Below are positions 1 through 39,700 of a stretch of 39,700 bases of DNA, piece by piece. Origin of the DNA: Candidatus Omnitrophota bacterium (GTDB lineage: Bacteria; Omnitrophota; Gorgyraeia; 1-14-0-20-64-10); assembly GCA_016201735.1 (NCBI GenBank), contig JACQCH010000012.1, forward strand, positions 1-39,700. The letters run 5' to 3'. Under the pieces are notes generated by a model that saw nothing but the letters and a program-made list of their open reading frames with translations, made no database searches and had not been told where the DNA came from. Each line of letters begins with the position of its first letter. The stretch's first letter is position 1. The translations under genes and the position numbers were made by a program.

Positions 1-2
1 CG

Positions 3-137
3 GAACTTGTTGCCGCCATCGCAAGCTATATTCATACGCACAATCAGAATCCGAAAGTTTTTGTTTGGAGCGCTTCGGTGGAGCGCATTATGACCAAGAT
101 CTCCAAATGTAAAGAAGCGTTAGGGACACCACACTAG
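3..137 (+). mobile_element. IS630-type transposase, C-terminal end (partial)
   Basis: An ORF open from the window edge ends at a TAG at 135-137 and encodes about 44 residues. The segment ending SVERIMTKISKCKEALGTPH, preceded by a YIHTHNQNPKVFVW stretch, is the typical tail of IS630/Tc1-family DDE transposases, where an HN-NPKPFVWT block is followed by an I--K---C-E-L-TPH end. It is too short for the ORF track and its 5' part lies outside the window, so I cannot tell whether the element is intact. Its terminal inverted repeat should lie in 138-180 but cannot be confirmed without the other end. It directly precedes the trpB promoter. Confidence 0.72.
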
Positions 138-193
138 CCAAGAAGATTTGCCGAGATCTAGGAGTCCCTCAGCCTTAGATGTTGTCTGACCAG

Positions 194-202
194 TGATATA
201 AT
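194..202 (+). promoter_or_regulatory. Extended -10 promoter of trpB (near-leaderless)
   Basis: TGATATAAT is a consensus extended -10 (TGn plus TATAAT at 197-202). No good -35 is visible at 16-18 bp; the best is TTAGAT at 175-180. The trpB ATG at 212 begins only 9 nt after the -10 box, so the transcript would start within a few bases of the start codon. There is no Shine-Dalgarno sequence in this gap, which fits leaderless translation. Confidence 0.6.
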
Positions 203-211
203 AATTTTCTT

Positions 212-1429
212 ATGCGTAAGCCCACACTCCCCGATTCCCACGGACGGTTCGGCCCTTTTGGGGGACAGTTTGTCCCGGAAACGCTCATGGCCGCTCTGGC
301 GGAACTGGAATTGGTCTATTCCAAAGCTCGTCGAGACCGCCGGTTTCAGGCCGAGCTTCAGGAGGTCTTGACCCAGTACGCCGGACGCCCCACCCCCCTT
401 TACCACGCTAAGCGGTTAAGCGCCCGCTTGGGTCGTGGGATCCGGGTTTACCTGAAACGGGAAGACCTGCTTCACACCGGCGCCCATAAGATCAACAACA
501 CCCTCGGCCAGGGACTGTTGGCCAAGCGGATGGGGAAGCCGCGCCTCATCGCGGAGACCGGGGCGGGCCAGCACGGAGTGGCGACGGCGACGGTGGCGGC
601 CCTGATGGGGCTGCGCTGTGAAATCTTCATGGGAGAAACCGACATCGTCCGCCAGCGACTGAACGTCGTTCGGATGCGGCTGTTGGGGGCGAAGGTGACT
701 CCAGTCACGAGCGGCTCCAAGACGCTCAAGGACGCTTGCAACGAGGCGATCCGGGACTGGGTGACGAACGTCCGGACCACCCATTACATCATCGGCTCCG
801 TCGTCGGGCCCCACCCGTACCCGATGATCGTGCGGGATTTCCAGTCGGTGATTGGAGTGGAGGCCCGCCGGCAGATCCGGCGGGAAACGGGCCGGCTCCC
901 CAACGCGGTGGTCGCCTGCGTCGGCGGCGGGTCCAACGCGATGGGGATTTTTCATCCGTTCTTTTCGGATCGGTCGGTCCGATTGATCGGAGTGGAGGCG
1001 GCGGGAAAAGGATTTCCAAAAGGCCCGCATTCAGCCACGTTGGTCAAAGGGACGGTAGGGGTGCTTCACGGAACGAGATCGTTCCTTCTGCAGGACAAGG
1101 ACGGCCAGGTGATCGAGGCCCACTCCGTCGCGGCCGGGTTGGACTATCCGGGGGTGGGGCCGGAGCACGCCTACTACAAACAGATTCACCGGGCGGAATA
1201 TCACGCGGTGACCGACAAAGAGGCGCTGGGCGGTTTTCAGTTCCTGGCGGAAACCGAAGGAATCCTTCCGGCTTTGGAACCGTCCCACGCGATCGCCTAT
1301 CTGAAGAAAGCGGCTCCGCGGCTGAAGCGGGGCTCCGTCGTGGTGGTTTGCCTCTCCGGGCGGGGAGACAAGGATGTGGAGCTGATCGCTCAAGAGCTGA
1401 ACGGTCATGGTTCGACAAACTCACCATGA
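212..1429 (+). CDS. trpB: Tryptophan synthase beta chain
   Basis: PLP enzyme that condenses indole (channelled from TrpA) with L-serine to give tryptophan in the cytoplasm. The 405-residue product has the family length. The N-terminal [17 protein letters not shown] signature lies at about 10-26, the PLP lysine is K93 in [15 protein letters not shown], the catalytic glutamate is E115 in AETGAGQHG, and the phosphate-binding GGGSNAMG is near 235. The ATG at 212 is chosen because the family signature starts ten residues in and a consensus -10 sits just upstream. No Shine-Dalgarno is present. The last residues (NGHGSTNSP) and the stop codon are encoded inside a 31-bp palindromic repeat. It heads the trpBA pair; no other trp genes are in the window. 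Confidence 0.97.
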
Positions 1430-1432
1430 CCG
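1402..1432. repeat. Palindromic repeat, TCGAC-loop family, copy 1 (trpB stop)
   Basis: Arms CGGTCATGGT (1402-1411) and ACCATGACCG (1423-1432) are a perfect 10-bp inverted repeat around an 11-nt loop, TCGACAAACTC. The trpB stop codon lies in the right arm. The same loop with different but self-complementary arms recurs at 24366-24398 and 32538-32568, so this is a dispersed REP-like family in which loop sequence and arm pairing are conserved while arm sequence is not. Confidence 0.8.
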
Positions 1433-1446
1433 GAAGGAAGAATTTC

Positions 1447-2241
1447 ATGAACCGGATTGATTCTCTGTTCGCCCGTCTGCGCCGGGAAAACGGCAAGGCC
1501 CTGATCGCCTATCTGACCGTCGGGTTCCCGTCGCTCCGGGCTCTGCCTGGGATCGTCGATCTGCTGGTTGGTGAAGGGGTGGATCTGATCGAATTGGGGA
1601 TTCCCTTCTCGGATCCGCTGGCCGACGGGCCGACGATTCAAGCCGCCTCCCAGTGGGCTCTGCGCCAGGGGGTGACGGTGGGAAAGGTGTTCGAGGCGGT
1701 GAGAGGTTTAAGGCGTCGGCACCGGGATCTTCCGATCGGGCTGATGACGTACTATAATCCGGTCAACCGGTTTGGCGTCAAAGATTTCTGCCGGGCCTGC
1801 GCCCGTGAACAGGTGGATGGGGTGATCATTCCGGACCTGCCTCCCGAGGAGGCGAACGAATTTATCCGGGCCGCCCGGCCCGCTGGGCTCGACACGATTT
1901 TCCTGGCCGCCCCGACGAGCCCGATCTCCCGGTTGAGGCAGATTGCCCGTTCTTCCCGCGGCTTCATCTATTACGTGAGCTTAACCGGCGTGACTGGGGC
2001 GCGCGCTTCTTTGCCCGGGCAGATGCAGGCTGATGTCCGGTCCATCAAGCGGATGACCCGCCTGCCGGTCTGCGTCGGGTTCGGGATTTCCGGGCCGGCT
2101 CAGGTGCGGCAGGTGGTCCGGGCGGCCGACGGGGTGATCATCGGCTCGGCGCTTCTTAACGCGATCGGTCGGTCTTCCAAGAATTCCTGGAAGCCGGTGG
2201 AAAGTTTTATTCGACTATTGAGGGCTGCCTGTCATGCGTAA
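1447..2241 (+). CDS. trpA: Tryptophan synthase alpha chain
   Basis: Cleaves indole-3-glycerol phosphate to indole and glyceraldehyde 3-phosphate; partner of TrpB. The ORF track joins it to upstream out-of-gene sequence. I choose ATG 1447 because a GGAAGGAAG Shine-Dalgarno lies 6 nt upstream and because this start places the catalytic residues at E49 (DLIELGIPF) and D60 (SDPLADGP), matching canonical TrpA numbering. An ATG at 1426 overlapping the trpB stop is the alternative. The product is 264 residues, normal for the family, with a TIM barrel, a PDLPPEEANEF loop 6 region and a C-terminal GFGIS phosphate-binding segment. The stop overlaps the manC start by 8 nt. Confidence 0.96.
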   Translation: MNRIDSLFARLRRENGKALIAYLTVGFPSLRALPGIVDLLVGEGVDLIELGIPFSDPLADGPTIQAASQWALRQGVTVGKVFEAVRGLRRRHRDLPIGLMTYYNPVNRFGVKDFCRACAREQVDGVIIPDLPPEEANEFIRAARPAGLDTIFLAAPTSPISRLRQIARSSRGFIYYVSLTGVTGARASLPGQMQADVRSIKRMTRLPVCVGFGISGPAQVRQVVRAADGVIIGSALLNAIGRSSKNSWKPVESFIRLLRAACHA

Positions 2242-3325
2242 CAGAACGGCTCCTAAATTGTGGGCGCTGATCATGGCCGGCGGGACCGGGGAACGGCTCT
2301 GGCCCTTGTCGAGGAGGCGGCATCCGAAACAGACGCTGAAGCTGGGAAGCAAACGTTCTCTGCTCCAGGTGGCCGCCGAACGTCTCAGAGGATTGGTTCC
2401 GGACAACCGGATCGTCGTCGTCACGACCAAGAACCAGGCGGCGATCGTCCGGCGGCAGGTCCCGAAGGTTTCTGCGGCCCATTTCTTGGTGGAGCCGGCC
2501 TCCCGGAACACCGCCGCAGCCGTCGGGTTGGGGACCTTGGCGATCCTGCAGGAGGATGCGGACGCGGTCATTCTGGTCACTCCCGCGGATCACCTGATTC
2601 GGCCGGTCCCTGAGTTTCACGTAACGGCGCGTCGGGCCGCTTCCCTCGCCGTGGAGCGGGACGGGCTGGTCTGCTTAGGGATCAAGCCGACCTATCCGGC
2701 GACCGGGTACGGCTACATCGAGCCGATGGGGAAACGGATTCCGTCGGGCGGGTACCGGGTCCGCCGATTTATTGAAAAGCCGATGCTGGCGGTGGCCCAG
2801 GAACTGATCCGCCGGCCCGGGATGGCCTGGAACAGCGGGATCTTCTGCTGGCGGGCGCGGGTGATCCTGGCGGCGATCCGGCAATGGCTGCCCGGTCTTT
2901 ACAGCGGATTGGAGCGGATCGAGCAAGGATGGGGAACACCGGCGGGCAAGGATCGGTTGAGCCAACTGTACCGTCAACTGCCGAGCATCTCGATCGACGT
3001 CGGGGTGCTGGAACGTTCCCGCCATGTCTGGGTGGTTCCGGCCGGTTTCTCCTGGGATGACGTCGGCTCCTGGAACAGTCTGGCTTTTCTCCATGAGGCG
3101 GACCGGGATGGGAATGTGGTTCTGGGAAGCTACGTCGGATTGGAGACGACCGGCTCCGTGATCGTCGGGGAGAATCGGCATTTGGTCGCCACCTTAGGGG
3201 TGAAGGATCTGATCATCGTGCAGGCCCCGGACGCGACGCTGGTCTGCCACAAGAGTCAGGCCCAAGGGGTGCGAAAGCTGGTCGCCCTGATGGCCGGCTC
3301 GCGAGCCATGAAGAGATACTTATGA
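2234..3325 (+). CDS. manC: Mannose-1-phosphate guanylyltransferase
   Basis: Makes GDP-mannose from mannose 1-phosphate and GTP, a precursor of LPS, O-antigen, capsule or glycoprotein sugars. The pyrophosphorylase signature AGGTGERLWPLSR is at about 15-27, followed by the EPASRNTAAAVG block, TPADHLI, the ATGYGYIEP stretch and RRFIEKP. At 363 residues it is the short form lacking a fused phosphomannose isomerase domain. The start overlaps trpA by 8 nt, suggesting coupled translation. A phosphohexomutase lies three genes downstream and could supply mannose 1-phosphate. The stop codon abuts a large palindromic element. Confidence 0.93.
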   Translation: MRNRTAPKLWALIMAGGTGERLWPLSRRRHPKQTLKLGSKRSLLQVAAERLRGLVPDNRIVVVTTKNQAAIVRRQVPKVSAAHFLVEPASRNTAAAVGLGTLAILQEDADAVILVTPADHLIRPVPEFHVTARRAASLAVERDGLVCLGIKPTYPATGYGYIEPMGKRIPSGGYRVRRFIEKPMLAVAQELIRRPGMAWNSGIFCWRARVILAAIRQWLPGLYSGLERIEQGWGTPAGKDRLSQLYRQLPSISIDVGVLERSRHVWVVPAGFSWDDVGSWNSLAFLHEADRDGNVVLGSYVGLETTGSVIVGENRHLVATLGVKDLIIVQAPDATLVCHKSQAQGVRKLVALMAGSRAMKRYL

Positions 3326-3463
3326 CCCCGCCCCTCCGGAGTATGCCCTCGGTAGAAGGGGTGGATTTTTTAAGATTGTGGGAGACGGCCGAGGGCATCT
3401 GTGCCTTCGGCACAGCGGTTCCATCCCTACAGGGATGGAACCGGAACTCCGGAGGGGCGGGGT
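3325..3463. repeat. Four-way-junction palindromic element at the manC/M16 junction
   Basis: An 18-bp perfect outer inverted repeat (3325-3342 with 3446-3463; left arm ACCCCGCCCCTCCGGAGT) encloses three contiguous hairpins. These are ATGCCCTCGG/CCGAGGGCAT (3343-3352 with 3389-3398, 36-nt loop); a 17-nt hairpin at 3399-3415 containing a C(TTCG)G tetraloop; and a 13-bp near-loopless hairpin at 3416-3443. Only two junction bases (3444-3445) are unpaired. The left outer arm begins at the last base of the manC stop; the right arm contains the GGAGG and GTG start of the next gene. The element could be a folded cis-regulatory RNA, or a mobile palindromic element that inserted at the junction. I do not recognise it as a named family. 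Confidence 0.85.
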
Positions 3464-4763
3464 GACGCCGACCCATTATCGGATTGGGCGCCACGCGTAT
3501 CACCGGACCGTGCTGTCGAACGGCTTGAGGATCGTCTCCGCTCCGCGGCATGAGGCGGAGTCGGTCACCGTCGGGGTTTGGATCAACGCCGGCGGGCGGC
3601 ATGAGAACCTCCGCTTAAACGGAATTTCCCATTTCTTGGAGCACCTTCTGTTCAAAGGGACGGCCCGGTTCTCTTCCCGGATGATCAAGGAAGCGATCGA
3701 GGGCCGGGGCGGGGCGCTCAATGCCTTCACCGACGAGGAATTCACCTGCGTCTGGGCGAAGGTTCAGCCGAAAGATCTTAAGACCACGGTCCAGGTTCTG
3801 ACCGAGATGGTTCTCTACTCCAAGCTGGACTTAAAGGAGATGGAGAAGGAACGGGCTGTGATCCTGGAAGAGATCCGGATGTACCGGGATCTGCCGATGC
3901 AGTCGGTTCACGACCTGTTGAATGGGCTGCTTTGGCCGAAGCACCCTCTGGGGATGATCCTTTCCGGGACGGAAAATTCCGTCCGCCGGATCCGGAAAGG
4001 AGATTTGGTCTCGTATCAGCGGCGGCACTACACGCCGGTGAACATCGTGATCGCCGCCTGCGGCCGGTTGAGCCACCGGGCGTTGGTGGAGGCCGTATCC
4101 GACTTATGGAAGAAGATTCCGCCGGGAAATCCGCAGAGGCCCCGGCGGGTCGTGCAGAATCAGCGCTCACCCCGCCTGAAGGTGGAGGTTAAGGAAACCG
4201 AGCAGACCCATCTGTGCCTGGGATTCCATGCCTTCCCCCGGAACCATCCGCATGCCCACGCGCTGAATCTGCTCAACGTGATCTTGGGCGGCAACATGTC
4301 TTCCCGGCTGTTCCAGAGGGTGAGGGAGGACCGGGGGCTGGCGTACGAGATCGGCTCCCAGGTGAGGCGCTTCCGGGACACCGGGCTTTTCTCCATCGCC
4401 GCGGGAGTGGAGCACCGGCATCTTGCCCGGTGCCTGGAGGTGATCTTGAAGGAATTGTCCCGGGTCTGCAAAGAGCCGGTGCGGCCCAAAGAATTCGAGC
4501 AGGCGCTGGAATTCTTCATCGGCCAGCTTCTTTTTTCTTTGGAAGACACGAGCGAACACATGTCCTGGATCGGGGAATGTGAGATGATCTTAGGCAGGGT
4601 GCAGCCGGTGGAAGCGGTCTTAGCTCAAGTTCAGCGGGTCAAGAGAGAGTACTTAACCCAGGTCGCCCGGGCGATCCTCCGGTCAAACCACTTAAGTCTC
4701 GCCGTCATCGGGCCGGTGGCTAAAAAGGTTTCGGGCGGTCTGCCGAAACTTCTGGAGCTTTAA
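3462..4763 (+). CDS. M16-family zinc metallopeptidase (processing peptidase-like)
   Basis: A 433-residue single-unit peptidase of the pitrilysin/mitochondrial processing peptidase family (M16B). The inverted zinc motif HFLEH is at 57-61 (ISHFLEHLLFKGT) and the third ligand glutamate is in VILEEIRMYRD near 137. The C-terminal half has the substrate-binding RVREDRGLAYEIGS segment. The track start at 3378 runs through the palindrome and gives no family-like sequence; GTG 3462 is preferred, with GGAGG 6 nt upstream and a product beginning THYRIGRHAYHRTVLSNG. The Shine-Dalgarno and start are buried in the right arm of the 3325-3463 structure, so translation may depend on the arriving manC ribosome or on unfolding. 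The native substrate cannot be told from sequence. Confidence 0.92.
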   Translation: MTPTHYRIGRHAYHRTVLSNGLRIVSAPRHEAESVTVGVWINAGGRHENLRLNGISHFLEHLLFKGTARFSSRMIKEAIEGRGGALNAFTDEEFTCVWAKVQPKDLKTTVQVLTEMVLYSKLDLKEMEKERAVILEEIRMYRDLPMQSVHDLLNGLLWPKHPLGMILSGTENSVRRIRKGDLVSYQRRHYTPVNIVIAACGRLSHRALVEAVSDLWKKIPPGNPQRPRRVVQNQRSPRLKVEVKETEQTHLCLGFHAFPRNHPHAHALNLLNVILGGNMSSRLFQRVREDRGLAYEIGSQVRRFRDTGLFSIAAGVEHRHLARCLEVILKELSRVCKEPVRPKEFEQALEFFIGQLLFSLEDTSEHMSWIGECEMILGRVQPVEAVLAQVQRVKREYLTQVARAILRSNHLSLAVIGPVAKKVSGGLPKLLEL

Positions 4764-4766
4764 AGG

Positions 4767-5417
4767 ATGATTCCTCAAGCGATCCTGGTGGCTCCCTCCA
4801 TGCTGGCGGCCGACTTCGGCCGGCTGGCCGAAGAGACCCGGCGGGTGGAAGCCGCCGGCGCCGACTGGATTCATCTCGACGTCATGGACGGCCATTTCGT
4901 TCCGAACCTCACCATCGGCCCGCAGGCGGTCGCGGCCCTGCGGCCGGTCACCCGTCTTCCTCTGGATGTTCACCTGATGATCGAGTCGCCGGATCGGTAT
5001 CTGCCGGCCTTCATCGAGGCGGGGGCGGACCGGGTGACCGTGCACGCGGAGGCCTGTCCCGATTTGAAGAAGGTGGTCGGGCAGATCCGGCGGCTCGGCG
5101 CGAAGGTCGGAGTGGCCCTGCGGCCCCAGACGGGGATCGAGGTGTTGAAGCCGGTCCTGGATCAGATCGACCTGGCCCTCCTGATGACGGTCAACCCCGG
5201 TTTCGGGGGGCAGGCCTTTATGCCGGAGGTTCTGCCGAAGATCGAGAGCTTACGGAAACTGACCGACCGCCATATCCAGGTGGATGGAGGGATTAACTAT
5301 GAGACGGCGCGGAGCACCCACTCGGCCGGAGCCGACGTGATGGTGGCCGGCACCTACATTTTTCGGTCCGCTGATCCGAAACAGGCGATTCAATCCCTGA
5401 AGGGACTGGCTGGATGA
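4767..5417 (+). CDS. rpe: Ribulose-phosphate 3-epimerase
   Basis: Interconverts ribulose 5-phosphate and xylulose 5-phosphate in the pentose phosphate pathway. The 216-residue TIM barrel contains the family blocks APSMLAADFGRLAEE, HLDVMDGHFVPNLTIG (metal-binding His and Asp), LDVHLMIESPDRY, VNPGFGGQAF and the phosphate-binding VDGGIN. The start lies 3 nt after the M16 stop, with a GGAGCTTTAAAGG ribosome site. The stop overlaps the next start as ATGA, so translation is probably coupled. Length and residues are normal. Confidence 0.96.
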   Translation: MIPQAILVAPSMLAADFGRLAEETRRVEAAGADWIHLDVMDGHFVPNLTIGPQAVAALRPVTRLPLDVHLMIESPDRYLPAFIEAGADRVTVHAEACPDLKKVVGQIRRLGAKVGVALRPQTGIEVLKPVLDQIDLALLMTVNPGFGGQAFMPEVLPKIESLRKLTDRHIQVDGGINYETARSTHSAGADVMVAGTYIFRSADPKQAIQSLKGLAG

Positions 5418-6853
5418 GTGACGTGATCAAATTCGGGACCGACGGTTGGCGGGCGCTGGTGGCGGAGGAATTCACCTTTCCGAATGTCCGGCTCGTTTCG
5501 CAGGCCGCGGCCTCTTATTTGAGAAATCATTTGAAGCGGGACCGCCGCAGGACCGTCATCGTCGGGTACGACACCCGTCCGCTCGGCGACCGGTTCGCGC
5601 AGGTGGTGGCGGAGATCATGGGGGGGAACGGTTTTGAGGTCCTGCTCACCCAAGGGCCGATGCCGACCCCGGCGATCAGCAACGCGATCCGCCAGCACCG
5701 CCTTCAAGGAGGGGTGGTGATCACCGCCAGCCACAATCCGTTCACCTACAATGGATTCAAGTTCAAGCCGTTCTACGCGGGTCCCGCCGAGTCGCAGATG
5801 ACCCGCTGGATCGAGCAGAGGTTGTCCCGGGAACCGGTCCGCCGGCTTCCCCTCGGAGAGGGATTGAGAAAGAAACGGATCCGCTGGGTCGATCTGGCCC
5901 CCGGCTATCTTTCTCTTCTGCGCAACTACGTGGAGTGGCCGATCCTGCGCAAGGCCCGGTTAAAGGTGGGCTACGACTCGATGCTGGGAGCGGGTCAGGA
6001 CTTGCTCCAGCGGGTCACGGCCGGCGGCCGGCTGACGATTGTTCCGGTGGAACGATCCGGCCCATTGAAGAGCAGCCACCGGCCGGAACCGGTCGGAGAA
6101 CAACTGGAGGCGTTGGGCTCGGTGGTGCGGAGGCATCGCTGCGACGTGGGGCTGGCCACCGACGGGGACGCCGACCGGATCGGGTTGGTCGATTCCCGCG
6201 GGCGGTTCGTCAGTTCCCAGCAGACGATGTGTCTGATGTTGTGGCACATGCTCGAAGACCGGGGATGGCGGGGAATGGTGGTCACGACGGTTGCCGGCAC
6301 GAACGTGATGGACCGGATCGCCGCCCAATTCGGGGTCCCGTTCAAGCGGACCCCCGTCGGCTTCAAGCACATCGCCCGGCTGATGCGCCAAACGCAAGTC
6401 CTTTTCGGCGGAGAGGAGTCGGGCGGGTTTGGTTTCCGGAACACGGTCCCGGAACGGGACGGGCTTTTGGGCGGTCTTTTAATTTTGGAGATGATGGCGA
6501 TGCGGCGCAAAGGTTTAGTGGAACTCCTGGCCGAGTTAAAGGCCCGGTTCGGCGGTTGGGCCTATTCCCGGGCTGACCTGGCCCTCTCCAAACCGGTTGA
6601 TCCGGAACGCCTGCGGGAATGGGCGAAGAAAGCCGCGCGCAACTCTTCCCACCTGGGCGGCGGGTTGCGCTTCAAGGAAATTCAGACGCTCGACGGGGCG
6701 AAGGTGATCTTGGACGATCAAAGCTGGCTGCTGCTTCGGCCTTCCGGCACCGAGCCGCTGCTTCGGATCTACGCCGAGGCCCGGTCCGATAAACAGCTCA
6801 AGACCCTGCTGAAGGCCGGCCAGGCGATCGGCCGCCGGTTGGTTGGAAAATAA
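5414..6853 (+). CDS. Phosphoglucomutase/phosphomannomutase family protein
   Basis: Alpha-D-phosphohexomutase that moves phosphate between C1 and C6 of a hexose phosphate. The 479-residue protein has all four hallmarks: KFGTDGWRALV at the N-terminus, the phosphoserine loop in TASHNPFTYNGFK near 114, the metal site ATDGDADRIG, and the sugar-specificity loop GGEESGGFGF, followed by the phosphate-binding RPSGTEPLLRIY. The GEESGG form is common in phosphoglucomutases related to PgcA rather than GlmM. With manC upstream a phosphomannomutase role is also plausible; sequence alone does not decide. It overlaps rpe by 4 nt. Confidence 0.93.
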   Translation: MSDVIKFGTDGWRALVAEEFTFPNVRLVSQAAASYLRNHLKRDRRRTVIVGYDTRPLGDRFAQVVAEIMGGNGFEVLLTQGPMPTPAISNAIRQHRLQGGVVITASHNPFTYNGFKFKPFYAGPAESQMTRWIEQRLSREPVRRLPLGEGLRKKRIRWVDLAPGYLSLLRNYVEWPILRKARLKVGYDSMLGAGQDLLQRVTAGGRLTIVPVERSGPLKSSHRPEPVGEQLEALGSVVRRHRCDVGLATDGDADRIGLVDSRGRFVSSQQTMCLMLWHMLEDRGWRGMVVTTVAGTNVMDRIAAQFGVPFKRTPVGFKHIARLMRQTQVLFGGEESGGFGFRNTVPERDGLLGGLLILEMMAMRRKGLVELLAELKARFGGWAYSRADLALSKPVDPERLREWAKKAARNSSHLGGGLRFKEIQTLDGAKVILDDQSWLLLRPSGTEPLLRIYAEARSDKQLKTLLKAGQAIGRRLVGK

Positions 6854-6863
6854 GTCGCCCCGC

Positions 6864-8654
6864 ATGGATCAATCCCACATCCGGAATTTCTGCGTCATCG
6901 CCCACATCGATCACGGCAAGTCCACCTTGGCGGACCGGCTGCTTCTGAGGACGGGAGCGATCTCTCCACGGGAGTTCCGGGACCAGCTCCTGGACGACAT
7001 GGACCTGGAGCGGGAACGGGGGATCACGATCAAGGCCTCCGCGGTCCGGATGTCCTACACCGCCGCCGACGGGAAATCTTATCTGCTGAATTTGATCGAT
7101 ACCCCCGGCCACGTCGATTTCTCCTACGAGGTGGCAAAATCCCTCCGGGCCTGCGAGGGAGCCCTTTTGGTGGTGGATGCCACTCAAGGGGTGGAGGCCC
7201 AGACCGTCGCCAATTTTTACCAGGCCCGGGACCTGGGGCTTAAAATCATCCCGGTGATCAACAAGATCGATTTGAATACCGCCCGCGTCGATTCCGTCCG
7301 GGAAGAACTTAAAACCACGCTGGGGTTGATGCAGGACCCGATCCTGGTCAGCGCCAAGGAAGGCACTCACATCGACGAATTGCTGGAGCGGATCGTCAAG
7401 GAGATCCCCCCTCCCGGCGGCTCCCGAGGCCAGCCGCTTCAGGCGCTGGTGTTCGATTCCGCGTTTGATCCGTACAAAGGAGTGGTGGTTTACATCCGGC
7501 TGTTCAACGGCTCGGTCAAGCCGGGCGAGACGATGCTCCTGATGGGTACCAAGCAAACCCATGAGGTGCTGGAGGCCGGAGTCTTCATGCCCAGGGCCCA
7601 GGCCGTGGAGAAACTTTCCTGCGGGGAGGTCGGCTACTTGACCTGCAACATCAAGGATCCGAAAGAGGTCCGGGCCGGCGACACGGTGACCGATTTTAAG
7701 GCCCCCACCTCCCAGTCCCTTCCCGGCTACCGGAAGGTCCGGCCCCTGGTCTTCTGCGGGATTTACCCGATCAATCCCGGCGACTACAGCCATCTTCGGG
7801 ACGCGCTGGGTAAGCTGGCCCTCTCCGACGCCTCCTTTGAGTATCAAGTGGAGAATTCCAGCTCCTTCGGGATGGGGTACCGGTGCGGTTTCCTGGGACT
7901 GCTTCACATGGAGATCATCCAGGAGCGGCTGGAACGGGAGTTTGATCTGAATCTGATCGCCACGACCCCGAGCGTCGTTTACCAGGTGGTCCTTCAGGGG
8001 AATGAAACCCTCGAGATCGACAATCCCACCAAACTTCCGGAGACCGGGCGGATCCAGCGGATCGAGGAGCCGATGATCAAGGCCTTCCTGATCGTGCCGA
8101 GCAGCGCGCTGGGCAACGTGATGCAGTTGGGGATGAGCCGGCGTGGGATCTATTCCTCGACCGAATATCTGGGAGCCGACCGGGCGATGCTGGTGTATGA
8201 GTTCCCGCTGGCGGAGGTGCTGGTCGATTTCCACGACCGGCTGAAATCGGCCACCCGGGGATACGGCTCGATGGACTATGAATTCATCGGCTACCGGCCG
8301 GCAGACCTGGTAAAATTGGAGATTCTGTTGAACGGGGTGCCGTGCGATCCGCTGGCGGCCATCGTGCCGAAAGAAAAGGCGTACACCCGCGGAAAGGAGA
8401 TCGTCGAGAAACTGCAGGAGGCGATTCCCCGTCAGCTGTTCGAGGTGGCGATCCAGGCGGCCGTCGGCACCCGGGTGATCGCCCGGGAAACGGTCCGCCC
8501 GATGGCCAAGCACGTGACCGGAAAATGCTACGGCGGGGACATCACCCGCAAACGCAAACTCTGGGAGAAACAACGGGAAGGGAAGAAGCGGATGAAGATG
8601 TTCGGGAAGGTGGAGATTCCTCAAGAGGCCTTCATGGCGATCCTTAAAATTTAG
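6864..8654 (+). CDS. lepA: Elongation factor 4 (back-translocating GTPase LepA)
   Basis: Ribosome-associated translational GTPase. ATG 6864 is chosen over the track's TTG at 6843; it gives 596 residues beginning MDQSHIRNFCVIAHIDHGKST, the standard LepA N-terminus. G1 is AHIDHGKST, the switch II motif is DTPGHVDFSYEV, G4 is NKIDL and G5 is SAKEG. The LepA-specific C-terminal end KRKLWEKQREGKKRMKMFG and QEAFMAIL is present. No Shine-Dalgarno is visible in the 10-nt gap after the mutase gene. lepB follows one base after the stop, the same pairing as in Escherichia coli. Confidence 0.98.
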   Translation: MDQSHIRNFCVIAHIDHGKSTLADRLLLRTGAISPREFRDQLLDDMDLERERGITIKASAVRMSYTAADGKSYLLNLIDTPGHVDFSYEVAKSLRACEGALLVVDATQGVEAQTVANFYQARDLGLKIIPVINKIDLNTARVDSVREELKTTLGLMQDPILVSAKEGTHIDELLERIVKEIPPPGGSRGQPLQALVFDSAFDPYKGVVVYIRLFNGSVKPGETMLLMGTKQTHEVLEAGVFMPRAQAVEKLSCGEVGYLTCNIKDPKEVRAGDTVTDFKAPTSQSLPGYRKVRPLVFCGIYPINPGDYSHLRDALGKLALSDASFEYQVENSSSFGMGYRCGFLGLLHMEIIQERLEREFDLNLIATTPSVVYQVVLQGNETLEIDNPTKLPETGRIQRIEEPMIKAFLIVPSSALGNVMQLGMSRRGIYSSTEYLGADRAMLVYEFPLAEVLVDFHDRLKSATRGYGSMDYEFIGYRPADLVKLEILLNGVPCDPLAAIVPKEKAYTRGKEIVEKLQEAIPRQLFEVAIQAAVGTRVIARETVRPMAKHVTGKCYGGDITRKRKLWEKQREGKKRMKMFGKVEIPQEAFMAILKI

Positions 8655-8655
8655 C

Positions 8656-9237
8656 ATGGCGAACCGACCTCCTAAATCGGTGTTCCGAGAATACGTCGAG
8701 TCGCTGGTCGTTGCGGTCCTGCTGGCCCTGGTGGTCCGGACCTTCTTCGTGCAGGCCTTCAAGATTCCGACCGGTTCCATGCGCCCGACCCTGATGGAAG
8801 GGGATCGGATCCTGGTCAACAAGGTGGTTTACGGGATCCGGATCCCGTTCATGGTCTGGCACCTTCCGGCCGTCCGCCCGCCGCGGCGGGGAGATCTGGT
8901 GGTTTTTCACGCGCCGGATGACAAGCACCGGGATTTCATCAAACGGCTGGCGGCCATCGGCGGGGATGAATTGGAGATCCGGGACCTGCGCCTCTGGATC
9001 AACGGCCGTCCCTTAACCGAGCCGCCCGTCTTTCGCGAGATGAGCTACTACAACCGGGGAACCTATGGGGAGCTGGGCAAGCCGGTCAAGGTTCCTGAAA
9101 GATATTATTTCTTTCTGGGAGACAATTCCAACTCCTCCCGGGACTCCCGCTATTGGGGATTCCTCCCGGAGGATCAGGTCATCGGCAAGGCATTCTTGAT
9201 TTATTGGCCGCCCCGGCGGATCCGGTGGCTAAAATAG
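8656..9237 (+). CDS. lepB: Signal peptidase I
   Basis: Membrane-bound serine protease that removes signal peptides from secreted proteins. The 193-residue protein has one N-terminal transmembrane segment (about 13-33), the nucleophile in IPTGSMRPTL (S near 41), the general-base lysine in DFIKRLAAIGGD, and the conserved LGDNSNSSRDSRYWGFL box. It starts one base after lepA. This enzyme would process the signal peptides of the two large AGLEE proteins and of NfeD encoded later in the window. Confidence 0.97.
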   Translation: MANRPPKSVFREYVESLVVAVLLALVVRTFFVQAFKIPTGSMRPTLMEGDRILVNKVVYGIRIPFMVWHLPAVRPPRRGDLVVFHAPDDKHRDFIKRLAAIGGDELEIRDLRLWINGRPLTEPPVFREMSYYNRGTYGELGKPVKVPERYYFFLGDNSNSSRDSRYWGFLPEDQVIGKAFLIYWPPRRIRWLK

Positions 9238-9276
9238 AAAGAGTGAGGTAAACTTATGATCAAGGAGGGATCTTCC

Positions 9277-9711
9277 ATGCGAACAACAAGCATTTTCATT
9301 GTGTTGGGATTGGCTCTCATGGGTTGCGCGACGGCTACTCCAACCCAGAAGGGGGCGGTGGGCGGTTCCATGATTGGGGCAGGGCTTGGGGCGATTATCG
9401 GAAATCAGTCCGGTAAGGCGGCGGAAGGGGCCTTGATCGGCGCCGCGGCCGGCGGTTTGGGAGGGGCCTTGGTGGGAGATGCGATGGCCTCCCAATTCTG
9501 CCCGACCTGCGGGCGGGAATATTTCGCCGATCAAACCCATTGCCCGATGGACGGAACTCCTCTGCGACACAAGGGAGCGCCTCCTCAGACTGCCGAGCAG
9601 CAGAAGACGCAGACGGCGATGCCCTATTTCTGCCCCGCGTGCGGCTATCAGGGAGAGAAGGAAGGATTCTGCCCGAACGACGGAACCAAGTTAAAGGGAA
9701 AAACGTCGTAA
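9277..9711 (+). CDS. Glycine-zipper lipoprotein with two C-terminal zinc ribbons
   Basis: A 144-residue protein. The track start (9256) is replaced by ATG 9277, which has a strong AAGGAGGG site just upstream and begins directly with the signal peptide. A lipobox LMGC places the lipidated cysteine at 17. Residues about 25-70 are a Gly/Ala-rich zipper (AVGGSMIGAGLGAIIG, GALIGAAAGGLGGALVG) of the kind seen in outer-membrane glycine-zipper lipoproteins. Two four-cysteine ribbons follow, CPTCG...HCPMDG and CPACG...FCPNDG. Zinc ribbons are normally cytoplasmic, so a lipoprotein export signal with zinc ribbons is an unusual combination. Function unknown. Confidence 0.85.
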   Translation: MRTTSIFIVLGLALMGCATATPTQKGAVGGSMIGAGLGAIIGNQSGKAAEGALIGAAAGGLGGALVGDAMASQFCPTCGREYFADQTHCPMDGTPLRHKGAPPQTAEQQKTQTAMPYFCPACGYQGEKEGFCPNDGTKLKGKTS

Positions 9712-9715
9712 ATTT

Positions 9716-10279
9716 GTGAGTCTTGCAAACAAGCTATCCCTTTTCCGGATCCTGTTGGTGCCGGCGTTTGTCGTGTCCCTGCTTTACTACCGGCCGGGAG
9801 AGCTGGAGTTCCTTCGGTACCTGGCGGTAGCGATCTTTTCTCTCGGGGTGGTGACCGACGCTGTGGACGGCTACGTCGCCCGGGCGGAGCATCAGGCGAC
9901 CCGGCTGGGGGCGATCCTGGATCCGGCGGCGGATAAGCTGCTGCTGGTCACCGCCTTCTTGTCCTTGAGTCTGATCAACACCCTCCCTCCTGTCTATCGG
10001 CTGCCGGCGTGGGTTCCGATCCTGGTGTTAAGCCGGGATCTGATCATTGTGTTGGGCTGGCTTCTCATCGTTCTGGTGACCGGGGATCTGCAGGCGATGC
10101 CCTCCCGCCTGGGAAAGGCCACCACCCTCTTCCAGATGCTTGCGATCATCGGTGTTCTCATCCTGGGTTTTCCCACCGCAAAATTTATCCTCTGGATCGC
10201 GATGGCGTTAACCGTTCTCTCTGGGATAGGGTATATGCGCCGGGGGAACCGCCTTCTTAACTTCCCCGGTCCTCGATAG
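9716..10279 (+). CDS. pgsA: CDP-diacylglycerol-glycerol-3-phosphate 3-phosphatidyltransferase
   Basis: Integral membrane enzyme that makes phosphatidylglycerol phosphate, the committed step to phosphatidylglycerol and cardiolipin. The CDP-alcohol phosphotransferase motif is complete: DAVDGYVAR, then G-ILDPAADK, giving D-x2-DG-x2-AR and G-x3-D-x3-D. There are about five to six hydrophobic helices in 187 residues, the usual size. The start is GTG 9716 (MSLANKLSLFRI), 4 nt after the lipoprotein stop and with no clear Shine-Dalgarno. plsY and gpsA, also in phospholipid synthesis, lie just downstream. Confidence 0.95.
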   Translation: MSLANKLSLFRILLVPAFVVSLLYYRPGELEFLRYLAVAIFSLGVVTDAVDGYVARAEHQATRLGAILDPAADKLLLVTAFLSLSLINTLPPVYRLPAWVPILVLSRDLIIVLGWLLIVLVTGDLQAMPSRLGKATTLFQMLAIIGVLILGFPTAKFILWIAMALTVLSGIGYMRRGNRLLNFPGPR

Positions 10280-10293
10280 ACTCCGGTCTCTCC

Positions 10294-11661
10294 ATGGACT
10301 CTCCAACGCTTCCTGTGGTTGCCATCATCGGCCGGCCCAACGTGGGCAAATCAGCCCTCTTTAACCGGCTGATCAAAAAGCGTCAGGCCTTGGTGGACGC
10401 GACCCCGGGGGTGACGCGGGACCGTCTTTATGGGGACCTGGATTGGAGAGGAGTTCGCCTGCGGCTGGTCGATACCGGCGGGCTGCAATTTGCCCAGGGT
10501 GATCGGATGGGGAAGGCGATTCAGGTCCAGGTGACCAAGGCGATGGAGGAAGCGAGTCTGGCCCTGCTGGTCTGCGATGGAATTCAAGGGCCGGTTCCGT
10601 TGGATTCGCAGGTGGTTTCCTGGGCGCGCCGTTGGGGAAAGCCGATCCTTTTGGCGGTAAATAAGGTGGACACCTCCAAACATTCCGAGGCGGCCTGGGA
10701 ATTCTCCAGCTTAGGGCTGGGCACTCCCTATCCGATTTCCAGTCTCCACGGTCGGGGAATTGGGGATCTGCTGGATGCGGTTGTGGAGCGGTTGAAGAAG
10801 AAGGTGTCAGCCCCCCCATCGGAAACCGGAAGCGAGGATGCGGTGACTGGCGCACCTCTGCGGGTGGCGATCGTCGGCCGGCCGAACGTCGGGAAATCTT
10901 CCTTCTTGAACCGGCTCCTCAACGAGGAGCGGGTGATCGTTGATGAAACTCCGGGGACCACCCGGGACCCGATCGAGGCGACGCTGATGTACCGCGACAA
11001 AACCTACTGCCTCATTGACACGGCGGGGATGCGGGCCCGCAGCCGGCTCAAAACCAAACTCGAGGCCGTCGCCAAGATCAAGGCCATCGACGTCATTCAG
11101 CGGGCCGATGTTTGTTTGGGAATGCTTGAAGGACCGGTGGGGATCGTCCTAGACGACTTGAAGCTGCTGGATGAAGTGAGCCAGGCCGGCAAGCCCCTCT
11201 GCCTCGTGGTGAACAAATGGGACCTGGTTTCCGGCCCGGCCGATCCCGCTCGGGCGGCCGCGGCCATCGCCAAGCGGGCCCCGTTTCTTCGATTCGCTCC
11301 GGTGATCTGCACCTCGGCCAAGACCGGATTGAATGTGCTTCAAGCGCTGGAACGGGTGACCAAGCTCGTCGAGCAGGGGTCGACCCGAATCACCGGGGCC
11401 GAGGGGCGTCGGCTTCTGACGATCCTGCAGGAAGACCCCCGAACTCCTGTAGCGTTGCGCCACGCCCACTTCATCCGGCTGGCTCAGGTGGGAATCTTGC
11501 CGCCTACTTTTCACCTGTTACTCAGATCCCGGGCCGGTTTCAGGGATTCCGATCTTGCCTACCTGGAGGGGGTTATCCGGCGGGAATTTGGGTTTGCGGA
11601 GATTCCGATTCGTCTGCATTTGATTGCTATGGAAAAGAGGCCCCGGGGGGCGCGGCGATGA
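10294..11661 (+). CDS. der: Ribosome-biogenesis GTPase Der (EngA)
   Basis: Double-GTPase factor for 50S subunit assembly. The 455-residue protein has two tandem G domains. The first has GRPNVGKSALFNRL, DTGG and NKVD; the second has GRPNVGKSSFLNRL, DTAGMR and NKWD. A C-terminal KH-like domain ends in ...RLHLIAMEKRPRG. Length and motif order are normal. The stop TGA (11659-11661) abuts a hairpin containing the plsY ribosome site. Confidence 0.98.
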   Translation: MDSPTLPVVAIIGRPNVGKSALFNRLIKKRQALVDATPGVTRDRLYGDLDWRGVRLRLVDTGGLQFAQGDRMGKAIQVQVTKAMEEASLALLVCDGIQGPVPLDSQVVSWARRWGKPILLAVNKVDTSKHSEAAWEFSSLGLGTPYPISSLHGRGIGDLLDAVVERLKKKVSAPPSETGSEDAVTGAPLRVAIVGRPNVGKSSFLNRLLNEERVIVDETPGTTRDPIEATLMYRDKTYCLIDTAGMRARSRLKTKLEAVAKIKAIDVIQRADVCLGMLEGPVGIVLDDLKLLDEVSQAGKPLCLVVNKWDLVSGPADPARAAAAIAKRAPFLRFAPVICTSAKTGLNVLQALERVTKLVEQGSTRITGAEGRRLLTILQEDPRTPVALRHAHFIRLAQVGILPPTFHLLLRSRAGFRDSDLAYLEGVIRREFGFAEIPIRLHLIAMEKRPRGARR

Positions 11662-11688
11662 CCCCACCACCTCGGGAGGTGGTGGGGT
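11661..11688 (+). promoter_or_regulatory. RBS-sequestering hairpin between der and plsY
   Basis: ACCCCACCACCT (11661-11672), a CGGG loop, and AGGTGGTGGGGT (11677-11688) form a perfect 12-bp hairpin. The left arm begins on the last base of the der stop codon and the right arm contains the GGAGGTGG ribosome site of plsY (ATG 11690). A ribosome terminating on der would melt the stem, the classic geometry for translational coupling. Like the 3325-3463 element, its boundaries read TGACCCC...GGGGTGA. Confidence 0.75.
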
Positions 11689-11689
11689 G

Positions 11690-12256
11690 ATGCGCCTTGC
11701 GCTGATTTGCGCGGCGTACCTGTTGGGATCCATCCCGACCGGAGTTCTCGTCGGGAAATTGAAAGGGATTGACGTCCGCAAGCGGGGCAGCGGCAACGTC
11801 GGGGCCACCAACGTCGCCCGCGTCGTCGGAAAACTGCCGGGCCTGCTGGTGTTGATCGTGGATGTCGCCAAGGGATGGATCCCGGCGGCCCTTCTTCCTG
11901 CCGGGCCCTCTTTAAAGATCCTGCTCGGCATGGCGGCGGTGGCCGGCCACATCTGGAACCCCTTTCTCCAATTCCAGGGAGGCAAAGGGGTGGCCACCGC
12001 CTTGGGGGTTCTCTGGGGGCTGGATCCTCGAGTCGCGTTGGGGAGCGCTGCCGTTTGGATCGCCGCGGCGTTGGCGACCCGCTACGTTTCAGTGGCTTCT
12101 TCCGCCGCGGCCTTGGCGGCTCCGTTCCTGATGGCGCTTCTGGGACTGCCCACTCCTTGGATTCTGGGAGGGATTGTCGTCAGTCTCGCCATCATCGCCC
12201 GGCATCGGCCGAATTTCCTCCGGCTGCTCCACGGGGAAGAACATAAGATATGGTAA
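11690..12256 (+). CDS. plsY: Acyl-phosphate:glycerol-3-phosphate acyltransferase
   Basis: Membrane enzyme that transfers an acyl group from acyl-phosphate to glycerol 3-phosphate, the first acylation in phospholipid synthesis. The 188-residue form starts at ATG 11690; the track's earlier start only translates the hairpin. The signatures are AYLLGSIPTGVLVGK, RKRGSGNVGATNVAR, GHIWNPFLQFQGGKGVAT and the C-terminal RHRPNFLRLLHGEEHK. Five or so hydrophobic segments are visible. Its substrate is supplied by gpsA, which starts 11 nt after its stop. Confidence 0.96.
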   Translation: MRLALICAAYLLGSIPTGVLVGKLKGIDVRKRGSGNVGATNVARVVGKLPGLLVLIVDVAKGWIPAALLPAGPSLKILLGMAAVAGHIWNPFLQFQGGKGVATALGVLWGLDPRVALGSAAVWIAAALATRYVSVASSAAALAAPFLMALLGLPTPWILGGIVVSLAIIARHRPNFLRLLHGEEHKIW

Positions 12257-12259
12257 ACT
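12251..12259 (+). promoter_or_regulatory. Extended -10 promoter of gpsA overlapping plsY stop
   Basis: TGGTAAACT fits TGn plus a TAAACT hexamer and overlaps the plsY TAA. The gpsA ATG lies 8 nt downstream, and the gap GACCTCTC has no Shine-Dalgarno, consistent with near-leaderless initiation. No -35 is visible. The call rests on position and on the same arrangement at trpB, the apgM-like gene and coaX. Confidence 0.4.
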
Positions 12260-12267
12260 GACCTCTC

Positions 12268-13260
12268 ATGGCGAGCCGGGTCACGGTTCTGGGAGACGGG
12301 GGATGGGGGACCTGCCTGGCGGTCCTCTTGGCGAATCAGGGCCATTCGGTGACGCTTTGGGGCGCTTTCCCGGATTACGTCGCCCAAGTCCAGAAGAGCC
12401 GTGAGAATATGAAATTTCTGCCGGGGGTTCAGATTCCTCCTTCAGTTCGTCTGACCGGGAATTTTCAGGAGGCATTCGATGCCCCGGATTGGATTTTGGT
12501 GGCGGTCCCTTCCCGATATTTGCGCCAGGTGCTCGAGAAGTCTCGGGAAGCTCCTTGGAAAAAGACCCCGGTGGTCAGCGTCGTCAAAGGAATCGATCCG
12601 GAGAGTTTGCTCCGGATGTCGGAGCTGATCCGAAGCGCCGTGCCGGTCCAGCGGCTGGCGGTTCTCTCCGGTCCCTCGATCTCCTTTGAGGTGGCTCGGG
12701 GAATTCCGACGACCGTGGTGGCCGCCTCCGACGACGCCGCGTTGGCCAAACAAGTCCAGGTCCTGTTCACCACGGAGCGGTTCCGGGTCTACACCTCGAC
12801 CGACGTCGTCGGTGTGGAGCTGGGCGGAAGCTTAAAGAACGTGATCGCCATCGCCTGCGGGGCGTCGGATGGGCTCGGGTTTGGCTCCAACACTAAGGCG
12901 GCGCTGGTCACCCGGGGGCTGGTGGAGATGGCCCGGCTGGGTGTCGCGATGGGGGCGAAGCCCGAAACATTCTCTGGTTTGAGCGGACTCGGAGATCTGA
13001 TCACCACCTGTTTTTCATCCCACAGCCGGAACCGGGGAGTCGGCGAGCAGTTGGGCAAAGGGATCCCGATCGGCAAGGTGACCCAAGGAATGGAACAGGT
13101 GGCCGAAGGAATCACGACGGCCAAGTCGGCCTTCGCCTTGAGCCAGAAGCACCGGGTTGAGATGCCGATCACCTCGGCCGTCCATCAGGTACTGTACGAG
13201 GGAAAATCCCCGAAAGAGGCGGTCCGGAATCTCATGCTCCGGGACCCCAAACCGGAATAA
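12268..13260 (+). CDS. gpsA: Glycerol-3-phosphate dehydrogenase [NAD(P)+]
   Basis: Reduces dihydroxyacetone phosphate to sn-glycerol 3-phosphate for phospholipid synthesis. The 330-residue protein has the N-terminal Rossmann motif GDGGWGTCLAVLLANQG, the KGID segment (SVVKGIDPESL), the GPSISFEVARGIPT block, the catalytic lysine region ELGGSLKNVIAIACGASDGLGFGSNTKAAL, and the LSGLGDLITTC motif. It completes the pgsA/plsY/gpsA lipid cluster and marks the end of the long housekeeping run; the accessory pocket begins immediately after its stop. Confidence 0.97.
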   Translation: MASRVTVLGDGGWGTCLAVLLANQGHSVTLWGAFPDYVAQVQKSRENMKFLPGVQIPPSVRLTGNFQEAFDAPDWILVAVPSRYLRQVLEKSREAPWKKTPVVSVVKGIDPESLLRMSELIRSAVPVQRLAVLSGPSISFEVARGIPTTVVAASDDAALAKQVQVLFTTERFRVYTSTDVVGVELGGSLKNVIAIACGASDGLGFGSNTKAALVTRGLVEMARLGVAMGAKPETFSGLSGLGDLITTCFSSHSRNRGVGEQLGKGIPIGKVTQGMEQVAEGITTAKSAFALSQKHRVEMPITSAVHQVLYEGKSPKEAVRNLMLRDPKPE

Positions 13261-13277
13261 GGGATCAATTTTCCGCG

Positions 13278-13307
13278 ATGCATAAAATAATGTGATATAT
13301 TATGCAT
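13278..13307. promoter_or_regulatory. Palindromic operator/promoter of vapBC
   Basis: ATGCATAAAATA (13278-13289) and TATATTATGCAT (13296-13307) form an inverted repeat with 11 of 12 bases paired and a 6-nt spacer. A TGATATATT extended -10-like element overlaps the right arm. The vapB Shine-Dalgarno AGGAGGT follows at once. Type II toxin-antitoxin operons are usually autorepressed by the VapBC complex at such palindromes. Confidence 0.65.
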
Positions 13308-13321
13308 AGGAGGTGGATGAT

Positions 13322-13522
13322 ATGAGGACGACATTAGATTTAGACGGGCGATTACTTAAGGAAGCCATGGTTCGTGCTAAGACGCACACGAAGACGGAGA
13401 CCGTGGAACAGGGTCTCCGAGAACTGATCCGAGCGACGCAACGGCAACGGCTCCTGACCATGAGGGGCAGCGGTTATGGGATGAGTCTGCGGACGTTCCT
13501 GCGCCATCGTTCGGATGAGTGA
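13322..13522 (+). CDS. vapB: VapB-type antitoxin
   Basis: A 66-residue antitoxin starting MRTTLDLDGRLLKEAM, the classic ribbon-helix-helix N-terminus of the VapB family found with PIN toxins. ATG 13322 is used, with an AGGAGGT site 7 nt upstream; the track's GTG at 13313 overlaps that site. The basic RHS end should wrap around the toxin. The gene overlaps vapC by 8 nt. Upstream lies a palindromic operator. A typical addiction or growth-control module, commonly horizontally acquired. Confidence 0.88.
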   Translation: MRTTLDLDGRLLKEAMVRAKTHTKTETVEQGLRELIRATQRQRLLTMRGSGYGMSLRTFLRHRSDE

Positions 13523-13913
13523 ACGGCTTGTCCTGGTTGATTCTTCCGTCTGGATCACCCATCTGCTCGGCCGCGGCGGAACTTATGCGCATACCATAAG
13601 GGATTTGCTTCTCGGCAACAGGGTAGCCATCAATGCGGTCATTCGTTTGGAGCTGCTCACCGGGGCCCGGGATGAAACACAATACGCGGAATTGGAAGGC
13701 ACACTGGACGGGCTTCATTTTCTTGAGCTAACGGCTGCTGTTTGGAGAAGGGCGGAACGTCTACGGTTTCAATTGAGACGGCAGGGAGCTATGGTTCCTT
13801 TGCCCGACGCGGTCATCGCTTGTTGCGCTCTCATCTACAATTGCGAATTGTTGCATGCCGATCGTCATTTCGACCGGATCGCTCATGCGACAGCATTGAA
13901 GATTCATCGGTGA
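13515..13913 (+). CDS. vapC: VapC-type PIN-domain ribonuclease toxin
   Basis: A 132-residue PIN nuclease. Acidic active-site residues are visible in VDSSVWI (D9), IRLELLTGA, LPDAVIACCA and LLHADRHFD. VapC toxins cleave tRNA or rRNA and are neutralised by the co-encoded VapB. It overlaps vapB by 8 nt, the usual operon arrangement. The target cannot be predicted. A small zinc-ribbon ORF starts 54 nt downstream. Confidence 0.93.
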   Translation: MSERLVLVDSSVWITHLLGRGGTYAHTIRDLLLGNRVAINAVIRLELLTGARDETQYAELEGTLDGLHFLELTAAVWRRAERLRFQLRRQGAMVPLPDAVIACCALIYNCELLHADRHFDRIAHATALKIHR

Positions 13914-13967
13914 AGAAAGAAATGCCTTGGGGCGATTACGAGCCGAACATCCCCAAAGGGAAGGACA

Positions 13968-14096
13968 ATGGCCATCTCCTATTGCTATGAGGATACCGAT
14001 GGTAAGCTTTGGATCACCAACGAGGAATACGCCAGCCAGGTTAATTTTTGTCCGTATTGCGGGTATACGGCGAAGGTAGAGGTAAAGGAGAAGTGA
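13968..14096 (+). CDS. Small zinc-ribbon-like protein (42 aa)
   Basis: Too short for the ORF track. ATG 13968 is preceded by GGGAAGGAC and opens a 42-codon frame reading MAISYCYEDTDGKLWITNEE... then FCPYCGYTAKVEVKEK. CPYCG is half of a zinc ribbon or knuckle. Its stop TGA (14094-14096) overlaps the GTG start of the membrane-protein gene by 3 nt, so the two are probably translationally coupled. Function unknown. A competing 22-codon frame (ATG 13922, MPWGDYEPN...) overlaps it and is less convincing. Confidence 0.55.
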   Translation: MAISYCYEDTDGKLWITNEEYASQVNFCPYCGYTAKVEVKEK

Positions 14097-14575
14097 AACT
14101 GCGGCCGATGACCTGGGGACGGTGGGCGGAGCTTATTTTTGGGGCACTATTTCCAACGGTTGTCTTAGGCCCAACGGCCGCGCTCGGCATGTTTTTCCTG
14201 GTCTCCGCGCTCTATACCGTGGTGATGAGCATTCTGCTGGGTCATCAGGCTTTACAAGCGCTCACCTGGGCACAGAATGTGTTTGGACTCGTATGGCTAA
14301 GCGTCCCTGGTATGGGAGGGATCATTTCGCTATGGTTGGTGGTTCTTTTTGGCCCGGAGCAAATACACCGACATCCAATCCTACGTCGATTTGTCATCTC
14401 CACAATCGTCTTAGCAGAAATCGCAGCGCTGCTTTTTCTGTTTGGGATAGGGACTTTTTTCAACAGTCCCCTTGCGAATCTTAAAACGACGTGGATCGCT
14501 GTCTTTATATTGATCAGTTCGATGGCGGTAGGGTTTCGGTACCTGCCGTCATTGCTTAGAGAAACCAGTAAGTGA
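14093..14575 (+). CDS. Uncharacterised four-helix membrane protein
   Basis: The track's TTG start at 14048 lies inside the zinc-ribbon gene. I prefer GTG 14093, with AAAGGAG upstream, giving 160 residues starting MKLRPMTWGRWAELIFG. Four hydrophobic segments are evident (about 10-40, 42-70 including VMSILLG, 72-95 around GGIISLWLVVLFG, and two shorter runs at 105-155 that may make a fourth and fifth). No catalytic motif is seen and I do not recognise a family. It is coupled to the zinc-ribbon ORF. It sits in the accessory pocket, so it may be a passenger of that island. Confidence 0.65.
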   Translation: MKLRPMTWGRWAELIFGALFPTVVLGPTAALGMFFLVSALYTVVMSILLGHQALQALTWAQNVFGLVWLSVPGMGGIISLWLVVLFGPEQIHRHPILRRFVISTIVLAEIAALLFLFGIGTFFNSPLANLKTTWIAVFILISSMAVGFRYLPSLLRETSK

Positions 14576-14582
14576 GTGTTAA

Positions 14583-14679
14583 CGGGGCGTGGCTCAGCTT
14601 GGCTAGAGCGCTTGCATGGGGTAGAAGTGGTCAAAGATGCAACACATTGTTTGAAAGACGGTTACAAAATCTCGGTGCG
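14583..14679 (+). pseudogene. Decayed tRNA-Pro copy (5' 40 nt intact)
   Basis: Bases 14583-14622 are identical over 40 nt to positions 1-40 of the intact tRNA-Pro at 16123, from the acceptor stem through the GGG anticodon loop. After that only traces remain: AAG-GGTC at the anticodon 3' arm and variable region, then about 33 extra bases, then AAATCTCGG (14667-14675) resembling the T arm. It cannot fold as a tRNA. It marks the left border of a roughly 1.5 kb cassette whose right border is the functional tRNA. Confidence 0.85.
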
Positions 14680-14691
14680 ATTTTGGTGCGA
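14674..14691. repeat. Short direct repeat at left island border
   Basis: Two copies of GGTGCGA at 14674-14680 and 14685-14691, spaced 11 bp apart. At the opposite border two copies of GGTCGCCAT are also 11 bp apart (16008-16016 and 16019-16027). Similar paired repeats one helical turn apart flank tyrosine-recombinase attachment sites, so these may be remains of att sites. Confidence 0.35.
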
Positions 14692-14708
14692 AAAGTGAGG
14701 TGGGGGGT

Positions 14709-14999
14709 ATGGGACGAGATGATGTGATCAGACAATTAAAGGCCAATCTTAGCCGGCTTTCAGAATTTAGGATTAAATCGCTGGCGATCTTTGGCTCTGT
14801 GGCGCGAGACGAGGCAAAACCAGACAGCGACGTGGATATGCTGGTCGAATTTGATGGGCTGGCGACGTTCGATCGGTACATGGAGCTGAAACTGTTCCTG
14901 GAAGATTTGCTGGGTCGGCCAGTGGACTTGGTGACGCGTAAGGGGGTTCGTCCGGAACTCGCGCCCTACGTCGAACAAGAGGCGCGTCGTGTCGCGTGA
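14709..14999 (+). CDS. mntA: MntA-type minimal nucleotidyltransferase antitoxin
   Basis: A 96-residue minimal nucleotidyltransferase of the DNA polymerase beta superfamily. The active site is visible as [22 protein letters not shown], that is GS followed by D-x-D. ATG 14709 with a GAGGTGG site is used rather than the track's GTG at 14700. In the characterised MntA/HepT systems this enzyme transfers AMP residues to the HEPN toxin and silences it. It overlaps hepT by 11 nt. The cassette is bounded by tRNA-Pro sequences. Confidence 0.9.
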
Positions 15000-15324
15000 G
15001 TTTCGCTTCTTTCTGGAGGATATGCAGAAATCCTGCGAGAAGGTAGTCCGATTTGCCCAGGGCTTGACCCGTGAGCAGTTCTTCGCGAAAGACGAGACTT
15101 TCGATGCGGTGATGCGGAACCTGGAGCTTATTGGAGAAGCTGCCAAGCATATTCCCGAGGAATTTCGCCAGCAGCACCCCGAAGTAGATTGGCGTAAGAT
15201 TGCCGGCTTTCGGGACATCGCGATTCATCACTATTTCGGTCTGGACACCGACATCCTCTGGGATCTTGTCACCGCGAAAGTCCCGGATCTTCTCGAAAAA
15301 TTGAAAGCTCTGTCTTCTAGATGA
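14989..15324 (+). CDS. hepT: HepT-type HEPN-domain ribonuclease toxin (DUF86)
   Basis: A 111-residue helical HEPN protein. The RNase motif R-x4-H-x-Y is present as [12 protein letters not shown] near 84-95, including the tyrosine that MntA modifies in studied systems. The start is GTG 14989 with AAGAGG 6 nt upstream, overlapping mntA. It overlaps the HNH gene start by 4 nt (ATGA), so all three genes are probably co-translated. The direct fusion of a third nuclease gene to this toxin-antitoxin operon is the unusual part. Confidence 0.92.
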
Positions 15325-15983
15325 AACAGGATTTCCTGGATTCGGTTAAGGAGATCATAGATTATCTGCTTCCTGAGCTGACGCCAGCGGAGATGTCTCT
15401 GTACTTTTACTTGTTTAGACGCTCTTACCTTGAACATGGCGGAGGGGAGGTTCGTGTAGGGAAAAGAACCATAGCTGCTCGATATGGGAAAGGTATGAGA
15501 GGGCGCCAGACCAATTTTGGGCATATAACCAAACTTTTAGCGCAGCTCATCGAGAAGGGATGTATTCAATCTGGAGATACAAATAGAGAAGGTACGCTTT
15601 ACAACGTGCGTCTGCCGGAAGAAATCCCTTTAGTTGGGGAGAAGATCAGAAACCTTATGCCCCAACGGTCTCAGGATGATTACTTCTCCGATCCAAAGAA
15701 GCGAGCCGAGTTATTTGAAAGGGATAAATGGATATGCCAGTATTGTGGCGAAAAGGTTACAGCCAAGAATGCAACCCTCGATCACTATATTCCTCAATGT
15801 AAAGGGGGTACCGGAACAAAAGAGAATCTTAAGTTGTGCTGTCTGGTATGCAACGGTATCAAATCAGGGCGGACCTACGAAGAAGCCGCTCCTTTTATCT
15901 TGAAGAAGATCCAGCAACACAAAATTCAGCTTGCTTCGTCTAGTGCGGATCAGAGAGCTTTTCCCGACTCTGGAGTTGCATAA
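15321..15983 (+). CDS. Winged-helix/HNH endonuclease
   Basis: A 220-residue protein. Residues about 15-95 ([47 protein letters not shown]) look like a winged-helix DNA-binding or replication-initiator-like domain. Residues about 125-195 form an HNH nuclease: [20 protein letters not shown] (the catalytic DH), [15 protein letters not shown], with two CxxC pairs for zinc. It overlaps hepT by ATGA, so it belongs to the mntA-hepT operon. It is visibly more AT-rich than the backbone genes, a sign of transfer. It could be a third effector, a homing or restriction nuclease, or cargo of the lost element. Confidence 0.8.
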
Positions 15984-16122
15984 TTGGTGACATTTTAGTG
16001 CAGATTTGGTCGCCATAAGGTCGCCATTTTATGATGCTGGGCAGTGCTTGGAGGAGTTGGCTCTTGGGGGACAGTGTTGGAGTTCTCGTCGGATGATGGA
16101 TTTTCGTAAGTCGTTATGTCTG
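15984..16122. other. Island right-border noncoding segment
   Basis: No convincing ORF. It holds the paired GGTCGCCAT repeats (16008-16016, 16019-16027) in a TTTGGTCGCCATAAGG context, resembling recombinase arm sites. The rest up to the tRNA shows no strong hairpin. No integrase gene or fragment is visible. Confidence 0.5.
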
Positions 16123-16200
16123 CGGGGCGTGGCTCAGCTTGGCTAGAGCGCTTGCATGGGGTGCAAGAGGTCCCGAGTTCAAATCTCGGCGCCCCGACCA
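16123..16200 (+). tRNA. tRNA-Pro(GGG)
   Basis: The cloverleaf is complete: acceptor arms CGGGGCG and CGCCCCG pair perfectly, D stem GCTC/GAGC, anticodon stem CTTGC/GCAAG around loop ATGGGGT (anticodon GGG, G37), T stem CCGAG/CTCGG with loop TTCAAAT, discriminator A and encoded CCA. The 5'-CGG beginning is typical of proline tRNAs. Its first 40 nt are duplicated at 14583, so it is the right border of the small island. Confidence 0.96.
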
Positions 16201-16201
16201 T

Positions 16202-16250
16202 GTCCTCCTCCCGAAAGCGAAGATCTGATTCCCGCTTTCGTGGGAATGAC
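16202..16250. repeat. Double-hairpin palindromic repeat (ATTCCCGC family), copy 1
   Basis: ATTCCCGC-TTTC-GTGGGAAT (16228-16247) is an 8-bp hairpin with one GT pair, preceded by a weaker TCCTCCCGAAAGCGAAGA hairpin and ending in GAC. It is the same element as at 29679-29726. In reverse translation this family gives the common SFPRKRES artefact. It lies between the tRNA and hom and may also act as a transcript end. Confidence 0.8.
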
Positions 16251-16269
16251 ATATAGTAGATGGTGAACA

Positions 16270-17568
16270 ATGGACAAGGTTAACGTTGGATTGATCGGAC
16301 TGGGAACGGTGGGATCCGGGGTGGCGAAGATGCTGCTGACCCGGCGGGAATTCCTTGCCCGGCGGGCCGGGATTCCGCTCGCCCTGCGGCGGGTCTGCGT
16401 GCGGCACCCTCGGCGCAACCGCTCTGTCCACGTGGATGAGCGGCTGGTCACCGGCAACCCGAGAAACATCCTGCAGGATCCGGACATTCAAGTGGTGGTG
16501 GAGTTGGTCGGCGGGATCCATCCTGCGAAGGAGATCATCCTGGAAGCGATCAAGAACGGCAAGTCGGTGGTCACCGCGAACAAGGCCTTGCTCGCCCACC
16601 ATGGAGAGGAGCTGTTCCGGGCCGCTTCGAGGAAAGGGGTGGATTTTTATTTCGAGGCGAGCGTGGCCGCGGGAATCCCGATCATCAAGAGTTTGCGGGA
16701 GGCGTTGATCGGCAACGACATCGAGGTGCTCTACGGGATCTTGAATGGAACGACCAATTTCATCTTGACCGAGATGGCGCGGGGCGACGGCCGGTCGTTC
16801 CAGTCGGCGCTGAAGGAGGCGCAGGATCGGGGCTACGCGGAGCGGAACCCATCCCTCGACTTAAGGGGGATCGATTCGGCGCACAAGCTGGCCATCCTGG
16901 TTCTGCTGGCGTTCGGCAAGACGGTTCGGCCGGGACAGATTTACGCGGAGGGAATCCGGGAAATCACCGCCAACGACGTCCGGTACGCGCATGACTTCGG
17001 CTGCACGATCAAGCTGTTGGGAATCGCCAAGCGGGACGGGGAGGAGCTGGAGGTGCGGGTCCATCCGACGCTGCTGCCGAACAGCCACCCCCTTTCGAGC
17101 GTCAGCGGGGTGCACAATGCGGTCTCCGTGAAGGGAGATCTGGTCGGGGATCTGGTTCTCTACGGGCAGGGAGCCGGGCGCCTGCCGACGACAAGCGCTG
17201 TGATCGCCGACCTGGTGGATGTGGCGCGGAACCTGAAATACGGGTCGCCCCAGAGGGTTCCTCCTCCGCTGCCGGTCAAGCGGATCCGCCGACTGCGCCG
17301 GATCGGGGAAATCGAGGGGCGCTATTATTTCCGGTTCTCCTGCATCGACCGGCCCGGCGTTCTCTCCCGGATCGCCCGGATCCTGGGAGCGCACCGGATC
17401 TCGATCGCCAGCGTGCTTCAGAAGGACCGCCGACGGGAGCACATCGTTCCGGTCGTCATGATGACTCACGACGCCAAGGAGCGGGACGTTGAGGAGGCGC
17501 TGGCGGAGATTGACCGCCTGCCGGCCGTCCGCCGCAAGTCGGTGTCGATCCGAATGGAGCGGGGATGA
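16270..17568 (+). CDS. hom: Homoserine dehydrogenase
   Basis: NAD(P)H-dependent reduction of aspartate semialdehyde to homoserine, the branch point to threonine and methionine. The 432-residue monofunctional enzyme has an N-terminal Rossmann motif [16 protein letters not shown], the TANKALLA segment, the catalytic core [14 protein letters not shown] and a C-terminal ACT domain from about 350 ([20 protein letters not shown]) that is expected to sense threonine. The stop overlaps thrC as ATGA. It opens the threonine cluster. Confidence 0.97.
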
Positions 17569-18779
17569 AACGACGGCTCGGTGTACCTCGCCGTCGTTCG
17601 GAGGGGGAAACCCTGCGACGGTTTCCCCCTCCGGGCTCCTCTATCCGGCAAAAGCGATCGGTCTCGTTGAGGGGAATTTCCCATCCCCCCCAACATACCC
17701 TCCCTTCCAGAGGAATCTGGCCGGGGGTGATCGAGAAATACCGGGAGTTTCTCCCGGTGAATCCCGAGACGCCGGTGGTCACTCTCTTGGAAGGAAACAC
17801 GCCGCTCATTCCGGCCCGCCGGCTGGCAAATCGCCTCGGGCGCAATCTGCAGGTTTATTTCAAATACGAAGGTTTAAATCCCACCGGTTCCTTCAAGGAC
17901 CGGGGGATGACGATGGCCGTCTCCAAGGCGAAGGAAGAGGGAGCGACCGCGGTCATCTGCGCCTCGACCGGGAACACCTCCGCCTCCGCCGCGGCCTACG
18001 CGGCCCGGGCCGGCTTGAAATGCGTGGTGCTCGTTCCCAAGGGAGCGATCGCTCTGGGCAAACTGGCCCAGGCCTTAATCCACGGGGCGAAGGTGCTGGC
18101 ACTCGACGGCACGTTCGATCAGGCGTTGGAGCTGGTCCGGGAAATCGCAAAACAGCATCCGATCGCCCTGGTCAACTCGATCAACCCGTTCCGGCTGGAG
18201 GGGCAGAAGACCGGCGCTTTCGAGATCTGCGACGCGCTGGGCCGGCCGCCGGATTACCACGCCATTCCCGTCGGCAACGCCGGGAACATCACCGCCTACT
18301 GGCGCGGCTACAACGATTACTTCAAGGTAGGCCGGATCGATACTCGGCCCCGGATGCTCGGCTTCCAGGCCTCCGGTGCTGCACCGCTGGTCAAAGGGCA
18401 CGCCATCCGGAAGCCCGAAACGATCGCCACGGCGATACGGATCGGCAACCCGGCCAGTTGGGAGGCGGCGGTGGCCGCCAAGCGGGAGTCCGGCGGCTTG
18501 ATCGGCGCGGTGACCGACCGGGAGATCTTGGAAGCGTACAGTTTTCTCGCCCGCGAAGAAGGGATCTTCGTCGAGCCGGCCTCCGCCGCGTCGGTGGCCG
18601 GGGTGATCAAGCTGGCCAAGAAAGGGTATTTCCGTCGGGACAGCACGATCGTTTGCGTCCTGACCGGGCATGGACTGAAAGATCCGGAACGGGCCGTCAA
18701 GATGATCCAGACTCCGAAAGTCGTCAAGCCCTCCTTGGGGGCGGTCCTTCAGCAGATCGACCCCGAGATTTCCCGTTAA
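17565..18779 (+). CDS. thrC: Threonine synthase with palindrome-encoded N-terminal extension
   Basis: PLP enzyme converting O-phosphohomoserine to threonine. The PLP lysine is in [12 protein letters not shown], followed by [17 protein letters not shown] and a [10 protein letters not shown] phosphate-binding loop. At 404 residues it is about 50 longer than usual. The family-like start [14 protein letters not shown] begins only at residue 52, and the preceding basic, low-complexity stretch is translated from perfect palindromes (17569-17633). Removing the insert would give [13 protein letters not shown], a normal N-terminus. ATG 17565 overlapping hom is used; a GTG in PGVIEKY is the main alternative but has no ribosome site. 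Confidence 0.93.
17569..17633. repeat. Tandem palindromes inside thrC 5' coding region
   Basis: Two abutting perfect hairpins: AACGACGGC/GCCGTCGTT (17569-17577 with 17590-17598, 12-nt loop) and CGGAGGGGGAAACC/GGTTTCCCCCTCCG (17599-17612 with 17620-17633, 7-nt loop). Both fall within the extra N-terminal codons of thrC. Hairpins that touch with no gap also characterise the 3325-3463 element, so these may be related insertions. Confidence 0.8.
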
Positions 18780-18782
18780 ATG

Positions 18783-18791
18783 TGATATCCT
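18783..18791 (+). promoter_or_regulatory. Possible extended -10 upstream of AGLEE protein 1
   Basis: TGATATCCT fits an extended -10 (TGn plus TATCCT) directly after the thrC stop. The ATG is 20 nt further on, with a weak AAAGG in between. The same TATCCT hexamer is used at the stronger coaX promoter. No -35 is evident. Confidence 0.35.
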
Positions 18792-18811
18792 TGGTGAAAG
18801 GCAAACCCACT

Positions 18812-21799
18812 ATGCGGTTTAATTTTTTCAGTCGATTCTTAGCGTTTTTCCTATCCCTTTCCCTGACTTTGCCAAACTCCGCCCTCGCCCTGCGGGAAGA
18901 GTCCATTAAGGAGCAGGATCGGGATATTCTTGCCGGATTGGAGGAAACCCTCCTCGCCAGCGCCGCCGGACTCCTCCCACGCGTCAATGCCGTTCCAATT
19001 CCCGCCGCCGGGCTGGAGGAGATTCCACCGCCCGATCAACTCTATCGTTTGCTGTACTCAAAAGATGTGCGGCCTTCTGTCCGGCAAGTGCTCCTCAAAG
19101 TGGAGGAACAGGGGCGCAGACCATCGGTTTTCGAAGAGATCCAAAGGATATTGGGGGTCTTGCGGGGCGTTCGAGAAGAGGTGCAGGATATGAGCGAGGC
19201 GGAGCGTTTTCTCGTGACTTTCTACGAACTTGACCGCCAGCGCTTACTTGCGTCTCTCACTTCAGATCAGGTTTTGCTCAACGAGACCATTCGTGGCCTT
19301 GAGAAACTCCGCTGGTCTGCGTTCATGGATCCGGATCGGTATCCAGATCTGATCATGGAGAGAAGGAATTTCTATTTTCAGATTGCCCAATCCTATTGGT
19401 TTCGTGGGTTTTTAGGGGGCGAACGAGATGATCTGATTGTGGCACAACGCGATCTGGTAAGAGCCCTCGCAGAATCGAAACGGGCTGAGAATTCCTATCC
19501 GCAGATTCCCGCTTATATCGAGGTGGGGCGGCAGGTTATTCAACAGACGATAGAAAACATTGAGCGATTTGGATTAGAAAGAGGGGATCTCCACGATCCG
19601 CGGAACTTCTCCGCCGGGCTGGAGGAGAAGACCCGCAGGGTGGAAGGGCTGGCGCAGGAGCTGAAGGTAAGCCGCGGATTCGGCTTTATCGATGGGCGAA
19701 GTTCCGAATATCCGCAGCCACCGGATGTGAAAAAGATTGCTGGGTTCGCCGAGCAGGTTGCGGACCTCGGCCCGATTCCCAAGATTGATATCAAGATAGA
19801 TGATCCACTGGGGCTGGAGATAGTTCGACAACTCCGAGAGGACCGGCCGGACGAAGTGATCGGAGGCGCGATCGAGTCGGCATTTCAAGTTCCCAATGTG
19901 ATGTTGACTGCACAGGGGGGACACGACTTGATCATCAGTGCTCCTGTCGGTGTAATCGGTGATGTCCTGTACCAAGTCAATGGCCTAGCCCTGGTGGTTG
20001 CGAAGGTCAGGAATTGGCAGGAAGTGGAAAGGGCGGCGCTCGCGGGCGCGCGGGGGATCGAGGTGGAGCCCGCGGCAGGGCCTACGACGACCGTCGAGGA
20101 GACCCATGCTCTGCTGGAGGAGATCACACGGAACGCTGAGAGGATGGGGTTGCTTGTCTGGGGAAGCGCCGGAGGGGTGAAGGCGGACAACGCCGCCGCG
20201 CTCTTGTCCAAAGGGAATTACGTCGGCTTCAGCGTTGGACCGAAGACGTTCCAGGACAAGATTGCCTGGTTCAATATTTCTAGACGGGCGGCACAGCCCC
20301 CCGCCGCCGGGATCGAGGAGGCGGAAGGGGAAAAGGAGCGCTCCATTTCAAGGCGGCAGTGGTGGGGTCGAGTTGTGGGGACTCTACTTGGAGCATCGGC
20401 TGGCGGTCTCATGGGGAATGGGTTAGCAAGAGAGGTCGTTCGCGGATTGGATAGCCAGGTGAAACCTATCGGGGAACCAAAGGCTGTCCGGCTGGCGGAT
20501 GATCTTTCTCCGGCAGAAGTCTACGTTCCCTTAGGCTGGCCGGAAGTCCTCACCCCTGGAGCTCGGCTGATGGGAGGGGGCACGGTAAGTAGAGGAAGAT
20601 TCCCGATTCTTTTCGATCTCGACCGGCCAAGTGCTTTACCAGATCTTGACCCGTATAACGTTGAGATTGGTAGCCGGGAGCTCTCTATGCCTATGGTCGA
20701 GCGAATAAAACAGATGCAGGGAAATTCCCCTCTTGCCATCCGATTCCGACAGCCGGAAGGAGAGTTCAAAGAAATTTCCATCGAGATCACACCCACGGCT
20801 GGGCGGAGGGAGACCGTTCTTCGGATGAGACTTCTCTCATCTCCCAAGGCTGCGGACTATGACGATTTTCTTATCGCCGCAGAATCCTCCTCACCCGATC
20901 TTGAAATGGGGTTCCGACTGGTCAATGAGTCGGGACAGGGGCGATCGGAGTGGTCGCTTGAGGCAAGTCGGATCTCTGGTGAACGAACAACCACATGGTA
21001 CGCCTCTTTGCCCTCCGATCTCGATTGGGCCGCTTGGGAAAGATCCGGTCAGCTTACGGAGCTTCAGGTGATTCTGCGTCATCCTCCCGATGCCAAAGAG
21101 GCGAAATTAACGGTCCGTTCTCCCATTGTCGCTCGGACAGAATGGTATCAGGGATATCAGAAGCAGCGAAGGATAGGTAAGTTGGCTACCTATGCCGGCC
21201 CGGTCGTCGGTGCCGCCGCAGGGGCAGCCGTTGGTTATGGGGCGGCCCGACTTCTCGAAGGCAAATCTTCTCCCCGTGGCGGATCCGTCCCCCCCGCCGC
21301 CGGGATGGAGGAGGTGGGTCGCAAGAAGCTGGCGGAGGCGGTGCGGAAGTTCCAGGTGGAGCTGAACGAGAGTGTCAAGTTAGACGTAGACGCTGGATTT
21401 TACCTGGAAGGTAACGGAGCAGTCTTTGCCCCGATTCTGGCGCTTCTGGAGAGTCGGAGTTTATCGAAGATCGAGCGTTTTGCCGGGGTGGTGGAGACTC
21501 GGGAGGATCGGGACCGGCTGGCGGCGGTTGTGGAGAGCGATCCGAAGGCCCTGAGACTGATCCGGGAGAGGATTTATGTGGTCGAAGAACAAAAAGGAGA
21601 AAACCGTCTGACGCGCTATGAAACGGCGCAGGCATTGGCGGAGAGACATCTTGTGGGAATCGGCACCATTGTGAAGGTGAAGACAGGGAAATCGGATCTT
21701 CTTGTCCAGTTGAATCGTCTCTTGAGTTTCTTGGGGTACCGCCTGCCGACGGATCCTTCCGTCTGGGATGCGGCCCAGACCCTCCTCGAAGCCGCGTAA
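18812..21799 (+). CDS. Large secreted AGLEE-segmented protein 1
   Basis: A 995-residue protein embedded in the long track ORF; ATG 18812 is chosen because a signal peptide follows at once (FFSRFLAFFLSLSLTLPNSALA). Five AGLEE-like motifs lie near residues 40, 68, 268, 498 and 828: LAGLEE, PAAGLEE, SAGLEE, PAAGIEE and PAAGMEE. Between motifs 3 and 4 a segment resembles a degenerate triosephosphate-isomerase-like barrel (VEPAAGPTTTVEETHALLEE and SAGGVKADNAAALL), without a TIM catalytic histidine. Between motifs 4 and 5 two glycine-zipper hydrophobic helices (VVGTLLGASAGGLMG; YAGPVVGAAAGAAVGYGAA) flank a beta-rich region. The last 165 residues are helical. It interrupts the threonine cluster. Function unknown; export is inferred. 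Confidence 0.75.
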   Translation: MRFNFFSRFLAFFLSLSLTLPNSALALREESIKEQDRDILAGLEETLLASAAGLLPRVNAVPIPAAGLEEIPPPDQLYRLLYSKDVRPSVRQVLLKVEEQGRRPSVFEEIQRILGVLRGVREEVQDMSEAERFLVTFYELDRQRLLASLTSDQVLLNETIRGLEKLRWSAFMDPDRYPDLIMERRNFYFQIAQSYWFRGFLGGERDDLIVAQRDLVRALAESKRAENSYPQIPAYIEVGRQVIQQTIENIERFGLERGDLHDPRNFSAGLEEKTRRVEGLAQELKVSRGFGFIDGRSSEYPQPPDVKKIAGFAEQVADLGPIPKIDIKIDDPLGLEIVRQLREDRPDEVIGGAIESAFQVPNVMLTAQGGHDLIISAPVGVIGDVLYQVNGLALVVAKVRNWQEVERAALAGARGIEVEPAAGPTTTVEETHALLEEITRNAERMGLLVWGSAGGVKADNAAALLSKGNYVGFSVGPKTFQDKIAWFNISRRAAQPPAAGIEEAEGEKERSISRRQWWGRVVGTLLGASAGGLMGNGLAREVVRGLDSQVKPIGEPKAVRLADDLSPAEVYVPLGWPEVLTPGARLMGGGTVSRGRFPILFDLDRPSALPDLDPYNVEIGSRELSMPMVERIKQMQGNSPLAIRFRQPEGEFKEISIEITPTAGRRETVLRMRLLSSPKAADYDDFLIAAESSSPDLEMGFRLVNESGQGRSEWSLEASRISGERTTTWYASLPSDLDWAAWERSGQLTELQVILRHPPDAKEAKLTVRSPIVARTEWYQGYQKQRRIGKLATYAGPVVGAAAGAAVGYGAARLLEGKSSPRGGSVPPAAGMEEVGRKKLAEAVRKFQVELNESVKLDVDAGFYLEGNGAVFAPILALLESRSLSKIERFAGVVETREDRDRLAAVVESDPKALRLIRERIYVVEEQKGENRLTRYETAQALAERHLVGIGTIVKVKTGKSDLLVQLNRLLSFLGYRLPTDPSVWDAAQTLLEAA

Positions 21800-21841
21800 G
21801 AAGGAAGCCCTCGCCTGGCAGGCCTAAGCTAGCCTCTTTTC

Positions 21842-21850
21842 TGATATAAT
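21842..21850 (+). promoter_or_regulatory. Extended -10 promoter of the apgM-like gene
   Basis: TGATATAAT, identical to the trpB element, ends 12 nt before the ATG at 21863. The gap CTTGTTCTTCCG has no Shine-Dalgarno. This predicts a very short or absent leader. Confidence 0.6.
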
Positions 21851-21862
21851 CTTGTTCTTCCG

Positions 21863-23071
21863 ATGAAGACGATTGTGATGGTGTGTGACGGGATGGGGGA
21901 TTATCCCATCGAGCAGCTCGGCGGGCGGACCCCTCTGGAGGCGGCCAAGACCCCCTTTATGGACCAGATCGGCCGGGAGGGGAAAGTGGGGCTGGCCCGG
22001 ACGATTCCGCCCGGGTTCGTTCCCGCTTCCGACGTCGGGAACCTGTCAATCCTCGGGTACGATCCGGCCCTTTATTTTTCAGGACGGGGCCCGCTGGAGG
22101 CGGCGAACATGGGGGTGGATCTGGCCGACGGAGACGTCTGCTTCCGCTGCAATCTGGTGACGGCCGACGGGGATCTCCTGCTGGATTACTCCGCCGGGCA
22201 CATCAGCTCGGAGGAGGCCGCCAGCCTGATCCGGGCGATCGACGAAAGATTGGGCTCTCCGGCGCTGAATTTCTATCCCGGCATCATGTACCGGCACCTG
22301 ACGGTTTTCCGGGAGCCGGAGCTGAAGGAGGCCCTTCTTAAGACGACCTGCAACCCGCCGCACGACATCATGGGCTGGAAGATCTCGGAGCATCTGCCCA
22401 AAGGGCCGGCGAGGGATCGGCTCACCGAGATCATGGAGGCCTCGAAGGAGATCCTGGCTGGCCACGAGGTGAACAAGGTCCGGATCGACCTGAAAGAGAA
22501 TCCGGGGAACATGATCTGGCTCTGGGGGCAGGGAACCCGGCTGAAGATTCCGACCTTTCAGGAACGGTGGAACTTGACCGGGTCGGTGATCTCGGCGGTG
22601 GACCTGGTCCGGGGAGCCGGCCGCCTGGCGGGGCTGGAGGTGCTCCAGGTGCCCGGTGCCACCGGCTATTACGACACAAATTATTTGGGCAAGGCGGAGC
22701 ATGCCCTGGCCTCTCTCAAGAAACATGATTTTGTGTTCGTCCACGTCGAGGCGGCCGACGAGGCGGGCCACAACGGGGACCTGCGCCAGAAGATCGCCGC
22801 GATCGAGAACTTCGACCGGCTGGTGGTCGGGACGATCTACAACCATTTCAAGTCGCTTAAAGCAGTCCGGTTCCTCATCATCCCGGATCATCTGACCTCG
22901 GTGCAGAAACGGACGCACGTCGCCGACCCGGTCCCTTTCTGCATTTGGGGCAAAGGGATCTCCGCCGGCGGGACGGAAACGTTCGGGGAATCTTCCGCCA
23001 AGCAGAGCGGCTGGATGGTCGAGGCCGCGCACGAGATTCTTCCGAGTCTGCTGACCGAAAAGACGATTTAA
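21863..23071 (+). CDS. apgM-like metalloenzyme, probable homoserine kinase
   Basis: A 402-residue member of the cofactor-independent phosphoglycerate mutase (ApgM)/alkaline phosphatase superfamily. Metal and catalytic motifs are present: MVCDGMGDYP at the N-terminus, the nucleophile region PASDVGNLSILGYDP, HVEAADEAGHNGD and IPDHLTS near the C-terminus. A branch of this family has been proposed, and in some bacteria shown, to act as homoserine kinase where thrB is missing. Here it sits between thrC and lysC, with hom upstream and no GHMP-type thrB in view, so that role is the best inference. Plain phosphoglycerate mutase remains possible. Confidence 0.85.
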   Translation: MKTIVMVCDGMGDYPIEQLGGRTPLEAAKTPFMDQIGREGKVGLARTIPPGFVPASDVGNLSILGYDPALYFSGRGPLEAANMGVDLADGDVCFRCNLVTADGDLLLDYSAGHISSEEAASLIRAIDERLGSPALNFYPGIMYRHLTVFREPELKEALLKTTCNPPHDIMGWKISEHLPKGPARDRLTEIMEASKEILAGHEVNKVRIDLKENPGNMIWLWGQGTRLKIPTFQERWNLTGSVISAVDLVRGAGRLAGLEVLQVPGATGYYDTNYLGKAEHALASLKKHDFVFVHVEAADEAGHNGDLRQKIAAIENFDRLVVGTIYNHFKSLKAVRFLIIPDHLTSVQKRTHVADPVPFCIWGKGISAGGTETFGESSAKQSGWMVEAAHEILPSLLTEKTI

Positions 23072-23085
23072 CCTCTAAAGAGCCG

Positions 23086-24348
23086 ATGGCCCTCATTGTC
23101 CAGAAATTCGGCGGATCTTCCGTCGCGGATCCGGAGCGGATCAAGCGGGTCGCCCAGCGGGTGGTCCGGGCGCACCGGGCGAGGCATCAGGTGGTGGTCG
23201 TGGTCTCGGCGCTGGGCGATACGACCGATGAGCTGTTGCAACTGGCTTCCCAGGTCTCCCGGCGGCGGCCGCCGGAGCGGGAGATGGACATGCTGCTGGC
23301 GACGGGGGAGCAGGTGTCGGCCGCCCTCCTGGCGATGGCGATCCACGCGCTGGGGGACAAGGCGATCTCCTTTACCGGGGCCCAGGTCGGGATCGTCACG
23401 GACCGAGCCCACACGCAGGCCCGGATCCAGGACATCAGCGTCCAGCGGATTCAACAGGCGCTGGCCAAAGGGTGGGTGGTGATCGTTACCGGATTTCAAG
23501 GGATGACCCCGGACCACGACATCACGACCCTGGGGCGCGGCGGGTCGGACCTGACCGCGGTGGCGCTGGCCAAGGCCCTCAACGCGAAGATCTGCGAAAT
23601 CTACACCGATGTCGAGGGGGTCTACACGGCCGATCCACGGATCGTGCCCACGGCGAGGAAACTGCCGACGATCAGTTACGATGAGATGCTGGAATTGGCC
23701 AGTCTCGGGGCTCAGGTGATGCAGGCCCGGTCGATGGAGATGGCCAAGAAGTACGAGGTTCCTCTTCACATCCGGTCCAGTTTCTCCCGGGCGACGGGAA
23801 CGATTATCTCGAAGGAGGTCAGGGCGATGGAAGATCTGGTGGTCAGCGGGGTTTCCCTGCAGAAGGACGAGGCGAAGGTAACGATCTGCGACGTGCCGGA
23901 CCGGCCCGGAATCGCGGCAACGATCTTCACCCGGATCTCGGATGTGAACATCAACGTGGACATGATCGTCCAGAACGTCAGCCGCACCGGATTGACCGAC
24001 GTCTCCTTCACGGTGAGCCGGGAGGATTTGGCCAAGGTTTTGCGGGTGGCCCGGCGCGTCGCATCGGAGATCAAGGCCGGCCGGGTGATCCACGACGACG
24101 GGATCGCCAAGGTGTCGGTGGTAGGGTTGGGGATGCGCTCCCATTCTGGGATCGCGGCCAAGATGTTTCAGGTTCTGGCCAAGGAGTCGGTGAACATCGA
24201 TATGATCTCCACCTCGGAGATCAAGATCTCCTGCATCATCCGGAAGGACCAGGCGGTCAAGGCGGTTCGGGCGCTGCACGATGGGTTCGGGCTAAACAAG
24301 CTTGGACTAAAGCCGGAAGCAGTAAAATTGGCGAGGAAGAAGAGATGA
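23086..24348 (+). CDS. lysC: Aspartate kinase
   Basis: Phosphorylates aspartate, the first step toward lysine, methionine and threonine. ATG 23086 gives 420 residues beginning MALIVQKFGGSSVADPERI; the track's longer start only reads the upstream gene out of frame. Kinase motifs KFGGSS, TGEQVSAALLAM, GRGGSDLTAVALA and EIYTDVEGVYTADPR are intact. Two C-terminal ACT domains follow (VTICDVPDRPGIAATIF; VSVVGLGMRSHSGIAAKMF), so allosteric feedback is expected. It lies 14 nt after the apgM-like gene. Confidence 0.97.
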   Translation: MALIVQKFGGSSVADPERIKRVAQRVVRAHRARHQVVVVVSALGDTTDELLQLASQVSRRRPPEREMDMLLATGEQVSAALLAMAIHALGDKAISFTGAQVGIVTDRAHTQARIQDISVQRIQQALAKGWVVIVTGFQGMTPDHDITTLGRGGSDLTAVALAKALNAKICEIYTDVEGVYTADPRIVPTARKLPTISYDEMLELASLGAQVMQARSMEMAKKYEVPLHIRSSFSRATGTIISKEVRAMEDLVVSGVSLQKDEAKVTICDVPDRPGIAATIFTRISDVNINVDMIVQNVSRTGLTDVSFTVSREDLAKVLRVARRVASEIKAGRVIHDDGIAKVSVVGLGMRSHSGIAAKMFQVLAKESVNIDMISTSEIKISCIIRKDQAVKAVRALHDGFGLNKLGLKPEAVKLARKKR

Positions 24349-24365
24349 AATTGTCCTTCGACGCG

Positions 24366-24398
24366 CCGTTCATCCTGAGCTTGTCGAAGGATGAACGG
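24366..24398. repeat. Palindromic repeat, TCGAC-loop family, copy 2
   Basis: CCGTTCATCCT (24366-24376) and AGGATGAACGG (24388-24398) are a perfect 11-bp inverted repeat around GAGCTTGTCGA, the reverse complement of TCGACAAGCTC. A half copy, TGCTCAGGACGAACGG, follows at about 24401-24416, giving a composite structure just upstream of the cimA start. It fills the 67-bp gap between lysC and cimA. Confidence 0.85.
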
Positions 24399-24415
24399 CT
24401 TGCTCAGGACGAACG

Positions 24416-25996
24416 GTGATACTGGTGTCTCGGGAAGTTGTTCTCTACGATACCACGCTGCGGGACGGAGCCCAGACCGAGGGGATCTCCCTGTCGGTCG
24501 GGGATAAGCTGCAGATCGTCCGGAAGCTGGATGATCTGGGAATCCCGTACGTCGAGGGAGGGTGGCCGGCTTCCAGCCCGAAGGAGATGGAATTTTTCCA
24601 GCAGGTGAGAAAGCTCAAACTCAAGAACTCCGTGGTGACCGCCTTCGGCTCCACCCGGAAGGCCAACGCGCCGGTCGGCAAGGATCCGCAGGTGGAATCT
24701 CTGCTCAAGGCCGAGACCCAGGTGGTGACGATCTTTGGCAAGAGCTGGGATTTCCATGTCCGGGAGGCGCTGAAGACTTCCTTGGAAGAAAACCTGAAGA
24801 TGATCGCCGACACGGTGGCCCATCTGAAACAGCACGGCCCGATGGTGATGTACGACGCCGAGCATTTCTTCGACGGGTACCTGGCGAATCCGGAGTACGC
24901 CCTGAAAACCCTGCAGGCGGCGGCCGAGAACGGGGCGAGCTGCTTGATCCTCTGCGACACGAACGGCGGGTCGCTGCCCAGCTTCATTCATCGGGTGGTC
25001 GACGAGGTCAAAAGCCGGATCCAGGTCTCTCTCGGGATTCACTGCCACAACGACGCGGATTTGGCCGTGGCGAACTCCATCGCCGCGGTGGAAGCCGGTG
25101 TTGCCCAAGTGCAGGGGACGGTGAACGGCTACGGGGAGCGTTGCGGCAACGCGAACCTCTGCTCCATCATCCCGATCCTCCAACTGAAGATGGGCTACGC
25201 CTGCGTCCCATCCCAGCGGCTCCAGATGCTGACGGAGGTGGCGCATTTCGTGGCGGAGGTCTGTAACATGAAGCCGGATGACCATCAGCCGTTTGTGGGA
25301 GTGTCGGCCTTCGCCCACAAGGGAGGCGTCCACATCAACGCCATGCAGAAGGATCCCCGCACGTACGAGCATCTGGATCCCGATCGGGTGGGGAACAAAA
25401 GCCGGTTTGTCTCTTCCGAGTTGGGGGGAAAGGCGGGGGTCCAGGCGAGCGCCAAGGTTTTTAAACTGGACTCGACGGATCCCGAGCAGGCCAAGATTTT
25501 TCTTGAGCTCGTCCGGGCCAAAGAATCCGAGGGGTACCATTACGAAATGGCTCCCGGCTCCTACGAGCTGCTGATGCGCCGGGCTTACAAGAAGCGGTTC
25601 AAAGATTTCTTCGAGCTGGAGAAATTCAGCGTGCTCATCGAGAGAACCCCGAAGGGGACACTGACTTCCCAGGCGACCATCAAGGTCAAGGTGGATGGGA
25701 AAAGCGAGCACATCGTGGCGGAGGGGGATGGTCCGGTGAATGCCCTGGATCAAGCCCTGCGCAAGGCACTGCTTCCGTTCTATCCCGACGTGGGGAAGAT
25801 GCACCTGGTGGATTTCAAGGTGCGAGTGCTCGAGTCCCGATCCGGCACGGCGGCCAAGGTCCGCGTGCTCATCCAGTCGCAGGACGAGCAGGACAGCTGG
25901 TGGACCGTCGGGGTCAGCCAGAACATCATCGAGGCCAGCTGGCAGGCCCTGGTTGATTCCATCGAATACAAGCTCCTGAAGGACAAGAAATCTTGA
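24416..25996 (+). CDS. cimA: Citramalate synthase
   Basis: Condenses pyruvate with acetyl-CoA to (R)-citramalate, a threonine-independent route to 2-oxobutanoate for isoleucine. The 526-residue protein starts VLYDTTLRDGAQTEGISLSV, the DRE-TIM signature with the CimA-specific AQTEG. HCHNDADLAVANSIAAVEAG, GYGERCGNANLCS and a C-terminal regulatory domain (from about 410) are present. Start GTG 24416 follows a palindromic repeat; no strong ribosome site is seen. valS begins 3 nt after the stop. Next to the threonine genes it points to two parallel inputs to branched-chain amino acids. Confidence 0.95.
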   Translation: MILVSREVVLYDTTLRDGAQTEGISLSVGDKLQIVRKLDDLGIPYVEGGWPASSPKEMEFFQQVRKLKLKNSVVTAFGSTRKANAPVGKDPQVESLLKAETQVVTIFGKSWDFHVREALKTSLEENLKMIADTVAHLKQHGPMVMYDAEHFFDGYLANPEYALKTLQAAAENGASCLILCDTNGGSLPSFIHRVVDEVKSRIQVSLGIHCHNDADLAVANSIAAVEAGVAQVQGTVNGYGERCGNANLCSIIPILQLKMGYACVPSQRLQMLTEVAHFVAEVCNMKPDDHQPFVGVSAFAHKGGVHINAMQKDPRTYEHLDPDRVGNKSRFVSSELGGKAGVQASAKVFKLDSTDPEQAKIFLELVRAKESEGYHYEMAPGSYELLMRRAYKKRFKDFFELEKFSVLIERTPKGTLTSQATIKVKVDGKSEHIVAEGDGPVNALDQALRKALLPFYPDVGKMHLVDFKVRVLESRSGTAAKVRVLIQSQDEQDSWWTVGVSQNIIEASWQALVDSIEYKLLKDKKS

Positions 25997-25999
25997 AAC

Positions 26000-28780
26000 G
26001 TGGCTTTACCTCCGACCTACTCTCCTTCTGAAGTCGAGAAACGCTGGTACGCCGACTGGGAGGCGCGGGGCGCTTTCAAGCCGAACGTAAACGCTAGCCA
26101 AGGCCCGTTCACCATCGTCATCCCGCCCCCCAACGTGACGGGAATCCTCCACATGGGGCACGCCCTCAACAACACCTTGCAAGACATCCTGATCCGCTGG
26201 AAACGGATGCAGGGGCACGCCGTCCTCTGGGTGCCGGGCACCGACCACGCCGGCATCGCGACGCAGAACGTCGTCGAGCGCCAACTCGCCAAAGAGAACC
26301 TGACCCGGCAGCAGCTCGGCCGCGATCAATTCATCAAGCGGGTCTGGACCTGGAAGGAAAAGTACGGCTCGACGATCGTCCATCAACTGCGGCGGCTCGG
26401 CTCCTCCTGCGACTGGAGCCGGGAGCGGTTCACCATGGATGAGGGGCTTTCCCGGGCCGTCGAGACCGCGTTCTTGAAACTGTACGAGGCCGGATTGATC
26501 TACCGGGGCTACTACCTTGTGAATTGGTGCCCCCGCTGCCAGACCGCCCTCTCCGATGAGGAGGTGGTTCACGAGGAAGTCAAAGGCCACCTCTGGCACA
26601 TCCGATACCCTTCCGCCTCCGGGAAAGGAGAAGGGATCGTGGTGGCGACGACCCGGCCGGAGACCCTGCTGGGCGACGTGGCCGTGGCCGTCAACCCGAA
26701 AGGCGGCCGCTACCGATCTCTGGTCGGCACAAACGTCCTTCTGCCCTTATGCGATCGATCCATCCCGATCATTGAAGATGAGGCCGTCGATTCCACTTTT
26801 GGAACCGGCGCGGTCAAGATCACGCCGGCCCATGACCCGGTGGACTTCGAGATGGCCAAGCGACACTTGGAGCTGATCCCGCCGAACGCTTCCCGGAAGG
26901 ATTGGACTTCGATCCCGGTCCGCGTCATCGATTCCGACGGCCGGATGAGCCGATCGAATGTTCCGGCGCCGTATCAGGGGCTCGACCGGTTCGAATGCCG
27001 CAAGAAAATCCTGGAAGATTTAGAGGCGCAGGGCCTGCTGATTAAGACGGAGGATTACGGGACATCGATCGGCCACTGCTACCGGTGCCGGACGGTCATC
27101 GAACCGACCCTTTCCCCGCAATGGTTCGTGAAGATGCGGCCGCTGGCCAAACTGGGCATCGAGGCGGTGGAGAAGGATGGGATGCGGTTCATCCCGGTCC
27201 GGTGGACGAAAGTTTATCTGGACTGGCTCCGGAACATCCGGGATTGGTGCATCTCCCGTCAGATCTGGTGGGGACATCAGATTCCGATCTGGTACTGCAC
27301 CAGCTGCAACAAGCCGGATGTGCAGGGACACGGTTCCTGGGTGAACGGCCAATACGTCGAACCGGGAATGATCGTAGGCCATCGGGAGGAAATCAAATCC
27401 GGGAATCCGCCGCCGTGTCCGACCTGCGGCAAGAAAGTCTCACTGGTTCAGGATCCGGATGTCCTCGACACCTGGTTTTCCTCATGGCTCTGGCCATTCT
27501 CGACGCTGGGATGGCCGGAACAGACCAAGGATTTGAATACCTTCTACCCGACTTCGGTTCTGGTGACGGGCCAGGACATCATCTTCTTTTGGGTGGCCCG
27601 GATGGTGATGGCCGGAAAATTTTTCCTGGGGAAGATCCCGTTCAAGGACGTCTACATCCACGGGATCATCCGGGTCGAAGGAGGCAAGAAGATGTCCAAG
27701 TCCCTGGGCAACATCATCGATCCTTTGGAGATCATCGACCGGGTGGGGGCGGACGCCCTTCGTTTCAGCTTGGCCCATATGACCTCCGAGGGACAGGACA
27801 TGTACCTTTCGGAAAACAAATTCCTATTGGGGCGGAATTTCGCCAACAAACTTTGGAACGCTTCGCGCCTGATTCTGGAGAAGATCGACTCGAAAGGGGA
27901 GAGACCAATTTCTTTCAACCTCCGTTTCATGACGGTGCCCGACTGGTGGATTTTAAGCCGTCTGCAATGGACGATGGAAGGGGTGACAAAATCTCTCTCT
28001 GACTATCATTTCAATGATGCGGCCCAACTGCTTTATGGATTCGTTTGGAATGAATTCTGCGACTGGTATCTGGAAATCGCTAAGCTGCAACGGGAAGATC
28101 CGGATATCGCCATCGTTCAGAATACAAATCATCTGCTCCTGACGGTCTTGGAGGAGACCTTACGGCTCCTTCATCCATTCATGCCGTTTATCACTGAGGA
28201 GCTTTGGCACCGGATAGGTGCTGCCGAATCCCCGGACTCGACGATCATGAAAACCCCGTGGCCAACGCCAGAGTCTGCTTGGGCTGACCCGAATAAGGAA
28301 TGGGCTTTTAAGAAACTCCAAACGGTAATTACCGAGGTCCGGAATATTCGAGCCATCTTCCATGTTCCTCCCAAAGAGAAAGTTTCACTGTGGGTTCAGG
28401 GCAGCCAGGGAATCGGAATTTTGACCCAACACGAGAAAATTCTCCAACGCCTCGCTGGGATTGATCGGTTAATGATTAAGGCGAAATTGGATCGACCGAA
28501 AGGATCGGTGATTTCACACCTTCCGGCTCAACATGGTTTGGATTCTTGGGACCTGATGGTCCCGCTGGAGGGGCTCGTCGATCTGGCCGTGGAGCGGAAA
28601 CGGATCGAGAAGGAGGTCCAGGACCTTGAGACCCGGGCGAAATCCAAGCGGGGCCGACTGGAGGATCCGACCTTCCGTTCAAAGGCCCCCGCCGACGTCG
28701 TCGCCGAAGAGGAAGAATCCTTGAAAGAATTGGAAGCGCAGATGGGCAAGTGGGCCGAGAGTCTCAAACAACTTCAATGA
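26000..28780 (+). CDS. valS: Valyl-tRNA synthetase
   Basis: Class Ia synthetase charging tRNA-Val. At 926 residues it has normal length. The HIGH-type motif is PNVTGILHMGHALNNT, the editing domain includes TTRPETLLGDVAVAV and GTGAVKITPAHDP, the catalytic core has DVLDTWFSSWLWPFSTLGWP and KMSKSLGN, and the C-terminus is a coiled coil (VERKRIEKEVQDLETRAKSKRGR). Start GTG 26000 (MALPPTYSPSEVEKRWY) lies 3 nt after cimA. The stop overlaps nadC. Confidence 0.97.
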   Translation: MALPPTYSPSEVEKRWYADWEARGAFKPNVNASQGPFTIVIPPPNVTGILHMGHALNNTLQDILIRWKRMQGHAVLWVPGTDHAGIATQNVVERQLAKENLTRQQLGRDQFIKRVWTWKEKYGSTIVHQLRRLGSSCDWSRERFTMDEGLSRAVETAFLKLYEAGLIYRGYYLVNWCPRCQTALSDEEVVHEEVKGHLWHIRYPSASGKGEGIVVATTRPETLLGDVAVAVNPKGGRYRSLVGTNVLLPLCDRSIPIIEDEAVDSTFGTGAVKITPAHDPVDFEMAKRHLELIPPNASRKDWTSIPVRVIDSDGRMSRSNVPAPYQGLDRFECRKKILEDLEAQGLLIKTEDYGTSIGHCYRCRTVIEPTLSPQWFVKMRPLAKLGIEAVEKDGMRFIPVRWTKVYLDWLRNIRDWCISRQIWWGHQIPIWYCTSCNKPDVQGHGSWVNGQYVEPGMIVGHREEIKSGNPPPCPTCGKKVSLVQDPDVLDTWFSSWLWPFSTLGWPEQTKDLNTFYPTSVLVTGQDIIFFWVARMVMAGKFFLGKIPFKDVYIHGIIRVEGGKKMSKSLGNIIDPLEIIDRVGADALRFSLAHMTSEGQDMYLSENKFLLGRNFANKLWNASRLILEKIDSKGERPISFNLRFMTVPDWWILSRLQWTMEGVTKSLSDYHFNDAAQLLYGFVWNEFCDWYLEIAKLQREDPDIAIVQNTNHLLLTVLEETLRLLHPFMPFITEELWHRIGAAESPDSTIMKTPWPTPESAWADPNKEWAFKKLQTVITEVRNIRAIFHVPPKEKVSLWVQGSQGIGILTQHEKILQRLAGIDRLMIKAKLDRPKGSVISHLPAQHGLDSWDLMVPLEGLVDLAVERKRIEKEVQDLETRAKSKRGRLEDPTFRSKAPADVVAEEEESLKELEAQMGKWAESLKQLQ

Positions 28781-29664
28781 TGAAACTGGACAAGGCAGCA
28801 ATCCTGCCGATCCTCACGGCGGCGCTCAAGGAGGACATCGGGCCGCGAGATTTGACGACCTCGGTGCTGATTCCCAAAGGGCAGTCGGCCGAAGCGGAAA
28901 TCCTGGTGCGGCAGGATGGAGTGATCGCCGGGCTTGAAGTCGCGGAATGGACCTTTGGGCTCATCGACCCGAAAATCCGGTTCAAGCCGGCGGTACGGGA
29001 CGGGGAAGAGGTCCATCCCGAGAAGGTGGCCGCTTACTTGGAGGGGCCGGCCCGAGGGATCCTGATGGCGGAGCGGGTAGCACTCAATTTCTTAAGCCGG
29101 CTCTCCGGGATCGCCACCTTAACGCGGGCATTCGTGGACCGGGTCAAGGGGACCCGGGTCCGGATCATGGACACCCGCAAGACGACCCCGACCCTGCGCC
29201 TGCTCGAGAAATACGCGGTGGCGATGGGGGGCGGCGTGCCGCATCGGAAGGGACTTTACGATCAAGTGCTCATCAAGGACAACCACCTGCGGCTGGTTGC
29301 TTCTCGGGGAGAGCGCCGCCTGGCCGTTGAATCAGCCGTCAAGGAGGTCCGGGCAAAACTGCAGAAGCGGGTTCTCGTCGAGGTCGAAGTGGCCAATTTG
29401 CAGGAGTTCCGGCAGGCCTTGAGCGCCCAGGCCGACATCATTCTCCTCGACAACATGAAGCTTTCGGAGATTCAGGAAGCCGTCCGCCTGCGCAACGCCG
29501 TGAGCCGTTCCAAGGGAGCTAACAAGATCGGGCTGGAGGCTTCAGGAAGGGTGACCTTGGAGACGGTGCAGGGGATCGCCGCTGCCGGAGTGGATCGGAT
29601 CTCGATCGGGGCCCTGACCCATTCTCCCCGCAGTCTCGACCTCGCTCTGGAAATCGTCCGCTGA
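28777..29664 (+). CDS. nadC: Nicotinate-nucleotide pyrophosphorylase (carboxylating)
   Basis: Quinolinate phosphoribosyltransferase of de novo NAD synthesis. ATG 28777 (followed by a second ATG) overlaps the valS stop as ATGA and gives 295 residues; the track's 28750 start is inside valS. Family motifs are [61 protein letters not shown] and [12 protein letters not shown]. No other nad genes are nearby. Confidence 0.96.
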
Positions 29665-29678
29665 TAGGAAACGTTCAG

Positions 29679-29726
29679 TCATCCTCGCGTAAGCGAGGAT
29701 CAGATTCCCGCTTTCGCGGGAATGAC
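29679..29726. repeat. Double-hairpin palindromic repeat (ATTCCCGC family), copy 2
   Basis: Two tandem perfect 8-bp hairpins, ATCCTCGC-GTAA-GCGAGGAT (29681-29700) and ATTCCCGC-TTTC-GCGGGAAT (29704-29723), framed by GTCAT and ATGAC. This is the best-preserved copy of the element also at 16202-16250. It fills most of the 77-bp gap between nadC and uvrB. Confidence 0.88.
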
Positions 29727-29741
29727 AGGAGCCTTTGTGGG

Positions 29742-31787
29742 ATGGCGAAGTTCAGATTAGTCAGCGAGATGGTCCCGAAAGGGGACCAGCCCCAGGCGAT
29801 CGAGAAACTGGTCAAGGGGATCCAGCAGGGCAGCCGGTACCAGACCCTCCTCGGAGTTACTGGATCCGGCAAAACTTTTTCGATGGCCGGCGTCGTCGCC
29901 CAGATCAACCGACCGACATTAGTCATCTCCCACAATAAAACATTGGCGGCGCAATTATACGCAGAGCTAAAGTTCTTTTTCCCCGAGAACGCCGTCGAAT
30001 ATTTTGTGAGCTACTACGACTATTACCAGCCGGAGGCGTACATCCCGCAGACCGACACCTACATCGAGAAGGATTCCTCGATCAACGACCGGCTGGACCG
30101 GCTGCGGCTCTCCGCCACGACGAGTCTCATGTCCCGGGAGGATGTGATCATCGTCGCCTCCGTCTCCTGCATCTACAACTTGGGATCGCCGGAGGATTAC
30201 CGGGAGCTTCTCTTATTCTTTGAGGTCGGCCAGGAGATCCCCAGGAAGGATCTGCTTCACCGGCTCATCGGGCTGCTGTACGAGCGCAACGACATCGATT
30301 TCTCCCGGGGCCGGTTCCGAGTCCGGGGGGAGACGGTCGAGATCTTCCCCGCCTACGAGGAGACGGCGATCCGGCTGGAGCTGTTCGGCGACCGGGTCGA
30401 GCGGATCTCGATCGTTGATCCGGTGACCGGCAGGGTGCTCCAGAAGCTGGAGCGGTTCGCCCTGTACCCGGCGAAACATTTCATCACCACCGCCGAGCGG
30501 GTTGAGAAGGGGCTGGTGTTGATCGAGCAGGAGCTCCAGGAACGGCTCAAGGAACTCCGGGACAAGGGGAAACTGTTGGAGGCCCAGCGGCTGGAATCCC
30601 GCACCCAGTACGATATGGAGATGATGAAGGAGGTCGGCTTCTGCCACGGGATCGAGAATTATTCCCGGGCCCTTTCCGGCCGGCCGGCCGGGTCCCGCCC
30701 CTGGTGCCTGCTGGATTATTTCCCCAAGAATTTCCTGACGATCATCGACGAGTCGCACGTGACCCTTCCCCAGCTTCGGGGGATGTACGAGGGAGACCGG
30801 GCCCGAAAAACAGTGCTGGTGGAGTTCGGGTTCCGCCTCCCCTCCTGTCTGGACAACCGGCCGCTGAAACTGGAGGAGTTCGAGAAGATCGTCGGGCAGC
30901 AGGTGTTCGTTTCCGCGACGCCGGGGCCGTATGAGCTCAAAGTCTCGGGCGGGCAGGTGGTCGAGCAGGTGATCCGTCCCACCGGCCTCATCGATCCGGA
31001 AATGCAGGTCCGGCCCATCGAGGGCCAGGTGGATGATATCTTGAATGAGGTCCGGAAACGGGCCGCCCAGGGGGAGCGGACGCTGATCACCACGCTGACC
31101 AAGCGGATGGCGGAGGATCTGTCCGCGTACTTGAAGGAAACCGGTTTGAAGGTCACCTACATCCATTCCGATCTGGATGCCTTCGAGCGAGTGGAGATCT
31201 TGAAGAATCTCCGGCAGGGGCTGTTCGACTGCGTCGTCGGGATCAACCTCCTGCGGGAAGGGCTGGACCTTCCGGAGGTGTCGCTCGTCTGCGTGCTGGA
31301 CGCGGACAAGGAAGGATTCCTCCGTTCTCCGACGTCCCTCATCCAGGTTTCCGGCCGGGCGGCCCGGCACCTCCACGGCCAGGTGATCCTTTACGCGGAT
31401 CAGGAGACGGATGGGATGCGGCAGGCGATGAGGGAAACCGGCCGGCGCCGGAAGATCCAACTGGCGTATAATGAGGAGCACGGGATCACCCCCCGCTCCG
31501 TCGAGAAGGCGATTCGGGAAGGGATCGAGACGGTGGCTAAGGAGGAAGCGGAGGAGACGATGCGGGATGCGGTCGGCCTGGACTCGGACCGGTTCGATCT
31601 GGAGGAAGTGGTGGCCGACTTGGAACGGGAGATGGAGCTTCACGCCCGGAACCTGCAGTTTGAGCGGGCGGCAGTTTTGCGGGATCAGATCACCGAGCTT
31701 CGGAAAGCCGGAGTGGCCGGCTTGGCGACGGCGGAGCCGAAAGCGGAACGAAAGCATCGGAGTAAACGATGGAAGCGGCGGTACTAA
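29742..31787 (+). CDS. uvrB: Excinuclease ABC subunit B
   Basis: Damage-recognition helicase-like subunit of nucleotide excision repair. The 681-residue protein has Walker [15 protein letters not shown], the beta-hairpin [35 protein letters not shown], Walker B-like [10 protein letters not shown], helicase motif [15 protein letters not shown], and a C-terminal UVR (UvrC-binding) coiled coil from about 620. ATG 29742 has AGGAG 10 nt upstream. It overlaps birA by 19 nt. uvrA and uvrC are not in the window. Confidence 0.98.
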
Positions 31788-32527
31788 ATACCATCCGGAT
31801 CGGGAAACGAATCACCACCTACGAGACGACCGATTCCACAATGGATGTAGCGCACCGGCTGGGCCAGGCCGGCGAGCCGGAAGGGTCCGTCGTCGCGGCG
31901 GAAGGGCAGTCCCGGGGCCGGGGGCGGCTGGGCCGGAGCTGGCTCTCTCCCAAGGGCAAGGGGATCTATTTGAGTGTGATCCTGCGGCCCACGCTCCAAT
32001 TGGCCGAGGTTCCCCGGATTACCTTGATGGCGGCGGTGGCAGTCGCCCGCGCGATTCAGGCGGCGACCGGTCTTGCGCCGGAGATCAAATGGCCCAATGA
32101 CGTCCTGATCCGGGGCAGGAAAGTGGCGGGAATCTTGACGGAGTTAAACGGGGAACTGAACCGGGTGAATTACATCGTCGTCGGGATCGGGATGAATGTG
32201 AACAGTGTAAAAGGGCATCTGCCGGCGCACACCACTTCGATCGAGGAACAGTTGGGCGGTCCGGCGGACCGGGTGAAGCTGACTCAAGCTCTTCTCGTCG
32301 AGCTGGACCGGGCCTACGACCAGCTGTTGAGACAGGGTTTCCCATCAATCCTGGAGGCGTGGCGTGGATTCGCCCACTTTTTAGGGCGGCGGATCCGGGT
32401 GGTGGCGCAGGGCCGGACGGTGGACGGCCAGGCGGTGGACGTGGATTCCGATGGAACTTTGATGGTGCGGACCGACACCGGGCTTGTCGAATCCCTGTCG
32501 GCCGGCGAGGTGCTGGTGGTCAGATGA
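31769..32527 (+). CDS. birA: Biotin--[acetyl-CoA-carboxylase] ligase
   Basis: Activates biotin as biotinyl-AMP and transfers it to the carboxyl carrier protein. The 252-residue form has only the ligase domain (class I), with no N-terminal helix-turn-helix, so it is not a repressor. Motifs are TDSTMDVAH, the biotin-binding [43 protein letters not shown] and a C-terminal SH3-like end ([17 protein letters not shown]). It starts within the uvrB end and overlaps nfeD by 4 nt. Confidence 0.95.
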
Positions 32528-33852
32528 GGCAGGATACCGTTCGTGCTTCGACCGGCTCAGCACGAACGATGGGTGCCCTTTTTCTTTTGTTGGCCGCCTG
32601 CGCTTCCCTCTCCGCCGAGGAGCAGCATCCCGTTCTCATCCTGAAAGTCGCCGGCATCATTGATCCGGCCTTGGCCCGTTACGTGACGCGGGGATTGGAG
32701 GAGGCGCGGCAGGTTCAGGCCTCGGCGGTCGTGATCGAGCTGGACACCCCGGGCGGTCTCGACGGCTCCATGCGAAAAATCGTCCAGGGGATTTTAAATT
32801 CTCCGGTGCCGGTGATCGTCACCGTTTCTCCGTCGGGGGCCCGGGCCGCTTCCGCGGGGGTCTTCATCACCTTATCGGCCCACGTCGCGGCAATGGCACC
32901 GGGAACCAACATCGGGGCGGCCCATCCGGTCCAGTTGGGCGGGGCGGAGAAACCCTCTTCGCCGATGGAGGAGAAACTGACCAACGACGCGGTGGCCTAC
33001 ATCCACTCGATCGCAGATGTCCGGGACAGGAACTCCGAATGGGCGGAAGAATCGGTGCGCCAGAGCCGCTCCTCCACCGCGGAGGAGGCGAAGGAAAACA
33101 AGGTCATTGATTTGATCGCGAAGGATCTGGACGATCTCATCGAGAAAGCGGAGGGCCGCCTGGTCAAGACCGTCTCCGGCGTGACAACCCTTGCCCTCAA
33201 AGGAAAGCCCCACCAGACCCTGCCGATGTCCTTGATGGAAAAGGTCCTTCATCCGCTGGCCCATCCGAACCTGGCGTACATCCTGCTTCTTCTGGGGATC
33301 TACGGGTTGATCTACGAGCTGGCCACTCCGGGTGCGGTTTTCCCCGGCGTGCTGGGAGCCCTCTTCCTGGTCCTGGCGCTGGTGGCTCTGGAGACCCTGG
33401 AGGTTAACTGGGCGGGCCTGCTCCTCATCATTCTGTCACTCATTTTTTTCATCGCCGACATCAAACTCCCCGGCTACGGGGCCTTGAGCATCGGCGGGAT
33501 TGCCGCATTTCTCATCGGTTCGGCCTTTCTATTTCCTGGGGCGCGGCTGCCCCACCTGAAACTTCCCTGGGGTATCATCGGGGCGGCCACCGGTGTGACC
33601 GCCGCCTTCTTCCTCGGGATCGTCGGGGCGGGAATCCGGGCCTTAGGGAGGAAGGTGATCAGCGGTGCCGAGGCGCTGATCGGGGCGGTGGGAGTGGCCA
33701 AGACCGATTTGAAGCCGGGCGGATTCGTCCATGTTCAGGGAGAAGAATGGCAGGCCCGTTCCGATCATCCGATCAAGAAGGGGATGCGGGTCAGAATCGT
33801 GAAGGTGGAAGGATTAACCATCCATGTGGAGCCAATCAAGGAGGATTCCTGA
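32524..33852 (+). CDS. nfeD: NfeD-family membrane serine protease (NfeD1b type)
   Basis: ATG 32524, overlapping birA as ATGA, gives 442 residues; the track's longer form is out-of-gene. A signal peptide (MGALFLLLAACASLSA) is preceded by 15 residues translated from a palindromic repeat. The ClpP-class protease domain has ELDTPGGLDGSM and the nucleophile in SPSGARAASAGVFITLSA. Four to five transmembrane segments (about 245-400) and a C-terminal NfeD OB-fold (GVAKTDLKPGGFVHVQGEEW) follow. In archaea and bacteria this long form cleaves its slipin partner, encoded immediately downstream with a 1-bp overlap. Confidence 0.93.
   Translation: MRQDTVRASTGSARTMGALFLLLAACASLSAEEQHPVLILKVAGIIDPALARYVTRGLEEARQVQASAVVIELDTPGGLDGSMRKIVQGILNSPVPVIVTVSPSGARAASAGVFITLSAHVAAMAPGTNIGAAHPVQLGGAEKPSSPMEEKLTNDAVAYIHSIADVRDRNSEWAEESVRQSRSSTAEEAKENKVIDLIAKDLDDLIEKAEGRLVKTVSGVTTLALKGKPHQTLPMSLMEKVLHPLAHPNLAYILLLLGIYGLIYELATPGAVFPGVLGALFLVLALVALETLEVNWAGLLLIILSLIFFIADIKLPGYGALSIGGIAAFLIGSAFLFPGARLPHLKLPWGIIGAATGVTAAFFLGIVGAGIRALGRKVISGAEALIGAVGVAKTDLKPGGFVHVQGEEWQARSDHPIKKGMRVRIVKVEGLTIHVEPIKEDS
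32538..32568. repeat. Palindromic repeat, TCGAC-loop family, copy 3 (inside nfeD)
   Basis: CGTTCGTGCT (32538-32547) and AGCACGAACG (32559-32568) pair perfectly around the 11-nt loop TCGACCGGCTC. It lies in frame between the nfeD start codon and its signal peptide and encodes RASTGSART. Confidence 0.85.
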
Positions 33853-34763
33853 TGTCTGTTGGTCTGGTCATTTTAATGCTCACTGTTTTTGCCTTCGTTC
33901 TGCTCCTCTTGTCGGTCATCCGGATTGTCCCGGAGTATCGGCGCATTGTGGTTCTGCGCTTGGGCCGTGTGATCGGAGCCAAGGGGCCCGGGGTTGTCAT
34001 CATCCTGCCGATCATTGATCAGCCGGTCACCGCGGACTTGCGGGAGACGTACCTGGAGATTCCCCGGCAGACCTGTATCACCAAGGATAACGCACCGATC
34101 TCGATCGACTTCCTGATTTACTCAAAGGTGGTGGAACCGGTTGCCTCGGTGGTCCAGGTCCGGGATTATGCCGGAGCCGCCATGGGGATCGCCACCACGA
34201 CGCTGCGCGCAGTCGTGGGAGATATCCCCTTGGACGACGTGCTGGCCAAACGGGAGCAGATCAACCAGGTCCTCCGGACCAAGCTGGATGAGGTCACGGA
34301 GCGCTGGGGGGTCAAGGTGACCTCCGTCGAGATCCGGGAGATCACCCCGCCCAAGGAAGTCCAGGAGGCGATGAACAAGCAGATGGCGGCGGAGCGCAGC
34401 CGCCGCGCGGTGGTTCTGGAAGCCGACGGCCAGAAGCAGGCCAACATCACCGTCGCTGAGGGGGAGAGGCAGGCGGCGATCTTGACCGCCGAGGGGGCCA
34501 AGCAGGCGGCGATCCTTCAGGCGGAGGGGAACCGCCAGGCGGCGATCTTGAACGCGGAAGGATACGCCCTGGCCCTGTCCAAGATTTTCGAGTCGGCCAA
34601 GAGCGTCGACGCCAAGACGATGTCCCTCCAGTACCTGGAGGCGCTCAAGTCCTTGGGGCAAAGCCCCTCGACCAAATGGGTGATCCCGACGGAGCTGACC
34701 GGCCTTGTGGCTCCCTTCGCCGGCTTGATCAAGAGTTCCACCGAGGCCGCGACGAATCATTAG
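33852..34763 (+). CDS. Slipin (SPFH/stomatin-like membrane protein)
   Basis: ATG 33852 gives 303 residues. An N-terminal membrane anchor (VGLVILMLTVFAFVLLLLSV) precedes the SPFH domain (IVPEYRRIVVLRLGRV...GPGVVIILPIIDQ, ATTTLRAVVGDIPLDDVL, WGVKVTSVEIREITPP). A helical tail contains an 11-residue repeat, AEGERQAAIL, AEGAKQAAIL, AEGNRQAAIL, AEGYALAL, which forms a right-handed coiled-coil-like oligomerisation segment. Slipins of this class are the partners of NfeD1b proteases in membrane quality control. The start overlaps the nfeD stop by one base. Confidence 0.94.
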   Translation: MSVGLVILMLTVFAFVLLLLSVIRIVPEYRRIVVLRLGRVIGAKGPGVVIILPIIDQPVTADLRETYLEIPRQTCITKDNAPISIDFLIYSKVVEPVASVVQVRDYAGAAMGIATTTLRAVVGDIPLDDVLAKREQINQVLRTKLDEVTERWGVKVTSVEIREITPPKEVQEAMNKQMAAERSRRAVVLEADGQKQANITVAEGERQAAILTAEGAKQAAILQAEGNRQAAILNAEGYALALSKIFESAKSVDAKTMSLQYLEALKSLGQSPSTKWVIPTELTGLVAPFAGLIKSSTEAATNH

Positions 34764-35049
34764 AAGCGATCTCATCCAACTCCTCCTCACGAAAACGAGG
34801 ATCGCAATTCCGCGGCTTCTCTTCGGACTCCTCGGGATTTCGATCCTTTATTCTCTATTCGCCCTCCACCCTCAGATCCGGGAGCTCAAGCGGAAACTCT
34901 CCCTCCCGGAATTCCAAGGTACCGCCCATCAGCAGACGATGATCCGTTCTTTTCAACAGCTCCAGCGGCGATCGCTCCGGGTCCGCCTGCTGATCCTAAT
35001 TCTGGGAGTTTTAACTCTAGGATGGATGATCCGCTCATTTCTTTCCTGA
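34759..35049 (+). CDS. Hidden small membrane ORF without a standard start codon
   Basis: Absent from the ORF track because no ATG, GTG or TTG opens it. The frame between the slipin stop and the DUF2062 gene is open from 34729 to the TGA at 35047-35049. It reads LLLTKTRIAIPRLLFGLLGI...SLFALHPQIRELKRKLSLPE...QLQRRSLRVRLLILILGVLTLG, with two hydrophobic helices and a charged middle. Possible starts are ATT 34759, overlapping the slipin stop, or an internal ATG giving only 36 residues. A degenerate copy of the ATTCCCGC repeat (about 34784-34815) lies over its 5' part and may have removed the original start. It is either a gene with a rare start or a recent pseudogene. Confidence 0.45.
   Translation: MRSDLIQLLLTKTRIAIPRLLFGLLGISILYSLFALHPQIRELKRKLSLPEFQGTAHQQTMIRSFQQLQRRSLRVRLLILILGVLTLGWMIRSFLS
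34784..34815. repeat. Degenerate ATTCCCGC-family repeat, copy 3
   Basis: TCCTC-ACGAAAAC-GAGGA (34784-34801) followed by ATCGCAATTCCGCGG resembles the two-hairpin element at 29679 with several mismatches. It overlaps the 5' part of the hidden ORF. Confidence 0.4.
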
Positions 35050-35447
35050 AGAGAAGGGTTAAAGCCCTTATCCATTTCAAGGAGACCCCGCACCGGCTGG
35101 CCCTGGCTTTCGGGCTGGGCGTCTTCTTAGGGATCATCCCCGGCACCGGGGCGATCGCGGCGGCCGTCACGGCAGCCCTGTTTCAGCTGAACCTGCCGGT
35201 CATGGTGGCGGGAGCACTGCTGACCAATCCGGTCACCACCCCGTTCGTCTACATCGGCAGCTATTTTTTGGGCCACTGGCTGCTCGGCGATTTGTTTCCT
35301 GCCGGTAAGATTGCCCGGATTCTCCTCGACACGCTGATCGGGAACCTGATCCTCGCCGTGGCGCTCGCGTTGATTGGTTACTTCCTGGTGCTCGGGACCA
35401 TTCTTTTTATTCGGAGCCGCCGTAAAAGTGGTGTACACTTAGACTAA
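35022..35447 (+). CDS. DUF2062 membrane protein
   Basis: A 141-residue protein with the DUF2062 core: HRLALAFGLGVFLGIIPGTGAIAAAVTAALFQLNLP, then GALLTNPVTTPFVYIGSYFLGHWLLG, and a C-terminal hydrophobic helix. Three to four transmembrane segments. The family is of unknown function and often lies near glycosyltransferase or envelope genes. It overlaps the hidden ORF by 28 nt. The next gene's ATG follows its TAA directly. Confidence 0.85.
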   Translation: MDDPLISFLKRRVKALIHFKETPHRLALAFGLGVFLGIIPGTGAIAAAVTAALFQLNLPVMVAGALLTNPVTTPFVYIGSYFLGHWLLGDLFPAGKIARILLDTLIGNLILAVALALIGYFLVLGTILFIRSRRKSGVHLD

Positions 35448-38327
35448 ATGTCTCAGTTTCAGGCAAACCCGAGGAAGGCCCTTTTTTTTGTACCCCGATG
35501 GCTGGCCCTTTTCTTAACCCTATGCCTTTCTCTGCCCGCCGGAGTTTATCCCGAGCCGAGTCGAGGGACCCTGCGGGCCGAAGCCAAGCAGGAATCTCAC
35601 CCGGAAGATCTCACGGTTGAACTTAAGCCCCCCCTCGCCGCTGGACTGGAGGAGCTGCCGGAGGAGATTCGCAGACCGCTCAAGGCCGCTCTGTCCTCTT
35701 TGGGGCGAAAGGATCCGCTCCTGCGGCGGTTGCTGGAGGAGCATCTGTTGCCGATGCTTATTTCCCCGCATTCCCAATCAGAGTACCGGGAAATTGTCTC
35801 TCGAGCGCAGAATCTTGTGGCGGAGATGGCCGAAACCGGCGGCTACTCTCCGCTGGAGCTGCGGGCTCTGAATGGAATCGTCAAGGGACTTTCCCATCGA
35901 GGAATCACGGCCTATACGCTTAATTTGCTGAACACCCATCTCCTCCTTCCTCGAGGATTCGTATTCAACATTCGGCCTGGCGGTCTATATCTAGGAGCCG
36001 TGGAGGGGTACGAGCTGCATCGGATCTCCGGAAGCCAGGTACTGGTCGCCGTCGTCTACACAAGAGATCCAAAACTACTGGGGCCATTGGGCCGTGAGCA
36101 GACGGAGCTCTACGGCCTGGCTTTCGTGGGAGTGGGCCACCCGGCCCAGGAGATGAAGGGGGATCGCCTGGAGGGGCTGGCCCACGCAGTAGATTCTGTA
36201 AAGCTTAATCTCGTTTTGATACCAGCCAGCGTGCGGGGTGTGCTTCAGGGAGTTCCTTTTCAGCAGGGCGCAACCCTGCCGGCCTACCTTCGGCTTGCCT
36301 CACGCAGGAAGGTTCCGTTGGCCATGGATATTCTCCTGGAAACTCGAGCGGGCTTACGGCAGATGCACAGCGGTCTTGTCGACGCCAACGACCAGGAACA
36401 GATAAATATTATCTGGGAAGAATATCCGGGGGTACTTGGATATTTTCGGGAATTCTTCCGGGGAAACCGACCAGCCCGCCGGTGGCTGGAGGGTCTATTT
36501 CTAGGAATGGGCTGGGATCACTTGACCGGGCGCGATTACGCGTTCCTGTGGATCGCCGCGAGGATGCACGCGTTGGATCCAAATGCTTCATTGGAACCCG
36601 CCCCGCTGGCGAAAATGGCGCGGACCATCTGGGAAGCCGAATTCTCTGTATCCGCTGACCCAATCCGAATTCCCGCCCGACGTATTTATCCAAGAACCGC
36701 GAAGGAAGCAGGAGAGCAGCTTCTCCGGCTGTCATCCGAAGGTGGTTCGCAGCAGAAGGGAGGTTTGGAGGAGAAGCCCGTCGATCCTCTGAAGGAGCCG
36801 GTGGCCGCCAAACAAGCCCGGGACATGTTTGACTATGTGGGCCGGATTCTCTCCGGCAAAGAGCTGGTGTCCGATTTTCTCTGGCCTCCTGAATCCAACC
36901 CTCTCGCTTATTCTCGGCGCAGTCAATTCCTCCACGCCAGGATGACCGGGTCAGTAGACGCAACGTTAGAAATTTACAACAAGTTGAGTGAGACGATCGG
37001 TCGGGCCGAGCGGCGGCTCGAGCTTTATCTCAGAGGTGTTCGAACGCTTGAAACCCTCCCCCGGATTTCCCGAATCATCCTGCAGATTGCATGGCACAAC
37101 GGGATGGGTGGAATCAAGACCAAGCATCCGGCGGTGGGGAAAAAGGAACTGAAGGTTTTTGCTGAGAAATACTGGGACTTCTCGGATCAGGGAAAGATTC
37201 CAGATGCAGCTCGCGCAGAGATTTGGGAACGGATGAAAGTTGGAGAAAGCTGGGGGAGCAGGGCCTCAAGATTCTTGCATTTGGAGGATGAGGAGCCTTT
37301 TGCCGGACCGTCGGATGAGAGACTCGTGAAGGCCTTCAGCGCCATCGAGGCGGTTCTAAGGTCTCCCGAATACAAGGCGCCGCGCAGTAAATCGGAGCGG
37401 CGGGGGGTGCGGGGCCCAGCTGTTTTGGAAGCGGATCCATTGGAGCCGCTCCATCAGTTGCGGGACCGATGGCGGGAGCTCTCTCTCGATGCGGTGCAGA
37501 GACTCATTGATACAGCGCCGCAGAAGGAGAAGCAGCCCATTGGCGCCGGTACCCCGCTTCACATCTCCGATCAGGTTGGCAGGAAGGAGGATCGGATCCA
37601 CAAGGAGGATGATGATCAGACCTTGGGCCGTCTGCAAACCCGGCTTAAGACCGGGCCGATGGGCATCGTTGTGGAGAGATCGGGGTCGAGGGTGCTGTTT
37701 CGGATTCTCAACAAAGGGATGGACAGGAGAGACGAAAATCCATCGGCTCGCAGCGAGGCGATCCGTCGGCTGAAAAAATCGATCCGGAGCGTTGAGCTTT
37801 TCCTGGAGAAATACCCCTATGCCAACTTGTTCCTCGATAGTGCCGGCCTGGAGGAGATGCGGGAGTTTGGGACAGTGGAGAAGTTTCTGGAGGAGTTTTC
37901 GGGACGGGTGCGAGGGATGGATTTGTCGAAAGCAGCAGAGCCGTTCCGGGCGGCGAATCATATCCTGGTCCTGCCGGGTTCGGATCTCACGGAAGCGGTG
38001 CTGGCCTTTACGCATCCGGAGTGGGTGGAAGCCGTCAAGGATCAACTGAGGAGCGATTTCATCCTCGCGGAGGCCTACCCAATCAATGGGAAGGTGGTGC
38101 CCCGGTCAGTGGTAATCCAGGAGGAAGGGATCGAAATTGCGAAACCAAATCCAGCGGTTCCCATCCTTGTCTTGCGCAGTCTGAAGGATATCTCGGAGTT
38201 AACCCCCGGCTTCGTCTACGCTGTGGCGGTGAATCGGGCGCTGGCCGGAAAGATTGTCGGGCCGATCATCGGGATTCTCACCTTTCAGGACGAGAAGGGG
38301 CGCACCTTCACCGCCCTCTTCGCGTAA
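35448..38327 (+). CDS. Large secreted AGLEE-segmented protein 2
   Basis: A 959-residue protein starting ATG 35448, immediately after the DUF2062 stop. A TACACT -10-like box ends 8 nt before the ATG and there is no Shine-Dalgarno. A signal peptide (WLALFLTLCLSLPAGVYP) is followed by GTLRAEAKQ, echoing ALREES in protein 1. AGLEE-type motifs lie near residues 64 (LAAGLEE), 439 (KGGLEE) and 801 (SAGLEE). Residues 70-430 are mixed alpha/beta with a VGVGHPAQEMKGDRLEGLAHAVDSVKLNLVLIP stretch described here only in part; the middle is rich in charged helices. No enzyme motif is recognised. The sequence encoding VYPEPSRGT resembles a decayed TCGAC-loop palindrome. Confidence 0.75.
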   Translation: MSQFQANPRKALFFVPRWLALFLTLCLSLPAGVYPEPSRGTLRAEAKQESHPEDLTVELKPPLAAGLEELPEEIRRPLKAALSSLGRKDPLLRRLLEEHLLPMLISPHSQSEYREIVSRAQNLVAEMAETGGYSPLELRALNGIVKGLSHRGITAYTLNLLNTHLLLPRGFVFNIRPGGLYLGAVEGYELHRISGSQVLVAVVYTRDPKLLGPLGREQTELYGLAFVGVGHPAQEMKGDRLEGLAHAVDSVKLNLVLIPASVRGVLQGVPFQQGATLPAYLRLASRRKVPLAMDILLETRAGLRQMHSGLVDANDQEQINIIWEEYPGVLGYFREFFRGNRPARRWLEGLFLGMGWDHLTGRDYAFLWIAARMHALDPNASLEPAPLAKMARTIWEAEFSVSADPIRIPARRIYPRTAKEAGEQLLRLSSEGGSQQKGGLEEKPVDPLKEPVAAKQARDMFDYVGRILSGKELVSDFLWPPESNPLAYSRRSQFLHARMTGSVDATLEIYNKLSETIGRAERRLELYLRGVRTLETLPRISRIILQIAWHNGMGGIKTKHPAVGKKELKVFAEKYWDFSDQGKIPDAARAEIWERMKVGESWGSRASRFLHLEDEEPFAGPSDERLVKAFSAIEAVLRSPEYKAPRSKSERRGVRGPAVLEADPLEPLHQLRDRWRELSLDAVQRLIDTAPQKEKQPIGAGTPLHISDQVGRKEDRIHKEDDDQTLGRLQTRLKTGPMGIVVERSGSRVLFRILNKGMDRRDENPSARSEAIRRLKKSIRSVELFLEKYPYANLFLDSAGLEEMREFGTVEKFLEEFSGRVRGMDLSKAAEPFRAANHILVLPGSDLTEAVLAFTHPEWVEAVKDQLRSDFILAEAYPINGKVVPRSVVIQEEGIEIAKPNPAVPILVLRSLKDISELTPGFVYAVAVNRALAGKIVGPIIGILTFQDEKGRTFTALFA
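35549..35568. repeat. Degenerate TCGAC-loop palindrome, copy 4
   Basis: TCCC-GAGCCGAGTCGA-GGGA is a short-armed (4 bp) match to the family, with a 12-nt loop. It lies in frame right after the signal peptide of AGLEE protein 2. The short arms make this the weakest of the four copies. Confidence 0.4.
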
Positions 38328-38342
38328 GTTTCTGCTTCCTCG

Positions 38343-38371
38343 TTGACCCCGCATTCGTTTCCCTGTATCCT
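38343..38371 (+). promoter_or_regulatory. Promoter of coaX
   Basis: TTGACC (38343-38348), a 17-bp spacer and TATCCT (38366-38371) make a good sigma-70-type promoter. The coaX ATG at 38378 begins 6 nt after the -10, so transcription would start at or next to the A of the ATG. There is no room for a ribosome binding site. Confidence 0.7.
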
Positions 38372-38377
38372 GCACTC

Positions 38378-39154
38378 ATGATGCTGCTGACGATTGATGT
38401 AGGCAATACCAACATCACGGTGGGGGTTTTCTCTTCCTCTAGCCGCAGCCAGGCGCTGGTTTCCCGGGGGGAGATTTCCACGCGCCAACCCCGGCTGGAT
38501 CAGGCGCTCCGCCGGCTGTTAAGGAAGCTTCGGGTTCCTTCAGATGCCATCGGAGGGGTGATCCTCTCCAGCGTGGTCCCCCGCGCGACTGCCGCTTTGA
38601 AACCGGTTCTTAAGAGAATGGTCAAGGCCAAGCTGTTGGTTCTGGGAGAAAACGTCCGGGCACCGGTCATCAACCGGTACCGGGTCCCGGGCCAAGTGGG
38701 GCAGGATCGGCTGGTCAACGCGGCGGCCGCCTTTTACCGGTACGGGGGGCCGGCCATCGTGGTGGATTTCGGGACGGCGGTGACAATCGACCTGGTCAAC
38801 AACCGCCGGGAGTATTTAGGAGGGCTGATCGTTCCGGGAATCGGGATCGCGCTGGAGGCGTTGGCGGCCCGGACGGCCCTCCTGCCGAAAATCAAGCTTG
38901 GTCCCCCCAAGGAATTCCTGAGCCGGGACACGGTGAGCAGTATGCGAAGCGGCATCTTTTTCGGCTATGGCGCCTTATGCGATGGGATTGTGCGCCGGAT
39001 GAAGGCCGATTTGGCCCCGAAGGCGAAGGTGATTTCCACTGGAGGCCATTCCCCCCTGATCGCACACTTCTGCAAGACTGTTCAGATTGTGAACCCTGAC
39101 TTGACGCTCCAAGGTTTGGAGCTGACCTACCGCCTAGCCCAAAAAATCTCTTGA
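38378..39154 (+). CDS. coaX: Type III pantothenate kinase
   Basis: Phosphorylates pantothenate, the first step of coenzyme A synthesis. ATG 38378 (followed by a second ATG) gives 258 residues; the track's 38021 start is inside the AGLEE gene. Family motifs are LTIDVGNTNITVGVF (phosphate loop), ILSSVVPRATAAL, PGQVGQDRLVNAAAA, VVDFGTAVTIDLV, GGLIVPGIGIALEALAARTALLP and a C-terminal STGGHSPLI. It has its own apparently leaderless promoter. The groES -35 box overlaps its stop codon. Confidence 0.95.
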   Translation: MMLLTIDVGNTNITVGVFSSSSRSQALVSRGEISTRQPRLDQALRRLLRKLRVPSDAIGGVILSSVVPRATAALKPVLKRMVKAKLLVLGENVRAPVINRYRVPGQVGQDRLVNAAAAFYRYGGPAIVVDFGTAVTIDLVNNRREYLGGLIVPGIGIALEALAARTALLPKIKLGPPKEFLSRDTVSSMRSGIFFGYGALCDGIVRRMKADLAPKAKVISTGGHSPLIAHFCKTVQIVNPDLTLQGLELTYRLAQKIS

Positions 39155-39178
39155 CAATTTCCTCGGTTTCGCTATTAT
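39151..39178 (+). promoter_or_regulatory. Promoter of groES
   Basis: A perfect TTGACA (39151-39156), a 16-bp spacer and TATTAT (39173-39178). The -35 overlaps the coaX stop codon. The predicted start near 39185 places the CIRCE element in the leader. Confidence 0.8.
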
Positions 39179-39189
39179 AGTCACAGTTT

Positions 39190-39216
39190 CTGGCACTCGA
39201 AGGCTCACACTGCTAA
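39190..39216. promoter_or_regulatory. CIRCE element (HrcA operator)
   Basis: CTGGCACTC, nine bases, then CACTGCTAA. Each half matches 7 of 9 positions of the CIRCE consensus TTAGCACTC-N9-GAGTGCTAA, and the spacer is exactly 9. Placed just after the promoter of groES, it predicts HrcA repression and heat-shock control. hrcA is not in the window. Confidence 0.82.
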
Positions 39217-39272
39217 AATTCTGAGCCAACCGTAAAGTTCGGACCAAATTCTCTGTCTAAGGAGGAACTGGA

Positions 39273-39560
39273 ATGGCGATTCAACCTTGTGGTGACCGGA
39301 TTTTAGTGAAGCTGTTGGATCAGGAGGAGAAATCCCCGGGTGGGATCATCCTGCCGGATACAGCCAAGGAAAAGCCCCAAGAGGGCAAGGTGATGGCCGT
39401 CGGCAAGGGCCGGCTGCTCGAGGATGGGACCGTCAAACCCCTGGAAGTGAAGGTGGGGGACACGGTCCTTTTTGCTAAATATTCCGGCACGGAGGTTCTC
39501 CATGAGGAAAAGGAATTCCTCATCCTCCGGGAAGATGACATCTTAGCGGTTAAGAGATAA
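39273..39560 (+). CDS. groES: Co-chaperonin GroES
   Basis: A 95-residue Cpn10 that caps GroEL. It begins [31 protein letters not shown] and includes the mobile loop ([12 protein letters not shown]), [24 protein letters not shown] and the C-terminal [16 protein letters not shown] lies 7 nt before ATG 39273. Control is by a consensus promoter and CIRCE. Normally groEL follows; here a good ribosome site (AAAGGAG) and an ATG at 39572 are present but the frame stops after six codons, where an insertion sequence begins. Confidence 0.97.
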
Positions 39561-39571
39561 AAGGAGATTCT

Positions 39572-39592
39572 ATGAATAGGCCCCCTCCGTAA
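39572..39592 (+). pseudogene. Truncated ORF at the expected groEL start
   Basis: AAAGGAG upstream and an ATG at 39572 sit 11 nt after the groES stop, exactly where groEL would begin. The frame reads MNRPPP then TAA. The simplest reading is that the groEL start is cut off here by an insertion element; the alternative is that the ATG is coincidental. Confidence 0.35.
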
Positions 39593-39666
39593 GTTGTTGA
39601 CGATCAGACCGAGTTGCCCGATCGTTTGTGTTGGAGAGACACAACCAACCATACGAAAGGGGGCTT
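39578..39666 (+). ncRNA. Structured leader of an IS110-type element (possible guide RNA)
   Basis: A long-range stem pairs AGGCCCCCT (39578-39586) with AGGGGGCTT (39658-39666), extended by CGT/ACG across a small internal loop. Inside are two perfect hairpins: ACGATC-N14-GATCGT (39600-39625) and TTGTGT-N7-ACACAA (39626-39644, approximate). The right arm contains the AAGGGGG ribosome site of the transposase. IS110-family elements encode a structured bridge/seek RNA next to the transposase. At about 90 nt this is shorter than described bridge RNAs, so it may instead be only a translational control structure. Confidence 0.4.
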
Positions 39667-39670
39667 GGTT

Positions 39671-39700
39671 ATGGTGTACATCGGGATGGACGTCAGCAGC
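39671..39700 (+). mobile_element. IS110-type transposase, N-terminal start (partial)
   Basis: ATG 39671 with AAGGGGG 7 nt upstream encodes MVYIGMDVSS before the window ends. The I-G-x-DV start is the characteristic N-terminus of IS110-family DEDD transposases, holding the first catalytic aspartate. Only ten residues are visible, so subfamily (IS110 or IS1111) and integrity are unknown. It lies directly downstream of groES. Confidence 0.65.

Follow-up and report, generated by a model that had tools for sequence, protein, structure and literature searches.

Rickettsia palindromic elements (RPEs) are mobile palindromes of ~100–150 bp that form several families and lie in frame in coding sequence (PMC10969869, PMC6649704); they insert within genes, whose protein products thereby gain a peptide. 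In the mitochondria of Magnusiomyces, mobile hairpins called byp elements are tolerated through ribosome behaviour (mentioned in PMC6649704); ribosomes skip them within genes. Bacterial MITEs are short, occur in many copies, are bounded by terminal inverted repeats and a short target duplication, and have no transposase gene. REP elements, which go with RAYT/Y1 transposases, are palindromes dispersed through bacterial genomes; they lie outside genes and differ in their tetranucleotide. HEARO elements insert at ATGA or GTGA. In HEARO and IscB-IsrB elements alike NTGA lies next to the insertion or target, and for IsrB it is the reported adjacent motif (PMC9581776).

Here we describe an element that resembles each of these systems in part. 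We think it likely, from sequence comparison, that it represents a MITE-like mobile palindrome of one Omnitrophota family that sits inside the NTGA of start codons and carries a translatable mini-ORF that preserves coupling between neighbouring genes. Like RPEs, the elements are mobile palindromes of several families that can be read in frame; unlike RPEs, they split a start codon, form an ORF of their own that overlaps the gene on either side, and rebuild the start with their own GGAGG. Copies lie at gene starts and the mini-ORF ends at its own TGA, rather than being inserted in frame inside a gene with a fused peptide. As in MITEs, we found terminal inverted repeats, small size, dispersed copies and a TGA duplication with empty sites; in contrast to MITEs, the element is wholly palindromic with covarying arms, targets start codons and keeps a frame open. 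Searches for Y1, RRXRR and TnpB in incomplete MAGs found no partner transposon. The MITE review that we searched holds no case of a palindromic, start-codon-targeting, open-frame MITE. Compared with REP/RAYT systems, there is no Y1 gene in G000, the genome that holds our locus; compared with HEARO and IscB-IsrB elements, there is no long guide RNA and no associated ORF, and the body is fully palindromic. Ribosomes skip byps within genes, whereas they are predicted to translate this element, which lies between genes. The family combines MITE-like anatomy with the translational openness of RPEs, and stands apart from both in that its members split start codons and build an overlapping start anew. 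Our literature search, which covered few subscription journals, returned nothing on MITEs with translational coupling or on Omnitrophota repeats.

The manC–M16 junction and its fold

The window (the whole stretch of DNA analysed, 39,700 nucleotides) contains, on the forward strand, a gene for a ManC-like mannose-1-phosphate guanylyltransferase (2234–3325; Pfam NTP_transferase, 2.4e-37, and ManC_GMP_beta-helix) followed by a gene for an M16 peptidase (3462–4763; Pfam Peptidase_M16 and M16_C, with orthologues). Between them is a 137-bp palindromic element at 3326–3462, CCCCGCCCCTCC...GGAGGGGCGGGG, one of about 70 copies in the genome. It follows an ATGA at 3322–3325, its insertion site, that includes the manC stop TGA (3323–3325) and that is a bare NTGA in relatives. 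A second TGA at 3463–3465, present in all copies, duplicates the target and forms part of the GTGA at 3462–3465, so that the peptidase gene starts at a GTG rebuilt by the element. The first-pass annotation had described a 139-nt gap between the two genes, which overlooked both the splitting of a start codon and the fact that 3322–3465 is itself an ORF: conceptual translation, begun at the original ATG and ended at the TGA that the new GTG overlaps, gives 47 codons and a stop (MTPPLRSMPSVEGVDFLRLWETAEGICAFGTAVPSLQGWNRNSGGAG). This mini-ORF is flanked by two 4-nt stop/start overlaps, ATGA at 3322–3325 and GTGA at 3462–3465.

The segment 3325–3463 folds at –98 kcal/mol with RNAfold, compared to –56.2 ± 4.3 kcal/mol for 200 dinucleotide shuffles, none of which equalled it (z = –9.6). 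An 18-bp outer stem (5' arm 3325–3342, 3' arm 3446–3463), whose positions 13–17 covary, encloses three abutting hairpins, and the earlier view that such a near-perfect four-way fold is not due to chance is borne out. Hairpin 1 (3343–3398) has an 11-bp stem and a loose 34-nt interior, hairpin 2 (3399–3415) carries the C(UUCG)G loop that had been claimed, and hairpin 3 (3416–3443) has a 12-bp stem. The description of almost every base as paired was slightly too strong, as the interior of hairpin 1 is mostly unpaired. The 3' arm lies over the first bases of the GTG (3462–3464) and over a Shine-Dalgarno-like GGAGG at 3451–3455, which is borne by the element 6 nt 5' of the GTG; the ribosome site of the peptidase gene is thus buried, as first proposed. 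Because the last 12 bases of the element are nearly invariant, this burial is a property of every copy and is not special to the M16 gene.

Elsewhere in the window, two large ORFs at 17489–21799 and 35448–38327 have a common signal-peptide-like start region and recurring AAGLEE/AAGMEE motifs, which are perhaps another translated repeat.

Copies, arms and distribution

When we used the segment as a BLASTN query against its own genome (G000; 1.81 Mb, 67 contigs), we found 68 matches, seven of which are approximately full length or better with 85–93% identity, besides the window copy and one truncated copy. The end pattern TGACCCCGCCCCTCC, with ≤2 mismatches, gave 76 + 76 matches in G000 as compared to 5 + 5 for a reversed control, and we therefore estimate about 70 elements in this genome. 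Among 384 genomes of the class, a clear excess of the end pattern is confined to one Omnitrophota family. Complete elements are present in G000, G003, G007 and G008, and G001 has single ends only; beyond G000, three other genera of its family thus have copies. An exact 20-base end was found in only two Omnitrophota MAGs among GTDB genome contigs, a search that may omit the window's own genome, and viral contigs gave 0 exact matches to an 18-base element end. One decayed look-alike, TGA-flanked and at a gene start, is present in an AT-rich genome of another family (G300, L150 ~1500–1620), which may reflect MAG contamination or transfer.

We compared 76 distinct complete copies, taken from stretches fetched around matches (57 from G000, 9 from G007, 5 from G003 and 5 from G008). 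In all of them both ends closely match CCCCGCCCCTCC and GGAGGGGCGGGG, forming nearly invariant 12-bp inverted ends. Element size ranges from 96 to 503 bp with a median near 150 bp, and the sequence interior to the ends falls into ten clusters. Outer-stem positions 13–17 are paired in 73–75 of the 76 copies, compared to 42–53 expected from column shuffling, and an outer stem with exactly three branches was found in 65 of the 76 folded copies, with large variation in the length of the hairpin 1 loop. Selection may maintain the pairing of the arms, or one arm may be copied from the other as the DNA replicates. Within most clusters the inner part is strongly biased in orientation; rare copies have it inverted (L032, L059, L107). 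The elements have no transposase coding capacity.

Two groups of copies depart from this plan. In L037:2505–2705, L045:4038–4239, L049:2504–2743, L051 and L060, a longer shared sequence (CCCCTGTCCTCTGAGCC...GGACAGGGGC) replaces hairpin 3, and the mini-ORF is broken. Four long members of 287–503 bp (L050:2509–3011, L068:1501–1964, L072:1501–1971 and L044:2504–2790) contain another internal repeated sequence; the mini-ORF frame is open in three of the four, and the two that we tested gave 0 Pfam matches.

The first-pass annotation had offered two readings of the fold, a mobile palindromic element or a structured regulatory RNA of the M16 gene. The homologous copies and the covariation whose absence would have counted against it are both present, and about 70 dispersed copies, covarying arms and empty sites in relatives favour the mobile element. 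A cis-regulatory RNA of the riboswitch or thermosensor type controlling downstream translation would account for a strong fold that buries GGAGG and GTG and for conserved pairing with covariation. Copies, however, precede unrelated genes, the ten inner-sequence clusters have little in common, there is no conserved unpaired core such as a sensor needs, no Rfam family matches at gathering score anywhere in the window, and orthologous genes in relatives are without the element. We consider such an RNA very improbable.

Start codons as insertion sites

Read along the strand of the adjacent genes, nearly all copies have a TGA to the left and another to the right. At the manC–M16 junction the site is empty in four relatives, which have a bare 4-nt stop/start overlap: CTGTGAGC in G007, CTATGACA in G008, CTTTGACC in G002 and CTTTGAGG in G001. 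When other loci were compared both ways among G000, G003 and G007, we again found genes that lack the element, several of them with a plain NTGA start. Judged by these bare NTGA sites, an insertion adds the element and a single TGA. That some relatives lack the element at a given site also speaks for its mobility. At the start of one orthologue, encoding a peptidyl-tRNA hydrolase-like protein that begins VKLIVGLGNP, related but strongly diverged elements are present in both G000 (L042:641–757) and G007 (L115:1504–1658); this pair may go back to one ancient insertion in a common ancestor or to two separate events.

Among the first 60 copies, the four bases on the left read ATGA in 34, GTGA in 12, TTGA in 8, CTGA in 3 and are altered in 3. 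CTGA is depleted (p about 1e-4), and the spectrum resembles start-codon usage, unlike a plain TGA target. On the right, the element's terminal G and the TGA make a new GTG start, six bases after a GGAGG, and this GTG opens a long ORF in 72 of the 76 copies (57 of the first 60, at >80 codons, and 15 of 16 from relatives). The left TGA also terminates a long upstream ORF in 43 of the 60 copies.

This location bears on whether the family is an ordinary MITE moved by a transposase that targets plain TGA. On that account the position at starts and the open frame would be what purifying selection has left, with no coupling function beyond sparing genes. Twelve-bp inverted ends, a 3-bp duplication, many copies, the lack of transposase coding capacity and the existence of broken-frame copies all fit, and the rare inverted inner parts agree with insertion in either orientation. 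Most copies would then be expected at neutral noncoding TGA sites. In ~280 kb of G000, a rough gene call places 1,173 TGA triplets in noncoding DNA and finds 102 start codons with an A after them, so random insertion into harmless TGA sites would not give the observed location of 57 of 60 copies; together with the depletion of CTGA, this leads us to regard a plain TGA target as unlikely.

Not every start that carries an element overlaps an upstream stop. Among 24 copies without an overlap, 6 have a –10 box 7–11 nt before the start codon, compared to 1.7% of control NTGA sites, which suggests that these are leaderless starts. TATAAT-like boxes at this distance 5' of the start codon are present in L053, L056, L110, L116, L062 and L065, and their sequences suggest that this lineage commonly uses leaderless mRNAs. 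We also considered a Shine-Dalgarno sequence as a component of the target and rejected it, as there is no upstream enrichment (17 of 76 copies, compared to 20% of control sites). A tentative extension of the preferred reading, which we would not yet favour, is that the insertion machinery recognises start codons as such, both at operon overlaps and at apparently leaderless starts with a –10 box 7–11 nt upstream. The element, complete with a coupling ORF and a ribosome site of its own, would then be a transposable start-codon cassette, possibly translation- or RNA-guided.

The mobile palindrome would depend on a trans-acting enzyme for its movement. Whether the event is a 3-bp duplication or an HUH-type insertion behind NTGA, with the element bringing its own TGA, the sequence left would be identical. 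The mobiliser could be that of an IS200/IS605 or IscB/IsrB type element, with the palindrome as a non-autonomous HUH relative that entered 3' of NTGA and has a TGA of its own at its end. The IsrB-like NTGA, the hairpin-rich ends and the strong orientation bias of the inner part in most clusters fit this, while the inverted inner parts of L032, L059 and L107 need an extra step and are more simply explained by a 3-bp duplication. Searches for the enzyme also weigh against it. Y1 transposase (PF01797) gave no match in G000 or G008, although control genomes matched, and the Y1 genes of G003 and G007 have no element ends beside them. RRXRR gave no match in nine family genomes; the control genomes were equally silent. 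The only TnpB-like match in the nine genomes, a fragment at a contig edge (L152, G000:C54), is not flanked by element ends either. Thus, in these incomplete MAGs, the Y1, RRXRR and TnpB searches found no transposase with matching ends. We regard an HUH relative as rather doubtful; it concerns the mobiliser alone and can be combined with the start-codon palindrome that we prefer. The window itself has a 220-aa HNH endonuclease-like protein at 15321–15983 (Pfam HNH, 4.3e-9) in an otherwise housekeeping neighbourhood.

The mini-ORF and proposed translational coupling

The mini-ORF frame runs NTG ACC CCG CCC CTC C.. from the original start to ..GGG GCG GGG TGA overlapping the new GTG. It requires an element length of 2 mod 3, which we found in 61 of 76 copies (binomial p about 6e-17) and, when each distinct length is counted once, in 24 of 36 (p about 4e-5); the first value is too small because copies are related, and cluster members share ancestry so that copy counts are not independent. 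This length is the majority in nine of the ten clusters, the exception being the CCATGG type. Over the 3,344 codons of these 61 copies, the mini-ORF frame contains 5 stops as compared to 116 and 61 in the other frames, and 57 of the 61 are fully open, compared to about 24 expected when unpaired letters are shuffled. The mini-ORF is open even in copies of 287, 464 and 503 bp. Because 19 of the 76 copies, including most of the CCATGG type, lack an open mini-ORF of the right length, an element can do without the open frame.

Substitution rates are similar at the three codon positions, with only weak bias, and openness therefore seems, from sequence alone, to count for more than the peptide sequence; selection on the peptide was set aside as an explanation with the codon-position signal only weak. 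A family of small-protein genes spread by duplication, in which the peptide is the function, would explain why most copies have an open frame whose termini are fixed (MTPPL...GGAG). The invariant arms, however, impose these termini, the middle part differs between types, the codon positions show no marked difference in rate and there is no Pfam match, which makes such a family highly unlikely.

We propose that the host gene's original start, which is often also the preceding gene's stop, serves as the start of the mini-ORF. At the window locus, a ribosome leaving manC would terminate at the TGA at 3323–3325, reinitiate at the overlapping ATG (3322–3324) and translate 47 codons across the element, melting the fold. 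It would then stop at the TGA at 3463–3465, which overlaps the GTG at 3462–3464, by which point the stem that hides GGAGG would be open, and the freed GGAGG would allow translation of the host gene from the new GTG. A coupled pair A-B would become a coupled chain A-miniORF-B with ATGA and GTGA overlaps; as the chain would stay coupled, the insertion would be nearly harmless. Upstream translation can open hidden starts (PMC6728339), and a stop-to-start spacing of ~20 nt nearly abolishes coupling in Haloferax volcanii and E. coli (PMC10666635). A plain 140-nt insertion should thus uncouple the genes, which an overlapping ORF need not do. The A-miniORF-B arrangement probably both keeps translational coupling and uncovers the downstream ribosome site.

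An insertion between tightly coupled operon genes should break downstream expression, and this element family shows a workaround: what is inserted forms an ORF bounded by stop/start overlaps, through which a chain of coupled translation can persist. An almost perfect palindrome is here both coding and structured. Gene starts are easily misannotated at the element junctions. That the mobility of a piece of DNA should be so specific for start codons is a puzzle, and the roughly 70 copies amount to about 70 natural experiments on termination-reinitiation within one genome.
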